Source: Chloroflexi bacterium AL-N1 (GTDB lineage Bacteria > Chloroflexota > Chloroflexia > Chloroflexales > Roseiflexaceae). From it: a stretch of DNA of 64,000 bases. How positions within the stretch are numbered: the first letter of the stretch is position 1; every line of letters begins with the position of its first letter. Under the pieces are notes generated by a model. That model did no database searches and was not told the origin of the DNA. It saw nothing but the letters and a program-made list of their open reading frames with translations. A program made the position numbers and the translations under genes. The stretch lies in contig WYDT01000004.1 in NCBI GenBank assembly GCA_013122435.1, forward strand, positions 310,001 to 374,000. The letters are read 5' to 3'. Positions 1-64,000 of this stretch are shown here, one piece after another.

Positions 1-2
1 TG

Positions 3-251
3 AGCAACATGCTTACCGTCGTGGTGGACGTACCCATGCAGTTTCGCTCGTTCTACTGGTACACCGACGACGAACGCCGCGTTTCCAACTTCTTCCATCG
101 CAGCATCCTGAGCGCTCTGCACCGACGCGATGGCGAACGTGCACGGGCGATGATGCAGGAGCATATCTATCGTGGGCGGGACTTTCTGCTGCAACGTATC
201 GATACGATCAATACAACCGCATCAGCACAAGTATCACAGGAGATACCCTAA
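3..251 (+). CDS. GntR-family regulator, C-terminal FCD domain (5' partial)
   Basis: The reading frame is open from the window edge, so only the last ~82 residues are visible. They contain the closing helix of an FCD effector domain: the stretch HRSILSALHRRDGERARAMMQEH is followed by an Arg/Leu-rich helix ending in LLQRIDTIN. FCD-type GntR regulators bind carboxylate or sugar-acid effectors and usually control the neighbouring catabolic genes. The stop codon TAA overlaps the ATG of the next gene (TAATG at 249-253), which implies the two were once translationally coupled. The DNA-binding domain lies outside the window. Since the genes it would control are now pseudogenes, its own integrity upstream cannot be judged. 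Confidence 0.6.
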   Translation, partial: SNMLTVVVDVPMQFRSFYWYTDDERRVSNFFHRSILSALHRRDGERARAMMQEHIYRGRDFLLQRIDTINTTASAQVSQEIP

Positions 252-1429
252 TGGCGACACAACGCCCCTATCGACCACTCGACGACATCCGCGTGCTGGC
301 ACTTGGCGCTTTTCTCGCCGATCCCTTCTGCGGCCAACTGCTCGCCGATTTTGGTGCCGAAGTTATCAAGGTTGAGCCACCCGGCAAAGGCGATCCAATG
401 CGCGAGTGGGGCCGTCATCGGGTGCCGGGTCGCACGCTCTGGTGGCCTATTCTGTCGCGCAACAAAACATCGATTACGCTGGACCTGCGAACCCCCGAGG
501 GCCAGGAGATTGCACGGGAACTGGCCACGCAGTGCGACATTATGGTCGAGAACTTCCGTCCTGGCACCCTCGAAGACTGAGGTCTCAGCTACGACACACT
601 TCGTGAACATAACCTGGCCTGATTATGGTGCGTGTGAGTGGGTTTGGACAGACCAGGCCCTACCGCGACAAGGCCGGGTTTGGGAGCATTGGCGAGGCTA
701 CAGGTGGTATCCGCCTTTGCAACCCTCGGTGCCCTCACAGCCCTCCACCACCGCCAACGCAGCGGGACCGGGCAAGTCGTCGATATTGGCATTTATGAGG
801 GCATTCTGGCGCTGATGGAAAGCATGATCCCTGAATACCAACTGGCCGGACATATTCGCGAGCGTACCGACAATACTCTCCCCAATGTTGCGCCATCCAA
901 CATCTACCTGACCAAAGACAATGGTTGGTTTGCTATTGCCGGAAATGCAGACAATGTGTTTCGACGACTCTGTGCCGCAATGGGACAACCTGATCTCATC
1001 GATGATCCTCGGTACGACAATCATGCAGCCCGTGGCACCAACCAGGCAGAACTGGATGATCTCATCACAGCGTGGAGCATTGGCCACACTGCCGACGAAT
1101 TACAAACCCTCATGGACGAGTATGGTGTTCCCGCCGGCCGGATTTACACCGCTAAAGAGATGCTGACCGACCCTCACTTTGCGGCACGACAATCGATCAT
1201 TGGTGTGCAAGACCCCGAACTGGGCGAAATCAAAATGCAGAACGTGATGCCACGACTGAGCGAGACTCCCGGCGGTGTCGACTGGACCGACCCATCGCTA
1301 GGTCAACACAACACCGAGATTTATGAGGGCCTACTGGGAATAACCACAACACATATCGCGGAACTACAAGATGTTGATCAGCGTCTACCTGATCATGGTT
1401 TTCGATCCGCAGATCCTCTTCAACGATAG
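251..1429 (+). pseudogene. CaiB/BaiF-type family III CoA-transferase, degraded
   Basis: The 5' part reads as a normal CoA-transferase N-terminus (VLALGAFLADPFCGQLLADF, then GAEVIKVEPPGKGDPMREWG and ENFRPGTLED). It stops at an in-frame TGA at 578-580 where the family has Trp. Homology resumes as [11 protein letters not shown] in the same frame, then shifts by one base near 616 ([12 protein letters not shown] in the next frame). A further internal deletion of roughly 24 codons near 708-720, between GGIR and [12 protein letters not shown], is inferred from the usual family layout. The frame then stays open to 1429 with a good C-terminal half ([23 protein letters not shown]). The last ~20 codons are not CaiB-like because the gene has been joined to a hydantoinase remnant near 1370. 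Three independent lesions make sequencing error unlikely. Confidence 0.85.
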
Positions 1430-2422
1430 CTTTTATCCGCTCCTGAATGTCACTATGCCAAAGGGCAGCCTGATCCAGCCAGAATTCCCGGCAGCGCTCG
1501 GCTATCGCACACACGCGCTGACCCGTCTGTTTGATGTGCTCGGCGGAGCATTGGCCAAGCGTGCGCCTGAGTTTACAACGGCAGCAGGCTATGGCACCAG
1601 TCCCTATCCGCTCTACAACGGCTACGACAAAGAAGGTGAGTTCTTCTAACTAATGGAGATCACCTATGGTGGCCTCCCCGGTCGGCCAATCGGTGACGGC
1701 ATGGATGGGCATTCCTGTTGGCCTTTGTTTACGAACATCCCCACCGAATACCTGGAAAGCTACTATCCCATTCGCATCGATGCCTACTCCAGCATCATGG
1801 ACAACGGCGGCGCAGGTTTCCACCGTGGCGGCAATGGCATCGAAAAGGTGTACACCTTCCTCGAACCGGGCGAAATCAGCATCCACGACGACCGCTGGCT
1901 GACTCCACCGTGGGCATTCTGGGCGGTACCCCAGGGATGCGCTCACAAAAACTGCTGCGTCGTGCCGATGGCACAGCAGAGGTGCTGCCAAGCAAGTGTG
2001 ATCGCATCGTGATCGAACCAGGCGACCAATTCGTGTACCGCACTGCCGGTGGTAGTGGCTGGAAAGATCCACTCACACGACCAGCAGCACTCGTGCAGCG
2101 TGACGTGCAGTATGGACTGGTGAGTCATGCGAAGGCTGTACAGGATTATGGTGTTATACTAACCGCATCGCTTGAGATTAACGCAGCAGCCACTGAGACC
2201 AAACATGCCGAGATCGCAACAGCCCGTGGCCAGGTAAAGGACTTCGACTTTGGCCCATCGCTCGATGAGTTGGTAGCGACGGCGCAGGAGCAGACTGGCC
2301 TGCCAACACCGCAAAAACCACAGCCAGTCAAGTGGGCTGTGGCTAAAATGCAACGTCGCGCACAGTTAGAAGCAACCAATGGAAGCGTCAGCAAAGGAAA
2401 AGAGTCAACTGCCAAAGTGTAG
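1371..2422 (+). pseudogene. Hydantoinase B / N-methylhydantoinase B subunit, 5'-truncated and frameshifted
   Basis: Homology to HyuB-type ATP-dependent hydantoinase/oxoprolinase B subunits begins abruptly near 1371 (FDPQILFND, then PKGSLIQPEFPAALGYRT), so about the first 250 residues are missing. An in-frame TAA lies at 1647-1649. The same frame continues with GLPGRPIGDGMDGHSCWP and NGGAGFHRGGNGIEKVYTFL until a one-base loss near 1911-1914. The remainder follows in another frame (GILGGTPGMRSQKLLRR, GGSGWKDPLTR) to the stop at 2422. The truncation point abuts the CoA-transferase remnant, suggesting a deletion that removed the end of one gene, any gene between them (HyuA would be expected) and the start of this one. 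The product would not be functional. Confidence 0.85.
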
Positions 2423-2503
2423 TAAAAATCGAAGCATGAGGTTAGAGAGGTTTTATCGATCTTTCTGGCCTCTCATCAGGCATATTCTAGCAAAGGATGT
2501 GGC

Positions 2504-2707
2504 ATGTCATTCAACAATCTCGCATCCGACTATAAAAATCATGGTCTGGCAGGATGTGTTGGTTTTGGAGAACGCCCGGCCCTGTTGGTGGTTGACTTTA
2601 TCAAAGCCTACACAACCCCCGACTCACCGCTCTATGCGGCCCCTGGGATCCCTGATGTCATCGATCAAGTTGTGACGCTGAGGATTCTCGTGAATATAAC
2701 TGACTAA
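2504..2707 (+). pseudogene. Isochorismatase / N-carbamoylsarcosine-amidase-type hydrolase, N-terminal stump
   Basis: A good Shine-Dalgarno (AAAGGA) precedes ATG 2504. The first ~50 residues match cysteine hydrolases of the isochorismatase superfamily: GFGERPALLVVDFIKAYTTP holds the catalytic Asp region (VVDF), followed by SPLYAAPG. The similarity ends near 2650-2660, where the sequence passes into a transposase remnant on the opposite strand, so the Lys and Cys catalytic residues and the rest of the ~200-residue protein are gone. N-carbamoylsarcosine amidases commonly accompany HyuAB hydantoinases, which fits the neighbours and supports a former hydantoin/creatinine-type degradation cluster (inference). 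Confidence 0.7.
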
Positions 2708-3105
2708 CCGAACAAAATAGTTTTCAGTTGTAACAGGAATGCGTCTAAAAGGATGTTCAAACAAGCTGCCAGTACGCTTGTAAGCACTATTCATGTCTTT
2801 GGTGTAGGCATTCAATAGGTTTGAAAAGTGTTGACTTGGGGATATACATTTCGATGTTTTAGCAGATTTTGGTACCTTCTTGTTTATCTCCTCAGATGCC
2901 TTTATGCGTACCAACAAATGAAAGTGATTGGGCAAAAGACAATAGGCGAGAGTATCAGCCACTGCATCAATATGGCAGGTGTATAAATTCAGAAAATAAG
3001 CGTAATTTCGCCTTCTCTGAAGAGATTCTCACGATTGTTACCTCGATTGAAAATATGATAGTACGTGTTATATTGTAGCGGTGCTGGGCCAGTTATAATC
3101 GTCAT
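2624..3105 (-). pseudogene. REP-associated (Y1/IS200-like) transposase, frameshifted
   Basis: Read on the minus strand from ATG 3105, the sequence gives YNTYYHIFNRGNNRENLF, the standard start of REP-associated tyrosine transposases. The frame is lost near 3001-3015 and resumes in another frame as NLYTCHIDAVADT and then YCLLPNHFHLLVRI, the HxH metal-binding motif of the Y1 family. It continues through KRTGSLFEHPFRR and YIHENPQRH, the usual C-terminal block. The catalytic Tyr region is recognisable, but the frameshift makes the copy inactive as it stands. Its 3' end overlaps the cut isochorismatase-like gene, so insertion or rearrangement here probably truncated that gene. No clear flanking REP hairpins or target duplication were identified. 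Confidence 0.8.
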
Positions 3106-3156
3106 CTATGGGCAACCCTAAAGGTCTACCCTATTTAAAAAAAACGGAGCCTCACC

Positions 3157-4827
3157 TTGTCTAATTCGCTTTCCAATCAGCAACAATCAGACCCTAAAGG
3201 TCTCACTTTAATTCGCGGTGCACAGGTGGTTGATGGAACAGGCAGCCCTTGGTTTTATAGTGATGTGGCAATCCAGGGAAACCACATTGCCGCGATCACT
3301 TCATCAGGACATATACCACCAGAACAGGCAAGCGAAATTATCGATGCTGCAGGGATGGTAGTATGCCCTGGGTTTATCGATATCCTCAGTCACTCGATTC
3401 TCCCACTGATGGTCGATGGGCGCTGCCTTTCTAAGATTATGCAGGGCGTAACCACCGAAATCATGGGCGAGTCTTGGACACCTGCGCCCTTTGGCGGTCT
3501 CATTAGCGATCCTTTCGGACATAGCCCCTATTCTCATCATATTGAGGAGTGGCAACAACGTGCCCAGACATGGCATCGTTTGCGAGACTGGTTGGATGCG
3601 ATGATTGAACATGGCGTAACACCAAACATTGGCACATTTCTTGGTGGTGGTACACTACGAGAGTATGCTAAGGGTCTGACGATGGGGAAAGCGTCACCGG
3701 ATGAACGAGCTACCATGGAGCACATAGCACGTGAAGCGATGGAGGACGGTGCTTTTGGTGTGTCATATGCACTGATCTACCCACCTGATGCCTATGTGGA
3801 AACAGACGAACTTATTGCAGTGTGCAAAGTGGTAGCCGAATATGGTGGCATCTATATTACACATTTACGATCTGAGGCAGATCGATTGGTTGAAAGTGTT
3901 GAAGAAGCGTTACAGATCGGAACCCAAGCGCATATTCCAGTAGAAATCTATCATCTTAAAGCCGCTGGAAAACGCAACTGGTGCAAGGTACCCGAAGTTA
4001 TCAAACTCATAGATAAGGCACGTGCTGAAGGACTTGACATCACTGCCGATATGTATCCATACATCGCTGCAGGAACCGGTCTCACCTCAGTTCTGCCACC
4101 ATGGGCTGAAGCAGATGGTAAACTCTTTAGTAATCTGCTTGATCCTCAGATGCGCGCAAAGATTCGTGCCGAAGTCTTAAACCCATCTGATGGCTGGGAA
4201 CCTCTGGCCGATTTATGCGGTATTGACGGGGTGATGGTTATTGGCATGAAACAGCCTGAAAATCAAGCGTATGTTGGCAAAAGACTCGACCAGATCGCAG
4301 CTGTACGCGGACAGGAATGGGTTGATACTGTCTTTGACCTGCTTCTTTCTGAACGCCAACGTATTAACACGATCTATTTTGCGATGCAGGAAGATAATCT
4401 CAAACTTCAGCTTCAACAACCCTGGATGAAGATTTCGACGGATGCAGGTGGGGTCGACCCTGACTGGGCTGCGGCGCTTGGCCCCTTCCATCCACGTGCC
4501 TACGGTACATATCCACGAGTGCTTGGTAAATATGTACGAGAAGAACAGGTTATTCCACTTGAAGATGCTATTCGTAAAATGAGTTCTGCTGTAGCTAATC
4601 GTTTGGGGTTACGTAATCGTGGACTGCTCCGACCAGGTTACTATGCCGATATGGTCATCTTTGATCCACAAACAATTGGCGACCGAGCCACATTCGAGGA
4701 GCCACATCAATTGGCAGTTGGGGTCCGTGATGTATGGGTGAATGGCGTACGAGCATTGGCAAATGGAAAACATACCGGGGCAACACCAGGGATGATTGTG
4801 AATGGACCAGGGGCCAACTATAGCTAG
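3157..4827 (+). CDS. D-aminoacylase-like amidohydrolase
   Basis: The 556-residue product belongs to the amidohydrolase superfamily near N-acyl-D-amino-acid deacylases, which hydrolyse N-acyl amino acids using one or two metals in a TIM barrel. The start is TTG 3157, with GGAG eight bases upstream. Visible landmarks are the N-terminal beta-sandwich strand (LIRGAQVVDGTGSPW), GMVVCPGFID, ITHLRSEAD, YHLKAAGKR, STDAGG and the C-terminal return strand (RGLLRPGYYADMVIFDP). The usual HxH metal motif after GFID is changed to ILSHS, and the Cys ligand region (normally GNCG) reads GESW. It therefore belongs to an atypical subfamily, and substrate and metal content are uncertain. It is the only intact gene of the left-hand catabolic region and may have served the same N-carbamoyl/N-acyl amino-acid pathway. 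Confidence 0.8.
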   Translation: MSNSLSNQQQSDPKGLTLIRGAQVVDGTGSPWFYSDVAIQGNHIAAITSSGHIPPEQASEIIDAAGMVVCPGFIDILSHSILPLMVDGRCLSKIMQGVTTEIMGESWTPAPFGGLISDPFGHSPYSHHIEEWQQRAQTWHRLRDWLDAMIEHGVTPNIGTFLGGGTLREYAKGLTMGKASPDERATMEHIAREAMEDGAFGVSYALIYPPDAYVETDELIAVCKVVAEYGGIYITHLRSEADRLVESVEEALQIGTQAHIPVEIYHLKAAGKRNWCKVPEVIKLIDKARAEGLDITADMYPYIAAGTGLTSVLPPWAEADGKLFSNLLDPQMRAKIRAEVLNPSDGWEPLADLCGIDGVMVIGMKQPENQAYVGKRLDQIAAVRGQEWVDTVFDLLLSERQRINTIYFAMQEDNLKLQLQQPWMKISTDAGGVDPDWAAALGPFHPRAYGTYPRVLGKYVREEQVIPLEDAIRKMSSAVANRLGLRNRGLLRPGYYADMVIFDPQTIGDRATFEEPHQLAVGVRDVWVNGVRALANGKHTGATPGMIVNGPGANYS

Positions 4828-4839
4828 GTTAAAAATACT

Positions 4840-4938
4840 CAGAGATTATAGAAGATCTTACCCACGCAGTAGAAGAATGGTGTTGTGAGTTCTCCCTATA
4901 ATCTCTGTATAGTGAACGGGGATTGTTGTACAATCCCC
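4840..4938. terminator. Two inverted repeats between convergent genes
   Basis: A perfect 12-bp inverted repeat (CAGAGATTATAG at 4840-4851, complement at 4896-4907) is followed by a tight 9-bp hairpin (GGGGATTGT at 4918-4926, TGT loop, complement at 4930-4938). They lie between the converging amidohydrolase and glycerate kinase genes and probably end transcription from both sides. Neither has a strong U-run on either strand. Confidence 0.55.
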
Positions 4939-5001
4939 CGATTGAAGCCTTGAAGGATGGTTTGTCTACGCTTAACGCTCCTTCTCTATGAAACACTCAG
5001 G

Positions 5002-6246
5002 TTATAAGTTATGTAGACCATGTGGTACATTGATTACTGCACGGCGAGGTATATAATGCTCAGTCTTCACAGGTATCGTAGCAACACTCTGACGTGCGAG
5101 TTGCTGACCAATTAAGACCATACGCATCATACGTTCGGCTGCCTGCTCAAGAAGAGGGCCTGCCTGAGTAATCGCTTCAGCAAGTGTACACGGCGCATTC
5201 AAAATACTTGCAAACGAGTCAATGCCATAATCAAAGTTAATGTCTGCGTCTTTGCCAATTGTGCCAGCCAGTGCAATCACAGGCAGTCCATACTGTTTCG
5301 CACGGCGAGCCACCTCGGCAGGAATTTTGCCGCGTGGCGTTTGGAAATCGATACCACCCTCAGCCGTAAAGACAATATCAGCCTGTTGCAGCAAGGTATC
5401 GATCTCGAGATATTGCATGACAATGTCATAACGGGGATGCAATGTGGCGCCGAGTAGTGCTTGTAATCCAGCACCAAGACCACCTGATGCACCACTCCCT
5501 GGAGCCTCATACACAGCGTGACCTGTGTCCTGCTCAATCACTGCGGCGTAGCAATCCAATGCGCTGGCAAGACGCTCAACGGTTTCAGGCGAGGCGCCTT
5601 TCTGGGGTCCAAAGACCCGCGCAACACCATTAGGGCCACACAATACGTTGTGCCAGTTACATGCCACATCAATCTGAACCTCATCCAATCGTGGATCACG
5701 GCCAGACATATCGATGCGGTCAAGGCACTCAAGTTCACCACCACCAAAGCCCAGATCCTGACCATATACGTCGAGTAACCGAATACCCAGCGCCTGAGCA
5801 GCACCCGCACCACCATCATTGGTGCCAGAGTCGCCACAACCAATGAGAATTCGTTGTGCACCAGCATCAAGGACCGCACGGATAAGTTCACCGACACCGT
5901 ACGTAGTTGTGATAAGAGGGTCACGTGAGTCACCAGGAACCAGTCGTAAACCTGCGGCGGCAGCCATCTCGAGTACAGCCGTCTTTGGTCCATTTCCACC
6001 CAAAATCCCAAAGTGTGATTGCACAGGCCGACCCACTGGCCCAGTAACGGTGAGATGATGTAACGTCCCGTCCGTCGCTGCAACTAATGCTTTGGTAAAA
6101 CCTTCACCACCATCAACGAGAGGAGCCTTTACAATACTTGCACTTGGCAAGGCATTCTGTATACCTTTGGCAATATGCTCCGCCGCTTCATCCGCTCCCA
6201 AACTTTCTTTGAAACCTGATGGTGCAATCACAACTTTGAGTGGCAT
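5002..6246 (-). CDS. Glycerate 2-kinase (GlxK/GarK type)
   Basis: This enzyme phosphorylates D-glycerate to 2-phosphoglycerate with ATP, feeding glyoxylate-derived carbon into glycolysis. The N-terminus VVIAPSGFKESLGADEAA is the signature of the class-I glycerate kinase family. PLVDGGEGFTKALV, IGCGDSGTNDGGAG, ACNWHNVLCGPNGVARVFGPQKGA and TAEGGIDFQTPRGK are the other conserved blocks. The length (414) is slightly above the usual ~380 because of a tail ending in GLHNL. The start ATG 6246 has AGGAG at the right distance. It is a lone gene on the minus strand, convergent with the amidohydrolase. A glycolate oxidase fusion elsewhere in the window (56520-59273) would supply the same C2/C3 route. 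Confidence 0.92.
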   Translation of the reverse strand: MPLKVVIAPSGFKESLGADEAAEHIAKGIQNALPSASIVKAPLVDGGEGFTKALVAATDGTLHHLTVTGPVGRPVQSHFGILGGNGPKTAVLEMAAAAGLRLVPGDSRDPLITTTYGVGELIRAVLDAGAQRILIGCGDSGTNDGGAGAAQALGIRLLDVYGQDLGFGGGELECLDRIDMSGRDPRLDEVQIDVACNWHNVLCGPNGVARVFGPQKGASPETVERLASALDCYAAVIEQDTGHAVYEAPGSGASGGLGAGLQALLGATLHPRYDIVMQYLEIDTLLQQADIVFTAEGGIDFQTPRGKIPAEVARRAKQYGLPVIALAGTIGKDADINFDYGIDSFASILNAPCTLAEAITQAGPLLEQAAERMMRMVLIGQQLARQSVATIPVKTEHYIPRRAVINVPHGLHNL

Positions 6247-6411
6247 TTTAGCGCTCCTTGTATCTTACAGTCCTAATAAAACGTTGTCCGGCTTAACAAA
6301 CTGTTATCATATATGTCTTGTTATAAAAGAGGGGAACGCCATTATAAAAATACATACAATACAAGCATTTTCTAAAAGTCATTGCAAAATGTCCATTTAG
6401 GTCATCATAAA

Positions 6412-6439
6412 GGGGAATGCCAGATAGCTAGGCACCCCC
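6412..6439 (-). terminator. Hairpin downstream of the PLP enzyme
   Basis: On the minus strand, GGGGGTGCC pairs with GGCATTCCCC across a 9-base loop and is followed by TTTATG. It lies about 30 bases past the stop of the PLP gene and fits a weak intrinsic terminator. Confidence 0.5.
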
Positions 6440-6468
6440 AAATCACACATGACACATTTGGTTAGCTA

Positions 6469-7617
6469 TTACACAAGTGCTTGCTCAATATCAGCAACAA
6501 GATCTTCCTCTTCTTCAATCCCCACTGAGAGACGCACTAATCCCGCAGGAACTTCAAGCGTTGATCCAGCAACACTGGCATGGGTCATCGCAGCAGGCAA
6601 CTCGATCAGGCTCTCTACACCACCCAGACTCTCCGCCAGCGTGAACAGCTTTGTACGCGTCACCATCTTGCGACCAGCCGTCTCACCACCCTGTAACACT
6701 AACGAGATCATCCCTCCAAAACCGTGCATTTGACGCTGTGCTAGTTCATATTGCGCGTGTGATGGCAAACCGGGATAAATCACTTGCTCCACTAATGGAT
6801 GCTCTTCCAGTAAACGCGCTATAGCAAGGGCATTTGCTTCATGAGCACGCATACGCACCGCAAGCGTCTTGAGTCCGCGCAACACCAACCAGCTATCGAA
6901 CGCACCAGGGACAGCCCCAGCAGCGTTTTGGAGAAACTTGAGCTGGGTGTAGAGCCCTTCATCTGCTACCACAACCGCACCACCAACCACATCACTATGC
7001 CCACCAATATACTTGGTGGTGCTATACAGCACTATATCGGCACCAAGATCAAGTGGCCGTTGAAAATACGGTGATGCAAAGGTATTGTCAACCACGACAC
7101 GAATACCACGTGGTTTGGCAATCTGTGTAATCGTTGCGATATCTGCTAATTTCAACAGGGGATTGGTTGGCGACTCCAACCAGATCAGTTTCGTTTCTGG
7201 GCGAATAGCCGCCGCCACTTGGTCACTGTTGCTGGTATTCACATAGTCAAAGGTAAGACCATGACGGGTGAAAACCTTATCAAATAAGCGATACGTTCCT
7301 CCATAGACATCATCACCACAAATAATGTGATCCCCAGCCGAAAGCATGAGCAGTACTGTTGTCTCAGCAGCTAATCCAGAGGCAAATGTCACTGCATAGT
7401 GACCATTGTCCAGCGCCGCCAGTGCTTCTTCAAGTGCCGTGCGGGTCGGGTTGTCGGTGCGGGCATATTCGTAACCCTTATGCACTCCTATATCGTCCTG
7501 TGCAAACGTCGATGTTTGATAGATCGGCACAACCACCGCACCAGTAGCTGGCTCTGGGTCTTGGCCTACATGAATAGCGCGAGTCGCAAATCCATACTGC
7601 GTGCCATTGTTCTTCAT
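6469..7617 (-). CDS. metB: Cys/Met-metabolism PLP enzyme (cystathionine gamma-synthase/lyase)
   Basis: The 382-residue protein has the full signature of the trans-sulfuration PLP family: TRAIHVGQDPEPATGAVV at the start, YEYARTDNPTR (phosphate contacts from the partner subunit), FASGLAAE, SPTNPLL, VVDNTFASPY and the Schiff-base lysine in STTKYIGGHSDVVGG. The C-terminal LAESLGGVESLIELPAAMTH and LVRLSVGIE are also present. The cytosolic tetramer either makes cystathionine from an O-acylhomoserine and cysteine or cleaves it; the sequence alone does not separate synthase from lyase. Start ATG 7617 is preceded by GAGGG. It is a single-gene unit with its own upstream region. Confidence 0.9.
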   Translation of the reverse strand: MKNNGTQYGFATRAIHVGQDPEPATGAVVVPIYQTSTFAQDDIGVHKGYEYARTDNPTRTALEEALAALDNGHYAVTFASGLAAETTVLLMLSAGDHIICGDDVYGGTYRLFDKVFTRHGLTFDYVNTSNSDQVAAAIRPETKLIWLESPTNPLLKLADIATITQIAKPRGIRVVVDNTFASPYFQRPLDLGADIVLYSTTKYIGGHSDVVGGAVVVADEGLYTQLKFLQNAAGAVPGAFDSWLVLRGLKTLAVRMRAHEANALAIARLLEEHPLVEQVIYPGLPSHAQYELAQRQMHGFGGMISLVLQGGETAGRKMVTRTKLFTLAESLGGVESLIELPAAMTHASVAGSTLEVPAGLVRLSVGIEEEEDLVADIEQALV

Positions 7618-7956
7618 AGTGTTCCCTCATTCAACGTGGTTCTCACCATACAAAAATAGCATGATCTACTTTCAATTTGTAAGTCTGATTATAGCATCCG
7701 TAATCATGACAAAGCATAGTCCCACACATCCTTATCACTCTTTATCGTACCACAACAACTTTCCTGAGCAATCTGACATCAAGAATCACTAGACGATACT
7801 ATCGTTTAGTGGTATGCTTGAATGAGTTCACCATATGGTGTAATAAGACCAATTCCCTCATAACAAAGACTATGTTAGTACTAACCTAATGAGAAGGTTT
7901 GTAACTTCCTCAAAGACCATGGATGTACATAATAAAACAAACATCGAGTCTGGACT
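7618..7956. promoter_or_regulatory. Divergent promoter region with two small palindromes
   Basis: This 339-base, AT-rich stretch separates the divergent PLP gene and histidine kinase. It contains the palindrome ACGATA-C-TATCGT (7793-7805) and GTTAGTACTAAC (7874-7885), either of which could be an operator. No SAM riboswitch or T-box core was recognised upstream of the sulfur-metabolism gene, and no gene is visible. Confidence 0.35.
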
Positions 7957-9621
7957 ATGAACACGACACGCAGACGCTTCCAATATTTTATTGTGCCTGG
8001 TGTCATCATTTTTCTCGTTATTTCTAGTTGGTATTTTGCCTTTTATCAGCGCGGAGCATTGATCCAATCAACAATCTCAGCATATCAGCAGACTCAACTT
8101 GAGACCGTTCGCGCTATAGCCCGCAATGTCGAAAGCTATGTATCTAATCAAATCGAACTACGCGGAGATGGTGATATTGTCAAGATTGAACAAGAGATTT
8201 TTGAGCGTTTTGTGGTACCAGTACGTATTTTAGAGAATGGTGATGTCTGGATTTACTCACCAGATCAAGTCGTCTTCGAAGGTAGTCCTGACTTTCCCGA
8301 TGAGTACCAGGGAAGGAGCATGGCTGAAATTTTCGACTTACAAAGGGAGGCAGGAGCGAGTAATTATGAAGAGATGGTTGACGACGTTACAAACACACGT
8401 GAAGGGACAGGATTGTATATCTGGCTCCCTGAAAAAGGGCGTGAGGTAGCCGCGTGGACCCCTATCAGTGTGAACCAGTATCGCTGGACGATTGGCATTT
8501 CAACACCGCTCCCAGAAATTCTGGTATCGACAGGCGCCGCCTTGCAGATTCGGAACACGTTTATACTGATGTCTATCGTAACAGTGATAGCAGGGGGCAT
8601 GTTGCTGATATGGACACAAAGCGAGACCAAACGTACACGTATCGAACAATCACTTCAGAGTGTGGTAATGGAACTCGAACAATATAAAACCTACCTTGAA
8701 AAACAGGTAGACACGCGCACTGCTGAGCTGGTTCAGAAGAATTCCGAACTCGAAGAAGAGATCAGAGAGCGCAAACGAACTGAGGCAGCACTTATTCATG
8801 CCAAAGAAGCTGCTGAGGTTGCAAATCAGGCCAAGAGCACCTTCCTGGCCAACATGAGCCACGAATTGCGAACACCATTAAGCGCAATCCTGGGATATAA
8901 CGACTTGATACACGTCCAGGCTGAACGGAATGGGTATCAAGATCTCTTGCCAGACACTGAACAAGTGACCATAGCAGGTAATCATCTACTTACCCTGATC
9001 AGTGATCTACTGGATATTTCCCGAATCGAGGCAGGTAAACTGCAATTACAGCTATCGACATTTGAACTTACGCCGCTGATCGAAAGTGTTGTTGCCACTA
9101 TTCGTCCACTTATGGAGAAAAATACCAACACTTTCAATGTTACTTGTGTCAACGATTTAGGCGTCATTTATACCGATCAGACCAAGTTGCAACAAATTCT
9201 CTTAAACTTGTTAAGTAATGCCGCCAAATTCACCGACCATGGCACCGTTACATTCAAGATCTACAAGACCTATTACGGCGTAACTGGCACACATACCTCT
9301 TCTCTACGACAAGAATCAGGAGCTTCTGCATGTAGTTCTCCACATATCGTTTTTGAAGTAAAAGATACAGGTATTGGGATGGAGCCAGAACACATACAAT
9401 ATATTTTTGAAGCATTTCATCAAAATACATCGGCTGGCATGGACATCCATAGTGGAACTGGCTTAGGTCTCGCTATCAGTCACCATTTCAGTACCATGAT
9501 GGGCGGTAGCATTACGGTGGAGAGCACCCCTGGTCGTGGATCAACATTTACATTTTATATGCCCGTCGCTGGCACACAGACGACAACACACACAGAACCT
9601 CTCGTATCGCAGACTGAATAA
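7957..9621 (+). CDS. Membrane sensor histidine kinase with extracellular Cache-like domain
   Basis: The 554-residue protein starts with a transmembrane helix (~15-33), then an extracellular region to ~195 with the Cache-like features VWIYSPDQVVFEGSP and WTPISVNQYRWTIGIS. A second membrane helix (~205-222) leads into a coiled-coil linker (~230-285, YLEKQVDTRTAELVQKNSEL). The HisKA domain has FLANMSHELRTPLSAILGY with the phospho-acceptor His302. The ATPase domain has NLLSNAAKF (N box), DTGIGMEP (G1), FEAFHQ and GTGLGLAIS (G2). There is no HAMP and no receiver. It probably signals to a separate receiver, of which the nearest (9966-10331) lies convergent downstream. The stimulus is unknown. Confidence 0.9.
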   Translation: MNTTRRRFQYFIVPGVIIFLVISSWYFAFYQRGALIQSTISAYQQTQLETVRAIARNVESYVSNQIELRGDGDIVKIEQEIFERFVVPVRILENGDVWIYSPDQVVFEGSPDFPDEYQGRSMAEIFDLQREAGASNYEEMVDDVTNTREGTGLYIWLPEKGREVAAWTPISVNQYRWTIGISTPLPEILVSTGAALQIRNTFILMSIVTVIAGGMLLIWTQSETKRTRIEQSLQSVVMELEQYKTYLEKQVDTRTAELVQKNSELEEEIRERKRTEAALIHAKEAAEVANQAKSTFLANMSHELRTPLSAILGYNDLIHVQAERNGYQDLLPDTEQVTIAGNHLLTLISDLLDISRIEAGKLQLQLSTFELTPLIESVVATIRPLMEKNTNTFNVTCVNDLGVIYTDQTKLQQILLNLLSNAAKFTDHGTVTFKIYKTYYGVTGTHTSSLRQESGASACSSPHIVFEVKDTGIGMEPEHIQYIFEAFHQNTSAGMDIHSGTGLGLAISHHFSTMMGGSITVESTPGRGSTFTFYMPVAGTQTTTHTEPLVSQTE

Positions 9622-9965
9622 CATACTCCTCTATTGATTGCGGCATACAATGAAGATCTGTACAAACCTTGATTCACGACATACGTGTACTGCTTCAACA
9701 GGTAAGCAATCAACACAACAGTTCAGCTCTGGAAATATACATGAACATTATGCGTAATCAGAGATCAGCCAACCAGCAAATTGACGCATGGATCGTCTAA
9801 CAACTCTCACGACACCGTACAGTGTTTTAGCCTTTAGTCGTTTCCCCTCAAACACAGCGAGGCGATACAAGTATCGTGACATGGCAAAATCAGTAGCGAG
9901 TCAGAGGTTCCATAACTTCATGAGGAAATATTCCGCTCCTGGAGATGTGGAAGAAACAATGGTCT
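9622..9965. other. Intergenic region between convergent signalling genes
   Basis: This 344-base stretch contains no convincing gene. A 62-codon frame (9788-9976) lacks a ribosome-binding site and family features, and overlaps the end of the response regulator. No strong terminator hairpin was found. Confidence 0.5.
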
Positions 9966-10331
9966 TTACTGCTTAAGATATATACGGATTTTATTTAACA
10001 AACGCGCAAAATCAATCGGTTTAGCCTCGTAATCATCACATCCGGCTTCGAGGCTCTTGGATCGATCTTCGCTAAATGCATACGCCGTCAACGCAATGAT
10101 GGGAATGCCACGTGTCTCATCGGCTGTTTTGATACGACGTGTTGCCTGCCAGCCATCCATCACTGGTAAACGCATATCCATTAAAATAAGATCAGGTATC
10201 TCTGATCGCGCTAAACCAACCGCACGTGCGCCATCTTCAGCTTTGACTATCTTATACCCCTCAAATTCTAAACGACGTGCAATCATATCACGATTCTGAT
10301 CATCATCTTCTACAACAAGAATAGTAGGCAT
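9966..10331 (-). CDS. Stand-alone receiver (CheY/Spo0F-like response regulator)
   Basis: This single-domain receiver of 121 residues has a complete active site: acidic pair in VVEDDDQNRDM, phospho-acceptor Asp52 in ILMDMRLPVMDGW, Thr82 in ALTAYA and Lys104 in EAKP. ATG 10331 is chosen over an upstream ATG because AGGAG lies just before it and the protein then starts directly at beta-1 (MPTILVVEDD). There is no output domain, so it acts by protein contact or as a phosphorelay intermediate. It lies 56 bases downstream of the hybrid kinase in the same direction, so the two are probably co-transcribed. It may receive the phosphate that the kinase's own degenerate receiver cannot. Confidence 0.92.
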   Translation of the reverse strand: MPTILVVEDDDQNRDMIARRLEFEGYKIVKAEDGARAVGLARSEIPDLILMDMRLPVMDGWQATRRIKTADETRGIPIIALTAYAFSEDRSKSLEAGCDDYEAKPIDFARLLNKIRIYLKQ

Positions 10332-10387
10332 GATGAAGCTCCTATATAGCAATAATTACGCTGTTCCCTTGTTATTATATACCGCAT

Positions 10388-12976
10388 TCATGAGTTTGAT
10401 GTTGGAGACATGGTAACTTCCAGTGCATCACCATATCCACTATTGCGGTAGCTCTGTAGTATGCTCCGAAACTGCTCAGGGTTTACAGGATTGGGAAGAG
10501 AATGGCTTACGCCTGACACTGCATAATACAGGTGTTGAGCAATCACAATCACAGGCAGTTCGGCACGGGACGAATAGGACTGCAACTTGTGTATCGTATC
10601 TTGCTCCATTGTCTCTGATGACTCGACAGCTATTACAATAAGGTTCGGTTCTACATCAGCAATGAGGCGTTCTCCATCAGCAACATCGGAAACCACCACT
10701 ACCTCATACTGTTCATCGCGCAACAACTCAGTAACAAAACTCGCTGACTCATCCTCCTCTATTACTAACGCAAGAGGAAGGCTCTTTTGCATATCAGGTC
10801 CCTGCATTGATGCATGTAATGGATCATCGTCTTCATGTATCTGAACATGGACAGGGATAGAAACATATACAGTAGTTCCTTGTCCTTCCACACTCGTTAG
10901 ACGGATAGTACCACCCATCGCCTGACATAAATATTTACTGAGCGCCAACCCAAGGCCAGTGCCATCGTATGTGTTTTTTCTGGCACTGTTTGACTGAACA
11001 AATGGTGTAAAAAGCTGTTGTTGCTGGTCGTCACTTATACCAACACCTGTATCAGCTACAGTGAGATGGATAGCCTCGTTTTCGGCGGGCCCGGTACGCT
11101 GCGCCTGTAAACAAATGCCTCCTTTATGCGTGAACTTGGTCGCGTTTGCAAGCAGGTTGAGGAGCACCTGTCGTACTTTCAGGGGATCCGTATATATGGT
11201 CCCAAGATCATTTAGTATCTCAATCTCCAACTGATTGTGTTGTTGTTGAATAAGTGGATTGATGGTGTCAACCACATCGCTGATCAACTCTGACATTTGA
11301 AACGGGTCTGGCATGATGTCGAGTTTACCAGCCTCAATTTTTGACAGGTCAAGCACGTTGTTGATTAATGTCATAAGATGTACGCTGGCACCACGAATCT
11401 TATCAAGGTCCGGCAACAGCTCGGTATAGTCACGTACATCGGCTTCGCGTCGCACCAGGTCAGCATATCCAATCACAGCCGTGAGCGGTGTCCGTAATTC
11501 ATGGCTCATATGCGATAAGAACGAACTTTTGGCTTTATTCGCTGCTTCCGCGACTTCACGAGCTTTACGATCTCCAATGTCACGGCTGGTCAACACAATA
11601 CCCTTCACCAATGGATCATCAAGCAAATTCGTGACGCTCGTCTCTATATCTAGCCAGGTACCTTTCTGGTGTCGTATGCGACAAACAAACGGTTCTACTT
11701 CTGGAGATCGCTCAAGAATAGCAGATAATACATCTTGCAGCATTGGACGATCCGCAGGATGGACTAATGCACCGGCTAAAGTACCCGTCAATTCTTCAGG
11801 GGTATAACCGTAAATATGGGTGGTTGAGGGGGTAATGTAGCGAATTGTACCATCAACATCTACAATCGCAATAATATCTGAGGCATTTTGTACCAGTGAA
11901 ACAAAACGGGCCTCATTATCACGCGATAGTTTTTCAGCTAACAATGTTTCATTGTAGCGCATCACGATCATCTGCCGCGCAACAACCAGAGCGGTGATCA
12001 GAATAACGCCAACCATGACACCGTTAACGGGTGTCTCACCTCTGCTAAATGATACAAACAACAGTAAACCACCACTGAAAATTACCGCAGCATAGGGAAG
12101 CCAATACCGTGATCCACCAATGGGGAAGCGTTCAACATTGGTATCACTGAGTGTCTGTTGGTTTGCCTGGCAATACTGTACATGAGCACCAATAGATATG
12201 AGAATAATAGATAACATCCAAGTAAGATCAATAAGATTTCCTGATTGGTAATTATCTTGTAATGTGAGATATAAAAAGAATAAATCTGCGCTCGCATAGA
12301 GGAGTAATCCCGATCCAACCCATAAAAGGACCTGACGTTGGGGAGCGGTGAGATGACTCAGCACCACCGCTATCACACTGAAGATAAGCAGAATGTCACC
12401 AATAGGTGATATGAACGCCAGAGCGATTTCAGATAACGGCTTGTCTAATGGTGCGATGATCGGTTGCAGGATAAAAAACCAGGCAAATAACCCCACCGCA
12501 AAAACCACTGTCAGCGCATCAAGCCAGAATGTGGTGCCACCAGGATAGCCGCGTTTCGTCGGCAACCATAAGACCCCTATGGTCATTAATGGAAAAGGGA
12601 CACCAAGAACTAAGATCACCCACGGCAAAATCGCGTCAAGCCCCAATCTGCGCTCGAGATAGGCTAAAGGCACTAACCCAACCGCAGGAACCACACATGA
12701 TAAAGCAACACACAACCAAGCCTGACGTATATGACGAGGGAAGGTTGACTTATAAACTACACGTAATGAAAGCACTGCCAAGATAATAATTACCGGAACG
12801 AAGGCAACAGACGCGATGAATGTGGTCAGCTCAGATCCACCCCATTCAAAGAAGAGCCAGAAATGAAATATCAGCGCATAGACACCTAGGCCAATGATGG
12901 TAATACCACCCCAATCACGCAACAATACGTGGATTATCTGTTTCCAGGATATTGGGAAGAAGTGCTGAGTCGCCAT
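10388..12976 (-). CDS. Multi-pass membrane PAS hybrid histidine kinase with degenerate receiver
   Basis: The 862-residue protein opens with a polytopic membrane sensor of about eight to ten helices (residues ~15-345), resembling MASE-type integral sensors. A PAS domain follows (~360-480; FVSLVQNASDIIAIVD, YGYTPEELTG, ERSPEVEPFVCRIRH). HisKA has FLSHMSHELRTPLTAVIGYA with His492. HATPase has NLLANATKF, DTGVGISDD and GTGLGLALS. The C-terminal ~115 residues have receiver-like alternation (ALVIEEDESASFVTELL, LPVIVIAQH, PNPVNPEQF), but the phospho-acceptor position in NLIVIAVESSET is not Asp and the conserved Lys-Pro is Asn-Pro. This receiver is therefore probably not phosphorylated. The intact receiver gene immediately downstream is the likely partner. 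Confidence 0.88.
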   Translation of the reverse strand: MATQHFFPISWKQIIHVLLRDWGGITIIGLGVYALIFHFWLFFEWGGSELTTFIASVAFVPVIIILAVLSLRVVYKSTFPRHIRQAWLCVALSCVVPAVGLVPLAYLERRLGLDAILPWVILVLGVPFPLMTIGVLWLPTKRGYPGGTTFWLDALTVVFAVGLFAWFFILQPIIAPLDKPLSEIALAFISPIGDILLIFSVIAVVLSHLTAPQRQVLLWVGSGLLLYASADLFFLYLTLQDNYQSGNLIDLTWMLSIILISIGAHVQYCQANQQTLSDTNVERFPIGGSRYWLPYAAVIFSGGLLLFVSFSRGETPVNGVMVGVILITALVVARQMIVMRYNETLLAEKLSRDNEARFVSLVQNASDIIAIVDVDGTIRYITPSTTHIYGYTPEELTGTLAGALVHPADRPMLQDVLSAILERSPEVEPFVCRIRHQKGTWLDIETSVTNLLDDPLVKGIVLTSRDIGDRKAREVAEAANKAKSSFLSHMSHELRTPLTAVIGYADLVRREADVRDYTELLPDLDKIRGASVHLMTLINNVLDLSKIEAGKLDIMPDPFQMSELISDVVDTINPLIQQQHNQLEIEILNDLGTIYTDPLKVRQVLLNLLANATKFTHKGGICLQAQRTGPAENEAIHLTVADTGVGISDDQQQQLFTPFVQSNSARKNTYDGTGLGLALSKYLCQAMGGTIRLTSVEGQGTTVYVSIPVHVQIHEDDDPLHASMQGPDMQKSLPLALVIEEDESASFVTELLRDEQYEVVVVSDVADGERLIADVEPNLIVIAVESSETMEQDTIHKLQSYSSRAELPVIVIAQHLYYAVSGVSHSLPNPVNPEQFRSILQSYRNSGYGDALEVTMSPTSNS

Positions 12977-13296
12977 ATAGTCGCTACATATCTAGGTTGC
13001 AATGACACAATACGTACAAGGTACCGTACCAGAAACACACAAACCCCTTAAGGCACTGTTAGACAGTACAACTACCTATACTTTGGCCCATAAAGATATG
13101 GTACTTAACATTATCTGTGAGTAAGATAATTTAAAACATCCACCAGTAGGATAAGTATATACTGATTATCAAATGCTGTACAGTGTAAAAACATTCATCT
13201 AAAAAGATGCGTGAGGAGAAATGAATAGTAACTCTACAATAGTACAATCTAATGTGGTAAGACAACGATATGGCAGCAAAATGCGGCTTTTACCCG
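12977..13296. other. Intergenic region upstream of the hybrid kinase
   Basis: An AT-rich 320-base stretch that must hold the promoter of the minus-strand hybrid kinase and the end of the acylphosphatase unit. No gene, clear promoter boxes or strong hairpin was recognised. Confidence 0.4.
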
Positions 13297-13605
13297 CTAC
13301 CAGACAACAGAAAATGTTTTTTCTTGTCCCGTAGGCTGTTCCCACTGTACATCAACGTGGTCTACCCGTGCAAATGATGGCCCACGATAACACCAACTCA
13401 CGACGTGTTGCACAGCTGAACGAGGGCCTTCAAAGACAGCCTCGACTCGACCATCATCCAGATTACGTACCCATCCACATACACCTTGACTACGCGCCTG
13501 TTCACGAGTGGCCGCACGAAAGTTAACACCCTGTACCCGCCCACTAACACATACCTGAACACGTGTATGTGTTAGCTGTGACGATGTATCGATACTATGA
13601 GACAG
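13297..13605 (-). CDS. acyP: Acylphosphatase, with no canonical start codon
   Basis: The minus-strand frame encodes a clear acylphosphatase, a ~90-residue cytosolic enzyme that hydrolyses acyl phosphates. VCVSGRVQGVNFRAATREQA holds the phosphate-binding loop and catalytic Arg. GWVRNLDDGRVEAVFEG holds the catalytic Asn. The end is VQWEQPTGQEKTFSVVW. The frame is open back to the PhoU stop codon (13654-13656) but contains no ATG, GTG or TTG before the conserved domain. A CTG at 13603-13605, preceded by an AAAGG about 10 bases upstream, is the best start and gives ~102 residues. Because the frame is the same as phoU, stop-codon readthrough or a lost start are alternatives. The conserved core itself shows no lesion. 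Confidence 0.75.
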   Translation of the reverse strand: MSHSIDTSSQLTHTRVQVCVSGRVQGVNFRAATREQARSQGVCGWVRNLDDGRVEAVFEGPRSAVQHVVSWCYRGPSFARVDHVDVQWEQPTGQEKTFSVVW

Positions 13606-13653
13606 AACGTACCAACCTTTCTTATCAACCTGTTCTAAGGCATCTCTACATGG

Positions 13654-14313
13654 CTAACGATTGAGTTCCTCTGCGTGGTTGGTAGCGATAAAGATAACCC
13701 GTTCGGCAATGTTCGTTGATCGATCCGCCAGACGTTCGAGCGTATGGGCAATATCCAGCAAGTTAATCACATTATCTAACGTGTGAGTCCCACTACGCGC
13801 AACATCAAGCAGCGCAGCCGTAACCTCATCTTCAAGCTCATCGACCAACTCATCTTCCATAGCTAAAGAACGAGCCATGTCAACATCAACACGGACAAAG
13901 GCATCCAGACTGGTATGAAGCATCTCTTGAGCCAACTCACCCATACGAAAGAGTTTCCCCGGTGTTTCAATCAATACTGGTGCTTGTAGACAACGAATAA
14001 CACGCTTGGAAATACCTTTTGCATAATCACCAGCACGCTCTAGCTCACCCGCAATCGCAATCGTTGCATTCAGCGTGCGTAAATCGGTCCCCACCACAGG
14101 TTGCTGGGTCGCCAGAATTTCGAGAACCACCTCCTCAATTGCAGTACGTGCCTCATCAATCTCGCGATCTTCTTGAATAACCTGTTGTGCTCTGCTACTA
14201 TCCCATTCCGATAACGCACGCATGGAATGGGCCAATGCATGTTCGACACGGCTGCCCATTCGTAATAGATCAACGTTAACAGATTGTAATTGGCGTATAT
14301 AATGGTTCCGCAT
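13654..14313 (-). CDS. phoU: Phosphate-signalling regulator PhoU
   Basis: PhoU links the Pst phosphate transporter to the PhoR kinase and keeps phosphate uptake in check. The 219 residues contain two PhoU three-helix repeats: NVDLLRMGSRVEHAL with IQEDREIDEARTAIEEVVL, and the conserved IAGELERAGDYAKGISKRV; the second repeat ends with DIAHTLERLADRSTNIAERV, with the metal-binding E-x3-D-x2-N-x2-E pattern. ATG 14313 (MRNHYIRQLQ) is preferred over longer options because GAGGG lies eight bases upstream and PhoU proteins normally begin this way. No pst genes are nearby in the window. Downstream in the same frame and strand is the acylphosphatase. Confidence 0.93.
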   Translation of the reverse strand: MRNHYIRQLQSVNVDLLRMGSRVEHALAHSMRALSEWDSSRAQQVIQEDREIDEARTAIEEVVLEILATQQPVVGTDLRTLNATIAIAGELERAGDYAKGISKRVIRCLQAPVLIETPGKLFRMGELAQEMLHTSLDAFVRVDVDMARSLAMEDELVDELEDEVTAALLDVARSGTHTLDNVINLLDIAHTLERLADRSTNIAERVIFIATNHAEELNR

Positions 14314-14450
14314 AGCAAGATCCCTCATGCCAAAATTACGTGTTCGCAGTTGCCACATCCCTAAGATGTAGCTTCGCACTAATGTAGTATGGCGATAAAA
14401 GAAGGATAATTGATTCATAATATCATGGTGTGTGAGCAGCGTCAACGGCT

Positions 14451-14479
14451 TTGCCAACCAAGTCTTCGTCTGCTATACT
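14451..14479 (+). promoter_or_regulatory. Sigma-70-type promoter upstream of lepA
   Basis: TTGCCA (14451-14456), a 17-base spacer and TATACT (14474-14479) form a near-consensus promoter directed at lepA. It lies just upstream of phoU's region on the other strand, so lepA is transcribed divergently. Confidence 0.6.
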
Positions 14480-14615
14480 GCCGCGGGGATGCATAGACAC
14501 GTTTATATAGACTAAAATATACATACCCGAATCCAGTAGAGTTTTATAGTAGTTAGTTGATGCTAAATCTGTATTAAATCTGAGTTAAATTTAGATATTA
14601 TTCAACATTTTAATT

Positions 14616-16451
14616 ATGAGGCACATGCCCATGTGGGATCAGCGCTTAATACGTAATTTTTCAATCATTGCACATATCGACCATGGAAAAACTACTCTTT
14701 CTGATCGCTTTCTAGAGGTTACTGGCACCATTAGTGAGCGTGAGCGGCGGGAACAGTTGCTTGACGCCATGGACCTTGAACGCGAAAAAGGGATAACCAT
14801 TAAAGCAAAAGCGGTGCGGATGGACTTTCAGTCCGCTAATGGGCAGATCTATCAGTTTAACCTGATTGATTGTCCCGGCCATGTAGATTTTACCTATGAA
14901 GTGTCCCGCGCTCTTGCAGCATGCGAAGGCGCGATTCTCGTTGTCGATGCCGCACAGGGTATTGAGGCACAAACGCTTGCAAATGTCTACTTAGCACTCG
15001 AAAACGACCTCACCATTATTCCAGTAATTAATAAGATTGACCTCCCGGGCGCACAGCCAGAATTTGTTGCGGAAGAGATCGAAAATGTGATTGGCATTGC
15101 CCGTGAAGAAATCATGTTTGCTTCCGCCAAGGAAGGTCGTGGTGTTACTGAAATTCTTGAGGCGGTTGTCGAACGCATCCCACCACCTGGCGAGTCCTCT
15201 GACAAACCGGCTCGTGCACTCATTTTTGACTCACACTACGATCCGTATAAAGGAGTAGTGGCCTATGTACGTACTGTTGAAGGTATCATCAATAACGGTG
15301 ATCGCATTCTGATGCTTGGGACACAGATCAAAGCTGAAATGCTTGAACTGGGTGCATTTCGACCAGTTATGACGCCCTTATCCATGTTAAGCACAGGAGA
15401 GGTTGGCTATATCGCCACGGGCCTCAAAAGCGTTGATGAGTGTCAGGTTGGTGATACAATTACTGTCGCAACACGACCAGCGCAGGCCCCCCTACCAGGA
15501 TACCGTGCAGCCAAACCGATGGTATTTGCTGGCCTCTATCCGGTCGAGTCAAACGCCTATACTGAACTTCGCGAGGCATTGGAAAAACTAAAACTCAATG
15601 ATGCGGCACTTTCATTTCTCCCAGAAACATCAGCCGCACTCGGCTTTGGCTTCCGCTGTGGCTTTCTGGGCTTACTCCATATGGAAATTGTGCGCGAGCG
15701 GCTTGAGCGTGAATATGACCTCGATCTTTTAATTACCGCACCAAGCGTTGAATATCAGGTTCTCAAGACCGATGGGGAGCTTATTGCGGTAGACAATCCA
15801 TCTGAGATGCCTGAACCAGGTCTGATCGATAGCATCGAAGAGCCGGTGATGCAGATCAGTATTATCGTCCCAACCCGTTATATTGGTACCATTATGGAAC
15901 TGGTAACTGGTAAACGTGGCTCTTTTGAAACAATGGAGTATCTCGACCCACAACGCGTATTGATGAAATATCGCATTCCACTCGCTGAAATTGTGGTCGA
16001 CTTTTATGACCAGCTCAAGAGCCGCACACAGGGTTATGCGTCCCTCGACTATAACCTTGATGGCTATCAAGAGTCCGATCTCGTAAAACTGGATGTGCTG
16101 GTGAATGCCACACCTGTTGATGCACTCTCGTTAATCGTACACCGCGACTTTGCGTACCATCAGGGACGTGCGCTCACCGAACAACTTCGCAAACTGATTC
16201 CCCGTCAGATGTTTGAGGTACCGATTCAGGCTGCCATTGGTTCAAAAGTGATTGCACGTGAAACGATCCGTGCACTGCGGAAAGACGTGTTATCGAAGTG
16301 CTACGGTGGCGATGTGACACGTAAGAAAAAGCTATTAGCCAAACAAGCGGAGGGCAAAAAACGGATGAAGATGGTTGGTAGCGTCGAGATCCCACAAGAA
16401 GCATTTATGGCTGTCCTCAGTCTAAATGATAGTAAAGGAAGTACTCGCTAA
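14616..16451 (+). CDS. lepA: Elongation factor 4 (LepA), ribosomal back-translocase GTPase
   Basis: The 611-residue protein has the standard LepA layout. G1 is [16 protein letters not shown], the switch I region follows [13 protein letters not shown]3 is [13 protein letters not shown]4 is NKIDLPGA and G5 is SAKEGRGV. The second half shows [20 protein letters not shown] and the LepA-specific C-terminal block ([20 protein letters not shown], ending [18 protein letters not shown]). It is a cytosolic ribosome-associated translation factor. The start could be ATG 14616 or the ATG four codons later ([11 protein letters not shown]); the first is given. A lipoprotein foldase follows 57 bases downstream on the same strand and may be co-transcribed. 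Confidence 0.97.
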
Positions 16452-16508
16452 ACAACACCAATCAGTACAGCTTGTTTGGTGGCGAAGACCGAATTAAAGG
16501 AGTTATTT

Positions 16509-17621
16509 GTGCACTTACGACAATGGACCGCATCTTTAGTTATCGTACTGTTGATCGCTGCTTGTGGCTCACCTGCGGGGACTGCCGTTGCGCGTTTTGA
16601 CAATGTGACGTTGACACAAACAGAACTTGATCAGCGTATAGCGCTGATCAAAGCTGGTTTTGAGGAACAAGCAGCAGAGGGAGCACAAGGCGCACCCCCA
16701 TTACCAGATGATCAACAGATTGAGCAACAACTGGTCGAACTCTTTATCCAACAAAATCTTACCCTCAAAATAGCCCGCGATCGTGGTGTTGAGGTTGCCG
16801 ATGAGGAAGTCGACGAGCAGATCGAGCTATTCCGCAGCGGTATTGAGCAGAGTGGTGCAACACTTGATGATGCGGTCACTGGTCAGTTAGGCTTTGATGG
16901 AGCTGAGTCAACCGAATTCCGACAATTTGTGTCATCACTTGTAGCGCAAGAAAAGATTGGTGAGACGCTGGTTACCAGTGAAACAGTGCAGGCCGAGGTG
17001 ACCGAACAGGTACAGCAGGAAGCCAGCGAAGAGGTTGATGAGGTGCAGGCAGCCCATATCCTTGTCGAAACAGAAGAAGAAGCGGCAGACGTTTTGCAAC
17101 GGCTGGAAGATGGTGAGGAGTTTGAGGCAGTTGCACGAGAAGTATCTGTTGATCCAAGTGCAGCAGAGAACGGTGGCGACCTTGGCTATGCCGGTCGTGG
17201 TCAGTTTGTCCCTGAATTCGAGGCTGCTATCTTTGAAGAGCTAGAACCAGATGAAACGACCGCTGAGCCTATTCAAACACAATTTGGCTTCCATATTATC
17301 ACCGTTCTTGATCGACGGACAGGACCTGCCATCCCCGAAGAGGAAGTTCCCTTCGTCATTGAGCAACGTGTGCAACAAGAGATTGGCTTCCGTCGACAAC
17401 AGGCTGTACAAGAACTGCTTGAAGAAGAACGAATAACCGCTGAAGAAGAAGGCTTACTTGAGGTACCAGAGTATCCAACTGAGACACCTTTCGAGATTGA
17501 TCCAGGCGAGGTAGCTCCCGGTGACCCTAATGCTGAACCAGAAGCGCCCGCTGAGGAAGGCGGTGGAGAAGTCGACCCTGAAGCCCCCCCTGAGGAAGAG
17601 GGCGAAGAAACCGCACCATAA
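16509..17621 (+). CDS. PpiC-type peptidyl-prolyl isomerase lipoprotein (PrsA/SurA-like)
   Basis: An extracytoplasmic folding catalyst of 370 residues. GTG 16509 is chosen because AAAGGAG ends six bases before it and the protein then starts with a signal peptide and lipobox (SLVIVLLIAACGS). A SurA-N-like helical region follows (~40-160; DQRIALIKAGFEEQ, FIQQNLTLKIARDRGVEV). The parvulin domain (~185-280) reads AAHILVETEEEA, FEAVAREVSVDPSAAENGG, DLGYAGRGQFVPEFEAAIF and TQFGFHIITVLDR. The last ~40 residues are rich in Glu and Pro, probably an extended surface tail. It is followed by a strong terminator. Confidence 0.92.
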   Translation: MHLRQWTASLVIVLLIAACGSPAGTAVARFDNVTLTQTELDQRIALIKAGFEEQAAEGAQGAPPLPDDQQIEQQLVELFIQQNLTLKIARDRGVEVADEEVDEQIELFRSGIEQSGATLDDAVTGQLGFDGAESTEFRQFVSSLVAQEKIGETLVTSETVQAEVTEQVQQEASEEVDEVQAAHILVETEEEAADVLQRLEDGEEFEAVAREVSVDPSAAENGGDLGYAGRGQFVPEFEAAIFEELEPDETTAEPIQTQFGFHIITVLDRRTGPAIPEEEVPFVIEQRVQQEIGFRRQQAVQELLEEERITAEEEGLLEVPEYPTETPFEIDPGEVAPGDPNAEPEAPAEEGGGEVDPEAPPEEEGEETAP

Positions 17622-17647
17622 CGTAGATTTTTATTGTACTCAAGAGA

Positions 17648-17679
17648 CGCACTCCTTTCCAAGAGGGGTGCGCTTTTTT
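17648..17679 (+). terminator. Intrinsic terminator after the PpiC lipoprotein
   Basis: CGCACTCCT (17648-17656) pairs with AGGGGTGCG (17664-17672) with one G-U pair, followed by a run of six T. This is a classic rho-independent terminator 26 bases after the stop codon. Confidence 0.85.
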
Positions 17680-18393
17680 GGTCTTCCTGCAAGCGTAGTG
17701 GTGCGCCGTTGCAGACAACGAGCATGGTCATCATGAGTGAAATACCAGCGTGGGGCAATATGGTTGTCTCGTTTCTTCGAGAACGACTCTTACGCACGCG
17801 GCGACTACCATGTTGACAGGAGAGGAAGATTGAAACATTCACACACACTGGTCTGACCGCTTCCTGTACTGCTGGTATGATGCCATAATGAGCGTCGTTT
17901 GCGCAGCAGTTTAGCGATCAAAGTGCGAGTCTCTGGGTTGATCCGCCGGTGCGGTGGCGCTGGGACACACTGGCAGCGCCAATGATTACCGGCGAAGTTG
18001 AGTTTATCATGGGGCAGATGCGACCATGTTTGATCACCACTGGCGATTGATAGGCTGGGCAGGGGGTATGAGATACCTCCATGAGTTCAAGATCTGTTCA
18101 AGCGCAGGATAGCACTATCGTTACATAACTACCAGTAAACCTAATGGCTCATCAAACATATTAACCCAGACATCATGTGGTAGTTAGCTGTATCACATGA
18201 TGTCTGGCTCACGTTCTCCTATAACAGCACGGTAAACAAGATACTGGCCTAACGCTTGCTCAAGATCGGCCATTTCTGAGTAACCATAAAATCTTTTTAA
18301 TACCAGATAACAGTCTATCTGAAGCCTTTAGTAGCGGTAACATCACATTCAGGACTATCATTTATCTATGCCTCACCAAACAAAAAGCTCAAA
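17680..18393. other. Long intergenic region without an assignable gene
   Basis: About 710 bases lie between the PpiC lipoprotein terminator and the end of the MFS transporter. A minus-strand frame around 17810-18080 has protein-like composition but no start codon and no family that I recognise, so it may be a decayed gene. The region also holds the inverted repeat at 18166-18207. Confidence 0.4.
18166..18207. repeat. Perfect 14-bp inverted repeat
   Basis: CCAGACATCATGTG (18166-18179) is matched exactly by its complement at 18194-18207 around a 14-base spacer. Neither side has a T-run, so it is not a typical terminator. It could be a regulator site, a mobile-element end or the stem of a structured RNA. 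Confidence 0.7.
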
Positions 18394-19677
18394 TCACAAA
18401 ACCGTCTCGTGTGTTTGTGGCGCTGCTTCTACATCTGCAGAATCTGTAGAACGATCCATCTCATGTAGTGACGTATTGAACACCATACTCCCTGTGACCA
18501 GCAAATAACACATGGCTTGCAATAAGAGTGTCGCCCGCAACCCAATCCACTCAATCAAATAGCCAGCAATAAACATCCCCAACGGCACTGCTATATTCAC
18601 TCCGGCAGTCACCACACCAATAACACGTCCGCGCATGGTAGGTGGTATATAACTTTGCAGAACGGTCCAGATAATAGGGTTGAGCGGTGCAGCGGCAACC
18701 CCAGCAACAACAATCACCGCCAGCACGACAGGCAATGGTGGCAGCATCGCAAGACCCCAAAACAATCCCCCAACCATAATAAATGCCCCGATAAACGTCA
18801 TCCGGCGGGGGAGTTTTGGGGCCAAAGCACTGTACAGCAACGCACCAACTAGGGAACCCAACCCCCACGCACCGATCATCAACCCCAGATCGACCGCACT
18901 GCCAAACACTTGTCTTGCGAATACTGGCATAATTACAGCAAAGAGCGGTGCATCAAGAAAATTCGTCATCAGCACAATGATGATAATGGCAAATATCAGC
19001 CTATTATGCCGAATAAACCCGAAACCAGCACCCAACTCTTTCATGTAAGATTCATCAGTTTCGGCCTGTTCTCCTTTAGTACGCGGAACAAGCAACGCAA
19101 CCAGCAGGGCAGAAACAGCGAAGGTCACTGTATCGATCCATAGCAGATTGCTGGTACCAATAAGCGCGATCAAGATCCCGGCGAGTGGCGCACCGACCAG
19201 TCTGGCACCGCGCTCTATCGCTTGCGCGATCCCATTGACCCGATCCAGGTTCATTCCGGCCAACGTCACCAGATCGGGGATTAGTGCTTTACGTGCACTA
19301 TCTCCCGGCGCATCGAGAAGCGCTCCAAGAAACACCAGAATCAACAGTTGCCAGAATTCCAGCCCAATTGTGGAATACATGAGCGGGATGAGCGCCACAG
19401 CTACACCACTCGCCAGATCGGCAATGATACTGACCCGTTTGTAGCCCAACCGATCAATGAATGGTCCCCCAAAGAATGTCGACAGGATGGTCGGGATAAT
19501 CGTGAATACAGCGGTAATACCTGTTTTAGCAGCACTTTCCGTCGTTTGTAAGACAAACCAGGGAATAGCCACCATCACCAGGACATTCCCACCCATGGAA
19601 ATAGCATTAGCTGTTAATAGCGCGATGAGAGGCAACGCATTCCACTGCGCTGGTGTAACATGCTGTGATTGTTTCAC
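18394..19677 (-). CDS. MFS-type drug/metabolite efflux transporter
   Basis: A 427-residue major facilitator with about twelve membrane helices. The loop after helix 2 reads GGPFIDRLGYKRVSI, the MFS motif A position. SARKALIPDLV and IAQAIERGARLVGAPLAGIL are typical of the MFS_3/enterobactin-exporter-like branch. The central cytosolic loop is charged (PRTKGEQAETDESYMKELG). Start GTG 19677 has AAGGAG seven bases upstream. It lies 24 bases after the padR gene on the same strand, so the two form an operon under PadR control. With the divergent glycosyltransferase it resembles a xenobiotic or antibiotic modification-and-export cassette (inference). Confidence 0.9.
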   Translation of the reverse strand: MKQSQHVTPAQWNALPLIALLTANAISMGGNVLVMVAIPWFVLQTTESAAKTGITAVFTIIPTILSTFFGGPFIDRLGYKRVSIIADLASGVAVALIPLMYSTIGLEFWQLLILVFLGALLDAPGDSARKALIPDLVTLAGMNLDRVNGIAQAIERGARLVGAPLAGILIALIGTSNLLWIDTVTFAVSALLVALLVPRTKGEQAETDESYMKELGAGFGFIRHNRLIFAIIIIVLMTNFLDAPLFAVIMPVFARQVFGSAVDLGLMIGAWGLGSLVGALLYSALAPKLPRRMTFIGAFIMVGGLFWGLAMLPPLPVVLAVIVVAGVAAAPLNPIIWTVLQSYIPPTMRGRVIGVVTAGVNIAVPLGMFIAGYLIEWIGLRATLLLQAMCYLLVTGSMVFNTSLHEMDRSTDSADVEAAPQTHETVL

Positions 19678-19701
19678 ATTATCTCCTTAACCAAATGAGT
19701 A

Positions 19702-20334
19702 CTATGCTTGTTTGGTATCTTCACTCTGCATTTTTGCCAGCGCAGCCGCTCGACGTACTCGTTGTTGTTCAACAAGCCCCTGTGGATCCTGGATCGGCGG
19801 TTGGGGCGGGCCTTCAAGTTGAGCAATAGTGGCGTCGATCCACACAAGTTCAGCATCCAGACATGCACGAATATAGCTCAGCACTAGCATGCCGTACTCA
19901 TCGATCATCGACACACCGTTCTCGACCCATGTGGCAATGTAGTCCAGCAGTTCGAGCGACTCAGCCCGACGCAGTTGCAGGTGTTCAATCAGTGTTTCAC
20001 GATCATCAGGATTGGCAGTGCCCCAAAAGATTATTTTCAAGAGCAGATCGTCATGTATCGGGATGGGGTATTCAGGTGGCTGCGTAAGCCAATCAGCAAG
20101 AGCCTGCCATCCCGCTCCGGTAAGTTCATAGAGTTTCTTGGGACGACCCGAAGTTTTGGTCTGATATGTCTCAATGAGTCCCGTATTCTCAAGGTGTTTC
20201 AGTCGAGGGTAGATCGTGCCAAAACTCAGCGAAGAGACCAATCCGGCACCACCGTTCTCGAACTCAACCTTGATATCGTACCCAGAGCAGGGATAGAGGC
20301 TGATAACACCGAGAATAGCATGATCCAGTGACAT
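19702..20334 (-). CDS. PadR-family transcriptional regulator
   Basis: The 210-residue protein has the PadR winged helix at the N-terminus (HAILGVISLYPCSGYDIKVEF, SFGTIYPRLKHLENTGLIE, SGRPKKLYELTGAGWQALADWL) and a PadR C-terminal effector/dimer helix region (~95-180; LEHLQLRRAESLELLDYIATW). Such repressors bind palindromes in their own promoter and release them when a phenolic or amphipathic compound binds. ATG 20334 has AGGAG six bases before it. A near-perfect palindrome (20360-20378) lies directly upstream and between this gene and the divergent glycosyltransferase, so autoregulation and joint control are likely. Confidence 0.92.
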   Translation of the reverse strand: MSLDHAILGVISLYPCSGYDIKVEFENGGAGLVSSLSFGTIYPRLKHLENTGLIETYQTKTSGRPKKLYELTGAGWQALADWLTQPPEYPIPIHDDLLLKIIFWGTANPDDRETLIEHLQLRRAESLELLDYIATWVENGVSMIDEYGMLVLSYIRACLDAELVWIDATIAQLEGPPQPPIQDPQGLVEQQRVRRAAALAKMQSEDTKQA

Positions 20335-20359
20335 CTGTATCTCCTAATATATTTTCTTG

Positions 20360-20378
20360 ATATATCATATTGATATAT
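20360..20378. promoter_or_regulatory. Probable PadR operator palindrome
   Basis: ATATATCA-TAT-TGATATAT is a perfect palindrome with 8-base arms, centred 35 bases upstream of padR and 140 bases upstream of the glycosyltransferase start. GATATAT recurs at 20359, 20372 and 20385 in nearly regular spacing, which fits a dimer binding side by side. Confidence 0.6.
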
Positions 20379-20510
20379 TACTACGATATATTGGATGGGT
20401 CAATGGCTACTATTTCTGCTTTCCGATTGACAAACATCTACAAATGCGCTAAATTTAGTCTAAACAAAAAATATTTTAAGCCATTACTCAAAAATATACA
20501 AAGGTTACGT

Positions 20511-21755
20511 ATGGCAAAGATCGTATATGTCGGTCTGCCAGCCCATGGGCATACCAACCCAACACTTCCCGTCATGAAGGAACTCGTTCAGCGTGGACAT
20601 ACCGTGTTGTACTATAACGCCGCATCTTTTCAGGAGAAGATTGATCCAACAGGTGTCGATTTCCGCGCACTGCCAGAACCGCTGCCCACCGCACGAGAGA
20701 TTGCAGAAGCCCTCCGTGAATTAATCAATGCTTCACTGATGATATCCAACATGAGTCGACGACTAACCCACTACCTGATCGATGAGTTTGAGCGTGAACA
20801 GCCCGATCTCGTCATCTACGATTCGATAGCGATGTGGGGCTACATTGCTGCCCGCATCCAGAACATCCCCCAGATATGTTTCATCACCACGTTCGTGCTT
20901 GATGGTTCTCAGGGTGCAGTTGGGTTGGGCACGATGGCACGTTTCTTCTGGTCAGCGCTGCCACATATGCCCAAACTCATCAGTTGGCGACGGAGTATGG
21001 CACGGGATTTTGGCAAAGACCATTCAGGGGGCATTACCGAGTATGCAGATCTCAATATCGTGTTTACCTCGCAATCCTTTCATCCTAAAAATAACTTTAT
21101 TGATGGGCGGTTTCGCTTTGTGGGACCTTCTCTTGAACCTTCACTCCGTGATGGTGACTTCCCCTTTGAGCAACTACATGATGAACCCAAAGTCTACATT
21201 TCACTAGGAACTGTCCATTATCTGAACACTGCCTTCTATCGGGCAGTATTCAAGGCATTTGCCAATCAATCAGCACAATTTATTCTGTCCATAGGCAAGA
21301 ACACAGATATAACGCAGCTTGGCACAACCCCAAACAACTTCATCGTTCGCAACTATGTCTCGCAGTTAGCCATTTTGCAACATGTCGACGCGTTCATCAC
21401 ACACGGCGGTATGAACAGTGTCCATGAGGGTTTGTATTATGGCGTGCCAGAAATTGTGGTTCCGCATCAGTTCGAGCAATTGCTCAATGGCAACCGCGTC
21501 GTACAGACGGGAGCGGGGCTTCTTCTCGGAAATACTCGACCATACGGAAGAGTCACTGCTCAGGAACTCCGTACTGCGCTCAACACACTGCTGAATAACC
21601 CGCAGTATCAGCAGAACGCTCAACGCATTGGTACAACTCTCAAGGAAGCAGGAGGCTATCGACAAGCGGTTAAAGAGATCGAAACATTTCTCGATGCAGT
21701 TACTTCGTACCAGATACGAGGGGCGTCTCTGAGCCTACAAACCCCTATCCCTTAA
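20511..21755 (+). CDS. MGT-family UDP-glycosyltransferase (GT1)
   Basis: The 414-residue protein has the GT-B fold of macrolide glycosyltransferases. It begins MAKIVYVGLPAHGHTNPTLP, where the N-terminal His is the usual catalytic base. Further blocks are QPDLVIYDSIAMWG, VYISLGTVHY and the donor-binding motif ITHGGMNSVHEGLYYGVPEI followed by PHQFEQLLNGNRV. It transfers a sugar from a nucleotide donor to a hydrophobic acceptor, often inactivating a drug or decorating a lipid. ATG 20511 is used because AAAGG precedes it and the family starts here; the upstream in-frame codons have no homology. It is divergent from the padR-MFS operon, sharing its control region. Confidence 0.92.
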   Translation: MAKIVYVGLPAHGHTNPTLPVMKELVQRGHTVLYYNAASFQEKIDPTGVDFRALPEPLPTAREIAEALRELINASLMISNMSRRLTHYLIDEFEREQPDLVIYDSIAMWGYIAARIQNIPQICFITTFVLDGSQGAVGLGTMARFFWSALPHMPKLISWRRSMARDFGKDHSGGITEYADLNIVFTSQSFHPKNNFIDGRFRFVGPSLEPSLRDGDFPFEQLHDEPKVYISLGTVHYLNTAFYRAVFKAFANQSAQFILSIGKNTDITQLGTTPNNFIVRNYVSQLAILQHVDAFITHGGMNSVHEGLYYGVPEIVVPHQFEQLLNGNRVVQTGAGLLLGNTRPYGRVTAQELRTALNTLLNNPQYQQNAQRIGTTLKEAGGYRQAVKEIETFLDAVTSYQIRGASLSLQTPIP

Positions 21756-21762
21756 CCTCTCC

Positions 21763-22938
21763 TTAGTCAATCATCTCAAGATGTAGCTTCGTCCCGGTGT
21801 AGGGATGTGCCGCAGCCACAACCTCATCCAGCGCAACCCCCAGACCAGGTTTTGTTGGAGGAATGACATAGCCATCCTCCCACTGAATCGGCTCACTCAG
21901 AATCTCTGCGTGGAACCCATCCCACGTTTGAATGCCTTCCAGGATCAAGAAGTTTGGACTACAAGCACTCAACTGGATATTGGCAGCCCCCACAATCGGC
22001 CCACAGTACAGATGTGGCGCAATCTGTGCATAATGCGCCTCGGCCATCCCCGCGATCTTCTTCGCTTCGAGTAGGCCACCAACACGCCCCAGATTCATCT
22101 GCAAAATCGTGGCCGCCTGCTGCTCTAACAGTGTTGCAAACTCATACTTTGTCGTGAGCCGCTCGCCCGTAGCAACTGGAATACTGGTCGACCGCGCCAC
22201 ACGGGCCATTTCAGCGACGTTCTCGGGCGGCACCGGCTCCTCAAACCAGAGCGGATCGAATGGCTCTAGCCGTTGTGCCAGACGAATCGCGCTGGATGTC
22301 GTCATCTGACCGTGGGTACCGAACAACAAATCGCATTGGCTCCCCACCGCCTCGCGAATGAGGCGCGTAAACTGCTCAGCCCGATCAAGCTCTGCTAACG
22401 ACAATTGGCGTGGATCAAAGGATGTATATGGTCGCACCGGATCAAACTTCACCGCCGTAAAACCAAGAGCAGCATACTCGGCCGCACGTTCTGCTGCAAG
22501 ATGTGGATCGGCATACACATCACTCTGGTCAGTTGCTTTAGGGTAAATATAAGTATAGGTCCGCAATTTCTCACGCACCTGACCACCCAGCAGCTCGTAA
22601 ATTGGCTTCTGCACTTCCTTCCCGATAATGTCCCAACAGGCCATCTCAATCGCACTCAGTATGCCCGCAATCGACGTATCGGGGCGCTGAGTGTAACCTG
22701 TCGAATAGATCAGACGCCACAACTGCTCAATTTTGAAGGGATCAGCACCAAGCACATACCGTTCAAACACATCCTCAATCATTTGAACTGCAATAGTTGG
22801 ATGAAAAGGAATACCATACGCCTCACCAAAACCTGCGCTCCCATTATCGGTTGTGAGCTTCACAAAAACCCAGTACGGTCCACCAAAGTGGGGTGGGGGA
22901 TTCTCGACAACAAATGTCTGTAACTCAATAATTTTCAT
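21763..22938 (-). CDS. Enolase-superfamily sugar-acid dehydratase-like protein (MR/MLE group)
   Basis: The 391-residue protein has the MLE N-terminal capping domain (AGFGEAYGIPFHPT, SAIEMACWDIIGKEVQKPIYELLGG) and the beta-barrel of the galactonate-dehydratase-like group (YAALGFTAVKFD, WFEEPVPPENV, IPVATGERLTTKYEF, NLGRVGGLLEAKKIAGMAEA, IAPHLYCGPIVGAANIQL). Members abstract a proton next to a carboxylate in acid sugars. The first metal-ligand position, usually Asp in a D-x-H-G motif, reads GTHGQ here, and QPDLGRVGG is QMNLGRVGG, so the chemistry may differ from DgoD. The gene follows an alcohol dehydrogenase by 36 bases on the same strand, suggesting a two-step sugar or alcohol catabolic operon. 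Confidence 0.85.
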   Translation of the reverse strand: MKIIELQTFVVENPPPHFGGPYWVFVKLTTDNGSAGFGEAYGIPFHPTIAVQMIEDVFERYVLGADPFKIEQLWRLIYSTGYTQRPDTSIAGILSAIEMACWDIIGKEVQKPIYELLGGQVREKLRTYTYIYPKATDQSDVYADPHLAAERAAEYAALGFTAVKFDPVRPYTSFDPRQLSLAELDRAEQFTRLIREAVGSQCDLLFGTHGQMTTSSAIRLAQRLEPFDPLWFEEPVPPENVAEMARVARSTSIPVATGERLTTKYEFATLLEQQAATILQMNLGRVGGLLEAKKIAGMAEAHYAQIAPHLYCGPIVGAANIQLSACSPNFLILEGIQTWDGFHAEILSEPIQWEDGYVIPPTKPGLGVALDEVVAAAHPYTGTKLHLEMID

Positions 22939-22974
22939 GGTGTATGCTTTTCTCTGTTCAACGTCGTATAGACA

Positions 22975-24060
22975 TCAAAACACAATGACATTACGCAATG
23001 CTTCACCCTGTTTCATCGAATCAATGGCCTCATTGATCTGATCCAAAGCATACCGCGCAGTGATCAACTCGTCCAGCTTCAGCCGATCATGCTGATAAAG
23101 TTCAACCAGCTTAGGGATATCGATGCGAAGTCGGGTCGACCCCATCTTGCTTCCAAGGATGCGTTGGCCGTTGCCAGCAAGATCGGCAGCTTCAATAGGC
23201 AACGTAACACCGTTGGCAGGCATCCCAACCATCACCAAGGCACCAGCCTTTCGTAATAACGTCATGCCTTGTTCAATAGCCGCACCGCTTCCCACCGTCA
23301 CAAACACATAATCAGCACCACGCCCATGGGTAAGCGTATGGACAGCCTCGGCAGGATGCTCTTGTGTTGAGTTAATCGTGTGTGTTGCACCAAAAGATTT
23401 GGCCACATCAAGCTTGCTGCTCACCAGATCAACCGCAATAATCGGTTGGGCACCAGCCAGTGCCGCTCCCTGAATACTGTTCAGACCGACACCGCCGGTA
23501 CCAATCACCACAACACTGCTTCCTGAAGGCACCTGCGCCGTGTTGACGACCGCCCCGAGTCCGGTGATCACACCACAGGCCAACAGCGACGCACGATCGA
23601 GCGGCATCTCGTCGGGAACAACCATCAACTGCGACTCATGCACGACCACGGCCTCCGCAAACGCACCTGTTCGCATCCCCTGATGGATTGCATGACCAGC
23701 GTGTGTATGCAAACGACTTTCACTATCCAAGGCAAAGCTGGTCTCACACATATGCGATTCACCACGCGCGCAAAAGTAGCAGTGTCCACAGGAGCGCAAC
23801 AACGACACGATCACCGGATCACCCGATTTGACCAATGACACACTGGGGCCAGCGTCGGTCACAATACCTGCGGCCTCATGTCCATAGACTGCGGGGAGTA
23901 TCCCCCCCCATGCTCCACTCATGTAGTGAATATCGCTGTGGCAAATGGCGCAGGCTGTCAGTCTGACCAGCACCTCGCCATGTTGAGGTGGATCTAGCTC
24001 AATCTCTTCTACAACCAATGGCTGTCCAAAGGCATAACAAACTGCCGCTTTCACAAGCAT
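22975..24060 (-). CDS. Zinc-dependent alcohol dehydrogenase (MDR, class III-like)
   Basis: A 361-residue medium-chain dehydrogenase. The catalytic zinc ligands are Cys and His in TACAICHSDIHYMSG and GHEAAGIV. The structural zinc site is CGHCYFCARGESHMC. The Rossmann motif is VVVIGTGGVGLNSIQGAALAG with an Asp (IAVDLVSSK) favouring NAD. ATG 24060 is used because GGAGG lies five bases upstream. It is the first gene of a likely operon with the enolase-superfamily protein, so its substrate is probably a polyol, sugar or sugar-derived alcohol (inference); the formaldehyde-type class III enzymes are the closest in pattern. Confidence 0.9.
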   Translation of the reverse strand: MLVKAAVCYAFGQPLVVEEIELDPPQHGEVLVRLTACAICHSDIHYMSGAWGGILPAVYGHEAAGIVTDAGPSVSLVKSGDPVIVSLLRSCGHCYFCARGESHMCETSFALDSESRLHTHAGHAIHQGMRTGAFAEAVVVHESQLMVVPDEMPLDRASLLACGVITGLGAVVNTAQVPSGSSVVVIGTGGVGLNSIQGAALAGAQPIIAVDLVSSKLDVAKSFGATHTINSTQEHPAEAVHTLTHGRGADYVFVTVGSGAAIEQGMTLLRKAGALVMVGMPANGVTLPIEAADLAGNGQRILGSKMGSTRLRIDIPKLVELYQHDRLKLDELITARYALDQINEAIDSMKQGEALRNVIVF

Positions 24061-24109
24061 GTGTTCCTCCAAAGAACTATCAAACCAGTCTCACAATTCA
24101 TGAGTTCCA

Positions 24110-24916
24110 CTACACCTGGACACTTGCCCGCCGCCGTGCAGAGACATACCAATCACGGAGGGCAAAGGGCAGATAGACGATTATAAAAGCAACAATACCA
24201 AGACCAATCATGCTGAGAATATACCACGGCCATGGACCGAGATGGTCAATTAGTGAGGAGAATTCAGGAGTACGGGCCACAAACATATAGTTCCCACCTG
24301 TAAGCCAGTTTGCCACCCCTGCGATGACCAGAAGACCCAGCGTTGCCATCGTAGCGCGCACGACAGAAGACCAGTGTGGTCGATATCCGTAGGCCATCAT
24401 CATAAATACCACCGCTACCTGCGTCGCCCCATGCGAGGTAAAGAAGATAATAAAGACAAAATGCGGGAAGCCAAAACGTCCAATATCTGGGGTAATCAGT
24501 GCCTGTGTAACTCCAGCCATGGCCCAGAAGTAGAGCACTTCAAAGAGTCGATAGTTTTTACTCCACAATAAGATTGCACACAGAAAATTCGCAAATGTAC
24601 ACAAGTGTAGCGGCAACGTATACGCAACCGACCAGATACCTAAGGCATAATTCCACCACTGCCATGCGATCAGATTTAGCAACGAAAAAATGGCTAACCC
24701 GTGTCGGACAGCCTCAATCATCCATGATGATGACTGATCACGACGTATACCAACAACAACTGCAAAACAGGACAACAAAACCAGCCCAATTGATGTCAGG
24801 TGGATAGCAGAAAAGAGCACGAATGGTGGACCGTCATACGAAAATGTAAAGAATTGTTCTAATATGATGCACCTCATGTTGCTTTGTTGTGCGATTATAC
24901 CATCCTCAAAAGACAT
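24110..24916 (-). CDS. TIGR02206/YwaF-type integral membrane protein
   Basis: The 268-residue protein has six to seven predicted helices. It carries blocks of the YwaF/TIGR02206 family: FFTFSYDGPPFVLFSAIH, YTLPLHLCTFANFLCAILLW, YFWAMAGVTQALITPDIGR and FPHFVFIIFFTSHG. The function of the family is unknown. The start is uncertain: ATG 24916 is the longest, but ATG 24877 (MRCIILEQFF) would begin closer to where the family does; neither has a strong ribosome-binding site. It lies 49 bases upstream of the alcohol dehydrogenase on the same strand, but the intervening spacing allows a separate promoter. Confidence 0.8.
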   Translation of the reverse strand: MSFEDGIIAQQSNMRCIILEQFFTFSYDGPPFVLFSAIHLTSIGLVLLSCFAVVVGIRRDQSSSWMIEAVRHGLAIFSLLNLIAWQWWNYALGIWSVAYTLPLHLCTFANFLCAILLWSKNYRLFEVLYFWAMAGVTQALITPDIGRFGFPHFVFIIFFTSHGATQVAVVFMMMAYGYRPHWSSVVRATMATLGLLVIAGVANWLTGGNYMFVARTPEFSSLIDHLGPWPWYILSMIGLGIVAFIIVYLPFALRDWYVSARRRASVQV

Positions 24917-25004
24917 TGAGAAGATAGGCAGGTACGATATACTATTATCACATAACTATTGCAAACTATAACAAAACAAACGTGGATGGGAAAGGAATTT
25001 GACA

Positions 25005-25523
25005 ATGCAGGATAGCAATGGTCCTAAATGTCGCGATGCAGATATTCGTGAGCGGATGAGCACACTTATCTCTGGGCATCAGGAAACAACCATTGTTACC
25101 AGAGTCTATGTTTGTCTGGCGTGTGGGTACACCGAAACCTATACTGATGAACACGATCTCACGCGTATCAAAACCGCTCCTGAAGGGCGACCAGTCTCGC
25201 CTGTGCAACAAACTCAACACGCCGCAACAGGCGAAACCATCCGTCTACAAGTCCCGTCGACAGCAGCAAATCATTCGTATTGCCCAATATGCGGCTCAGA
25301 CAAACTTATTCCTGGGGTGCGAGTACGTGATGCCGGAGAAGTACAGGGAGAACTATCCGTTGAGGTCACACTAGTCCCAAATGCCTTTCGCCTTCTTCGT
25401 GCAGCGGTGCATAGTTATCTGCAGGCATGCGTGTGTGGTTCATGTGGCTACACGGTGCTATTTGCTGATGATCCCGAGGCGCTGTATCGTGCTCATCGAG
25501 ACGCACAACGAAGAGGGAATTAG
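25005..25523 (+). CDS. Small zinc-ribbon protein of unknown function
   Basis: The 172-residue protein carries three Cys pairs: CLACGYTETY (~33), CPICGSDK (~98) and CVCGSCGYTVLF (~147). The first and third resemble each other and each is followed by an aromatic-rich strand, as in rubredoxin-like or zinc-ribbon knuckles. The middle part between the first two pairs is polar. ATG 25005 has AAGGA eight bases upstream. I do not recognise a named family. It stands alone and is divergent from the TIGR02206 membrane protein. Confidence 0.75.
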   Translation: MQDSNGPKCRDADIRERMSTLISGHQETTIVTRVYVCLACGYTETYTDEHDLTRIKTAPEGRPVSPVQQTQHAATGETIRLQVPSTAANHSYCPICGSDKLIPGVRVRDAGEVQGELSVEVTLVPNAFRLLRAAVHSYLQACVCGSCGYTVLFADDPEALYRAHRDAQRRGN

Positions 25524-25609
25524 ATAGTGCTTATCTACACAGAGAGGGTTTATGAAACAACAAGCATTGAACCAGATCCACTAATACAGCGTTGGCTTCA
25601 ACAATAATT

Positions 25610-25651
25610 CTAATAATAAACAAATGGGCCAACACCACACAGCATTGGCCC
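25610..25651 (-). terminator. Terminator after the secreted glycosidase
   Basis: On the minus strand GGGCCAA pairs with TTGGCCC (25626-25632 with 25645-25651) over a 12-base loop, followed by ATTTGTTTATTATT. It lies 35 bases after the glycosidase stop codon. Confidence 0.7.
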
Positions 25652-25685
25652 GTGACTCCTTACACCAATCTATAGAAACGCTTAC

Positions 25686-27683
25686 CTATGGCCCCTGCCA
25701 CCGTGTCAGTTGCTCACGACCGAGTAGTCCCAACTGGATCTCACCTGGCGTTCCTGCTAAATCGGGAAAATACTCGAGTCGAGTGCGCTGAAAATACTGT
25801 ACCGTGTAAAGCTGATCGCTATTGGGACGCTGCGTCTCAAACGGCTCAGTGATGGGCTGCCCCATGAGTTCAACACCACCAAGTGCCTGCCAACGTTGCA
25901 GGAATGGTGGACAGATGCTATGGCCTGTTTCAGGGAAGAACTGACATTCAGGGGGAGCATCCTCAACCTTTGGCAGCGTGTTCCAATCAATACCGAAACG
26001 TGACAGAATTGTTTCGCCCAGCAGCCCTAATTGTACGGCGTGCGGCGTTCCGGCATGTTCTGGGAAATATTCAAAGCGGGCACGCTCAAAATACTGAACT
26101 GAACGCGGTATACCAGTTACACTATCCGGCTCAATCACTTCTTCTGTGATAGGATAACCAAAACGATCCAGACCACCATTAGCACGCCAGAAAGCCTGAA
26201 ATGCTCCACGGATTGAATGGCCGGTCAAAGGAAAGAACTCATCACCGAGCGGCGGTGTGTCATACTCAACATACACAGGAGAGCCTTGCTCATCAAGCTG
26301 GAGATTCAACACACCATTCTCCGGGTAAATAACATAGCGTGCTCGCCCATTCCAGTGGCGTACCAACGCCTCACGACAGGCGCATGGTATCTGCACAATC
26401 TGATAGGACGTGTCGGTATTCCACATGACATCAACCCGACGATTGCTGCCAAAGCGATACCAGTGTGTCGCTGGCATATCACCTCGACGCCCATCAGCAA
26501 TTACCTCCTGAAGGGTCAATCCACGCAGTTCAGTCGTCAGCGCGCGATAGGCCAGGAACGAGGGCTTGCGAAGGTTAGGCTGATTCGGGTCAAGGGGGAA
26601 GGTGCGTCGGATTAAGCCAAAGTGCAATTCGTGAAACGTGCGATCATACACTGGCTGATCATAAGGTGCACCCGGTATCGTATCATCTCGGAAGCCATAC
26701 CAGAAGACCTTCTCAATACTCGGATGTGCCAAAGCCATAATGTAGAGGCGTGCCAGGAACTGGGCCTGTTGGTCCTCACCAACACCTAAGCCAACCGAGT
26801 TTGAGGCCCAGCCCATCTCAGTGAGCCAGACTGGTTTGGACCCATAGCGCGCTATCAGTTCATCAAGACGATTCATCTCATCAGCAAACGTCTGTTGATT
26901 ATCACGCCGCCACGGTGCACCTTCCGGCGCATCGGGGCGATAGGGATGTATGGCAACAATATCAAAAAAATCCCAACCACCGAGTTGCCCTACACGGTCG
27001 AGGTAGTCAAAGTAATCGTATGTGGTCGGCGAAGGTGGATAACTCCATACACTTACCAATCCACCCAAGACGATTGTTGCTTCAGGATCGGCAGCCTTGG
27101 CGGCATCACGGGCAGTTCCTAAAACGCGGACATAGTCTTCGATGGTGTAGAGACCGCTCTCGTAGCCAGAAGTCGTAAGATTTGGCTCATTCCAAATTTC
27201 CCAGTGCTTGATCGCTCCACTGCGTCCATATCGTGCCACAGTTTGATAGACATAGTTGCCCCAATCATTGATCCAGGCGTCAAGCGGTGGATTCTGGCCT
27301 TTGAACCAGGCTGGATTATAGTCTAGCAAGCCAAGCACGTTAATGCCGTTTGCAGCAAGGGTGTTGATGCTCGTATCATAGTCATACATGCCACTTTCAT
27401 CACCATTCCAGCGAAACGGGCCACCTGGCTCAAACTGAACCTGATCCCAGAATATTTCTTCACGAGTCCATTGTACACCTGCTTCGCGCAGCAACTGAAC
27501 ATAGGTCCCAATTTCATCGGTACGTACACGATTCGCTGTTGCAGTAGCCATCCCAAAAGGGCTGCTTTTATCACGCCAGGGAGATGGATTGGCATCGGCA
27601 GGTTGAGCAGGAAGGATCAAAAACGAAAGAGCTACACAAAGGGATACACCTAAAACAATGCGACGCGTAGAACGTCCAAGCAT
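25686..27683 (-). CDS. Secreted clan GH-A glycoside hydrolase with two C-terminal surface repeats
   Basis: The 665-residue protein has a signal peptide (VLGVSLCVALSFLILPAQPADA). The (beta/alpha)8 domain (~40-400) resembles GH39/GH5-type enzymes, with acid/base Glu166 in HWEIWNEPN and nucleophile Glu289 in VWLTEMGWASNS. After a beta-rich linker come two copies of an ~85-residue module (~483-560 and ~575-655): FFPLTGHSIRGAFQAFWRAN, GGLDRFGYPITE, VQYFERARFEYFPEHAGTP and LGLLG, then a second diverged copy starting FFPETGHSICPPF. The same module occurs twice in the sortase at 34292-35353. It probably acts on an extracellular polysaccharide and is held or presented by the modules (inference). A terminator follows. 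Confidence 0.85.
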   Translation of the reverse strand: MLGRSTRRIVLGVSLCVALSFLILPAQPADANPSPWRDKSSPFGMATATANRVRTDEIGTYVQLLREAGVQWTREEIFWDQVQFEPGGPFRWNGDESGMYDYDTSINTLAANGINVLGLLDYNPAWFKGQNPPLDAWINDWGNYVYQTVARYGRSGAIKHWEIWNEPNLTTSGYESGLYTIEDYVRVLGTARDAAKAADPEATIVLGGLVSVWSYPPSPTTYDYFDYLDRVGQLGGWDFFDIVAIHPYRPDAPEGAPWRRDNQQTFADEMNRLDELIARYGSKPVWLTEMGWASNSVGLGVGEDQQAQFLARLYIMALAHPSIEKVFWYGFRDDTIPGAPYDQPVYDRTFHELHFGLIRRTFPLDPNQPNLRKPSFLAYRALTTELRGLTLQEVIADGRRGDMPATHWYRFGSNRRVDVMWNTDTSYQIVQIPCACREALVRHWNGRARYVIYPENGVLNLQLDEQGSPVYVEYDTPPLGDEFFPLTGHSIRGAFQAFWRANGGLDRFGYPITEEVIEPDSVTGIPRSVQYFERARFEYFPEHAGTPHAVQLGLLGETILSRFGIDWNTLPKVEDAPPECQFFPETGHSICPPFLQRWQALGGVELMGQPITEPFETQRPNSDQLYTVQYFQRTRLEYFPDLAGTPGEIQLGLLGREQLTRWQGP

Positions 27684-27886
27684 ACAAACCTCCTCTCATA
27701 GCCACCGCCACATCGCTTATCAGACCCCATTGGTGCGACACAGGTGTTAGTGGTCTATGACGCGCCTATCTTACCATAACGATTCAAGTCGTCAGAAGAA
27801 TTGAGATAAGATTTTTGTAAGCTTTTAGCGCATTATGACACCTGACAGTTTGTTATCACTTGAAGATGCCCCTGTCAACTTCTAAA

Positions 27887-28564
27887 CTATGCTTCATTAT
27901 CAGTTATGATTTCTGACTCAAGTTGGATGAGATAGTTTTCCATAAAAGCCACAAGTGGTTCAGCAATCCTCTTTGCAGTAACAGTGTGTAAATTATCAAA
28001 ACAACGGATCTGGAAATTAATCTGGTCTACAATATAAGAACCAATCCCCATACCATCCTCAAAACGGGAAGTAAAATCAGCACTGCTCATACGCCAGGTT
28101 TCACTTTTGATATCGACAGGGTCATACTCAGGCAAAGCATACTTAGACATCCACGCACACATAATACCTATGGCCCCAAACAGGTCAGGCATGTCGGCAT
28201 CACGTAGCAGAATACCCAATACTCCACCACCACTAAGTGAGCTATGCCAGCGAATAGCTTCAGCAATCATAGTAATATCCGAATTAGCGAACAAGCGATG
28301 TTCAGTCAAAAACTGCGTGGCACGTTCTGCTCCCACACGCGCATGGTCACGACGATGTTCAACATATGCCAAACCAATATCGTGCAACAGAGCTGTAGCT
28401 TCTAAAACCTCCAAATCAGAAAACCTTTCCTTATGGGCAATTAGAAGAGCCCAACGCCGCACTCGATCCACATGTTTGAAATCATGGGCTAACTTCAGAT
28501 GAGGGTGCTGGAAATTCTCTATTACTGTACGAATGTGTTGTTCAATCTGTTGTATACGTGACAT
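27887..28564 (-). CDS. HD-domain metal-dependent phosphohydrolase
   Basis: The 225-residue cytosolic protein has the HD superfamily pattern: H in LAHDFKHVDRV, the HD pair in ATALLHDIGLAYVEH, and downstream EAIRWHSS and LLRDADMPDLFG for the remaining metal ligands. These enzymes hydrolyse nucleotides or phosphoesters. It resembles YedJ/YpgQ-type HD hydrolases, but the exact substrate cannot be read. ATG 28564 has GGGAG in place. It is the last in a run of minus-strand genes but is separated from ndk by a terminator, so it probably has its own promoter. Confidence 0.85.
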   Translation of the reverse strand: MSRIQQIEQHIRTVIENFQHPHLKLAHDFKHVDRVRRWALLIAHKERFSDLEVLEATALLHDIGLAYVEHRRDHARVGAERATQFLTEHRLFANSDITMIAEAIRWHSSLSGGGVLGILLRDADMPDLFGAIGIMCAWMSKYALPEYDPVDIKSETWRMSSADFTSRFEDGMGIGSYIVDQINFQIRCFDNLHTVTAKRIAEPLVAFMENYLIQLESEIITDNEA

Positions 28565-28620
28565 ACGTTCTCCCAGGTGTCATTGAACTATACGCACTGT
28601 TTGGTAGGTATATCTGAAAT

Positions 28621-28651
28621 ATAAAAAGAACCAGTGCTTTTGCACTAGTTC
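28621..28651 (-). terminator. Intrinsic terminator after ndk
   Basis: On the minus strand GAACTAGTGC pairs with GCACTGGTTC (one wobble) over an AAAA loop and is followed by TTTTTAT. It lies 33 bases past the ndk stop. Confidence 0.85.
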
Positions 28652-28683
28652 CTCTACTAAATGTCTTCAAAGTCGCCTAGATG

Positions 28684-29133
28684 TTATTCATAAATCCACG
28701 AGTCTAGACTCCGTTCTCCTAAGACAAGTTCTTTATCAGAAAAGAAAAGAGAGACTTCTTGTTTTCCATTTTCAGGAGAGTCAGAAGCGTGAATAAGATT
28801 ACGTCCTATTTCAAGAGCAAAATCACCGCGAATAGTGCCAGGAACCGCTTGTGTTGGATTAGTTGCCCCAACCATTGTACGCACTGTTGACACAACATCT
28901 TTACCACTCACCACCATCGTAATAACAGGCCCCGATGTAATATACTCTACCAAAGAGGCAAAAAACGGTTTTCCTTCATGCACACCATAATGGCGTCGTG
29001 CAAGTGACTCATCAATACGCATCAACTTCATGCCAGCAATTTTCAGACCACGCTGCTCTAGACGAGAGATGATAGGCCCTACAAGGCCACGCTGTACAGC
29101 ATCAGGCTTTAAGATAATGAGTGATTGCTCCAT
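28684..29133 (-). CDS. ndk: Nucleoside diphosphate kinase
   Basis: This 149-residue enzyme transfers the gamma phosphate between nucleoside triphosphates and diphosphates through a phospho-His. The conserved blocks are all present: SLIILKPDAVQRGLVG, HYGVHEGKPFFASLVEYITSGP, VGATNP, PGTIRGDFALEIGRNLIHASDS with active-site His115, and LFFSDKEL. Length and order are normal. It sits downstream of the roadblock protein on the same strand with a 53-base gap and ahead of a strong terminator, so it is probably the last gene of the TPR-roadblock-ndk transcript. Confidence 0.97.
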   Translation of the reverse strand: MEQSLIILKPDAVQRGLVGPIISRLEQRGLKIAGMKLMRIDESLARRHYGVHEGKPFFASLVEYITSGPVITMVVSGKDVVSTVRTMVGATNPTQAVPGTIRGDFALEIGRNLIHASDSPENGKQEVSLFFSDKELVLGERSLDSWIYE

Positions 29134-29186
29134 GATACGATATTTCTCCCCAAACCGAATAATTACAGTATCTAATAGAATCCAAA

Positions 29187-29537
29187 CTAAATCGGGACAG
29201 CTTCATTTATACGTTTAGCGGCTCGGCGCATCTCCATCTTTACCAGCCCAAGATTAACCATGCGCTGTGTAATAACCACAAGAAGAATATTATATTTCGA
29301 CTCCAGCATTAAAATGGAGCCTTGTTCGGCATCAATAATAGTATCGATAAGGGTACCAACTCCAATGCGCTTTGTCGCTTTATCAATCTCACCAAAGACA
29401 GCAGCAGACATTGCCCCTAAAATCTCGGCATCTTCTTCATCTAAAAGGGTACTGGCAACTACCAGACCGTCTTTGCCAACGAGCAGGCCTCCGATAACGC
29501 CTTCCACTCGGATCAAGTCTTCGACGATCCGTCGCAT
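29187..29537 (-). CDS. Roadblock/LC7-domain protein (MglB-like)
   Basis: The 116-residue protein is a single roadblock/LC7 domain: VEDLIRVEGVIGGLLVGKDGLVVAS at the start, the central helix DAEILGAMSAAVFGEIDKAT, and the second beta pair GSILMLESKYNILLVVITQR with LGLVKMEMRRAAKRI at the end. Bacterial roadblock proteins act as homodimeric GTPase-activating or scaffold partners of MglA-type small GTPases. No MglA is visible in this window. The gene lies 75 bases downstream of the giant TPR protein in the same orientation, and this pairing suggests they work together (inference). Confidence 0.9.
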   Translation of the reverse strand: MRRIVEDLIRVEGVIGGLLVGKDGLVVASTLLDEEDAEILGAMSAAVFGEIDKATKRIGVGTLIDTIIDAEQGSILMLESKYNILLVVITQRMVNLGLVKMEMRRAAKRINEAVPI

Positions 29538-29612
29538 TGTTTTAACCTTTCCTTCCGAGGGTCGATTGGTTTACGATCATTTTACTGATAATATAGTACC
29601 ACATTAGACATC

Positions 29613-32600
29613 TCAATGTGCATTACCTGAAAATGTCCAACTATATTCTTCCATAGCCTCTTGAAATCGACCTTGCTTCGAGTATGCATCACCTAAAGTA
29701 CGATGTAACCTTTGGAGGATTCGCCGATCAGTTTGATCAGTATCAACTATCAAATCTTGCAGATCATCTACTACATCATCTAAAAACTCATTATTTTTGA
29801 TGAGATGTTTATACTGCTGCACAGCCATTTCTGTACTACCAGTCTGTCCACTAATGCGCGCTAACGATAAACGTAATACATGATTATGTGGCTCTGCTTC
29901 TAGACGATCTACATACATATTAAGTTCTGGAAAGACTGATGCTTCAGCGTGATCAGGATCTTGGCGTGTCTTGGAGGAATTTGCCTGAACATCTTGAGAA
30001 GAAGGTTGTTGATATGTTAGATCAGCTTGAAGTGGTAAGTTGGTTTCTGATTGGCGCGATCCACTATCCTTTTGTTCGTCCAGAGTAGCAAAGGCACCTA
30101 TATCGGTGTCTGTGCCAGTTGTATCAGGCTGATTTGAGTTGTCACTTACGTTATCAGAAAGATTCAGCTCAGTGAAAGAAAATGGATGGACATCATCCTC
30201 AATATTCGGCGTATCCACACTATCTAATGGATCGATGTCTTGTAATGATTGTGGCATGGGTTGCTCGTATCCCAAAGTAGTACCACTATCACTAGAAGAT
30301 GAGTCTATTCCTAAAGATGCTATTTCGTCATCGGAGAGACCGAGTTCTGACAACGAAAATGGTGTCATATCAGGCCCTTCAACAGGGAGGGTGTATTGTG
30401 ATTGAGGACTCCGTATCTCCTCAAGATCATCAACATACTCGGCATTCATATCGATGATTTCATCACCATCTCGGATCTGGATATTTGCTTCATGCAAAAC
30501 GCGACCCACCTCTTCGATACGATCCGCCTCAGCTTCAGGATCTTCGAAATGTGCAATAATATCAGCGATATCAATAAAACCTTGCCTATGACCTAGATTG
30601 ACTAACTGGTCGATTACAGGATCTGTATCCAAGGCAGGTTCTTCGATGAAATTAGAATTGTCCTGTGATAAATCAATCGAAGAAATTGGCAACACAGATT
30701 TAAGTTCATCAGGAGGTTGACCACCGATATCAAGACCTGCCAGTTCGTCTTCTGTAATACCTAACCCTGTCTCTGCTATATCATCGACTTCGGAAGAGCC
30801 TAAACCAAGCGCTGCAATCTCATCGTCAGAAAGTCCTAAATCTGACAATGAAAATGGTTTAAGATCAGACATCATCAAAGAATCATCATCAGTAGATTTA
30901 GCCTCAGAATTCGGAGTTTCAACTTCTACATCAACTTCTTCGTGACCAGACAGATTGATATTATCTTGGGTTACATCTATCTCATTGTCTGACATACTCG
31001 CTACTAATTCTGTTATTGATGGCAAAACGGCTTCTTCTAATTGATCTGATGGAATGTTGACATCATTTTGTTCATCAGATGTCACATTATCAGTCTGTGG
31101 TTCTTCACCTAAACCAAGCGCTGCAATCTCATCATCAGAAAGTCCTAAATCTGACAATGAAAATGGCTGTACATCACCAGATGATATAGCCGCTTCTAAA
31201 CTTTCAAACTCTGGTGATGTTTGTCGAGATTCAGCACTGTCTGTATCTGCTTCGTCCATTAAAGAAGGTGGAGTATCATCACTATCGTCACGAAGAGAAA
31301 TATTGTCAACTGAAAACAGAGAGACATCATCATCAGATCCCTGACTTATGTTCGTATCCTCAGATACGTTCGTCTCAGGTTCTTCCATTGATGTAGATGG
31401 ATCAGACTCTTTACGCTGTTTTAGTTTAGCAAATATTGACAAGCCTTCCTCAACATCTGTATCTTCATTTGATGAGAGAAAGTTTCTTTCTGATCGTTGT
31501 GTGGGTTCTTGCCAACTATAACCCTGTGTTTGGTGTGAGGAATCTTTCTCCGATTGCTCTGTGTTGTCTGACTGTCTAGCATTTTGGTTCTCAAGCTCAG
31601 CACTTGCAACCGCATCTTCTAATGAAAAGGGTTGTAGAGAAGAAGAGAAATCACCAAAAGAAGCAGAATCGCTATCTACAGAGTTCATATCAATTTCATC
31701 TAACGAAAAAGGTCGCAACTCAGAAGGCAGATCATTTGGCTCATCGGCAGAGTCACCTGCAGATGTTGATTGTGTTATATCGCTTAATCTCTGATCATCT
31801 TGTAAATCATCAAGACTATCGATCTCCGCCTGATTGAGCCCTAACTCCTCTAACGAGAACGGCGTAATATCGACATCCGCGTCTTCAGCACTCAGTCCTT
31901 CTGATCCACTGATGGTGCTCTCCGCAGCGGGCGGTGCCTCGTCTGCTTTAGCATCCATCCCCAGACTGTCAAGACTATCGATCTCCGCCTGACTGAGCCC
32001 TAACTCCTCTAACGAGAACGGCGTAATATCGACATCCGCGTCTTCAGCACTCAGTCCTTCTGATCCACTGATGGTGCTCTCTGCAGCGGGCGGTGCCTCG
32101 TCTGCTTTGGCATCCATCTCCAGACTGTCAAGGCTGTCGATCTCTGCCTGACTGAGTCCTAACTCCTCTAACGAGAACGGCGTAATATCGACATCCGCGT
32201 CTTCAGCACTCAGTCCTTCTGATCCACTGATGGTGCTCTCTGCAGCGGGCGGTGCCTCGTCTGCTTTGGCATCCATCCCCAGACTGTCAAGGCTGTCGAT
32301 CTCCGCCTGACTTAAGCCTAGTTCGTCTAACGAGAACGGGATCACATCAATATCAGTATCATCTGCACTATCAGGAAAAGTTGACATTACCAATTTATTA
32401 TCAGGCGACGACATATCAGGATTTTCTGTAGGAGCACCATTCAAAACATCAAGCGTTAGAAGCTCATTTAGAAAATCATCATTATTGCTATCTGATGGAG
32501 CAAAACTTGCCGAAGAAGTATTTTCTTGTTCTGTAGTTAATGTATCTGACTCAGAGGCACCAGCTAAAATATCGGTAATTGCAGTCACAGCCATTGGGCG

Positions 32601-33419
32601 CGTTGCAGGGGCGTGCTCTTGCATTTCGAGAGCCCGCTGTGCTTCCCACGCAGTTTCATCCCACTCTTCAACTAATGGCTCTTGCTGATCATCCATCGGC
32701 AGGGTTTCAAATAATGCCCGTGCCACTACATGGTGAGGATCTAGTTGACTTGCAGTATCCCAAAATTGCTGACCTTCAGGTTCACCAGAGGACATCTTCA
32801 AATATCCGAGGATTAAATTGGCCTTCAATGCATGGGGGTACTGATTGAGAATATCTTCAGATTCAGCAATTGCATCATCTTCTTGTCCATCTCGCCACAA
32901 AGCTTCAACAAGAGCAACTTTCGCATCCAATCGATCAGGCTGATCTGTGATAACCTGGCGGAATTCTTCAATAGCTTGTGGAAGCATATGCCCTTTTGCA
33001 TACAGGCGGGCTAAACCAGAACGGCTTAACCTCAACTGTGCCTGCTCACTACCCCAAGCATCGGTGTAAAGACGCAGGAGTTGACTGCGAAGTTCAGGTA
33101 AGTCCGGTTTAATTTCCCAGGCTTGTTCAAATTCCGAAACTGCTCGGTCTAACATACCTTGACGCTCAAACGTTATCCCTAAACCGACATGAGCCGGAAT
33201 ATTTTCAGGATCAGAACTCAACACTCGTTCAAATGCTTCCTGAGCCTCCCCAAGTTGACGATTCGCTAAATACGCCTCGCCAAGGATACAGTATGCGTCC
33301 AGATTATTGGGGTGATACTCAAGGATATGCCGAGTCAAACCGATGGCTCGTTCCGGATCATTACTCTCTATCCAGTCCCGAGCTTGTTCGAAGGCTTGTT
33401 GTAGGCTTAGTGTAGCCAT
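29613..33419 (-). CDS. Giant acidic TPR scaffold protein with repeated PFSL motifs
   Basis: The 1268-residue protein begins with about six TPR units (1-240; AYCILGEAYLANRQLGEAQE, IPAHVGLGITFERQGMLDRA) and ends with another TPR pair (~1185-1260; LHRTLGDAYSKQGRFQEAMEEY). Between them is a very acidic, probably disordered region with ten copies of a short motif of the form PFSL-x-x-LGLS-x-x-E-I. Three consecutive ones sit in a 53-residue tandem repeat (~374-533). Around 933-995 is a compact segment (LVNLGHRQGFIDIADIIAHF, then VGRVLHEANIQI) that resembles sigma-70 region 1.1. No signal peptide or membrane helix is visible. Start ATG 33419 has GGAGG. It heads the roadblock-ndk gene run. A scaffold or regulator role is inferred from architecture only. 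Confidence 0.85.
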   Translation of the reverse strand: MATLSLQQAFEQARDWIESNDPERAIGLTRHILEYHPNNLDAYCILGEAYLANRQLGEAQEAFERVLSSDPENIPAHVGLGITFERQGMLDRAVSEFEQAWEIKPDLPELRSQLLRLYTDAWGSEQAQLRLSRSGLARLYAKGHMLPQAIEEFRQVITDQPDRLDAKVALVEALWRDGQEDDAIAESEDILNQYPHALKANLILGYLKMSSGEPEGQQFWDTASQLDPHHVVARALFETLPMDDQQEPLVEEWDETAWEAQRALEMQEHAPATRPMAVTAITDILAGASESDTLTTEQENTSSASFAPSDSNNDDFLNELLTLDVLNGAPTENPDMSSPDNKLVMSTFPDSADDTDIDVIPFSLDELGLSQAEIDSLDSLGMDAKADEAPPAAESTISGSEGLSAEDADVDITPFSLEELGLSQAEIDSLDSLEMDAKADEAPPAAESTISGSEGLSAEDADVDITPFSLEELGLSQAEIDSLDSLGMDAKADEAPPAAESTISGSEGLSAEDADVDITPFSLEELGLNQAEIDSLDDLQDDQRLSDITQSTSAGDSADEPNDLPSELRPFSLDEIDMNSVDSDSASFGDFSSSLQPFSLEDAVASAELENQNARQSDNTEQSEKDSSHQTQGYSWQEPTQRSERNFLSSNEDTDVEEGLSIFAKLKQRKESDPSTSMEEPETNVSEDTNISQGSDDDVSLFSVDNISLRDDSDDTPPSLMDEADTDSAESRQTSPEFESLEAAISSGDVQPFSLSDLGLSDDEIAALGLGEEPQTDNVTSDEQNDVNIPSDQLEEAVLPSITELVASMSDNEIDVTQDNINLSGHEEVDVEVETPNSEAKSTDDDSLMMSDLKPFSLSDLGLSDDEIAALGLGSSEVDDIAETGLGITEDELAGLDIGGQPPDELKSVLPISSIDLSQDNSNFIEEPALDTDPVIDQLVNLGHRQGFIDIADIIAHFEDPEAEADRIEEVGRVLHEANIQIRDGDEIIDMNAEYVDDLEEIRSPQSQYTLPVEGPDMTPFSLSELGLSDDEIASLGIDSSSSDSGTTLGYEQPMPQSLQDIDPLDSVDTPNIEDDVHPFSFTELNLSDNVSDNSNQPDTTGTDTDIGAFATLDEQKDSGSRQSETNLPLQADLTYQQPSSQDVQANSSKTRQDPDHAEASVFPELNMYVDRLEAEPHNHVLRLSLARISGQTGSTEMAVQQYKHLIKNNEFLDDVVDDLQDLIVDTDQTDRRILQRLHRTLGDAYSKQGRFQEAMEEYSWTFSGNAH
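31821..32297 (-). repeat. Three 159-bp tandem repeats inside the TPR gene
   Basis: Nearly identical units begin at 31821, 31980 and 32139, with a partial fourth from 32298. The spacing is exactly 159 bases, equal to 53 codons, so the reading frame is kept. Differences are mostly single synonymous or conservative changes, which points to recent expansion by recombination or slippage. Confidence 0.9.
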
Positions 33420-33816
33420 CTCAGTCCTCCCGCTACATGCTTCACAGGGATAAGTTCGTGTTGTAATACTTTACGACTGTGAACCTGCATTATTTTTGCG
33501 AAGGCTATTTTATGCCTCATAACCTGTAAATCTACCATGCTATTATAGCGCAGGTGTCAAACCATCGCAAGAAGGTTTGAGAATAGTGTAGAATATCGTA
33601 ATATACTTTTTCATCTAGCTCAAATGCTACCAATCTAAACAGTAATTTTTTGATTATTTCAACGAATAACGCTGATTATGTTTTACAAGAATACCAGATG
33701 GAATCAATCTGAACATTGCCATCTGTCGACAAAATGGTGAAAATGATGTAATAAATTATTGACAGATTAGTGGCATAATAGAAAATGTCTTTCTCTCAAA
33801 TCAACATTTGTAAGTT
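33420..33816. other. AT-rich upstream region of the TPR gene
   Basis: About 397 bases between the TPR gene and the DUF507 gene, both on the minus strand. It should hold the TPR promoter. No gene, clear promoter boxes or hairpin were recognised. Confidence 0.4.
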
Positions 33817-34098
33817 TTATAAAACGACCTTACGTTCTGCTATAAGTTTATTCTTAATCTTTTTGAATAATTCATCATAATTCATACGTTCCATGGTAAT
33901 CTCATATTTGTATGATTGAAGCATTTTATGGACTTCAGCATTTAAGCGTTCTTCAACCATCAACTCATCACTGATAATATTTTCGGCAGCCATGCGTATT
34001 TGGGCATCATTCCCCTGAAACATAACTCCCTCAATCTCCGCAAAACAATCGACAAGTCGTGCTGACAGGTCTTCGACCTTTGCTTTTGAAAGACGCAT
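33817..34098 (-). CDS. DUF507 family protein
   Basis: The 93-residue, highly charged helical protein matches the DUF507 pattern: MRLSKAKVEDLSARLVDCF at the start, a central ISDELMVEERLNAEVHKMLQ helix and the ending NYDELFKKIKNKLIAERKVVL. The function of the family is unknown; it is found in several deep-branching bacterial phyla. ATG 34098 has GAGGG seven bases upstream. It appears to be a single-gene unit divergent from the sortase. Confidence 0.85.
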   Translation of the reverse strand: MRLSKAKVEDLSARLVDCFAEIEGVMFQGNDAQIRMAAENIISDELMVEERLNAEVHKMLQSYKYEITMERMNYDELFKKIKNKLIAERKVVL

Positions 34099-34291
34099 AA
34101 TACCCTCACTATGTATTAAGCTAAATATGTACGTTCACCTTTCAACCAACATTTGTTATGATTGTATGTTAAGCCATAGTCGTACGTCAAATATCAAATC
34201 AAGATAGGTGGATACAATTTGTCAGTCTCATGCTACAATATGGCCGATTTTAACTGTATTATGCACCTGTTGTAATCTATGCGGAGCACCC

Positions 34292-35353
34292 ATGAATCTC
34301 CATCGAATTATTGCATTCTTTCTGTGTTTATGTTTTCTTCCCCTTTTCTCTCCACCAACCACATCAGCCAATACTCGTGCCGGACAGCCTATATTGTTTG
34401 CAGAAACTGGACATACGTTAGCGTATAACTTTCGCCATTTTTACGAACGGCAAGGTGGATTGCCTATCTTTGGATTTCCGATAACCGAAGTTTTTATAGA
34501 AAATGGACGACCAGTACAATATTTTGAACGCGCACGTCTTGAATGGCATGCAGATGTCGGACGCACATTAGTTACACATCTAGGGCGATGGGCAGCACAA
34601 AGTCATGGAGGGCATCCTGCATTTCAGCCTGTATCTGCTGCTCCTGCAGATACCACCTATATTCCAGAAACACAACACAGTGTCAATGCTGTCTTTCAGG
34701 AATTCTGGCGCAACAATGGTGGATTAATGACTTTCGGGTTTCCTATTTCTGAACAATTTATGGAACGGAATCCTCAAGATGGGCAAGAGTACTTGGTGCA
34801 ATACTTTGAACGTACCCGCTTTGAATATCATCCAGAATTGGCAGGTGAATATCAGGTTTTGCTTGGGCATTTAGGTCGCCAACATCTTGCGGAGAATAAT
34901 GTACCAGACTGGGCATTACAACCTGTGTATGACACGAACATGGCGTGGATGGGTGTTCGACCGCACCATATTACCATTCCACGCATTGGGGTTGATGTCA
35001 CGATTGCCGGAACCGGATTTAGCTATGGTGAGTGGGATGTCCCTCGTTATACCGCCGCACACTACTGGCCTATATCGGCACACCCAGGAACAGCAGGAAA
35101 TATCATTGTTGCAGGGCATGTTGGGTATCAAGGAACGATCTTTAATCAACTTCCCAACGTGCAAATGGGAGATGAGATTTTCCTGGCCGTGGGGCAACAG
35201 AATCACCGCTATGTTGTTCAAGAAGTATTAACCCTGCTCCCGTCTGATACATGGGTCATGGATAGAACCAGCACAGAAACCCTTACGCTTATCACGTGTG
35301 TGCCAATTGGGGTGTATTCACATCGTCTGATTGTACGTGCGGACCCAGCGTAA
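34292..35353 (+). CDS. Sortase with two N-terminal surface repeats
   Basis: The 353-residue protein has a signal peptide (IIAFFLCLCFLPLFSPPTTSA) and two copies of the GHS/FGYP/YFER module (~35-115, FAETGHTLAYNFRHFYERQG; ~125-205, FQEFWRNNGGLMTFGFPISE with VQYFERTRFEYHPELAG). A class D/E-like sortase domain follows (~228-353) with catalytic His276 in IIVAGHVGYQG, Cys336 in LTLITCVPIG and Arg345 in HRLIVRA. Sortases cut a sorting signal and join the protein to another surface group. Having surface repeats on the enzyme itself is unusual. ATG 34292 is used because GGAG lies seven bases before it and it starts the signal peptide. The glycosidase at 25686-27683 carries the same modules. Confidence 0.88.
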   Translation: MNLHRIIAFFLCLCFLPLFSPPTTSANTRAGQPILFAETGHTLAYNFRHFYERQGGLPIFGFPITEVFIENGRPVQYFERARLEWHADVGRTLVTHLGRWAAQSHGGHPAFQPVSAAPADTTYIPETQHSVNAVFQEFWRNNGGLMTFGFPISEQFMERNPQDGQEYLVQYFERTRFEYHPELAGEYQVLLGHLGRQHLAENNVPDWALQPVYDTNMAWMGVRPHHITIPRIGVDVTIAGTGFSYGEWDVPRYTAAHYWPISAHPGTAGNIIVAGHVGYQGTIFNQLPNVQMGDEIFLAVGQQNHRYVVQEVLTLLPSDTWVMDRTSTETLTLITCVPIGVYSHRLIVRADPA

Positions 35354-35363
35354 TAAAGCCCAA

Positions 35364-35392
35364 TTGACAATATGTTGCTTATCTATTATGCT
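35364..35392 (+). promoter_or_regulatory. Consensus promoter for the T-box/aspS unit
   Basis: TTGACA (35364-35369), a 17-base spacer and TATGCT (35387-35392) form a strong sigma-70-type promoter. Transcription would begin near 35400, just ahead of the T-box leader. Confidence 0.75.
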
Positions 35393-35399
35393 CGACCTA

Positions 35400-35667
35400 G
35401 TAAAACGTTAATGGAGAATAGTAACAGGTTTAATGCGAATACAGAGAGCCACCAGTGCTGAGAACGTGGCATCTAAACCCTGTGAAAGACCCTCCTGAGT
35501 GCGGAGAAAAACGACTATTTGTCCAGTAAGCTCCGACGTTTCGCCCTCGTTATCGGGCGCGAGGCTATTGCTATCACACCTATAGCAGTAGTAAAGTGCG
35601 GTGGCACCACGAATAGCCCCCCTCGTCCGCACAACGAGGGGGTTGTTGATTCGTAAGAGGTGTCACT
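35400..35667 (+). promoter_or_regulatory. T-box riboswitch leader of the aspartyl-tRNA synthetase gene
   Basis: The leader has the main T-box landmarks. The Stem I base is GGAG (35413-35416) with CTCC (35492-35495), an AGTA motif (35420-35423) lies in the specifier loop, and ACAGG pairs with CCTGT above it. A distal GCTGAGAAC loop sits on a GCCAC/GTGGC stem. The T-box core GGTGGCACCACG is at 35600-35611. The terminator stem CCCCCTCGT/ACGAGGGGG is at 35618-35642. Opposite AGTA the loop reads GAAAGAC, so the specifier codon is best read as GAC (Asp) at 35488-35490, agreeing with the downstream gene. Uncharged tRNA-Asp would then favour the antiterminator and raise synthesis of the enzyme. Confidence 0.9.
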
Positions 35668-36978
35668 ATGAAAGAAACCAAACGTATTTGGACGACCGAG
35701 GTTACATACCATGTTGGGAAAAGGGTCTGTCTCGCAGGATGGCTACATCATTTGCGTGCATTAAAACAGGTGAGTTTTCTCATTTTACGTGATGGTAAAG
35801 GGACAATGCAGATTGTTGTTGAAGACCCACAGCTTATTGAACAACTTACTCAGCTTCAGCGTGAGTCGGTTCTGGTGGTAGAAGGGCAGGTTGTTGCCAA
35901 TCCCCAGGCACCAGGAGGCGTTGAAATTCAGCATCCCAGCATCACTGTCGTATCCTCCACAAATACTCCACCCCCTATTGAGCTTTTTCGACCCACTATC
36001 AAAGCGCATCTGCCAACCATTCTCGATCACGCTCCCGTTGCGTTACGCCATCCGTGCTGGCGAGAACGCCACAGAATTTCTGCAGCGTCGATGCATGGAT
36101 TCCGTAAAGCGTTAGAACAACGTGATTTTGTAGAAATCCAAACGCCCAAAATCGTCGGGGCAGCGACCGAGGGAGGAGCAAATGTTTTTGAGATAAACTA
36201 TTTTGGCAAATCAGCTTATCTCTCACAAAGTCCACAACTGTACAAACAAGTAATGGTGGGGGTCTTTGAACGTGTGTTTGAGGTTGGTCCCGTATTTCGT
36301 GCTGAACTCCATGACACATCACGCCACAGTAACGAGTATGTCTCACTTGATGTTGAGTTTGGGTTTATTCACAATCATATCACCATTATGCATCTCCTCA
36401 CAGAAGTGCTACGTGAGATGATCTTAGCTATTCGTGAACGAGTAGCGCAATCTGTAGCATTGTTGCAAGCTAACATTCCTGAAGTACCACAAGAGATACC
36501 AACCATTCATTTTACTGAAGCACAAGAGCTTATCACACAAGCCACTGGGGAAAATTTACAGAACGAACCAGATTTGGCGCCTGCCCATGAACGTTGGTTA
36601 GGTGCCTGGGCGCAACGAGAATATAGCTCTGACTTTCTCTTTGTCACAGGATATCCAATGGTGAAAAGGCCCTTCTACACACATCCAGATCCACTTCAAC
36701 CACTATACTCTAATAGTTTCGACCTCCTCTTTCGGGGATTAGAATTGGTGACGGGCGGACAGCGTCTCCATCAACATGCGGATTACATGGTAGCGATCCA
36801 AGAACGAGGAATGAAAGCTGAATTACTCGAATGGTATTTGGAAGCATTTAAGCACGGTATGCCGCCACACGGTGGCTTCGCCATCGGGTTAGAACGTTGG
36901 GTATCACGATTGCTGGAAATATCAAACATTCGAGAAACTACACTCTTCCCACGTGATCAAACACGACTCGTACCATAA
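35668..36978 (+). CDS. aspS: Archaeal-type aspartyl-tRNA synthetase (AspRS2)
   Basis: The 436-residue class IIb synthetase has an OB-fold anticodon domain (~1-110; VGKRVCLAGWLHHLRALKQV, ESVLVVEGQVVANPQAPGG) and a catalytic domain with motif 1 around FVEIQTPKIVGAATEGGANVF, FGKSAYLSQSPQLYKQ, motif 2 VFEVGPVFRAE and motif 3 GGFAIGLERWVSRLL with the ending SNIRETTLFPRDQTRLVP. The short length and lack of the GAD insertion mark the archaeal/eukaryal form rather than the ~590-residue bacterial form. AspRS2 enzymes are often non-discriminating and also charge tRNA-Asn for the transamidation route; whether this one is cannot be seen directly. It is under a T-box with an apparent Asp specifier. Confidence 0.88.
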   Translation: MKETKRIWTTEVTYHVGKRVCLAGWLHHLRALKQVSFLILRDGKGTMQIVVEDPQLIEQLTQLQRESVLVVEGQVVANPQAPGGVEIQHPSITVVSSTNTPPPIELFRPTIKAHLPTILDHAPVALRHPCWRERHRISAASMHGFRKALEQRDFVEIQTPKIVGAATEGGANVFEINYFGKSAYLSQSPQLYKQVMVGVFERVFEVGPVFRAELHDTSRHSNEYVSLDVEFGFIHNHITIMHLLTEVLREMILAIRERVAQSVALLQANIPEVPQEIPTIHFTEAQELITQATGENLQNEPDLAPAHERWLGAWAQREYSSDFLFVTGYPMVKRPFYTHPDPLQPLYSNSFDLLFRGLELVTGGQRLHQHADYMVAIQERGMKAELLEWYLEAFKHGMPPHGGFAIGLERWVSRLLEISNIRETTLFPRDQTRLVP

Positions 36979-36991
36979 GAGAACTATCAGG

Positions 36992-37022
36992 CCAGCGTCA
37001 TCCTGTTGAGTGGTGACGCTGG
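36992..37022. terminator. Inverted repeat between convergent aspS and ABC permease
   Basis: CCAGCGTCA (36992-37000) pairs perfectly with TGACGCTGG (37014-37022) over a 13-base loop, 13 bases after the aspS stop. The U-tract is weak, so it may serve both directions imperfectly. Confidence 0.6.
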
Positions 37023-37059
37023 TTCACATGTCAATATGACCATACTACCGGCAACAACG

Positions 37060-37893
37060 CTATAGATCACGACGTCCAAATACATACATGGACATTAACA
37101 GTGCAACACCTATGTATACCATTGCATACACAACCATAGCGGGGCTTGGAACAGAAGAGACAGTGAATGGCGACGGAAGCGCATTAGCTATAGGTGGTTG
37201 CATAAGATGAGAAGCCCTCCCCCAGAGCGCCTCAACTGGCATGATTAAACTCGAAACAATACCTACGCGAAGCGCAGCCGAAGATTGCAGAATAGCACCT
37301 ATCTGTTCGACCCACACCCCAATAAAAGCCAACCCATAGAGCATGAATAACGCCACACCATTCGTGAGTGTGGAGAATAACGTACCGCCCAGTAGTGACA
37401 GTGAGATCAGGACCAAGGCTTGCAACCAAAGCAAAAAGAGACCTTGTAAGAGATTAGGCGGTGCATACCCCGAGACAACATATACGATGGCAACAATTCC
37501 ACCACTTAAGAGGCTTAGATATAGTCCCATCATAACGGCATAACCTAACCATTTGCCCAGAATAACCTGCCACCGCCGAATAGGTTTGGTGACAATGGAT
37601 TGAATTGTATGTGATGTAATTTCACCGGAAACAGTATCGACCGATGTAAAGATAGCCAGCATGATCGCCAGAAAATGCACCACATACAGGCCAGCGAGGG
37701 TCACAAAATTCCGAATGGGGGTTGCAGTAAAATCGGGAAATTCCTCACGCGTAATTTCATTGTTAATGAGGACAAAACCGACACTAAACAAAATAAGAAA
37801 CAAGAGCCCTATAGTCAAAGCAGCTACCACCATACGACGACGGCGCGCCTCCTGAAACGTTAGCCAGGTGAGGGTTATAACATTATTCAACAT
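37060..37893 (-). CDS. ABC-2 type permease (NosY-like), without adjacent ATPase
   Basis: The 277-residue protein has six predicted membrane helices. It matches the ABC-2/NosY permease family: an N-terminal cytosolic helix (LTWLTFQEARRRRM), the loop SVDTVSGEITSHTIQSIVTKPIRR, KWLGYAVMMGLYL, and a C-terminal FGRRDL tail, which in this family is the usual DF/RRDL ending. ATG 37893 has AGAGG. ABC-2 permeases need an ATP-binding subunit, normally the neighbouring gene; none is present beside it, so the partner must be encoded elsewhere. Confidence 0.85.
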   Translation of the reverse strand: MLNNVITLTWLTFQEARRRRMVVAALTIGLLFLILFSVGFVLINNEITREEFPDFTATPIRNFVTLAGLYVVHFLAIMLAIFTSVDTVSGEITSHTIQSIVTKPIRRWQVILGKWLGYAVMMGLYLSLLSGGIVAIVYVVSGYAPPNLLQGLFLLWLQALVLISLSLLGGTLFSTLTNGVALFMLYGLAFIGVWVEQIGAILQSSAALRVGIVSSLIMPVEALWGRASHLMQPPIANALPSPFTVSSVPSPAMVVYAMVYIGVALLMSMYVFGRRDL

Positions 37894-38076
37894 ATACCTC
37901 TATAATTACTGTGACAAGCCAAAGGATGTGAAGGACACAGCTTGCTCGATACACACCAACTACAACTATATTGCAATGCTTGAAATACCTACAAAATATT
38001 AGACGAACAATGTCATGATTTTGTGGCAGCATCAGCATAATCGATTACGACATCAATGATACGAACTTTGTATTTT

Positions 38077-38105
38077 ATTGTATTTCACATTACCATACTA
38101 TAATA
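38077..38105 (+). promoter_or_regulatory. Possible promoter upstream of the XPB helicase
   Basis: TTGTAT (38077-38082), 17 bases, then TAATAT (38100-38105), 27 bases before the start codon. The sequence here is very AT-rich, so chance matches are possible. Confidence 0.4.
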
Positions 38106-38131
38106 TTCGTCATGGTGAGAAATGATATAGT

Positions 38132-39811
38132 ATGATCTTAGAATATTACCATTCAACCAACCCACTGATTGTGCAGAGCGATCTTACCATTCTGCTAGAG
38201 ATTGACAATCCACGTGCGTCAGATGCACGTAGCGCTATTGCCACCTTTGCAGAACTCGAAAAAAGCCCTGAATTGATTCACACCTATCGAATAACTCCCC
38301 TCTCTCTATGGAGTGCCGCAGCTACAGGTTTGTCAGCAACAGACGTACTTGAACGACTGCACATGTTTGCAAAATACCCCCTTACTGAAACCATCACTGA
38401 TACGGTCCGGGCACTTATTGAGCGTTGGGGAAAATTACAAATGACAATCGAGCATACTGAGTTACGGTTTGTCTCAGATGATGCGGCACTGCTCGCTCAA
38501 CTTGCTCAACATCCCGAGATTGCCCCACTTCTCTCCAAGCCTCTGGGAGCACATACCTATGTTGTTTCACCCATCAACAGAGGGAATTTAAAACAACGTC
38601 TCATGGCCTTAGATTGGCCCATCGAGGACCTGGCAGGCTATACGGATGGCAACATATGCACCATCAATCTACGTACTGAGACGTTCAAGATACGAGATTA
38701 TCAATCTACGGCTGCTGAGGCGTTCTATGCAAACGGGGATGTCTGCGGTGGTGCTGGTATCATCGTATTGCCACCAGGTGCAGGGAAAACCATTGTCGGT
38801 ATAGCCGTTATGTCACTTATCAATCAATCAACGCTCATTTTGACTACTAATAATACATCCGTTAACCAGTGGCATAGAGAGCTGCTCCAAAAGACTCACT
38901 TGGACAACGCTCATATCGCTAGATACGTCGGTGAGGAAAAAGGCATTGCCCCAATCACTATTTCTACATACCAGATGTTGATATATCGACCACCACAAAC
39001 CGATGGCTTTCCACACCTGCGCCTATTGAATGAGCAAAATTGGGGTCTCATTATCTATGATGAAGTCCATCTCCTTCCTGCACCTGTTTTTCGCACAACA
39101 GCGTATCTTCAAAGTCGACGCAGGCTTGGTTTGACTGCTACCTTGGTGCGTGAGGATGGCCGTGAAGGGGATGTATTTGCCCTGATTGGGCCTAAAAAAT
39201 TTGAAGTTCCCTGGCGGGTTTTGGAACAAGCGGGATGGATTGCAGTTGCACATTGTATAGAAGTACGTGTCGATTTGATGGCAGAAGAACGGAGCACCTA
39301 TGTAACAGCTGAAAAACGAGACATATACCGTATTGCCGCAGAAAACCCACGTAAGATGCCATTGCTTCAGGCTATTCTCCAAAGGCATCCACATACCCAA
39401 ACGCTGATCATCGGCCAATACCTACGTCAACTTGAGCAGATTGCACAAAAACTCAATACACCATTGATTACTGGCAAAACACCTCAACCTGAACGAGAGC
39501 GCCTGTTTGAAACCTTTCGTCGTGGGGAGATTAGTACACTCGTTATCTCACGTGTAGGTAATTTTGCGCTAGACCTACCAGACGCAGATCTGCTGATACA
39601 GGTTTCGGGGACATTTGGATCACGTCAAGAAGAAGCACAACGTCTTGGTCGCGTACTACGACCTAAATCAGATGGGCGGCAGGCCTATTTCTATACATTG
39701 GTTACACGAGACACACGAGAACTTGAGTTTGCCCACAATCGCCAATTGTTTTTAGTTGAACAGGGATATAATTATCACATTCATGATGCGAGTGAATTTC
39801 TTGATAGCTAA
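38132..39811 (+). CDS. XPB/Ssl2-type DNA helicase
   Basis: The 559-residue SF2 helicase has an N-terminal damage-recognition-like region (~1-185), then RecA1 with KIRDYQSTAAEAF (Q-type motif), Walker A LPPGAGKT (~215-222), DEVH box in IIYDEVHLLPA, and the motif III-region GLTATLVREDGRE carrying the RED element typical of XPB. RecA2 has LIIGQYLRQLEQIAQKL, NFALDLPDADLLIQ and motif VI QRLGRVLRPK. Bacterial XPB homologues unwind DNA 3' to 5' in repair or transcription. There is no adjacent nuclease (such as Bax1 in archaea). It is convergent with the PurD-like gene, whose stop is six bases away. Confidence 0.92.
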   Translation: MILEYYHSTNPLIVQSDLTILLEIDNPRASDARSAIATFAELEKSPELIHTYRITPLSLWSAAATGLSATDVLERLHMFAKYPLTETITDTVRALIERWGKLQMTIEHTELRFVSDDAALLAQLAQHPEIAPLLSKPLGAHTYVVSPINRGNLKQRLMALDWPIEDLAGYTDGNICTINLRTETFKIRDYQSTAAEAFYANGDVCGGAGIIVLPPGAGKTIVGIAVMSLINQSTLILTTNNTSVNQWHRELLQKTHLDNAHIARYVGEEKGIAPITISTYQMLIYRPPQTDGFPHLRLLNEQNWGLIIYDEVHLLPAPVFRTTAYLQSRRRLGLTATLVREDGREGDVFALIGPKKFEVPWRVLEQAGWIAVAHCIEVRVDLMAEERSTYVTAEKRDIYRIAAENPRKMPLLQAILQRHPHTQTLIIGQYLRQLEQIAQKLNTPLITGKTPQPERERLFETFRRGEISTLVISRVGNFALDLPDADLLIQVSGTFGSRQEEAQRLGRVLRPKSDGRQAYFYTLVTRDTRELEFAHNRQLFLVEQGYNYHIHDASEFLDS

Positions 39812-39816
39812 ATCCA

Positions 39817-41148
39817 TCAACTAAATTCTTTGGCACCAATATCGGTACGGAATGAACGTCCACCAAATACAATACGTTCAGCATTTCTTAAAGCTTTTTG
39901 ATGAGCCGCAACCAGTGTCGTTGCCATCACGACGATAGTAAGCGGATGTCCTCCAGCCACATGTAACGTATTATTTGGAATAGTTCCGACCAACATACCT
40001 AGCAAAGAAGAAGATCGATTAGAGCGAGGAGTATAGGTGAGAGAAGAAGGATTTTCAGTGGCATTGTGAAATACCCGTACGCCTTCATCAAGATCCTCCA
40101 GACCCTGAATAAGGCCACCAGTAGCAAAATGGTGTGGATATCCTTGAGCAAACAAACCAATACCAACACTAGGCGTCGGTGACCACGTTGGCCAGGGATA
40201 ATCGTGCAACCTTTGGGAAATCATTGCTTGTATCCACGGTAACAAATCATCTTCTAACCGAGGAAGCACTACTTGTGCCTCGCCCTCACGCAGACTACAA
40301 CGCAAACCTGTTAAACGTGGGCCATTGTTTGTAACAATGCAATCAACACCTAAAATACCCCAGTACGGTAAGTCTTCCTTGGCTAGCCCTTCCACAGTCG
40401 GTAAAATAAATTTCTGATGGAGATAATCTCTTAGGAGATATGCAAAGCGAGACTCGCCAGTATGAGCACCGATACCAGGGGCAAAAGCACCTTGATCGCC
40501 AACCTCAGTTTTATCATACAGACGAGTCGCAAGTAGGGGAACAGCAGTTCGTCCATCGGTAAATGCCGACAAAACCACACGTGGCCCTTGCAAATATTGT
40601 TCTATCACAACACCATCATTTGGTCCTTCTAATGGACGTGCAGCAAAAAGATCGCGTAAACCAATCAATGCGGCATGCCGTTCGTGGTAGATGACTTCAC
40701 CAGCAACTGGATGGTCAGCTTTGATGCATAAGGGGAGCGGTTGTATGGCCAGATATTTCTCAGCAGTGGCAAGATTTGTAAAAGCGCGACCTGGCGCTGT
40801 TGGCAACTGATGTTGCAACATAAATTCCTTTGCCCGACAGCGGCTATGCGCTAAAACGGTAGAACGCTGCGAAGGGCCACAAACTCCAACGTGAAACGCG
40901 ACCACTTCGTCAACCACACCTTGTTGAAGTGGTCGGCTACTTGCTGGCACAATAATATCCACACCTTCGTCAAAAACCCAACGAGCTATTGTCGCAGGAT
41001 CATCCGACTCCAGGTCAACTGAAGGCGCAATCTGACCGGTTCCACCATTCCCTGGCATGCAGATAATTTCACTAACTAATGGACTGTTAAACAGCTTCCA
41101 CACGAGCGCATGGGCACGTCCATCATTGCCAAGCACAAGGACTTTCAT
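39817..41148 (-). CDS. Divergent PurD-like ATP-grasp protein (GAR synthetase family)
   Basis: The 443-residue protein aligns along its length with phosphoribosylamine-glycine ligase: GNDGRAHALVWKLFNSP at the start, GVDIIVPASS, VGVCGPSQRSTVLAHS, GVVIEQYLQGPRVVLSAFTDG, YWGILGVDCIV and a C-terminal block with GHPLTIVVMATTLVAAHQKA. However, key positions differ from canonical PurD: GSGGREHA is GNDGRAHA, the metal-binding GDPETQ reads REGEAQ, and the GPNTGGMGAYSP loop reads GAFAPGIGAHTG. The fold is probably kept but the reaction may not be glycinamide ribotide synthesis. A neofunctionalised paralogue is possible (inference). No other purine genes are nearby. Confidence 0.75.
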   Translation of the reverse strand: MKVLVLGNDGRAHALVWKLFNSPLVSEIICMPGNGGTGQIAPSVDLESDDPATIARWVFDEGVDIIVPASSRPLQQGVVDEVVAFHVGVCGPSQRSTVLAHSRCRAKEFMLQHQLPTAPGRAFTNLATAEKYLAIQPLPLCIKADHPVAGEVIYHERHAALIGLRDLFAARPLEGPNDGVVIEQYLQGPRVVLSAFTDGRTAVPLLATRLYDKTEVGDQGAFAPGIGAHTGESRFAYLLRDYLHQKFILPTVEGLAKEDLPYWGILGVDCIVTNNGPRLTGLRCSLREGEAQVVLPRLEDDLLPWIQAMISQRLHDYPWPTWSPTPSVGIGLFAQGYPHHFATGGLIQGLEDLDEGVRVFHNATENPSSLTYTPRSNRSSSLLGMLVGTIPNNTLHVAGGHPLTIVVMATTLVAAHQKALRNAERIVFGGRSFRTDIGAKEFS

Positions 41149-41453
41149 TACTGATACCTACACAATATTAAAGGCCACACTAACCATTATATTAAACCGC
41201 ATTATAGCATGGGGTGCCTTGATAAAATGACATCCTGAATTCACTTTATCAACCTCTAGAAACACTCACATTGATCAAGCATGCTATACTAATTTCATAT
41301 CTACAATGCTTTGCAACTTGGTTGCTAGATTGTTCGTAACATGATTACAGGATCAGTAAGAGTAGTTTACAAAGTTCTGTTGATCACTTGTACTATACAA
41401 CACAGGCATTTGTTTATGAAACTGTCTGTTTTGAGATATTAAGGAGTCATCAT

Positions 41454-42731
41454 ATGGCCGATGAAGTCAATCTTCAGATTGCATTGGCACGTCCATACCT
41501 ACCTGCCACAAACACACCACAGATTGCCTATCTGTTACTCGAGATCATGCCAAATCAGACGATGGCCCAAGTGCGAATGCCTGTCAATGTTTGTTTTGTG
41601 CTCGACCGTAGTGGTTCGATGAAAGGTGACAAGATCGACCGTGTTCGACGTGCTACGATGCAAGCGCTCGATCTTCTTGATGGACAGGATATTGTTTCAG
41701 TTGTCATCTTCGATCATCGTAGTGATATACTTATCCCAGCAACCCCTGTGGTTAATCGTCGGGAGATACAAGAGCGAATCAGCCGACTTCGTGATGCTGG
41801 CGGCACGAAGATCGCCCCTGCTATCGAAAAAGGGCTTCGAGAGATCAATAATGGTCATGCAGAAGCCATTCGTCGTATGGTACTCCTGACAGACGGTCAG
41901 ACGGAGAATGAGTCAGATTGTCTGCACCGTGCTGATGATGCCGGAAAGCAGCATGTTCCGATCACTGCACTTGGTGTTGGAAAAGATTGGAATGAAGATC
42001 TGTTGATCGATATGGCCAATCGGTCTGGTGGAACAGCAGATTATATCAATACACCTGACAAAATTGTTGATTACTTTCAAAATACTGTACAACGAGCACA
42101 GGCAACCGCTGTTCGAAATACCTCAGCTACATTACGCCTGGTTCAAGGAGTTACGCCGCGCGCGGTTTGGCAAGTCATTCCTCTGATCAATAACCTGGGG
42201 TACCAACCAATATCAGATCGTGACGTTACGGTACCGCTGGGAGAATTAGAAACAGGGAGCGGGCGTACCCTGCTCATCGAATTGGTCGTTGATCCGCGCC
42301 CAAATGGGCAGTATCGTATTGGACAGGCAGAAATCACCTACGATATCCCTGTACTACAGCGACAACAACAAAAAGTTCGCACAGATATTATGTTAACCTT
42401 CACCTCGGATGCAGACCTTGCAAATCAGGTGAACCCACCTGTCATGAATATCGTTGAAAAAGTCAGTGCATTCAAATTGCAAACACGGGCACTACAAGAT
42501 ATTCAGGCAGGCGATATAGGAAGCGCAACCCAAAAACTGCAGAGTGCCGTCACACGGTTACTTAGTCAGGGTGAAGCCGAACTGGCCCAAACAATGCAGC
42601 AAGAGATCGCCAATCTGGAACAAACTGGTCAGATTTCAAGTGAGGGACAAAAAACCATGAAATTTGGCACACGCAAGACCGTCCGCCTGAGCGATCTTGA
42701 TTTGCCAGAAGAATTACGTAATAAAACCTAG
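41454..42731 (+). CDS. VWA-domain protein
   Basis: The 425-residue protein has a von Willebrand A domain at ~40-205 with a complete MIDAS: D-x-S-x-S in FVLDRSGSMKG, the Thr in RDAGGTKIAPAIEKG, and the Asp in LLTDGQTENES. It is followed by a beta-rich region (~215-330) and a helical, Gln-rich part (AFKLQTRALQDIQAGDIGSA, LSQGEAELAQTMQQE). There is no signal peptide, so it is probably cytosolic. ATG 41454 has AAGGAG seven bases upstream. Similar Chloroflexota proteins occur near kinases or FHA proteins, but here it is a lone gene and the partner is unknown. Confidence 0.88.
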   Translation: MADEVNLQIALARPYLPATNTPQIAYLLLEIMPNQTMAQVRMPVNVCFVLDRSGSMKGDKIDRVRRATMQALDLLDGQDIVSVVIFDHRSDILIPATPVVNRREIQERISRLRDAGGTKIAPAIEKGLREINNGHAEAIRRMVLLTDGQTENESDCLHRADDAGKQHVPITALGVGKDWNEDLLIDMANRSGGTADYINTPDKIVDYFQNTVQRAQATAVRNTSATLRLVQGVTPRAVWQVIPLINNLGYQPISDRDVTVPLGELETGSGRTLLIELVVDPRPNGQYRIGQAEITYDIPVLQRQQQKVRTDIMLTFTSDADLANQVNPPVMNIVEKVSAFKLQTRALQDIQAGDIGSATQKLQSAVTRLLSQGEAELAQTMQQEIANLEQTGQISSEGQKTMKFGTRKTVRLSDLDLPEELRNKT

Positions 42732-42759
42732 ATATCCATGATGTCTCATAAACACTTCA

Positions 42760-42825
42760 AGACCATAGAGGTTTTTATCGCCCGAATTCAATTCCTATTT
42801 TTGGTGATAAAAACCTTTGGGGTCT
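42760..42825 (+). terminator. Long hairpin after the VWA gene
   Basis: AGGTTTTTATC (42769-42779) is perfectly complementary to 42806-42816. AGACC (42760-42764) pairs with GGTCT (42821-42825) outside it, with internal loops between. It lies about 30 bases past the stop codon and probably ends transcription. Confidence 0.55.
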
Positions 42826-43515
42826 GGTTTCTCACAACTGCGTAGGTCCTAAGAGTTCCTTTCACGTACTTTATTACGAGATGTTCTGAATTCCATGTGC
42901 ATATCTCAATAAAATTGATTAAAGTGTCATTTTTATATCAGAAACGCTTGACACATACGGAATTCCTCCCCAAGAGATGCTTGGCTTTATAAGTGTCATT
43001 GACCCCGATCATTTGGGCAAGACATACCACACATGTACATAACTTATCAACATTCAGCACTTCACTACTGTTTATTAGAACACAGCTACACATACTCATC
43101 ATCAGGCTCGTTTACAACACAACTTTTTCAGTTGCACTGTGCAATGCAGTGAGTAGTTTAATGTTCACAAAGCATCAGAAGGTTGAGTATATGATTACAT
43201 ATATCCCGTATCATAGGTCATTTCCAAACGTTATATATGTAGGATTAGCACACAAAAATAAGTAGTGTTGGTAAGTAACACTTTATTCATTTTTGTATCC
43301 AAGATGTACAAGTCTTGATCACATAAATAGTACACAATAGCATACAGAAAGATCGAACCTTAGATACAATTATACGTATCTCCGGGTAGAGTATCGAACG
43401 ACAAAATGGCAATAATATGTTTTATCGTGAATAAACTTATTTACTCTATAGAATCAAAAACTGTTAGACTGCACTGTGCATTAAATCACAGTTACCTCCA
43501 TTCGGAGATGTCGTT
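42826..43515. other. Long AT-rich intergenic region
   Basis: Some 690 bases upstream of the HAMP/PAS kinase. A 90-codon frame (42993-43265) has no ribosome-binding site or family features and is judged random. Possible regulatory sequence of the kinase lies here, but no single convincing site was found. Confidence 0.45.
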
Positions 43516-45771
43516 ATGCGTCTTCTGCGAGAGCTAAATTCACAACTTCAATACAAAATCATTGCACCTTTTCTCCTATTAACACTGTTGGTAGCTTTTG
43601 CAGGTTCCACCATCGCATTTCTCTTTGTCACTGGGACTGCACAAGAGCGCCTGAACAATCAATTAGCCCAAACAGCACGAACCACGGCAGATGAGATCGT
43701 AGAACTTGAGCAAGCTAATTTAACCTTTTTACGTGAGATGGTCTTTGCAGGACCAAACACACAAACAGGTGCGCCAGCCGTTGCAGATGCCTTTGCAGAA
43801 AATGACCCAGAAGGGTTAGAACAAGCTTTGGAACCTTATTTCCGAGTAAGTTTACAACGTCAAGGTATTCGAGTAGATCGATTGATTGCTTTCAATAATC
43901 AAGGTCAATCCGTTATCGATTGGGAGCGATTCTTTGATGAGATTGGCGAGCCACAGCGTACAAATCACGAGTTGCGGGATATCAATGTTTTATGGTTTGT
44001 ACCACGCATCCTTTCAAATCAAAACGATGCAGTTGGCGACAAATTTGCTGGTCTGCTGGATTTAGGTGACGATAAAACACGCTATATTTTCACCGTTGCA
44101 CCAGTTGTGAAAGAAGAAAAAATCGTGGGGGGTCTCATCATCGCCACCCGTCTTAACACACTCCTACAGGATCTGCGCGATAATTCTTCCTCAGCTATTG
44201 TCACGCTCTATCAAGCTGATAATGGTCAGTCATTTGCCAGTACGCAAATTCCAAACGCTGGCTTAACTACATTAAATATACAACCTGATGTCGTTGCATC
44301 TATTCGTGATCTGGAACTTTCTAACGAACAAGGTATCTATGACACGGTCGCGGTCAATGAACGTGATTATCAATTTGCCTATGCACCTCTGCGTATTCGG
44401 AGTAGTACGGTCGGTATCATCTCTGTGGCACTTGCCAGTGATTATGTAACAGGACCCTGGGCCGACTCACGCCCCCCACTCATTATCCTCACGGTATTTC
44501 TTTCAATCACGATCATTGGATTGGGCATTTTCATAGCACGTCAAATAACCCGTCCATTACAAGAACTGGTCAGCACTGCCCAAGCTGTCAGTAGCGGTAA
44601 TCTGACTGAACGGAGCAATGTACACTCACAGGACGAGGTTGGAGTACTCTCAGGTGCGTTTAACAATATGACCGATCATTTACTGAGTCTTTATGATAAG
44701 GTACATGCTGAAGCAAGCCAGCGAGCTGCAATTGTCGAAAGCATTGCTGATGGCGTTATTGTTTGTGAGTCATCAGGCAACATTCTTCTGATGAACAAGA
44801 CGATGAGAGCCTTTCTGCAATTGGCAAACGATCAGGCAAAACCAAACCACTTCAATAATATTCCACTTGAGCCCTTAGACGACACAGTCTTGGCTTTTGG
44901 CGACGACCGTACTCCCGATCTTTTCCAACTTCATGATCGGGTGGTGCGTGTTGTTGTGACACCTGTCGAACTTGACCATAAAACACGATTTGGCGATGTA
45001 TATGTATTCCAGGATCTTACAAGTGAAGTAACAATTGATCGTGCGAAGACGAATTTTATTGCAACCATTTCACATGAATTGCGAACCCCTCTTACCGTGA
45101 TTGGTGGAAGCTCAGAATTGTTACTTCGTGGTGTTGTGGGCAACATTAGTGATGATCAACGCACACTCCTTGAGACCATGCGTCGCCATACTTTATCCAT
45201 GACCAACATCCTTAACAACGTTATTACTATTGCACGGTTAGAGGCAGGGACGCTCACATTTGATATTGAATCAATTCATATCTATGATGTTTTAGACGAG
45301 CTGCTCTGGTCAATTCAACCAGCAATTGCCGCAAAGGGATTAATGCTCGACATACAGATTCCTGATAATCTCCCTAAAGTTATGGCTGATACTTACCAGT
45401 TGCAAAATGTCTTTCATCAATTACTTGACAATGCACGTCGTTATACAGACACAGGGGCAATCACTATTAGTGCCCGGCTCCAGAAAGGACATGTACGTGT
45501 AGACATTGTCGACACTGGACGAGGCATTGAACCAGACTTGAGTGACCAAATCTTTACACGTTTTGCACGAGGTCCTCAGGGCATTAATTCACCTGAGCGA
45601 GGCATTGGTTTGGGATTAGTTATTGCCAAGAGACTACTAGAACTTCAGGGTGGAAGATTATGGCTCGATCACACATCAGAACAGGGCAGCACGTTTAGTT
45701 TTTTATTGATATGTAACAATGCAGATCCAAATTACCAAGACAAAGAAAACCCCATCGCCACAGCCGCGTAA
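43516..45771 (+). CDS. Membrane sensor histidine kinase with HAMP and PAS domains
   Basis: The 751-residue kinase has a first transmembrane helix (~18-40; FLLLTLLVAFAGSTIAFLFV), a large extracellular sensor (~45-315, dCache-like), a second helix (~325-343; LIILTVFLSITIIGLGIFIA), HAMP (RQITRPLQELVSTAQAVSSG, SQDEVGVLSGAFNNM) and a PAS domain (~410-510; AIVESIADGVIVCESSGNIL). HisKA follows with FIATISHELRTPLTVIGGSS, then HATPase with HQLLDNARRYTDTG, DTGRGIEPD and GIGLGLVIAKRL. It is a complete kinase without a receiver. The last 53 bases overlap the start of the DUF11 protein, so synthesis of the two may be coupled. No response regulator is adjacent. Confidence 0.92.
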   Translation: MRLLRELNSQLQYKIIAPFLLLTLLVAFAGSTIAFLFVTGTAQERLNNQLAQTARTTADEIVELEQANLTFLREMVFAGPNTQTGAPAVADAFAENDPEGLEQALEPYFRVSLQRQGIRVDRLIAFNNQGQSVIDWERFFDEIGEPQRTNHELRDINVLWFVPRILSNQNDAVGDKFAGLLDLGDDKTRYIFTVAPVVKEEKIVGGLIIATRLNTLLQDLRDNSSSAIVTLYQADNGQSFASTQIPNAGLTTLNIQPDVVASIRDLELSNEQGIYDTVAVNERDYQFAYAPLRIRSSTVGIISVALASDYVTGPWADSRPPLIILTVFLSITIIGLGIFIARQITRPLQELVSTAQAVSSGNLTERSNVHSQDEVGVLSGAFNNMTDHLLSLYDKVHAEASQRAAIVESIADGVIVCESSGNILLMNKTMRAFLQLANDQAKPNHFNNIPLEPLDDTVLAFGDDRTPDLFQLHDRVVRVVVTPVELDHKTRFGDVYVFQDLTSEVTIDRAKTNFIATISHELRTPLTVIGGSSELLLRGVVGNISDDQRTLLETMRRHTLSMTNILNNVITIARLEAGTLTFDIESIHIYDVLDELLWSIQPAIAAKGLMLDIQIPDNLPKVMADTYQLQNVFHQLLDNARRYTDTGAITISARLQKGHVRVDIVDTGRGIEPDLSDQIFTRFARGPQGINSPERGIGLGLVIAKRLLELQGGRLWLDHTSEQGSTFSFLLICNNADPNYQDKENPIATAA

Positions 45772-48337
45772 ACGATGGCCATTGAGTATCCTGATGCTTA
45801 TCGCTATTCTATTGGCACTGTTTGGCACCTCATGCATTGCTCAAATAGTATTATGGGCTGTTCTCCCTGATGGTGATGTATATCCTGAAAGTTTACTCGC
45901 CAAACTGACTTCAGACTACAGCCGCTGGACCATTGAAGATCAACCCCTTATCCCACCACTTAATCCAGAAGTAGCTGTCGCTGCCGAACAAGATAACCGT
46001 AATCCCCATGGTCCCACAGATGTGGTACCAGTGGCTGTCTTACCTCCTATATTATCTGCAACACCAACACCATCACTAGCCTTGCAAGTGACACCAACCA
46101 TGCCTTTGTTGGAAGCCACCCAGCCTTCTGAACCTGAACCAACTAAGACAGTCACACCATCACCAATACCATCAGCACAACCTGTTTTACCGTCTGTACC
46201 ACCTGTGACAGTTCCTCCTTCAACAGCTACATCCATTCTGCCCACCCTTGTAACAACAGTAATCCCGGCTACAGCAACATCGGTTCCAGCTACAGCGTTA
46301 CCTATACCAACAAACACACCTGTATCAGTTACCTCAACAGCTACCACAGTACCACCAACGGTCGTCCCAACACGAAGAACGGTACCGACCCGCATAGTTC
46401 CACCAATCGCTACCACTACACCGCTACCAACGGCCACAAACACAGCTACACTAGCACCTACAAGCTTGGCAACAGCTACCACAGTACCACCAGCAACCAA
46501 TACACCCACGGCTATCCCGACACAAACACCGACGAATACCACCACGCCAACCAACACACCCACACCAACACCTACGCCATTGGTGTATGTGACAAAAAAT
46601 GTAATGCCTAAAGAGGGTTTAGTCGGTACGGAGTTAACATATACTATTACCGTGTTTAACTTTGGACCACCTACTAATCTAAATCGCATCGCAGACCAAT
46701 TACCACTAGGATTTCGCACCGTAGACACAACACCTAATGCAACATTCGATAATGGATCACTAGTCCGTTGGGAGTGGGCAAACGGCACGAATATACTCCC
46801 AACAGGAGGTTTTATCCGCAGTACCATCAGAGCTGAAGTAGAAGCAACCACAGCAGCAGGTGTCTACTTAAATCAGATAACCATCTCAGGTGGGTTTGAG
46901 GGATACACTGTTCAAACTGCTCCATTTACAGTGCTTGCACCAACACCAACCAACACACCCACACATACCCCAACCAACACACCCACACATACCCCAACCA
47001 ACATACTCGTACCAACGAGTACTCCCACACCAACCAACACATTGGTGGGAACTCCTACGCCAACGAATACCCCAACGAATACCCCCACACCCACGAACAC
47101 ACCTACGCCCACGGAGACATTGCCTCCAACTAACACACCTACACCCACGAACACACCGACCAACACCCTCATACCCACCAATACACCTACGATGACCAAC
47201 ACACCTGTCTCAACACATACGCCGACACCGACCAACACCCTCATACCCACCAATACACCTACAGCAATACCAGTCGATGAGCCAGAATTATTTGTGGTAA
47301 CCTTTGCCGAACCTATTAGCACAACGGTCGGAGGTCAAATCACATTCTTTGTTGGGTATGGGAATGCTGGTTCTGCAACTGCAGAGGGAGTTGTCTTAAC
47401 AAGTACTCTGAGCGGCGTATGTTCACCTTCCGGCGGGTTTACACGAAATATTGGCAATCTCGCCAGTGGGCAATCGGGTATCGAGAGCATCACGATCAAT
47501 GCAACCGCTGTTGGAACATGCACTAATAGTGTGACTATTGATGCTGATAATGCAGATGCTGACAGTGACACTGTCTCTGTTAATATATTGCCCGCATTGA
47601 TACAAATACAAAAGGCATTGCTCCCAACATCGACACAAACTAGTATACCCATATCGACCCCCAGACCAACTTTTGTCACCGTACCAAGTCCTATCAACAC
47701 ACCATCAAAAACCCCTCAATTATCTCCGACTGTTGTAATTACTCCTATAGCTGCTACTAAACCGAGTGCTGTGCCGACTGGTACGCCAACCATACAATCA
47801 ACACCCAGTCCAATGACTCCACCAGCTAACGAACCGCCTACGCCGACCATCAAACCAACAGTAACACCTGTTCCAGCACCTATACCGCACCCTCAGCCAA
47901 CAGTGGCGCCTGTTCCAACACCTACACCAAATGGGCCGACACCCATACCACCAACGTGGACCCCGCTACCGCCGACAGCTACATACATACCAACGGAACC
48001 AACTGCTGTTCCCATGCCCCCCACACCTGAAGCACCTACTATCGAAGCAACTACTGTTTCCGCACCTCCAGCAACTGAGGCACCACCGACCGAAGCCGTT
48101 GTAACATCACCGACCAAAGCAACTGAGAAACCAACCGGCGTGGCAACCGAGATACCACCTGTGCCACCAAAACAGGAAAGTACACCTAAACCCACATCTA
48201 TACCAAATCCTACATCTGACTCAGACCAATCTCCAACATCTCCCCCGAATGAACAGCCATCTCCTGAAAAACTTGAGCCAGTGCCAGAACCTGCTCCTAC
48301 ACCTGATGAAAATGATAAGGTAGCTCCTGAACCATAA
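45719..48337 (+). CDS. Membrane-anchored DUF11 protein with Pro/Thr-rich mucin-like tracts
   Basis: The 872-residue protein starts with a basic segment and one membrane helix ([20 protein letters not shown]). It has long Pro/Thr/Ala tracts, two DUF11/CARDB-like beta domains (~285-395, [20 protein letters not shown]; ~520-620, [20 protein letters not shown]) and a PTNTPT repeat linker between them. The rest is Pro/Thr/Glu-rich. The protein is probably a stiff, possibly glycosylated, cell-surface rod. The start at ATG 45719 overlaps the kinase by 53 bases and has no strong ribosome-binding site; a later start (TTG near 45780) is possible. The composition continues in frame for 27 codons past the stop at 48335-48337. 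Confidence 0.8.
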
Positions 48338-48500
48338 ACTTCCCCACCAGCAGAAAATCACACAATATCCTCAGACCAATCTGCCCCAAACGCGACAACC
48401 CCAGCATTGGCAACGCCATAAACCAATCCTATGCGCTGGACAGGCGTGACAATTTAGAGTACAACAAAGAACAGATCAAACACAATGATAAGGAAGGTTT

Positions 48501-49229
48501 ATGGAACTCCGCAATCGGGTAGCGCTTGTGACGGGAGGAGCACACCGTCTCGGCAAAGCCATCGCACTGGCACTTGGTCGAGCAGGTGCAAAAGTCGTGA
48601 TTCACTATCACCATTCGGCCCCAAAAGCAGAGACAACTGTTGCAGAATTACAAGAACTTGGGATTGAAGCTTTGGCGATCTCAGGAGATGTGGCCATTGT
48701 TAAAGAGGTTGAGCATATTGTTGATCAAGCAGCCTCACATTGGGGCAGGCTGGATATACTTGTCAATAATGTCGGTATCTGGGGCGCCACACCCATTGGC
48801 ACTGCAACACAAGAACGCTGGGATGAACTAATGGCTGTTAATGTGCGAAGCGCGTTTTTTGCAGCACAGCGCGCGACCCCACATCTCCGCATAACTCAAG
48901 GCACAATTGTAAACATTGCAGATGTTGGAGCGCTGCGACCCTGGCGCAATCACACACCTTATCTCGTCAGCAAGGGTGGCGTTATCACATTGACAGAAGC
49001 ATTAGCCAAGGATCTGGCACCAGAAATACGGGTGAATGCAGTTGCACCAGGTGCTGTCTTGCTACCAGATGATTGGACACAGGAACAAGCAGACGCAACT
49101 ATCCGTACTGTGCCATTACGTCGATTGGGCAACGCAGAAGATATTGGACAAGCAGTTTTGTATTTGGTACAGGCTGATTATGTGACGGGGGTAACAATTC
49201 CTGTAGATGGTGGACAAAGACTGCATTAA
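48501..49229 (+). CDS. SDR-family oxidoreductase (pteridine-reductase-like)
   Basis: The 242-residue short-chain dehydrogenase has the NAD(P) motif ALVTGGAHRLGKAIALALG, DVAIVKEVEHIVDQA, the NNVG strand (ILVNNVGIWG) and the catalytic YLVSK. The usual Ser before the Tyr (normally NISS) reads NIADVG, with Asp at that place, as in pteridine reductases (FolM/PTR1 type). GRAGAKVVIHYHHS has the basic/His-rich NADP-leaning turn. The C-terminal PVDGGQRLH is standard. ATG 48501 is preceded by AAGGAAGG. It is a single gene; a dihydropterin-reductase role is a guess from the pattern. Confidence 0.85.
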   Translation: MELRNRVALVTGGAHRLGKAIALALGRAGAKVVIHYHHSAPKAETTVAELQELGIEALAISGDVAIVKEVEHIVDQAASHWGRLDILVNNVGIWGATPIGTATQERWDELMAVNVRSAFFAAQRATPHLRITQGTIVNIADVGALRPWRNHTPYLVSKGGVITLTEALAKDLAPEIRVNAVAPGAVLLPDDWTQEQADATIRTVPLRRLGNAEDIGQAVLYLVQADYVTGVTIPVDGGQRLH

Positions 49230-49263
49230 TGATGCGGGACGTACAGACAGAACTGTATGAAAC

Positions 49264-49361
49264 GAGTTGAAGTCGCACACACTTTACTGAACAACACGTA
49301 CATAAGGCTCAAAGTTCACAGCTTGGAACTTTGTAGATTCAACTCAATAGGGTGCGACTTC
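49264..49361. repeat. Nested inverted repeats
   Basis: An outer pair GAAGTCGCAC (49269-49278) and its complement (49352-49361) encloses a perfect inner hairpin CAAAGTTC (49310-49317) with complement (49326-49333). GAGTTGAA (49264-49271) also has its complement at 49338-49345, giving an alternative fold. This could be a terminator for the SDR gene or a structured RNA. Confidence 0.6.
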
Positions 49362-49640
49362 ACACATCCTCTCTTGTCTCTCCTCCGAACAAATATAAGG
49401 AATAAATACGGCAGGTATTGAATTTAATAGTGATGGTACTACGATGAGAAATACCTAACTCTATAATACACACAATCCAATCAACAATCCCGACAACAAC
49501 CCAACACGACACCGACAAAGATCTGCCTTTTTAGTGATCCTTCTGTTTACCATGCATCTGGGTCTCCGGATTGACAAATAAATTCCAACAATATGATACG
49601 ATACAGAAAAGTTGTTCGTTCATATGGAGCATTGTTGATT

Positions 49641-50711
49641 ATGACTAAACCATTACATATCGGAATTATTGGTGCCGGAGCAATCGCTCAATTTGGTCAC
49701 ATACCTGGCTTTCAAAAACTAGCTGATGTTCATGTCACAGCACTTTGTGATACCAATATCGAACGCGCGCGCGAAGTCGCTGCAAAATTCAACATCCCCA
49801 ATGTCTATGAAGACTATCGTGAGGTCATTGCACATCCTACCATTGATGCAGTGACCGTTGGCGTGCCAAATGCATTACACGCTACGGTTACCCAGGAGGC
49901 CTTGGCAACAGGCAAACACGTCATGTGTGAAAAACCTTTGGCTACTACCGTCGCTGATGGTCAGGCAATGGTGACAGCAGCCGAACAAGCCAATCGCATT
50001 CTTGCGCTCAATATGCATCAGCGAGTACGCGGCGATGCACAGTTACTCCGCAAGACCATCAGCGATGGTGCTCTGGGACAAGTACACTATATGCACATAC
50101 GCATGATGCGACGTAATGGCATCCCAGGCTTTGGCAGTTGGTTTACCCGTCGTGAACTATCTGGTGGTGGGGTATTGATGGATATTGGTGTTCACGTTGT
50201 CGATCTTGCGATGTGGTTGCTCAATTTCCCAGAAGTGGTCTCGGTACGCGGAGAAACTCGCGCTATTCATGGGCCTCGTGGGCGCGGCCTCGGTGGCTGG
50301 GGCGTTGATCATGTCCGTGATGGGGCATTTGAAGTGGAAGATTTCGCGTCACTGCACTTACGCCTCGCTAATGGTGGGCTGATCACCACCGAGGTGAGTT
50401 GGGCTATGTATGGAGACAATGAAAATCGTGTGCAGGTGGTTGGTGATGAGGGTGGCGCAGATATCTTTCCTGAGTTACACAATCAAGCGCCAATGCGATT
50501 GTTCCGCGATGAGGATGGCATTCCTGTTGATGTCTATCCCCATATTCCACGGCTGGCTGGCAGTGACTGGGATCGCTCAATGGCTAGTTTCGTTGAAGCC
50601 ATACGAGGCGAGGGCCGCGCTCCAGCGACAGGTGCAGAGGGACTTACCATACTAAAACTTCTTGATGCGGTATATCGCTCATCTGCAGAAGGAAAAGAGA
50701 TTATGCTCTAA
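49641..50711 (+). CDS. Gfo/Idh/MocA-family oxidoreductase
   Basis: The 356-residue protein has the NAD(P) Rossmann motif GIIGAGAIAQFGHIPGFQKL, the family's EKP motif in HVMCEKPLAT, and the C-terminal beta-sheet domain with the lysine-less DIGVHVVDLAMWLL helix. The substrate is usually a sugar or polyol derivative; this one cannot be specified. ATG 49641 is chosen because GGAG lies upstream and the Rossmann strand follows at once (MTKPLHIGIIGAG). The gene is alone on the plus strand, convergent with moeA, with a perfect hairpin between them. Confidence 0.9.
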   Translation: MTKPLHIGIIGAGAIAQFGHIPGFQKLADVHVTALCDTNIERAREVAAKFNIPNVYEDYREVIAHPTIDAVTVGVPNALHATVTQEALATGKHVMCEKPLATTVADGQAMVTAAEQANRILALNMHQRVRGDAQLLRKTISDGALGQVHYMHIRMMRRNGIPGFGSWFTRRELSGGGVLMDIGVHVVDLAMWLLNFPEVVSVRGETRAIHGPRGRGLGGWGVDHVRDGAFEVEDFASLHLRLANGGLITTEVSWAMYGDNENRVQVVGDEGGADIFPELHNQAPMRLFRDEDGIPVDVYPHIPRLAGSDWDRSMASFVEAIRGEGRAPATGAEGLTILKLLDAVYRSSAEGKEIML

Positions 50712-50725
50712 ACAGCAGAACTGCA

Positions 50726-50765
50726 ACAAACCACAGATAATTCTAAACTCGTATCTGTGGTTTGT
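50726..50765. terminator. Perfect 14-bp hairpin between convergent genes
   Basis: CAAACCACAGATA (50727-50739) is perfectly complementary to 50752-50764 (plus one more A-T pair at the base) over a 12-base loop. It lies six bases before the moeA stop and 15 after the oxidoreductase stop, fitting a shared terminator. Confidence 0.65.
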
Positions 50766-50770
50766 ATCAC

Positions 50771-52018
50771 CTAAGATGGCACCAAAGAACCCACGAGTAA
50801 TGCTTCTAAGCGGTCACCTGCTTGATAGACCTGACCGCCTGATGGTACCAGCAACAACGCATTCGCAGCACGCAAGGACAACAAGCGACTCGATCCTTGT
50901 GCACCAGTGCTCTGTGCAACCAATTGTCCTTCTTCCCACCGCACAATAACACGTTGGTATTCAGGCCGGTCAGGTGCAGCTTTGATCGTATCGCAAAGTG
51001 TAACCTGAACACGTGGGCGATCAGGATATATAGCACCTTGCATACGTCGCAGCGCAGGACGCACAAACACTTCAAATGATACTAACGACGAGACAGGGTA
51101 TCCTGGTAATCCAAAAACCAAAGTGTCTTGAACGGTAGCAAACGTAGTCGGTTTACCTGGCTTAAATAACACTCGGCCAAAGTGAACCGTACCAAGTTCA
51201 GACAGAAGCGGCTTGATCAAATCACGTGTCCCCATCGACACCCCACCGCTGGTAAGTAAAACATCGGCTTGTTCAAGGCCGCGCAGGATCGCCTGGCGTT
51301 GCGCTTGCTCATCGTCTCGGGCAATACCAAGAGAGATGGCCTCGCCCCCAGCTTCGCGTACCGCCGCTAACAACGCATAGCGATTACTATCACGAATGCC
51401 ACCAACCTCACGCGGCAGATCTGGTTCGCGCACCTCATCACCGGTAGAGAGAACAGCCACACGCGGACGACGCGCAACAGCTATACGTGTTCGGCCAATC
51501 GTCGCCAGCAAACCAACCTCTGCTGCACCAAGCGACGTACCACACGCAAGCACCAGCGCTCCATGGGCAACATCCTGCCCAACCACGTGAATGTTCTGCC
51601 CCTGCTGTACCATACGCTGCACATGGAGCAGGCCAGCCCGTTCTTCAGTGTCCTCCACCATAATCACTGCATCAGCACCCTGCGGTATCGGAGCACCCGT
51701 CATAATTCGCACGGCTGTTCCTGGCTCCACAACTGGTGATTGTTCCATACCAGCTGCTATCTCCGCCAGCACACGACGTTCGTTGGTGTTATCAGCTACC
51801 TGTAACGCATAACCATCAACCGCTGCTTTGGGAACATCCGGTATAGTTTCAGTTGCATACACATCTTCTGCCAACACACGACCATCAGGTGCAGTAGGCA
51901 GCATTGCACAACAATCAATCTCTTCACTATCTATTAGCCTCGTATGCTCTCCAATAATGCGTTGGGCATCCTCAATGGGCAGCATAGGATAGGGCGAATC
52001 GCGCAACATTGGGCGCAT
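50771..52018 (-). CDS. moeA: Molybdopterin molybdenumtransferase MoeA
   Basis: The 415-residue protein inserts molybdate into adenylylated molybdopterin. It shows MoeA domains in order: LPIEDAQRIIGEHT, the flexible TIPDVPKAAVDGYAL, the MTGAPIPQGADAVIMVEDT block, the MoCF_biosynth motif VAVLSTGDEV with GGIRDSNRYALLAAV and LLTSGGVSMGTRDLI, FKPGKPTTFA and VFGLPGYPVSSLVSFEVFVRP, then domain IV to the end. ATG 52018 is used because AGGAGG lies at the right distance; longer upstream in-frame codons are not MoeA-like. No other Moco genes or molybdoenzymes are nearby. Confidence 0.95.
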   Translation of the reverse strand: MRPMLRDSPYPMLPIEDAQRIIGEHTRLIDSEEIDCCAMLPTAPDGRVLAEDVYATETIPDVPKAAVDGYALQVADNTNERRVLAEIAAGMEQSPVVEPGTAVRIMTGAPIPQGADAVIMVEDTEERAGLLHVQRMVQQGQNIHVVGQDVAHGALVLACGTSLGAAEVGLLATIGRTRIAVARRPRVAVLSTGDEVREPDLPREVGGIRDSNRYALLAAVREAGGEAISLGIARDDEQAQRQAILRGLEQADVLLTSGGVSMGTRDLIKPLLSELGTVHFGRVLFKPGKPTTFATVQDTLVFGLPGYPVSSLVSFEVFVRPALRRMQGAIYPDRPRVQVTLCDTIKAAPDRPEYQRVIVRWEEGQLVAQSTGAQGSSRLLSLRAANALLLVPSGGQVYQAGDRLEALLVGSLVPS

Positions 52019-52296
52019 AGAAAGCCTCCTGATATAAAACGTTGTCATATAGCGATAGGGCTCGGCATACATGATGCTCGTATAGGTAATTACAAATACA
52101 TATGATACCAATTGCCTACCAACAAAGCAAACAAATGTTTGCCTACATTTGGTGTTATCATAGAGCATCAGTAAACACGCTCTGTCTTAGAGAATACCAC
52201 ATTGATATAGATAGTATGCTGCAAATCTGTCCAAAAGTGCGTTTATTTATCGTAATAATATTTTACAGACATAAAATAATGAAGGAGGTCATCACT

Positions 52297-53199
52297 ATGT
52301 CACACTACACACACCATGTACTGTTTACCATTGCTACAATGCTCATACTGACCGCATGTGGCGATGGTGGTGATGTTGGAGACCTATCACCGACAAGTAC
52401 CACCATACCCACCAGCGAACTAGCCGTCGACACAGATTCTTCACCCACAGCTGAACTTGATATTGAAACGACAGCTACACCGGTAGCCGAGATTCCAGAA
52501 GAGCCAACCACGACACCACTACCAGCAGTTACGAGCGAACCAGCAGAAATTGCGACTATCTGCGAACATCCCTACTATCCGCTGAAGACAGGGACGCAAT
52601 GGACATATGCGGTGAGTGGAGTTGGTGAGGGTGTTGAACAAATACATAGCGTGGGACAGATCACTGAGGGCGCAAATGGGACAAGTGCACAACTCACCTA
52701 TATGGTCGAGGGAGTTACTGTTGAAAATGAGGTTATCTGTTCAGCCAGTGGTCTCCAGCTTGGAGAGTACAACAATCTCACCCTCAACACACCTGACGCA
52801 GAAGGTATAGGCTCATTTGAGACAATTGAAAGCACTGGAGTGTATTTGCCACCTGCCGATCAACTCGTGCCAGGGGCGACATGGACGGCTAATTATGTCA
52901 TTGAAGGCTCATTAGACGCAGGTGGGCAGGTTATTGAAACGACCCAGGAAGTAGAGGTCGCATACGAACTCGAAGGTACTGAGTCGATCAGTGTGGCAGC
53001 CGGTGATTTTGAAGCAATTCGTGTCAAGCAAACCCTCACACAACGTTTTGTTGATTCGGGCTTGTTGCAAGGTGCCCCTGAATTCACGTTTGAGGGAACC
53101 CTATGGTTTGCTGAAAATGTTGGGTTGGTGCAAAGTGAAGTAAACGTACAGAATGTGGGAACCACAACTCAAGAACTAACGACCTACGAGGCACCTTAG
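52297..53199 (+). CDS. Secreted lipoprotein with Thr/Ser-rich linker
   Basis: The 300-residue protein has a lipobox signal (LFTIATMLILTACGDGG), a ~60-residue Thr/Ser/Pro/Glu-rich linker, and a C-terminal beta domain (~95-300) that starts ICEHPYYPLKTGTQWTYAVS. The YYPLKxGTxWTY-type start is seen in many uncharacterised bacterial surface proteins. I do not recognise a named family. ATG 52297 is chosen because AAGGAGG lies nine bases upstream; an in-frame ATG six codons before it lacks this. It is the first of three consecutive plus-strand exported proteins (lipoprotein, lipoprotein, subtilase), though a strong hairpin separates it from the next. Confidence 0.8.
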   Translation: MSHYTHHVLFTIATMLILTACGDGGDVGDLSPTSTTIPTSELAVDTDSSPTAELDIETTATPVAEIPEEPTTTPLPAVTSEPAEIATICEHPYYPLKTGTQWTYAVSGVGEGVEQIHSVGQITEGANGTSAQLTYMVEGVTVENEVICSASGLQLGEYNNLTLNTPDAEGIGSFETIESTGVYLPPADQLVPGATWTANYVIEGSLDAGGQVIETTQEVEVAYELEGTESISVAAGDFEAIRVKQTLTQRFVDSGLLQGAPEFTFEGTLWFAENVGLVQSEVNVQNVGTTTQELTTYEAP

Positions 53200-53220
53200 G
53201 ATCAACAACTGAAGCATTTT

Positions 53221-53286
53221 GCACAAGGACCAGTACTGATTATCTCTTACGCGTTGATGAACGATCAGTATCTGGTCTTTTGTGCG
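53221..53286 (+). terminator. Extended hairpin after the lipoprotein
   Basis: GCACAA-GACCAGTACTGAT (53221-53240) pairs with ATCAGTATCTGGTC (53264-53277) and TTGTGC (53281-53286), with a one-base bulge and TTTT within the outer arm. It is about 22 bases past the stop and probably terminates the first lipoprotein gene. Confidence 0.65.
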
Positions 53287-53477
53287 TCTGTGGAACAAAA
53301 AAACACACATGTTTGCCAAAAAAATAATGCGTCAATAAGGCATAAACAGACGTTTTGATGGAACATTACGTTCTATGAACACGTCATGGATATGCCATAT
53401 GTTGAAACTATTATTTTGAACGTTCGTATATATGTGAGCTTCAATGTTTGAGCATTGAGTCACAAGAGGGTGAAATC

Positions 53478-53972
53478 ATGAAATATGTGTTCATATCCCA
53501 AAACATCGTCTTTTCGTTTTTGCTCAGTCTTTCATTGCTCATTGTTGCCTGTGGAGCATCGGCAGCAAGCGTGCCCGTGGGCGACCGTGCGGCGTTGGCA
53601 GTTGAGGAAACCCCTGTTGCATCAATCGGTCAGGCACCAATTGACCCAGACATTGCTAAATCAGCACAGGAGGCAAAGCAACAAGCACAAGCCTGTCCGA
53701 ATGTTGAGACAGCGCTCCTCCAACTTATCGAGGCAACAAAAACCAACACACCAACACAACTTCCTCAATTAACAATTCAAGAAGATCGGGTACAAGTCGT
53801 ACTGGTCCTGGAAAGTGAGGATACAAGCTTCTTAGAGAATTATGAGGTTGAAGTTGGTACACAATCGGGGAACGAAGTGCAAGCTTTTGTCACCATCACC
53901 CACATCTGTGATCTCGCCAATGATCAGCAAATTCAGGCTATCCGAGTACCTGCCACTGTGCTATCACAGTAG
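53478..53972 (+). CDS. Small lipoprotein
   Basis: The 164-residue protein has a lipobox signal (FLLSLSLLIVACGAS), a helical Ala/Gln-rich part (DIAKSAQEAKQQAQACPNVE) and a C-terminal beta segment (VQVVLVLESEDTSFLENYEV). No family is recognised. ATG 53478 follows AGAGGG at a good distance; the in-frame TTG upstream is less likely. It lies 41 bases before the subtilase on the same strand and the two are probably co-transcribed. The segment DRVQVVLVLESE resembles the strand QIHLSIDP in the subtilase prodomain, so it could be a related inhibitor-like domain, but this is speculative. Confidence 0.7.
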   Translation: MKYVFISQNIVFSFLLSLSLLIVACGASAASVPVGDRAALAVEETPVASIGQAPIDPDIAKSAQEAKQQAQACPNVETALLQLIEATKTNTPTQLPQLTIQEDRVQVVLVLESEDTSFLENYEVEVGTQSGNEVQAFVTITHICDLANDQQIQAIRVPATVLSQ

Positions 53973-54013
53973 CTTTAATCATTTACTGTTATATTTAGAG
54001 GGAGAAAACCCGC

Positions 54014-55840
54014 ATGCATCTCTATCGTCTGAAAATGGTGAGATCAGGCACGCACATAACGCTATGTCTTGTGACAATGATGATTCTCACATTGGTGTCG
54101 AGTAGCGTTGCAGCTCCAACCGATCCACAACCACACACAACAACCGAGGCGTTTCTCGACAGTGTTGCAACTGCACCGATCGTATCCACCGATACATCAA
54201 TAGTTAAGACGAGGTCAAATGGAAAACTTGACTCTACCTTGACTCAGGTAGCTATAGCAGCCGAGACATCTGTTGAAAGTGCGCTATCCCTGGCCGATAC
54301 ACAGGCAGTTAATCATCGTGACGGACACGTTCAGATACATCTTAGCATCGATCCAGCGCGTGTCACCCAGGTTCAGAGTGCTGTGGAAGAGTACGGAGGT
54401 GAGATTACCGGCACAGGATTTGACAATACATTGATGCAAGCATGGATGCCTGTAGAGGAACTTCAATCTGCTTCAGAAATAGAGGGTGTAGACTATATTC
54501 GTCAACCAGAAGAAGTTATTCCTCTGGGCAACTTACAAACGGGGACGTCAACAACTGAAGGTGTTGCAGCGATCAACGGACCCGCCTGGCAGTCTGAGGG
54601 ATATGAAGGTCAGGGAGTACGCATCGGGGTAATGGATACGGGGTTTACCGGGTACAGCAGTTTGTTAGGAACCGACCTCCCTGCATCCGTTCAGGCACGT
54701 AGTTTTATCGATGGCGAGACCAGTGTGGAGAGTGGCAACGATCCACATGGCACCGCCTGTGCAGAGATTATTCATGATATAGCTCCTGAAGCGGAGCTCT
54801 ACCTTGCACGGGTTGGAACGACATTTGACATTGAAGAAGCCGTAAACTGGTTCATCTCACAGGATGTTGATATTATCTCTTCCTCCATCGGTTTCTACAA
54901 CCAGACTCCCGGCGATGGTACCGGAGCGATTGCAGATCTTGTTAGTCGAGCAAGTCAGGAAGGTATTTTGTGGATCACAGCGGCAGGCAACGATCGAGAA
55001 GCTCACTGGAGTGGCCCGTTCACTGATGCCAACGGGGACCAAGCCCTGGACTTTGGTGATAGTCCCGTTAATTATTTTGTGGATGAGAACGGAGATCCTG
55101 CTGCTGTTCGAGCTGGTTTTCCTATCAGAGTCTATGCTCGCTGGAGCGACTGGACCAATGTTGATCAGGATTATGACCTCTTCTTAGTACGTTGGAACAG
55201 TGCTGAAGAACGCTGGGAAATACTGAGCCAAAGCACTGATTTTCAGGACGGTCAGGCAGGTCAACGGCCTACAGAATTTGTAGCTGGCGTGACGACTGGT
55301 GCGTCAACCTTTTACGGATATGTTATCGCACGCGCTAATGCAGATGACACGAAGCCGGTTAACTTTGATGTGTTTACGCCAAACTTTTTAAGTGCCTTCG
55401 TAAATGTACCTGAACGAAGTCTGGCAAATCTTGCTGATGTACCTGATGCGATAACCGTAGCTGCTCTCGATATTACCGCCCCGTATCCCCAGGAGAGCTA
55501 TAGTTCCGAGGGACCAACCAACGGTCCTGGTGGTGTTGCTACAGGTGGTTTTATCAAGCCAGACATTGCTGCTTTTGCCAACGTCTCAACCGAGAGCTAC
55601 GATGATCCGAAGTTCAATGGTACCTCATCAGCAACACCGCACGTAGCAGGGGCAGCGGCGGTAGTGTGGAGTGCGAATCCAAGGTATACGAATGGCGAAA
55701 TCGAGCTATTCCTCCGCGCAAATGCCGTCGATATGGGCAACCCTGGTAATGACTCTCAGTTTGGGGTAGGGCGCTTGTTCCTTGGCGAACCAGGTACTGA
55801 AACTATCCAACGAGTTTATCTCCCATTAACACAACGATAA
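54014..55840 (+). CDS. Secreted subtilisin-like serine protease (S8)
   Basis: The 608-residue protein has a signal peptide (~18-34), a ~150-residue prodomain (DGHVQIHLSIDPARVTQVQS) and an S8 catalytic domain with Asp208 in GVMDTGFTG, His245 in DPHGTACAEII, the oxyanion Asn region WITAAGNDREAH and Ser538 in NGTSSATPHVAGAA. A ~130-residue beta insertion lies between the oxyanion and serine blocks (DYDLFLVRWNSAEERWEI). The C-terminus ends RVYLPLTQR, a tail pattern recurring in Chloroflexota exported proteins and possibly a sorting signal. It follows the small lipoprotein closely and is followed by a hairpin. Confidence 0.92.
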   Translation: MHLYRLKMVRSGTHITLCLVTMMILTLVSSSVAAPTDPQPHTTTEAFLDSVATAPIVSTDTSIVKTRSNGKLDSTLTQVAIAAETSVESALSLADTQAVNHRDGHVQIHLSIDPARVTQVQSAVEEYGGEITGTGFDNTLMQAWMPVEELQSASEIEGVDYIRQPEEVIPLGNLQTGTSTTEGVAAINGPAWQSEGYEGQGVRIGVMDTGFTGYSSLLGTDLPASVQARSFIDGETSVESGNDPHGTACAEIIHDIAPEAELYLARVGTTFDIEEAVNWFISQDVDIISSSIGFYNQTPGDGTGAIADLVSRASQEGILWITAAGNDREAHWSGPFTDANGDQALDFGDSPVNYFVDENGDPAAVRAGFPIRVYARWSDWTNVDQDYDLFLVRWNSAEERWEILSQSTDFQDGQAGQRPTEFVAGVTTGASTFYGYVIARANADDTKPVNFDVFTPNFLSAFVNVPERSLANLADVPDAITVAALDITAPYPQESYSSEGPTNGPGGVATGGFIKPDIAAFANVSTESYDDPKFNGTSSATPHVAGAAAVVWSANPRYTNGEIELFLRANAVDMGNPGNDSQFGVGRLFLGEPGTETIQRVYLPLTQR

Positions 55841-55865
55841 GTTAACCATTCATATAGTTTGACGC

Positions 55866-55893
55866 ATGCTCCTGTATTAGCATACAGGAGCAT
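55866..55893 (+). terminator. Hairpin after the subtilase
   Basis: ATGCTCCTGTAT (55866-55877) and its exact complement (55882-55893) form a 12-bp stem with a four-base loop, 26 bases after the stop codon. TGTATTA follows rather than a pure T-run. Confidence 0.7.
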
Positions 55894-55961
55894 TGTATTA
55901 CCAACAAGGTGTTGTCTTGAAGAGAGCAACGTGATCATGTATGGCCAGTACCATTGGCTGT

Positions 55962-56002
55962 GGATATGGTACTAAATTGCAACGTATATGGTACTGGATT
56001 TG
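55962..56002. repeat. Pair of direct repeats upstream of a small gene
   Basis: ATATGGTACTaaATTGCA and ATATGGTACTggATTTGCA begin 22 bases apart (55962 and 55984). The two-turn spacing on one DNA face is what a dimeric regulator would use. They lie about 125 bases before the next start codon. Confidence 0.4.
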
Positions 56003-56124
56003 CACGAAAGAGCTATATCAACACCTTACAGATTTCAATTATACTAGTGGGCAAGTTAACAGAGACAATATTTAGCTTCAAAGAACAAACCAACTCCCTT
56101 TTAGCGAGAAACTGAGGCTACACT

Positions 56125-56325
56125 GTGAATCCCCGAGACATTCTCCCAGCAATTGACGCCGCCCTGGAACATCAGAATGTTCCTACCGATCAACGCACAG
56201 TTGCTCGACGTATTGCACTGCTTCAGGCACTGGCACGCATGTTGAACATTCCACCAATAGAACTCCTGACGATTCTCTCACCACGATCAGCAAATCAAGA
56301 GCGCTATCCAGAGCAATATAATTAG
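56125..56325 (+). CDS. Small helical protein of unknown function
   Basis: A GTG-initiated frame of 66 codons whose product is mostly helical (MNPRDILPAIDAALEHQNVP, RRIALLQALARMLNIPPIEL). The upstream sequence is GAAACTGAGGC, a weak ribosome-binding site. Codon use is regular and the helices are amphipathic, so it may be real, but no family is recognised and it has no conserved neighbours. Confidence 0.45.
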   Translation: MNPRDILPAIDAALEHQNVPTDQRTVARRIALLQALARMLNIPPIELLTILSPRSANQERYPEQYN

Positions 56326-56455
56326 GTGCTTAGAAGTTGAGGGAAAGGCGATGGAGCAGATGAACTCGCACAGCCTATGCTGCAACGTAGCTCTCATCAA
56401 TTACGATTGGTACCCAGCTGATTTCATAGTCGTGACACATAAGACTTCAACAGAT

Positions 56456-56503
56456 CAATCTACCACTTCCGAGAGCCGATACTTTTCTGGAAGTGGTAGA
56501 TTG
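56456..56503. terminator. Perfect 15-bp hairpin at the end of the glycolate oxidase gene
   Basis: CAATCTACCACTTCC (56456-56470) is exactly complementary to 56489-56503 over an 18-base loop. It lies 16 bases past the stop of the minus-strand oxidase gene. It lacks a clear U-run and so may work through stem strength or have another role. Confidence 0.6.
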
Positions 56504-56519
56504 TTCGTTGTGGTCACAA

Positions 56520-59273
56520 TCAAACCACGTAGCGACCCGGATTTAGTTTCTCGGCTGGATCAAAGCGTTGCTTAATTTCCCTCATTATGTCAATACCAGT
56601 TGGTTTTACACCCCAGATAGCCAGATCGGCCTTTAATGCAGGCGCACAGGCAAACACGTGGCTGTGTTGCCAACGTGCCACAAGCTCATGTTGCAGTGGA
56701 ATAAGCGCTTGTTGTAGCCCACGAACTCTTGCATACAAAACACCATCGATTGCACGAGCATGTATCGTTACGGAGCCCCCATGGGTTTGAACGAGTGCTT
56801 CTACGTGCACAATGGCCTCCATAAGTGCGGTTGGTAGTACGGCGATTCGCAGCAAAGCCTCCTGCGTAGTATCAATGTTGGCTGCTGAAAGGTTAGCAAT
56901 GGCAGACCATAACTCCTGTAGATCATCGCCGTCTAACGCACGCGTTTCTACCGCACCGGCCCGTTGCGACATCGCTGTGATATCGTCAATATGACGCTGG
57001 CAGGCTACGGTTACACCATCAGCACGCATAGCTACACCATGCTGCCCCACTATGCCGATCTGAGCAAGTGCATGCTGATTCAGATATTCAACAGCAGTTG
57101 GTTGTAGCTGAGTCTGCGCCAGTTCATTGATCAACGCAAATGCCTGATCACGCTGATTAAACATAGCCAGCAGCGTCGACTCGGCTTTAGGGCATGGGTA
57201 GGTACGAAAATTTACACCAGCAATAATGCCTAGCGTGCCGTGGCTCCTCAGGAACAATCGCACCATGTCGTAGCCACTCACATTTTTGACGACCTGGCCA
57301 CCACATTGGATGATCGTTCCATCGACCTCAACGATGGTTAAACCAAGCAACATATCACGGAGCAACCCATAGCCTAACCGTCGTGGGCCATCCGTGGCGG
57401 TGGCAACGAGTCCACCAAGCGTGGCTAGTTCTGGTAAGGGCGCATCAAGCGGTAGCATTTGATTGTGTGGCGCCAGCAAGGTCTGGAGTTCTGCGAGGGT
57501 CATACCAGCTTCGACACCGACAGTGAGGTCGTTGGGTTCATACTTAAGCACACTGTTCATGCGGCGGGTAACAATCACGATATCGGGTTTGCTGGTAAGG
57601 CTCCCAAGCTGCTGTTGGGTACCGCCACCCCACAGAACAACCGTCGCACCAGACTGGTAGCATGCCGCCATCACTTGTGATAGTGCCACGACATCTGCCG
57701 GAAAAACCACGAGATGTGGCGTTTGTCCCTCGATAATGTAATCGGCGGTGGCATTTCCTGTGAGCACATATGCTGAACCTACAATGGTATGCATTTTTTC
57801 CTGCAAACTATCGTTACGTTCGTTGGAGGAGTGTTGTTGGTTGGCACGTAAACGTGTCTGTCGTTGAGCTGCCAGATCGAGAGGATTGATATCGGTTGGA
57901 AAGACTTTCGCTGGGTTGAAGCGGTCGTGGGGATTGAATACCGCATAGAGTTCGGCCATTGCCTGTAATTCAGCTGTCGTCAATAGTTTGGACATAAAGT
58001 CTTGCTTTTCGACACCGATCCCGTGCTCACCACTGATAGTCCCACCTTCTTCGATGCTCAATCGCAAGACCTCTTTGGTGATCGCCTGAGCTTTGGCGAC
58101 ATGGTCCGACCGTGTGGGATCATAGAGGACCAGGGGATGCAAATTGCCATCACCGGCGTGAAAGACATTGGCAATCAGCATGTCATATTCTTGACTGAGC
58201 CGTTCAACATGGGCCATCATCGCCGGGAGGCGCGTACGTGGGACAGCTGTGTCAACCAGTTGGTAGGCCGGAGCAAGAACGGGAAATGCCGTGAAAGCAC
58301 TCTTGCGCGCCGACCACAGCCGTTGTTGTTCTTCCGCTGAGACAGCCGACTGTACCTGTACAGCGCCGTAGTGTTCACACAATGTAGCGATTTCATGCAG
58401 CATGTCGTCAAGACCTTCTGCCACACCGTCAATTTCCACGATAAGTGCTGCACCAGCCGTTTCTGGTAAGCCAAATTGGAAGGCTTTGTTGACGGCTTCA
58501 ATCGTGGTAGCATCCATTACTTCGAGAGCGGTCGGCAGGTATCCGGTGGCCACGATAGCACTCACCGCTTCGCCTGTGGCAACGACATCGGAGAAGAGTG
58601 CCAGAATAACGCGGTTGGCCTCAGGGGTGCGGGTGAGGCGAATCAGCGCCTGCGTGACCACACCAAAGGTGCCTTCGCTACCAACAATCAAGCCTGTGAT
58701 GTCGTAGCCAGCAGCGTCGGATATACCATCACCTGTCCACACTATACTCCCATCGTCACGTACCAATTCGAGCGCGAGAATGTGATTGCTCGTCACCCCA
58801 TACTTGAGGCAGCGTGGCCCACCACTGTTGTTAGCGATATTGCCGCCAACCGTACAGATCTGCCAGGAGGCTGGATCAGGGGCATAGAAATAGCCATGTG
58901 GTAAGAGTTGCTGCGAGAGGTCATAGTTGATAATACCAGGTTGGATCACCGCACGCCGATTAGCAAAATCAACGTTTTCCAGTGCTGTCATCTTGGTGGT
59001 GCAGATCACGATACCGCCGTGGATTGGCCGCGCCCCACCGGCCAGACCCGTACCCGCCCCTCGCGCTACAACAGGGATATTGGCCTGTGCTGCAATACGG
59101 ACAGCATGGGCAACCTGTTCGCTGGTGGTAGGGTGAACGACGACATCGGGCTGGCCGGTCGTACCTTCTTTGATCCAATCAGTACAATATGTTTGCAACT
59201 CCTCACCCTGATCAATCACTGCATGTGACTCAAAGATCGAGTGTAGCGCTGCACTAAGTTGTGTACGTTCCAT
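56520..59273 (-). CDS. Glycolate oxidase GlcD-GlcE fusion
   Basis: The 917-residue protein joins two FAD-linked oxidase modules. Residues ~1-480 are GlcD-like: PTTSEQVAHAVRIAAQANIP, FAD loop VVARGAGTGLAGGARPIHGG, SWQICTVGGNIANNSGG, GLIVGSEGTFGVVT, HAGDGNLHPLVLYD, SGEHGIGVEK and FNPAKVFP. Residues ~505-917 are GlcE-like: FPADVVALSQVMAAC, VLWGGGTQQQLG, ATDGPRRLGYGLLRDMLLGL, GGQVVKNVSGYDMVRLFLRSHG and PAEKLNPGRYVV. In other bacteria these are separate subunits with the iron-sulfur GlcF. ATG 59273 has AGGAGG. No GlcF is adjacent. It oxidises glycolate (or D-lactate-like hydroxyacids) to the keto acid. Confidence 0.92.
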   Translation of the reverse strand: MERTQLSAALHSIFESHAVIDQGEELQTYCTDWIKEGTTGQPDVVVHPTTSEQVAHAVRIAAQANIPVVARGAGTGLAGGARPIHGGIVICTTKMTALENVDFANRRAVIQPGIINYDLSQQLLPHGYFYAPDPASWQICTVGGNIANNSGGPRCLKYGVTSNHILALELVRDDGSIVWTGDGISDAAGYDITGLIVGSEGTFGVVTQALIRLTRTPEANRVILALFSDVVATGEAVSAIVATGYLPTALEVMDATTIEAVNKAFQFGLPETAGAALIVEIDGVAEGLDDMLHEIATLCEHYGAVQVQSAVSAEEQQRLWSARKSAFTAFPVLAPAYQLVDTAVPRTRLPAMMAHVERLSQEYDMLIANVFHAGDGNLHPLVLYDPTRSDHVAKAQAITKEVLRLSIEEGGTISGEHGIGVEKQDFMSKLLTTAELQAMAELYAVFNPHDRFNPAKVFPTDINPLDLAAQRQTRLRANQQHSSNERNDSLQEKMHTIVGSAYVLTGNATADYIIEGQTPHLVVFPADVVALSQVMAACYQSGATVVLWGGGTQQQLGSLTSKPDIVIVTRRMNSVLKYEPNDLTVGVEAGMTLAELQTLLAPHNQMLPLDAPLPELATLGGLVATATDGPRRLGYGLLRDMLLGLTIVEVDGTIIQCGGQVVKNVSGYDMVRLFLRSHGTLGIIAGVNFRTYPCPKAESTLLAMFNQRDQAFALINELAQTQLQPTAVEYLNQHALAQIGIVGQHGVAMRADGVTVACQRHIDDITAMSQRAGAVETRALDGDDLQELWSAIANLSAANIDTTQEALLRIAVLPTALMEAIVHVEALVQTHGGSVTIHARAIDGVLYARVRGLQQALIPLQHELVARWQHSHVFACAPALKADLAIWGVKPTGIDIMREIKQRFDPAEKLNPGRYVV

Positions 59274-59647
59274 GATTCCTCCTTGATACAGGTGCATCAT
59301 TGCCCCAGAAATAGTATGTACGATTCAGGTTTTGGTATGGTCTTATCTCATAGTATACGTCTCAAAACCATCAGAGGCTTTCTTTCGAAATGACTTTGCA
59401 CAGAAAAAATCTAGAATGGGATACGACACGTAGAAGAGAGAGCACGTGTTCGATAGGTTATGGACATTTACAACTTTCATAAATATATTGGGATGCAACT
59501 GGCACAGAATGTGCAAGTACAATACTATAGCGAATAGCTATGTTGTTGAGCAAAGAATACAAACTTTGGAGCATATAGACAATAAGTATAAGGGGAACAG
59601 GGTTCAAGATACAACTAGAACGTTGTCCCCGGAAAAGGAACCTGAGT
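59274..59647. other. Divergent intergenic region between glcDE and dps
   Basis: About 374 AT-rich bases that must hold both promoters. No gene and no clear operator (such as a PerR or OxyR-type box) was recognised. Confidence 0.4.
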
Positions 59648-60166
59648 ATGACAACGACAGTTAAGACACAAGAGATGAAAGTAAAATCTGGTACCACCGA
59701 TATTGGTATTTCAGAGCAAAACCGTCGGGGGGTCGCCGACATTCTTAATCGTACACTCTCGGATGAGTTTGTCCTCTATACAAAGCTGCGTAACTATCAC
59801 TGGAATGTAGTTGGCCCCATGTTTCAGCCACTCCATGAGATTTTTGAGAACCAGTATGATGAGGTAGAGGAAATTATTGATAACACGGCTGAACGAACTC
59901 GTAATATGGGATTAAAATCCATTGGCACGATGAACGAATTTCTTCAGCACACCACACTTCAGGAGCAGCCCAACGAGTATCCGAACGCAATGACCATGAT
60001 TGCCAATCTGGTTGGTGATCACGAAGCATTGATTCGTAATCTGCGTAACGATCTCGAAGCCTGTGAGAAGTTTGGCGATATGGGAACCAACGATTTCTTG
60101 ACAGGTATTATGCAGAAGCACGAGAAGATGGCTTGGCTGTTACGGGCCTTCCTCGAAGACGAATAA
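59648..60166 (+). CDS. dps: Dps-family ferritin-like protein
   Basis: The 172-residue protein forms the Dps fold that stores iron and protects DNA from peroxide. The inter-subunit ferroxidase residues are all present: His51 in LRNYHWNVVGPMF, His63 in PLHEIFENQYDEV, Asp78 and Glu82 in IIDNTAERTRNMG. VLYTKLRNYHW, MIANLVGDHEALIRNLR and DFLTGIMQKHEKMAWLLRAFLED complete the four-helix bundle. The N-terminal ~20 residues carry several Lys/Thr and may bind DNA. ATG 59648 follows AAAAGGAACCTG. A strong terminator follows. Confidence 0.95.
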   Translation: MTTTVKTQEMKVKSGTTDIGISEQNRRGVADILNRTLSDEFVLYTKLRNYHWNVVGPMFQPLHEIFENQYDEVEEIIDNTAERTRNMGLKSIGTMNEFLQHTTLQEQPNEYPNAMTMIANLVGDHEALIRNLRNDLEACEKFGDMGTNDFLTGIMQKHEKMAWLLRAFLEDE

Positions 60167-60185
60167 CGATCCGTCGTTTCGTATT

Positions 60186-60220
60186 GCCCGTTCTGAACTT
60201 GGTGTCAGGACGGGCTTTTT
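60186..60220 (+). terminator. Intrinsic terminator after dps
   Basis: GCCCGTTCTGA (60186-60196) pairs with TCAGGACGGGC (60205-60215), one mismatch, over an eight-base loop and is followed by TTTTTG. A classic rho-independent terminator. Confidence 0.9.
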
Positions 60221-60301
60221 GTTAGTGAATGTGCAACGCAATCTAGATATGGAACGTCATATCTGTGTAAAGTGTTTGATATTTTCCATAAGGAGGAGTA
60301 T

Positions 60302-60799
60302 ATGCGTTATGTGATGCATGAGAAACTATTGGCCTTTGGCGATGATTATGTCATTAAAGATGAGCGTGGTGAGGCCACTTTTTTTGTCGATGGGAGAGCC
60401 TTTAGTATTGGAGACAAATTAGCCTTCAAAGATATGTCAGGTCAGGAGCTAGCCTTTATCAAGCAAAAGATTTTGTCATTTGGCCCGACCTATGAGATTT
60501 ATCGAGAAGGGAATCTGGTAGCGGTCGTGAAGAAAGCCCTGTTTACACTCTTTCGTGCGCGTTTTAGCGTCGATGTTCCTGGCCCGGATGATCTTGAGGC
60601 GCAAGGAGCCTTCTTCGATCATGAGTATGCGTTCTCACGCCATGGGAAGACGGTCGCGCAGGTGTCCAAACGGTGGTTTTCATTCCGCGATACCTATGGC
60701 ATCGAGATCGCCGATGGGGAGGACGACGTACTCATTCTCGCCAGTGCCGTGGTGATTGATCAGGTTATCCATGAAGAATCCAGGCAAGATGATGATTGA
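60302..60799 (+). CDS. LURP-one-related (LOR/YxjI-like) protein
   Basis: The 165-residue protein has the beta-barrel repeat pattern of the LURP-one family, a tubby-like fold: KLLAFGDDYVIKDERGEATF, DGRAFSIGDKLAFKDMSGQE, FGPTYEIYREGNLVAVVKKA, HEYAFSRHGKTVAQVSKRWF and DTYGIEIADGEDDVLILASA. The role of bacterial members is unknown. ATG 60302 is chosen because AAGGAGG precedes it by six bases; an in-frame upstream codon is less likely. It lies 80 bases after the dps terminator, so it has its own promoter. Confidence 0.85.
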   Translation: MRYVMHEKLLAFGDDYVIKDERGEATFFVDGRAFSIGDKLAFKDMSGQELAFIKQKILSFGPTYEIYREGNLVAVVKKALFTLFRARFSVDVPGPDDLEAQGAFFDHEYAFSRHGKTVAQVSKRWFSFRDTYGIEIADGEDDVLILASAVVIDQVIHEESRQDDD

Positions 60800-60838
60800 T
60801 GTAAGATTGACACCATCTTCAGGACTGACATCGTTTCG

Positions 60839-62737
60839 CTAAGTTAATCTCTTATGTTGTGAAGATAGCACTGACAGACTACTACCTGCGCCCTCTGAAC
60901 ATATCGCTGAGGCGTTCCCATGCTCATAGCCTGATGCTTGTAGGCGATAGAGCCGTGCATATATGCCATTGCGTTCCATCAGGGTTTCGTGGGTACCATA
61001 TTCAGTAATCTGCCCATTATCAAGCACTGCGATGAGATGGGCCATCCGCACCGTATTAAAGCGGTGAGCAATCAGCAAACCAGTACGTCCGGCAAGTAAT
61101 GCACGAAACTGCATATGCGTTTCATACTCAGCTTCAGCATCTAATGCTGAAGTGGGCTCGTCAAGGATCAAAATATTGGCATTCCGCATAAACATACGGG
61201 CAGTAGCAACTTTTTGCCATTGTCCTCCAGAAAGATCAAACCCTTCGCCTTCTTCAGCAAACATCCGGCTTACCTCGGTTTCATACCCTTTTGGTAAAGC
61301 AGCGATCATATCGTCAATATGTGCCTGTTGTGCCACCTGCTGAATATAATTCTGATCGTGAATTCTGGTTAAGTCCCCCAAGCCAATATTTTCACGGACA
61401 GTCAGATCATAGCGCATAAAATCCTGAAAGATTGCGCCCATCCGTGCACGGAGTTCCATTACCTCAAACTGACGAATATCGATCCCATCCCATAAAATCT
61501 GACCTTCGGTTGGATCATACATTCGTGTCAATAGTTTCACCAGTGTGGTTTTTCCGGCACCATTGACACCCACCAATGCAATACATTGACCTACTGGTAT
61601 GGTTAGATTGATGTCACGTAATATCCAGGGCAAATCATCGTGATATCTAAATGAGACATTGCGAAATTCAATTCCCTGTTGCAGGGGTAGCGTGGCTCGT
61701 GGATTTTTGGGTGCTGGCAAAATCGATGATAATTGCTGGAGAGCTTGAAAAGAACTATAGAATAACACACTCTCAAAGAGACCACTGACACCAGCTACTG
61801 CTCCCTGAAGAGCACCTTGTGTAGAGCCTACCACATTTACATACAGTGCAATATCTCCCATGGTTAATTGACCATTCAATCCAGCCAACGCAACCCATCC
61901 GAACGCAACACTGGCCAATAAACTGGAACATAGTCCTAATAAAGCCTCCCAGCGTAACTCTCGCTGATTCAGATGGCGTTCTGCGGTATGAATTCGACGA
62001 GTTGTCACACAAAGTTTTTCAAGAAAAAAGTCCCCCAGATCGAATAGTCGAATTTCTTTTGCAGATGGTGCTCCAGCAAGCATCGAGCTATAAAAGAGCT
62101 TGCGCCGTTCATCAAGGCTGTACGCAAACACCATTTGCAGTTGTTGCTGGACTAAACGTAAATCAATAAAGAGTCTCGGTATAACCGAAAGAATAATCAG
62201 TCCTGCCAAGAGAAAATGGAATGATATAAGCGTCCCGATGAAACTTATCAGCGCCACGAGATTTTCCAGAAGTCGTGTTAATGCAGGTAATGTTTCTTGT
62301 GCACTACTAAGGGCACCCTGCTCTGCAAGACGAATGGTATCGTAAATCTGCGGGTTCTCAAACGGTGCTAATCCTGACAGATCATTGATTTTGGTATAAA
62401 CATCCCGCTGAATTTGCAATTCTAGCCGTCGTCCTAATTCACTCTGTAGATAGGTATTTACTGCAGTCAAGAGTGCCGCGGTTACAGTTATGAGTGCTTG
62501 GGCTATCAGAAGTACATAAAGCATTTCTGGTGTTACTGATACTGGATCGGTAAGCCGTAGTGAAAGCCAGTCAAACAGCATCTTGAGAATAAGCGCATTG
62601 GCAAGCGGTACAAGACCCTGAAGTATCGTGATGCATAAAGAACCAACGGAAGCTAATGGATACACACGGCAGACCAATGCAAGAATTTGGAAAATAGTAA
62701 CAACAAACTTTTGTGACGTTTCGGGTTTAGCGACCAT
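60839..62737 (-). CDS. ABC exporter, fused permease-ATPase half transporter
   Basis: The 632-residue protein has an ABC type-I exporter membrane domain (~20-330; six helices, TKINDLSGLAPFENPQIYD, SLDERRKLFYSSMLAGAPSA) and an ATPase domain: Walker A GVNGAGKTTLVKLL (~390-397), Q-loop IFQDFMRYDLTVRENIGL, signature LSGGQWQKVATARM, Walker B ILILDEPTSALD and H-loop LLIAHRFNTVR. There is no peptidase C39 domain. The ATPase resembles those of peptide or lipid exporters. ATG 62737 is preceded by AAGGA. It is divergent from the ATP-grasp ligase gene and shares its control region, so export of the ligase product is plausible (inference). A single half-transporter would homodimerise. Confidence 0.9.
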   Translation of the reverse strand: MVAKPETSQKFVVTIFQILALVCRVYPLASVGSLCITILQGLVPLANALILKMLFDWLSLRLTDPVSVTPEMLYVLLIAQALITVTAALLTAVNTYLQSELGRRLELQIQRDVYTKINDLSGLAPFENPQIYDTIRLAEQGALSSAQETLPALTRLLENLVALISFIGTLISFHFLLAGLIILSVIPRLFIDLRLVQQQLQMVFAYSLDERRKLFYSSMLAGAPSAKEIRLFDLGDFFLEKLCVTTRRIHTAERHLNQRELRWEALLGLCSSLLASVAFGWVALAGLNGQLTMGDIALYVNVVGSTQGALQGAVAGVSGLFESVLFYSSFQALQQLSSILPAPKNPRATLPLQQGIEFRNVSFRYHDDLPWILRDINLTIPVGQCIALVGVNGAGKTTLVKLLTRMYDPTEGQILWDGIDIRQFEVMELRARMGAIFQDFMRYDLTVRENIGLGDLTRIHDQNYIQQVAQQAHIDDMIAALPKGYETEVSRMFAEEGEGFDLSGGQWQKVATARMFMRNANILILDEPTSALDAEAEYETHMQFRALLAGRTGLLIAHRFNTVRMAHLIAVLDNGQITEYGTHETLMERNGIYARLYRLQASGYEHGNASAICSEGAGSSLSVLSSQHKRLT

Positions 62738-63109
62738 ACACTATGTTCCTTCAGGCAAGACAGATGGGAGGAATCATAAGAAAGTCCTATCTTTGATCTA
62801 TCTCGCCTGGAGATGATTGGCCTCAATCTATTCCGCACAATCATGCTGAACAACAGAATCAGGCAATAGTATGATTTATAACCTCTCAGTACTGAGGATC
62901 GATACAGCCTGTGAATAAACGAGTATAAACAACGATGAACAAAAACAACCTAGTCTAACGCCACATATGTAAGATAAAAACGAATGCGGGACAGTTCCTC
63001 TTGTTGTGCATAAGACAAAAGACAAGGACACAACACAGATACAGATAATACTTGTACTATCTCTGGTTCTTTACAGGACACCTGTATATACAAAGCAGGA
63101 GGTATGCTT
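62738..63109. promoter_or_regulatory. Divergent control region between ABC exporter and ATP-grasp gene
   Basis: This 372-base stretch has no convincing small gene; in particular no peptide with a leader-core layout was found on either strand. CTCAGTACTGAG (62885-62896) is a 12-base palindrome with the same AGTACT core as the palindrome at 7874-7885. Promoters for both flanking genes are expected here. Confidence 0.4.
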
Positions 63110-64000
63110 ATGAATAAGCAACAGATCATTATTGTGACCCAACAAAACGATCCACATGCCGATGATGTGATCATGAAGTTACGTGAATTGGATCATGAAC
63201 CTATTCGCTTGAATACCGATGACGTTCCGATACATACACTGTTGACATTCGGCATCAGCAATCAAACCAAATCCTGGAATGGTGCAATTACCATTCAGAC
63301 AAATGGTCGTGTCATTGAACCTGATCATATTCAATCTATCTGGTGGCGTCGACCTGGTGCATTTGCATTACCCAAGGAGTTATCAGCACGTGAACGTATA
63401 TTTGCCCAATCAGAGATTGAGCAGGTGCTTATGGGGTTATGGGCATCAGTGGATTGTTACTGGATGAGCCATCCTGACCACATTCGACATGCTTCCTGGA
63501 AAGAGCATCAACTACAACGCGCTGCACAGATAGGCTTCGACATTCCACGAACGCTTATTACGAATGATGCTGCTGAGGCACGTGATTTTTATGAAATATG
63601 TCAGGAGCAGATGATTTACAAAGTGCTCAGTGATCCGTATTTAGGTGCACGTGAACTTGCGTTGCAAGGCGTTGATGAATCAGTCGAGGCTATCGCAACA
63701 AGTACTACATTAATCTCAGAGGAAGAACTCACCTACCTTGACACAATCCGACTTGCTCCATGCCAGTTTCAGGAATACATTCCTAAAAAAACCGAACTGC
63801 GTGTTACCGTTATTGGAGATACGGTATTTGCGGTTGAAATTGACTCACAAGCTCATGAGGAATCACGCATCGATTGGCGAGCGCTGCCCCCCGAAGATCT
63901 CTCATGGCGACAGGTACACTTACCATCAGCACTGGTTGATAAATGTCTCGCCTTTGTCCACAACTATCATCTGAACTATAGTGCGATGGACTTCATTGTA
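63110..64000 (+). CDS. MvdC/MvdD-like ATP-grasp ligase (3' partial)
   Basis: The visible 297 residues show the pre-ATP-grasp and start of the ATP-grasp domain of RiPP-maturase-type ligases such as microviridin MvdC/MvdD. QIIIVTQQNDPHADDVIMKL opens the first domain and SIWWRRPGAFALP ends it. WMSHPDHIRHASWKEHQLQR and AAQIGFDIPRTLITND match the family's substrate-binding helix; IYKVLSDPYLGA, FQEYIPKKTELRVTVIGDTV and FAVEIDSQ match the nucleotide-binding strands. Such enzymes join acidic side chains to Ser, Thr or Lys to make ester or amide rings (graspetides), though some members have other substrates. ATG 63110 has AGGAGG seven bases upstream; an in-frame ATG at 63104 is too close to it. The gene runs past the window. 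Confidence 0.85.
   Translation, partial: MNKQQIIIVTQQNDPHADDVIMKLRELDHEPIRLNTDDVPIHTLLTFGISNQTKSWNGAITIQTNGRVIEPDHIQSIWWRRPGAFALPKELSARERIFAQSEIEQVLMGLWASVDCYWMSHPDHIRHASWKEHQLQRAAQIGFDIPRTLITNDAAEARDFYEICQEQMIYKVLSDPYLGARELALQGVDESVEAIATSTTLISEEELTYLDTIRLAPCQFQEYIPKKTELRVTVIGDTVFAVEIDSQAHEESRIDWRALPPEDLSWRQVHLPSALVDKCLAFVHNYHLNYSAMDFIV

Follow-up and report, generated by a model that had tools for sequence, protein, structure and literature searches.

A recurring ATP-grasp cassette with MauE, a TlpA-like redoxin and cysteine-rich precursor-like ORFs in a Chloroflexota genome

In the microviridins, the leader of the precursor peptide binds the middle subdomain of the ATP-grasp enzyme (PMC8939145). 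Table 1 of the same paper (Makarova 2022) gives 18 families linked to graspetide ATP-grasps, and its text describes peptidases of several families adjoining some of these enzymes. SDH-family proteins, MauE and TlpA are absent from the 18 families of that table, and a term search of its main text did not return the words MauE, SDH, TlpA or Chloroflex. A 2026 survey (PMC13097080) reported that more than half of the graspetide group 9 clusters contain 'a serine proteinase', the family of which is not named in the text, and MauE, redoxin and SDH were not found by a term search of its main text. In decRiPPter, mauE was found in three Streptomyces candidate families in which the precursors of the clusters have at least eight cysteines, and families with ATP-grasps are reported there separately (PMC7794033). 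A literature search by title and start of abstract, with subscription papers largely outside its range, returned no paper that joins ATP-grasp with MauE, graspetide with disulfide or Cys-rich, pseudoenzyme with ATP-grasp or leader peptide, or MauE with TlpA, Cys-rich or precursor peptide. The cassette described here is therefore judged to be new as a variant of graspetide-type systems.

The genes under study lie at the right end of a 64,000-nucleotide stretch of the genome of Chloroflexi bacterium AL-N1 (the window; bases 310001-374000 of contig WYDT01000004.1), where an ABC exporter and an ATP-grasp ligase are encoded divergently. We think it fairly probable that both belong to a recurring cassette for exported peptides that are closed mainly by disulfides, in which the ATP-grasp docks the leader and the window copy perhaps adds one or two ester or amide bonds between side chains. 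Gene content, a common leader, Cys-rich cores and conserved residues kept or lost can be read from the sequence, and from these we infer the chemistry.

Gene content of the cluster

The ATP-grasp ORF crosses the right edge of the window (64000), with its final 132 bases beyond the edge. The continuation was read rightwards on the same contig as locus L009, where adding 60000 to a position gives the window-extended position (Table 1). The initial annotation had proposed that exporter and ligase share a promoter region. Their divergent arrangement was confirmed, and each start is preceded by a ribosome-site-like stretch, but a promoter scan of the 366 bp between them gave 1 match against 1.9 expected, which is not above chance.

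Table 1. Positions of the exporter, the ATP-grasp gene and the genes to their right
Feature	Position	Strand	Basis or remark
ABC exporter, 632 aa	60839-62737	-	ORF; PF00005 3.4e-33
Intergenic region between divergent starts, 366 bp	62738-63103		
ATP-grasp, graspetide-synthetase type, 342 aa	63104-64132 (whole gene L009:3104-4132)	+	ORF, PF21068, CdnC match
SDH/ClpP-like predicted proteinase	L009:4212-5120	+	
MauE	L009:5173-5724	+	PF07291
TlpA/MauD-like redoxin	L009:5737-6357	+	PF08534
Precursor-like ORF 1, 77 aa	L009:7491-7724 (67491-67724)	-	4 Cys in core
Precursor-like ORF 2, 78 aa	L009:7903-8139 (67903-68139)	-	4 Cys in core
BTAD-AAA-TPR regulator	L009:8326-12339	-	Putative cassette member only

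The assignment of the ligase to the graspetide-synthetase type was supported by the MvdD pre-ATP-grasp domain PF21068 (9.4e-15; 55.2 bits, cut-off 27) and by the nearest solved structures, which were CdnC (7mgv, 2.6e-45) and then 5ig9 (MdnC), 5ig8 (MdnB) and 7m4s (AMdnB). It also recurs with an exporter. It had been called MvdD-like. The MvdD model TIGR04184 gave only 229.1 bits of the 475 needed, so identity as MvdD proper was rejected. The best NCBIfam model, TIGR04187, gave 257.9 bits (cut-off 350), and the ligase is thus related to both families while scoring under both cut-offs. The domain search listed no C39 peptidase domain for the exporter, which is 56-57% identical to the ABC proteins of two cassettes with MauE, TlpA and Cys-rich ORFs elsewhere in the genome.

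Three genes follow the ligase on the same strand with gaps of 79, 52 and 12 bases. The SDH-like protein scored over the cut-off of PF01972 and is predicted to have a ClpP-like fold; the NF047768 equivalog gave 71.3 bits of 250. As a search of solved structures by sequence gave no informative match for this protein, its fold is taken from prediction. S86, D110 and H211 are invariant in 7/7 SDH-like sequences and are predicted to be catalytic. MauE reached 85.2 bits with PF07291 (cut-off 27). The redoxin reached 36.1 bits with PF08534 (cut-off 26.6) and has CGAC as its CxxC; it scored 24.6 bits of 188.6 with the MauD equivalog TIGR02661 and showed a weak ResA match under the cut-off (NF002854, 7.5e-05). 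None of MauE, the TlpA-like redoxin and the SDH-family protein had been foreseen in the initial annotation, and all three recur with Cys-rich cores in five cassettes.

A precursor had been suspected to the right of the window, and two precursor-like ORFs, each preceded by a Shine-Dalgarno site, were found there. A distance of 1.1 kb and a change of strand separate them from the redoxin gene, so their co-expression with it is only putative. The acidic, Thr/Ser-rich core and the second ATP-grasp gene expected nearby were not borne out: each core has four Cys, two Asp/Glu (one of them at or adjoining the C-terminus) and four to six Thr/Ser, no repeated motif was seen, and no second ATP-grasp gene was found beside the window ligase. 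The window cluster is probably not a plain graspetide cluster.

Recurrence of the cassette and its precursor-like ORFs

An ATP-grasp search of the genome found three copies, two of which are in paralogous cassettes elsewhere. In L010, TlpA and MauE are on one strand and a precursor, ATP-grasp, ABC, SDH and thioesterase on the other. In L077, a precursor, ATP-grasp, ABC, SDH, MauE and TlpA come first and three precursors on the other strand come after them, an arrangement also seen at the right of the window cluster. Altogether, five cassettes were found in three genomes, three in this one and one each in G352 and G180, made up of an ATP-grasp, an SDH/ClpP-like protein, MauE, a TlpA-like redoxin, usually an ABC exporter, and Cys-rich small ORFs. 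The ligase and precursor of G180 equal P0134 and P0127 of a Ktedonobacteraceae MAG, and G352 carries the same family code.

The earlier view that such systems are scarce in Chloroflexota was too strong, as 38/400 sampled genomes, including this one, have a match at E 0.001. Within the family of the window genome, only this genome out of 26 has a TIGR04187-type match, in a loose search that also matches 7/14 control genomes, which fits an acquisition from outside.

The neighbour survey covered 46 ATP-grasp loci with retrieved DNA, 32 of them with 3 kb or more of flanking sequence in each direction. SDH occurred within 6 kb of the ATP-grasp at 7 of the 46, MauE at 6 and TlpA at 5, and SDH was present at every MauE locus. 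One of the MauE matches (L052) is only a fragment beside a cut-down ATP-grasp. In an Opitutae MAG (L014), SDH is present and MauE and TlpA are absent. A contig scan with a single query sequence gave one relative, in an Opitutae MAG. Plasmids were also searched: the best row was 42% (Deinococcus) for the ligase and 28% for the SDH-like protein, and the plasmid match inspected, the Deinococcus locus, has neither MauE nor TlpA.

The two window precursor ORFs can be aligned with one another and with an ORF preceding a second ATP-grasp gene in the genome. Scans of precursor-like ORFs against Pfam and NCBIfam gave nothing over a family cut-off. By using a profile built from eleven precursors (A2) on all 141 candidates in this genome, seven intact precursor-like ORFs were found, all in the three cassettes, and no orphan precursors elsewhere. 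An eighth match (E 0.009) was rejected, as four stops break its ORF. In 400 Chloroflexota genomes, with the 13 best candidates per genome scored, A2 found these seven and one each in G352 and G180, next to the cassettes there. As those nine ORFs are themselves part of A2, and scoring stopped at 13 candidates per genome, this result speaks for rarity and not for independent discovery of members.

The window precursors carry the leader F[GA]F...YD...QVW, of a kind common to graspetide-like precursors. In all nine cassette ORFs, a hydrophobic segment (mostly LF[GA]F or similar) precedes Y[DN]...Q and a W, and small residues lead up to the first Cys. This leader type also occurs in L014, on the Deinococcus plasmid (L078) and in L115, and its YDP..Q part in L060 and L061; MauE and TlpA were not found at L014, L078, L115, L060 or L061, their absence being uncertain at L060, where the contig is short. 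Core Cys numbers were 4, 4, 4, 8, 8, 8, 6, 5 and 6 for the nine ORFs of the five MauE and TlpA loci, against 1, 0, 1, 1 and 0 in the five relatives where neither MauE nor TlpA was found, the cores of which have many Thr/Ser/Asp. Cys-rich cores go with MauE-TlpA in 5/5 loci versus 0/5 without (Fisher p 0.008, kinship ignored).

Conserved residues of the ligases

Seven residues (K173, E224, K228, R233, D296, E309 and N311), whose roles we take from ATP-grasp enzymes in general, were compared in 149 aligned rows and were all kept in 126. The window ligase has 7/7, as do L010, L059 and L014. The five cassettes are not uniform, however, as two are altered: the L077 ligase has K173R, K228I, R233Y, D296T and N311D, keeping E224 and E309, and the L068 ligase has K173R, K228A, R233T, D296Q, E309A and N311D, keeping E224. 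Changes at K173 and R233 are confined to seven rows: L077, L068, P0131-P0134 and the partial P0135. The public P0132 and P0133, 87-90% identical to L077, have the same replacements except for M at 228 in P0132.

The comparison was then extended, domain by domain, to all columns with at least 97% conservation among 124 relatives. L077 and L068 keep 20/21 and 19/21 in the N-terminal domain, 9/12 and 8/12 in the middle, and 20/33 and 19/33 in the catalytic half. The tree places both in a single clade (100/100) with a long branch; it neither supports nor contradicts a common origin of the three intact MauE-linked ligases (L009, L010, L059). The model of the L077 ligase (pLDDT 85.8) has MdnC and AMdnB as its best structure matches (TM 0.73-0.81). 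The replacements together with this model suggest that in L077 and L068 the fold is kept and catalysis has probably been lost. Since the microviridin leader binds the middle subdomain (PMC8939145), a docking role of the ATP-grasp for the leader is plausible by analogy.

Loss of ATP-grasp residues is not limited to the Cys-rich cassettes. In P0042, which is 55% identical to the window ligase and of unknown genomic context, positions 296, 309 and 311 are occupied by N, K and D. The Deinococcus locus L078 encodes a Cys-free core, and its ligase as annotated stops short of these three positions. In L064 and L049, D stands in place of E309, and E224 is variable in other rows too.

These ligases bear on the possibility that the cluster is an ordinary graspetide cluster, in which the ATP-grasp makes the main ester or amide rings and Cys, MauE and redoxin are secondary. 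The complete set of seven residues in the window ligase would agree with this, as would the Thr and Asp residues that end the L010 core and the relative at L115, 57% identical to the window ligase, which has the same leader type and a core of TxTDGYG repeats that are likely a cross-link pattern. We nevertheless regard this explanation as unlikely: it is weakened by the core composition, with so few Asp/Glu in the window cores, by the association of Cys-rich cores with MauE and TlpA at all five loci, and by L077 and L068, where the rest of the cassette persists alongside a ligase altered at conserved residues.

It could also be supposed that the window ATP-grasp itself forms no bond and acts purely as a receptor or chaperone for the leader. 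The persistence of L077 and L068 with ligases lacking the conserved K, R, D and N residues, and the few acceptors in the window cores, point in that direction, but none of the seven residues has been lost from the window, L010 and L059 copies, which suggests that activity is kept, and this explanation appears very unlikely. The ring-forming system of the initial annotation thus survives in part. As the conserved residues of the window ligase are intact, ring formation by it is possible, but the Cys-rich cores are probably closed mainly in another way.

A bolder form of the disulfide reading, which we put forward tentatively and at somewhat less than even chances, is that a graspetide synthetase lineage turned into a non-catalytic leader dock. 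A pseudo-ATP-grasp in two cassettes would keep the N-terminal domain without the catalytic residues and serve a new kind of leader-directed RiPP, with disulfides made by a dedicated MauE-TlpA pair, and the window cluster, with its intact ligase and acid-poor four-Cys cores, would represent an intermediate state. If the reading of lost catalysis holds, this could be a new class.

The MauE-redoxin pair, proposed pathway and known systems

The CxxC of TlpA and a CxCFG in MauE are present in 5/5 cassettes. Ten MauE matches in the genome exceed the cut-off; three of them are in the ATP-grasp cassettes, and five of the other seven are near Cys-rich small ORFs. At L143 and L147, MauE is accompanied by TlpA and by ABC proteins 56-57% identical to that of the window; there is also a run of five ORFs in the first and of three in the second, with amphipathic leaders and cores of 6-8 Cys. 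The MauE of L142, L144 and L148 has as neighbours TlpA and a Cys-rich ORF that combines a Tat-like RR signal with 10-16 Cys; the MauE stretch of L148 came from the genome-wide MauE search and is absent from the ORF listing of the locus. No convincing Cys-rich ORF was found at L145, which is at a contig end, or at L146, which has a stop inside MauE. Among the ORFs counted in this genome are 7 precursor-like ORFs from the cassettes, 8 of the L143/L147 kind and 3 carrying a Tat-like signal. MauE matches occur in 18/47 genomes of the class to which G352 belongs, and of ten MauE loci inspected there, seven (L089-L091, L093-L096) have 6-10-Cys ORFs of a common kind and three (L087, L088, L092) no clear Cys-rich ORF.

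Counted from the first Cys after the leader, the Cys number is even in 8/9 cassette ORFs and in 19/19 and 3/3 ORFs of the two other MauE-linked kinds, 30/31 in total. The binomial value of 1.5e-8 overstates the case, as the 31 ORFs are relatives of one another, selected in part by eye, and not independent. Between L077 precursors and public relatives, Cys residues are kept 8/8 (78/99 identical) and 6/6 (74/85 identical), which weakly fits a disulfide reading. The three kinds of MauE-linked Cys-rich ORFs and their even Cys numbers point to disulfides as the closures, with a single oxidation module served by three front ends, of which the ATP-grasp cassette is one.

TlpA/ResA-type redoxins include reductants. 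The peptides could therefore be thiol peptides, used for metal binding or for thioester or thioether chemistry, with MauE-TlpA keeping the thiols reduced, to which the ResA match of the window redoxin and the five Cys of the L059 core would be suited. We consider this quite improbable, given the even Cys numbers and the speculation that MauE aids disulfide formation in methylamine dehydrogenase, as mentioned in PMC7794033.

For the disulfide-closed peptides that we favour, the following pathway can be proposed. The ATP-grasp would bind the leader (F[GA]F...YD...Q.W), and the intact window enzyme may couple Thr, Ser or Lys to an Asp. The small-residue stretch directly before the first Cys would be the cleavage site of the SDH-family protease, the exporter, with no C39 peptidase domain of its own listed, would move the core out, and MauE with the TlpA-like redoxin would oxidise the core cysteines at the outer face. 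There are counterpoints to this account: the odd Cys number in L059, TlpA-like proteins as possible reductants, L145 and L146 without a Cys-rich ORF, SDH without MauE or TlpA in L014, and the origin of the five cassettes in three genomes. If it is true, it would explain the purpose of MauE-linked Cys-rich small ORFs and show that graspetide-type leaders can bear wholly different cores. It would also bear on whether ATP-grasp macrocyclases can lose catalysis and yet stay leader receptors, and could provide a source of leader-guided bacterial disulfide peptides.

Among known systems, the stryphnines are knottins that also carry a side-chain ester, between Ser and Glu, but are of sponge origin, with no ATP-grasp cluster described in the available part of PMC13418204. 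Methylamine dehydrogenase maturation likewise ties MauE and a MauD-like redoxin to a Cys-rich exported protein (background partly after PMC7794033), whereas the linked ORF here is a small leader-bearing peptide. The decRiPPter mauE/mauD families likewise combine precursors of at least eight Cys with MauE, and in one case with MauD as well; in the sections of PMC7794033 on these families, neither an ATP-grasp of the window kind nor SDH is described with them. The group 9/TIGR04187 (SAV_5884) synthetases share with the window ligase their family model, as its best NCBIfam match, and a proteinase alongside, but the ligase is under the TIGR04187 cut-off and is at most a candidate member of group 9. 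The graspetides such as microviridin and plesiocin, with MvdC/MvdD, CdnC and PsnB, have the same ATP-grasp with the MvdD pre-grasp domain and, as described in PMC8939145, a leader with a conserved hydrophobic motif ahead of a variable core. The cassette differs from them in its Cys-rich, acid-poor cores, in the SDH, MauE and TlpA genes that follow the ligase, and in having two synthetases with lost residues.

MauE-TlpA cassettes lacking an ATP-grasp gene

Two loci in the window genome (L143 and L147) carry MauE-TlpA cassettes without an ATP-grasp gene. Their Cys-rich ORFs contain 6-8 Cys, several of them with C..W...GCC followed downstream by R.C, and their ABC exporters are 56-57% like the window's exporter. 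One kind of ORF, with 6-10 Cys and an amphipathic leader, was found at L089, L090, L091, L093, L094, L095 and L096, where it adjoins MauE and TlpA and mostly an ABC exporter too; the hosts belong to the class of genome G352.

Features located outside the window's cassette (G000, window genome; local positions)
Locus	Genome region	Position	Feature
L143	G000:C3:265000-284500	3633-9863	ATP-grasp-free cassette: MauE, TlpA, five Cys-rich ORFs, ABC exporter
L147	G000:C2:40500-60000	8970-13974	ATP-grasp-free cassette: MauE, TlpA, three Cys-rich ORFs, ABC exporter
L153	G000:C2:454500-474000	8295-10202	Fourth SDH-like gene of the window genome
L093		10723-12340	Four tandem 6-10-Cys ORFs
L142		8202-9835	MauE/TlpA genes, Tat-like RR-signal small ORF nearby
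L144		8147-9832	As L142
L148		5382-6380	As L142

Genes in, beside and apart from the cassettes

Transposase-like debris was seen, by eye only, in the gap that separates the redoxin gene from the precursors of the window's cassette (L009:6699-7119, window-extended 66699-67119) and between MauE and the precursor of the genome's second cassette (L010:7942-8265), which is closed by a thioesterase (L010:12810-13652; PF00975, 6.2e-41). A LURP-one-related protein (window 60272-60799; PF04525, 3.7e-20) lies left of the exporter, with no cassette link seen. The SDH-like gene at L153, 49% to the L010 copy, sits after an ABC piece in a stretch with zero ATP-grasp or MauE matches.

Ligases and likeness to known systems

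Two further ligases lack the late conserved residues: in P0042 they are replaced (N296, K309, D311), and the Deinococcus plasmid ligase (L078:9001-9894) is without them because its annotated ORF ends early. At L115, the core of a precursor-like ORF (L115:10737-11078) is a TxTDGYG repeat and the adjoining ATP-grasp is 57% identical to the window's; within the same order, this is a likely graspetide of the classic repeat type.

The small ORFs at L142, L144 and L148 combine 10-16 Cys with a Tat-like RR signal. They bear some likeness to the methylamine dehydrogenase small subunit, but an NCBIfam scan of them gave zero families above their own cut-off.
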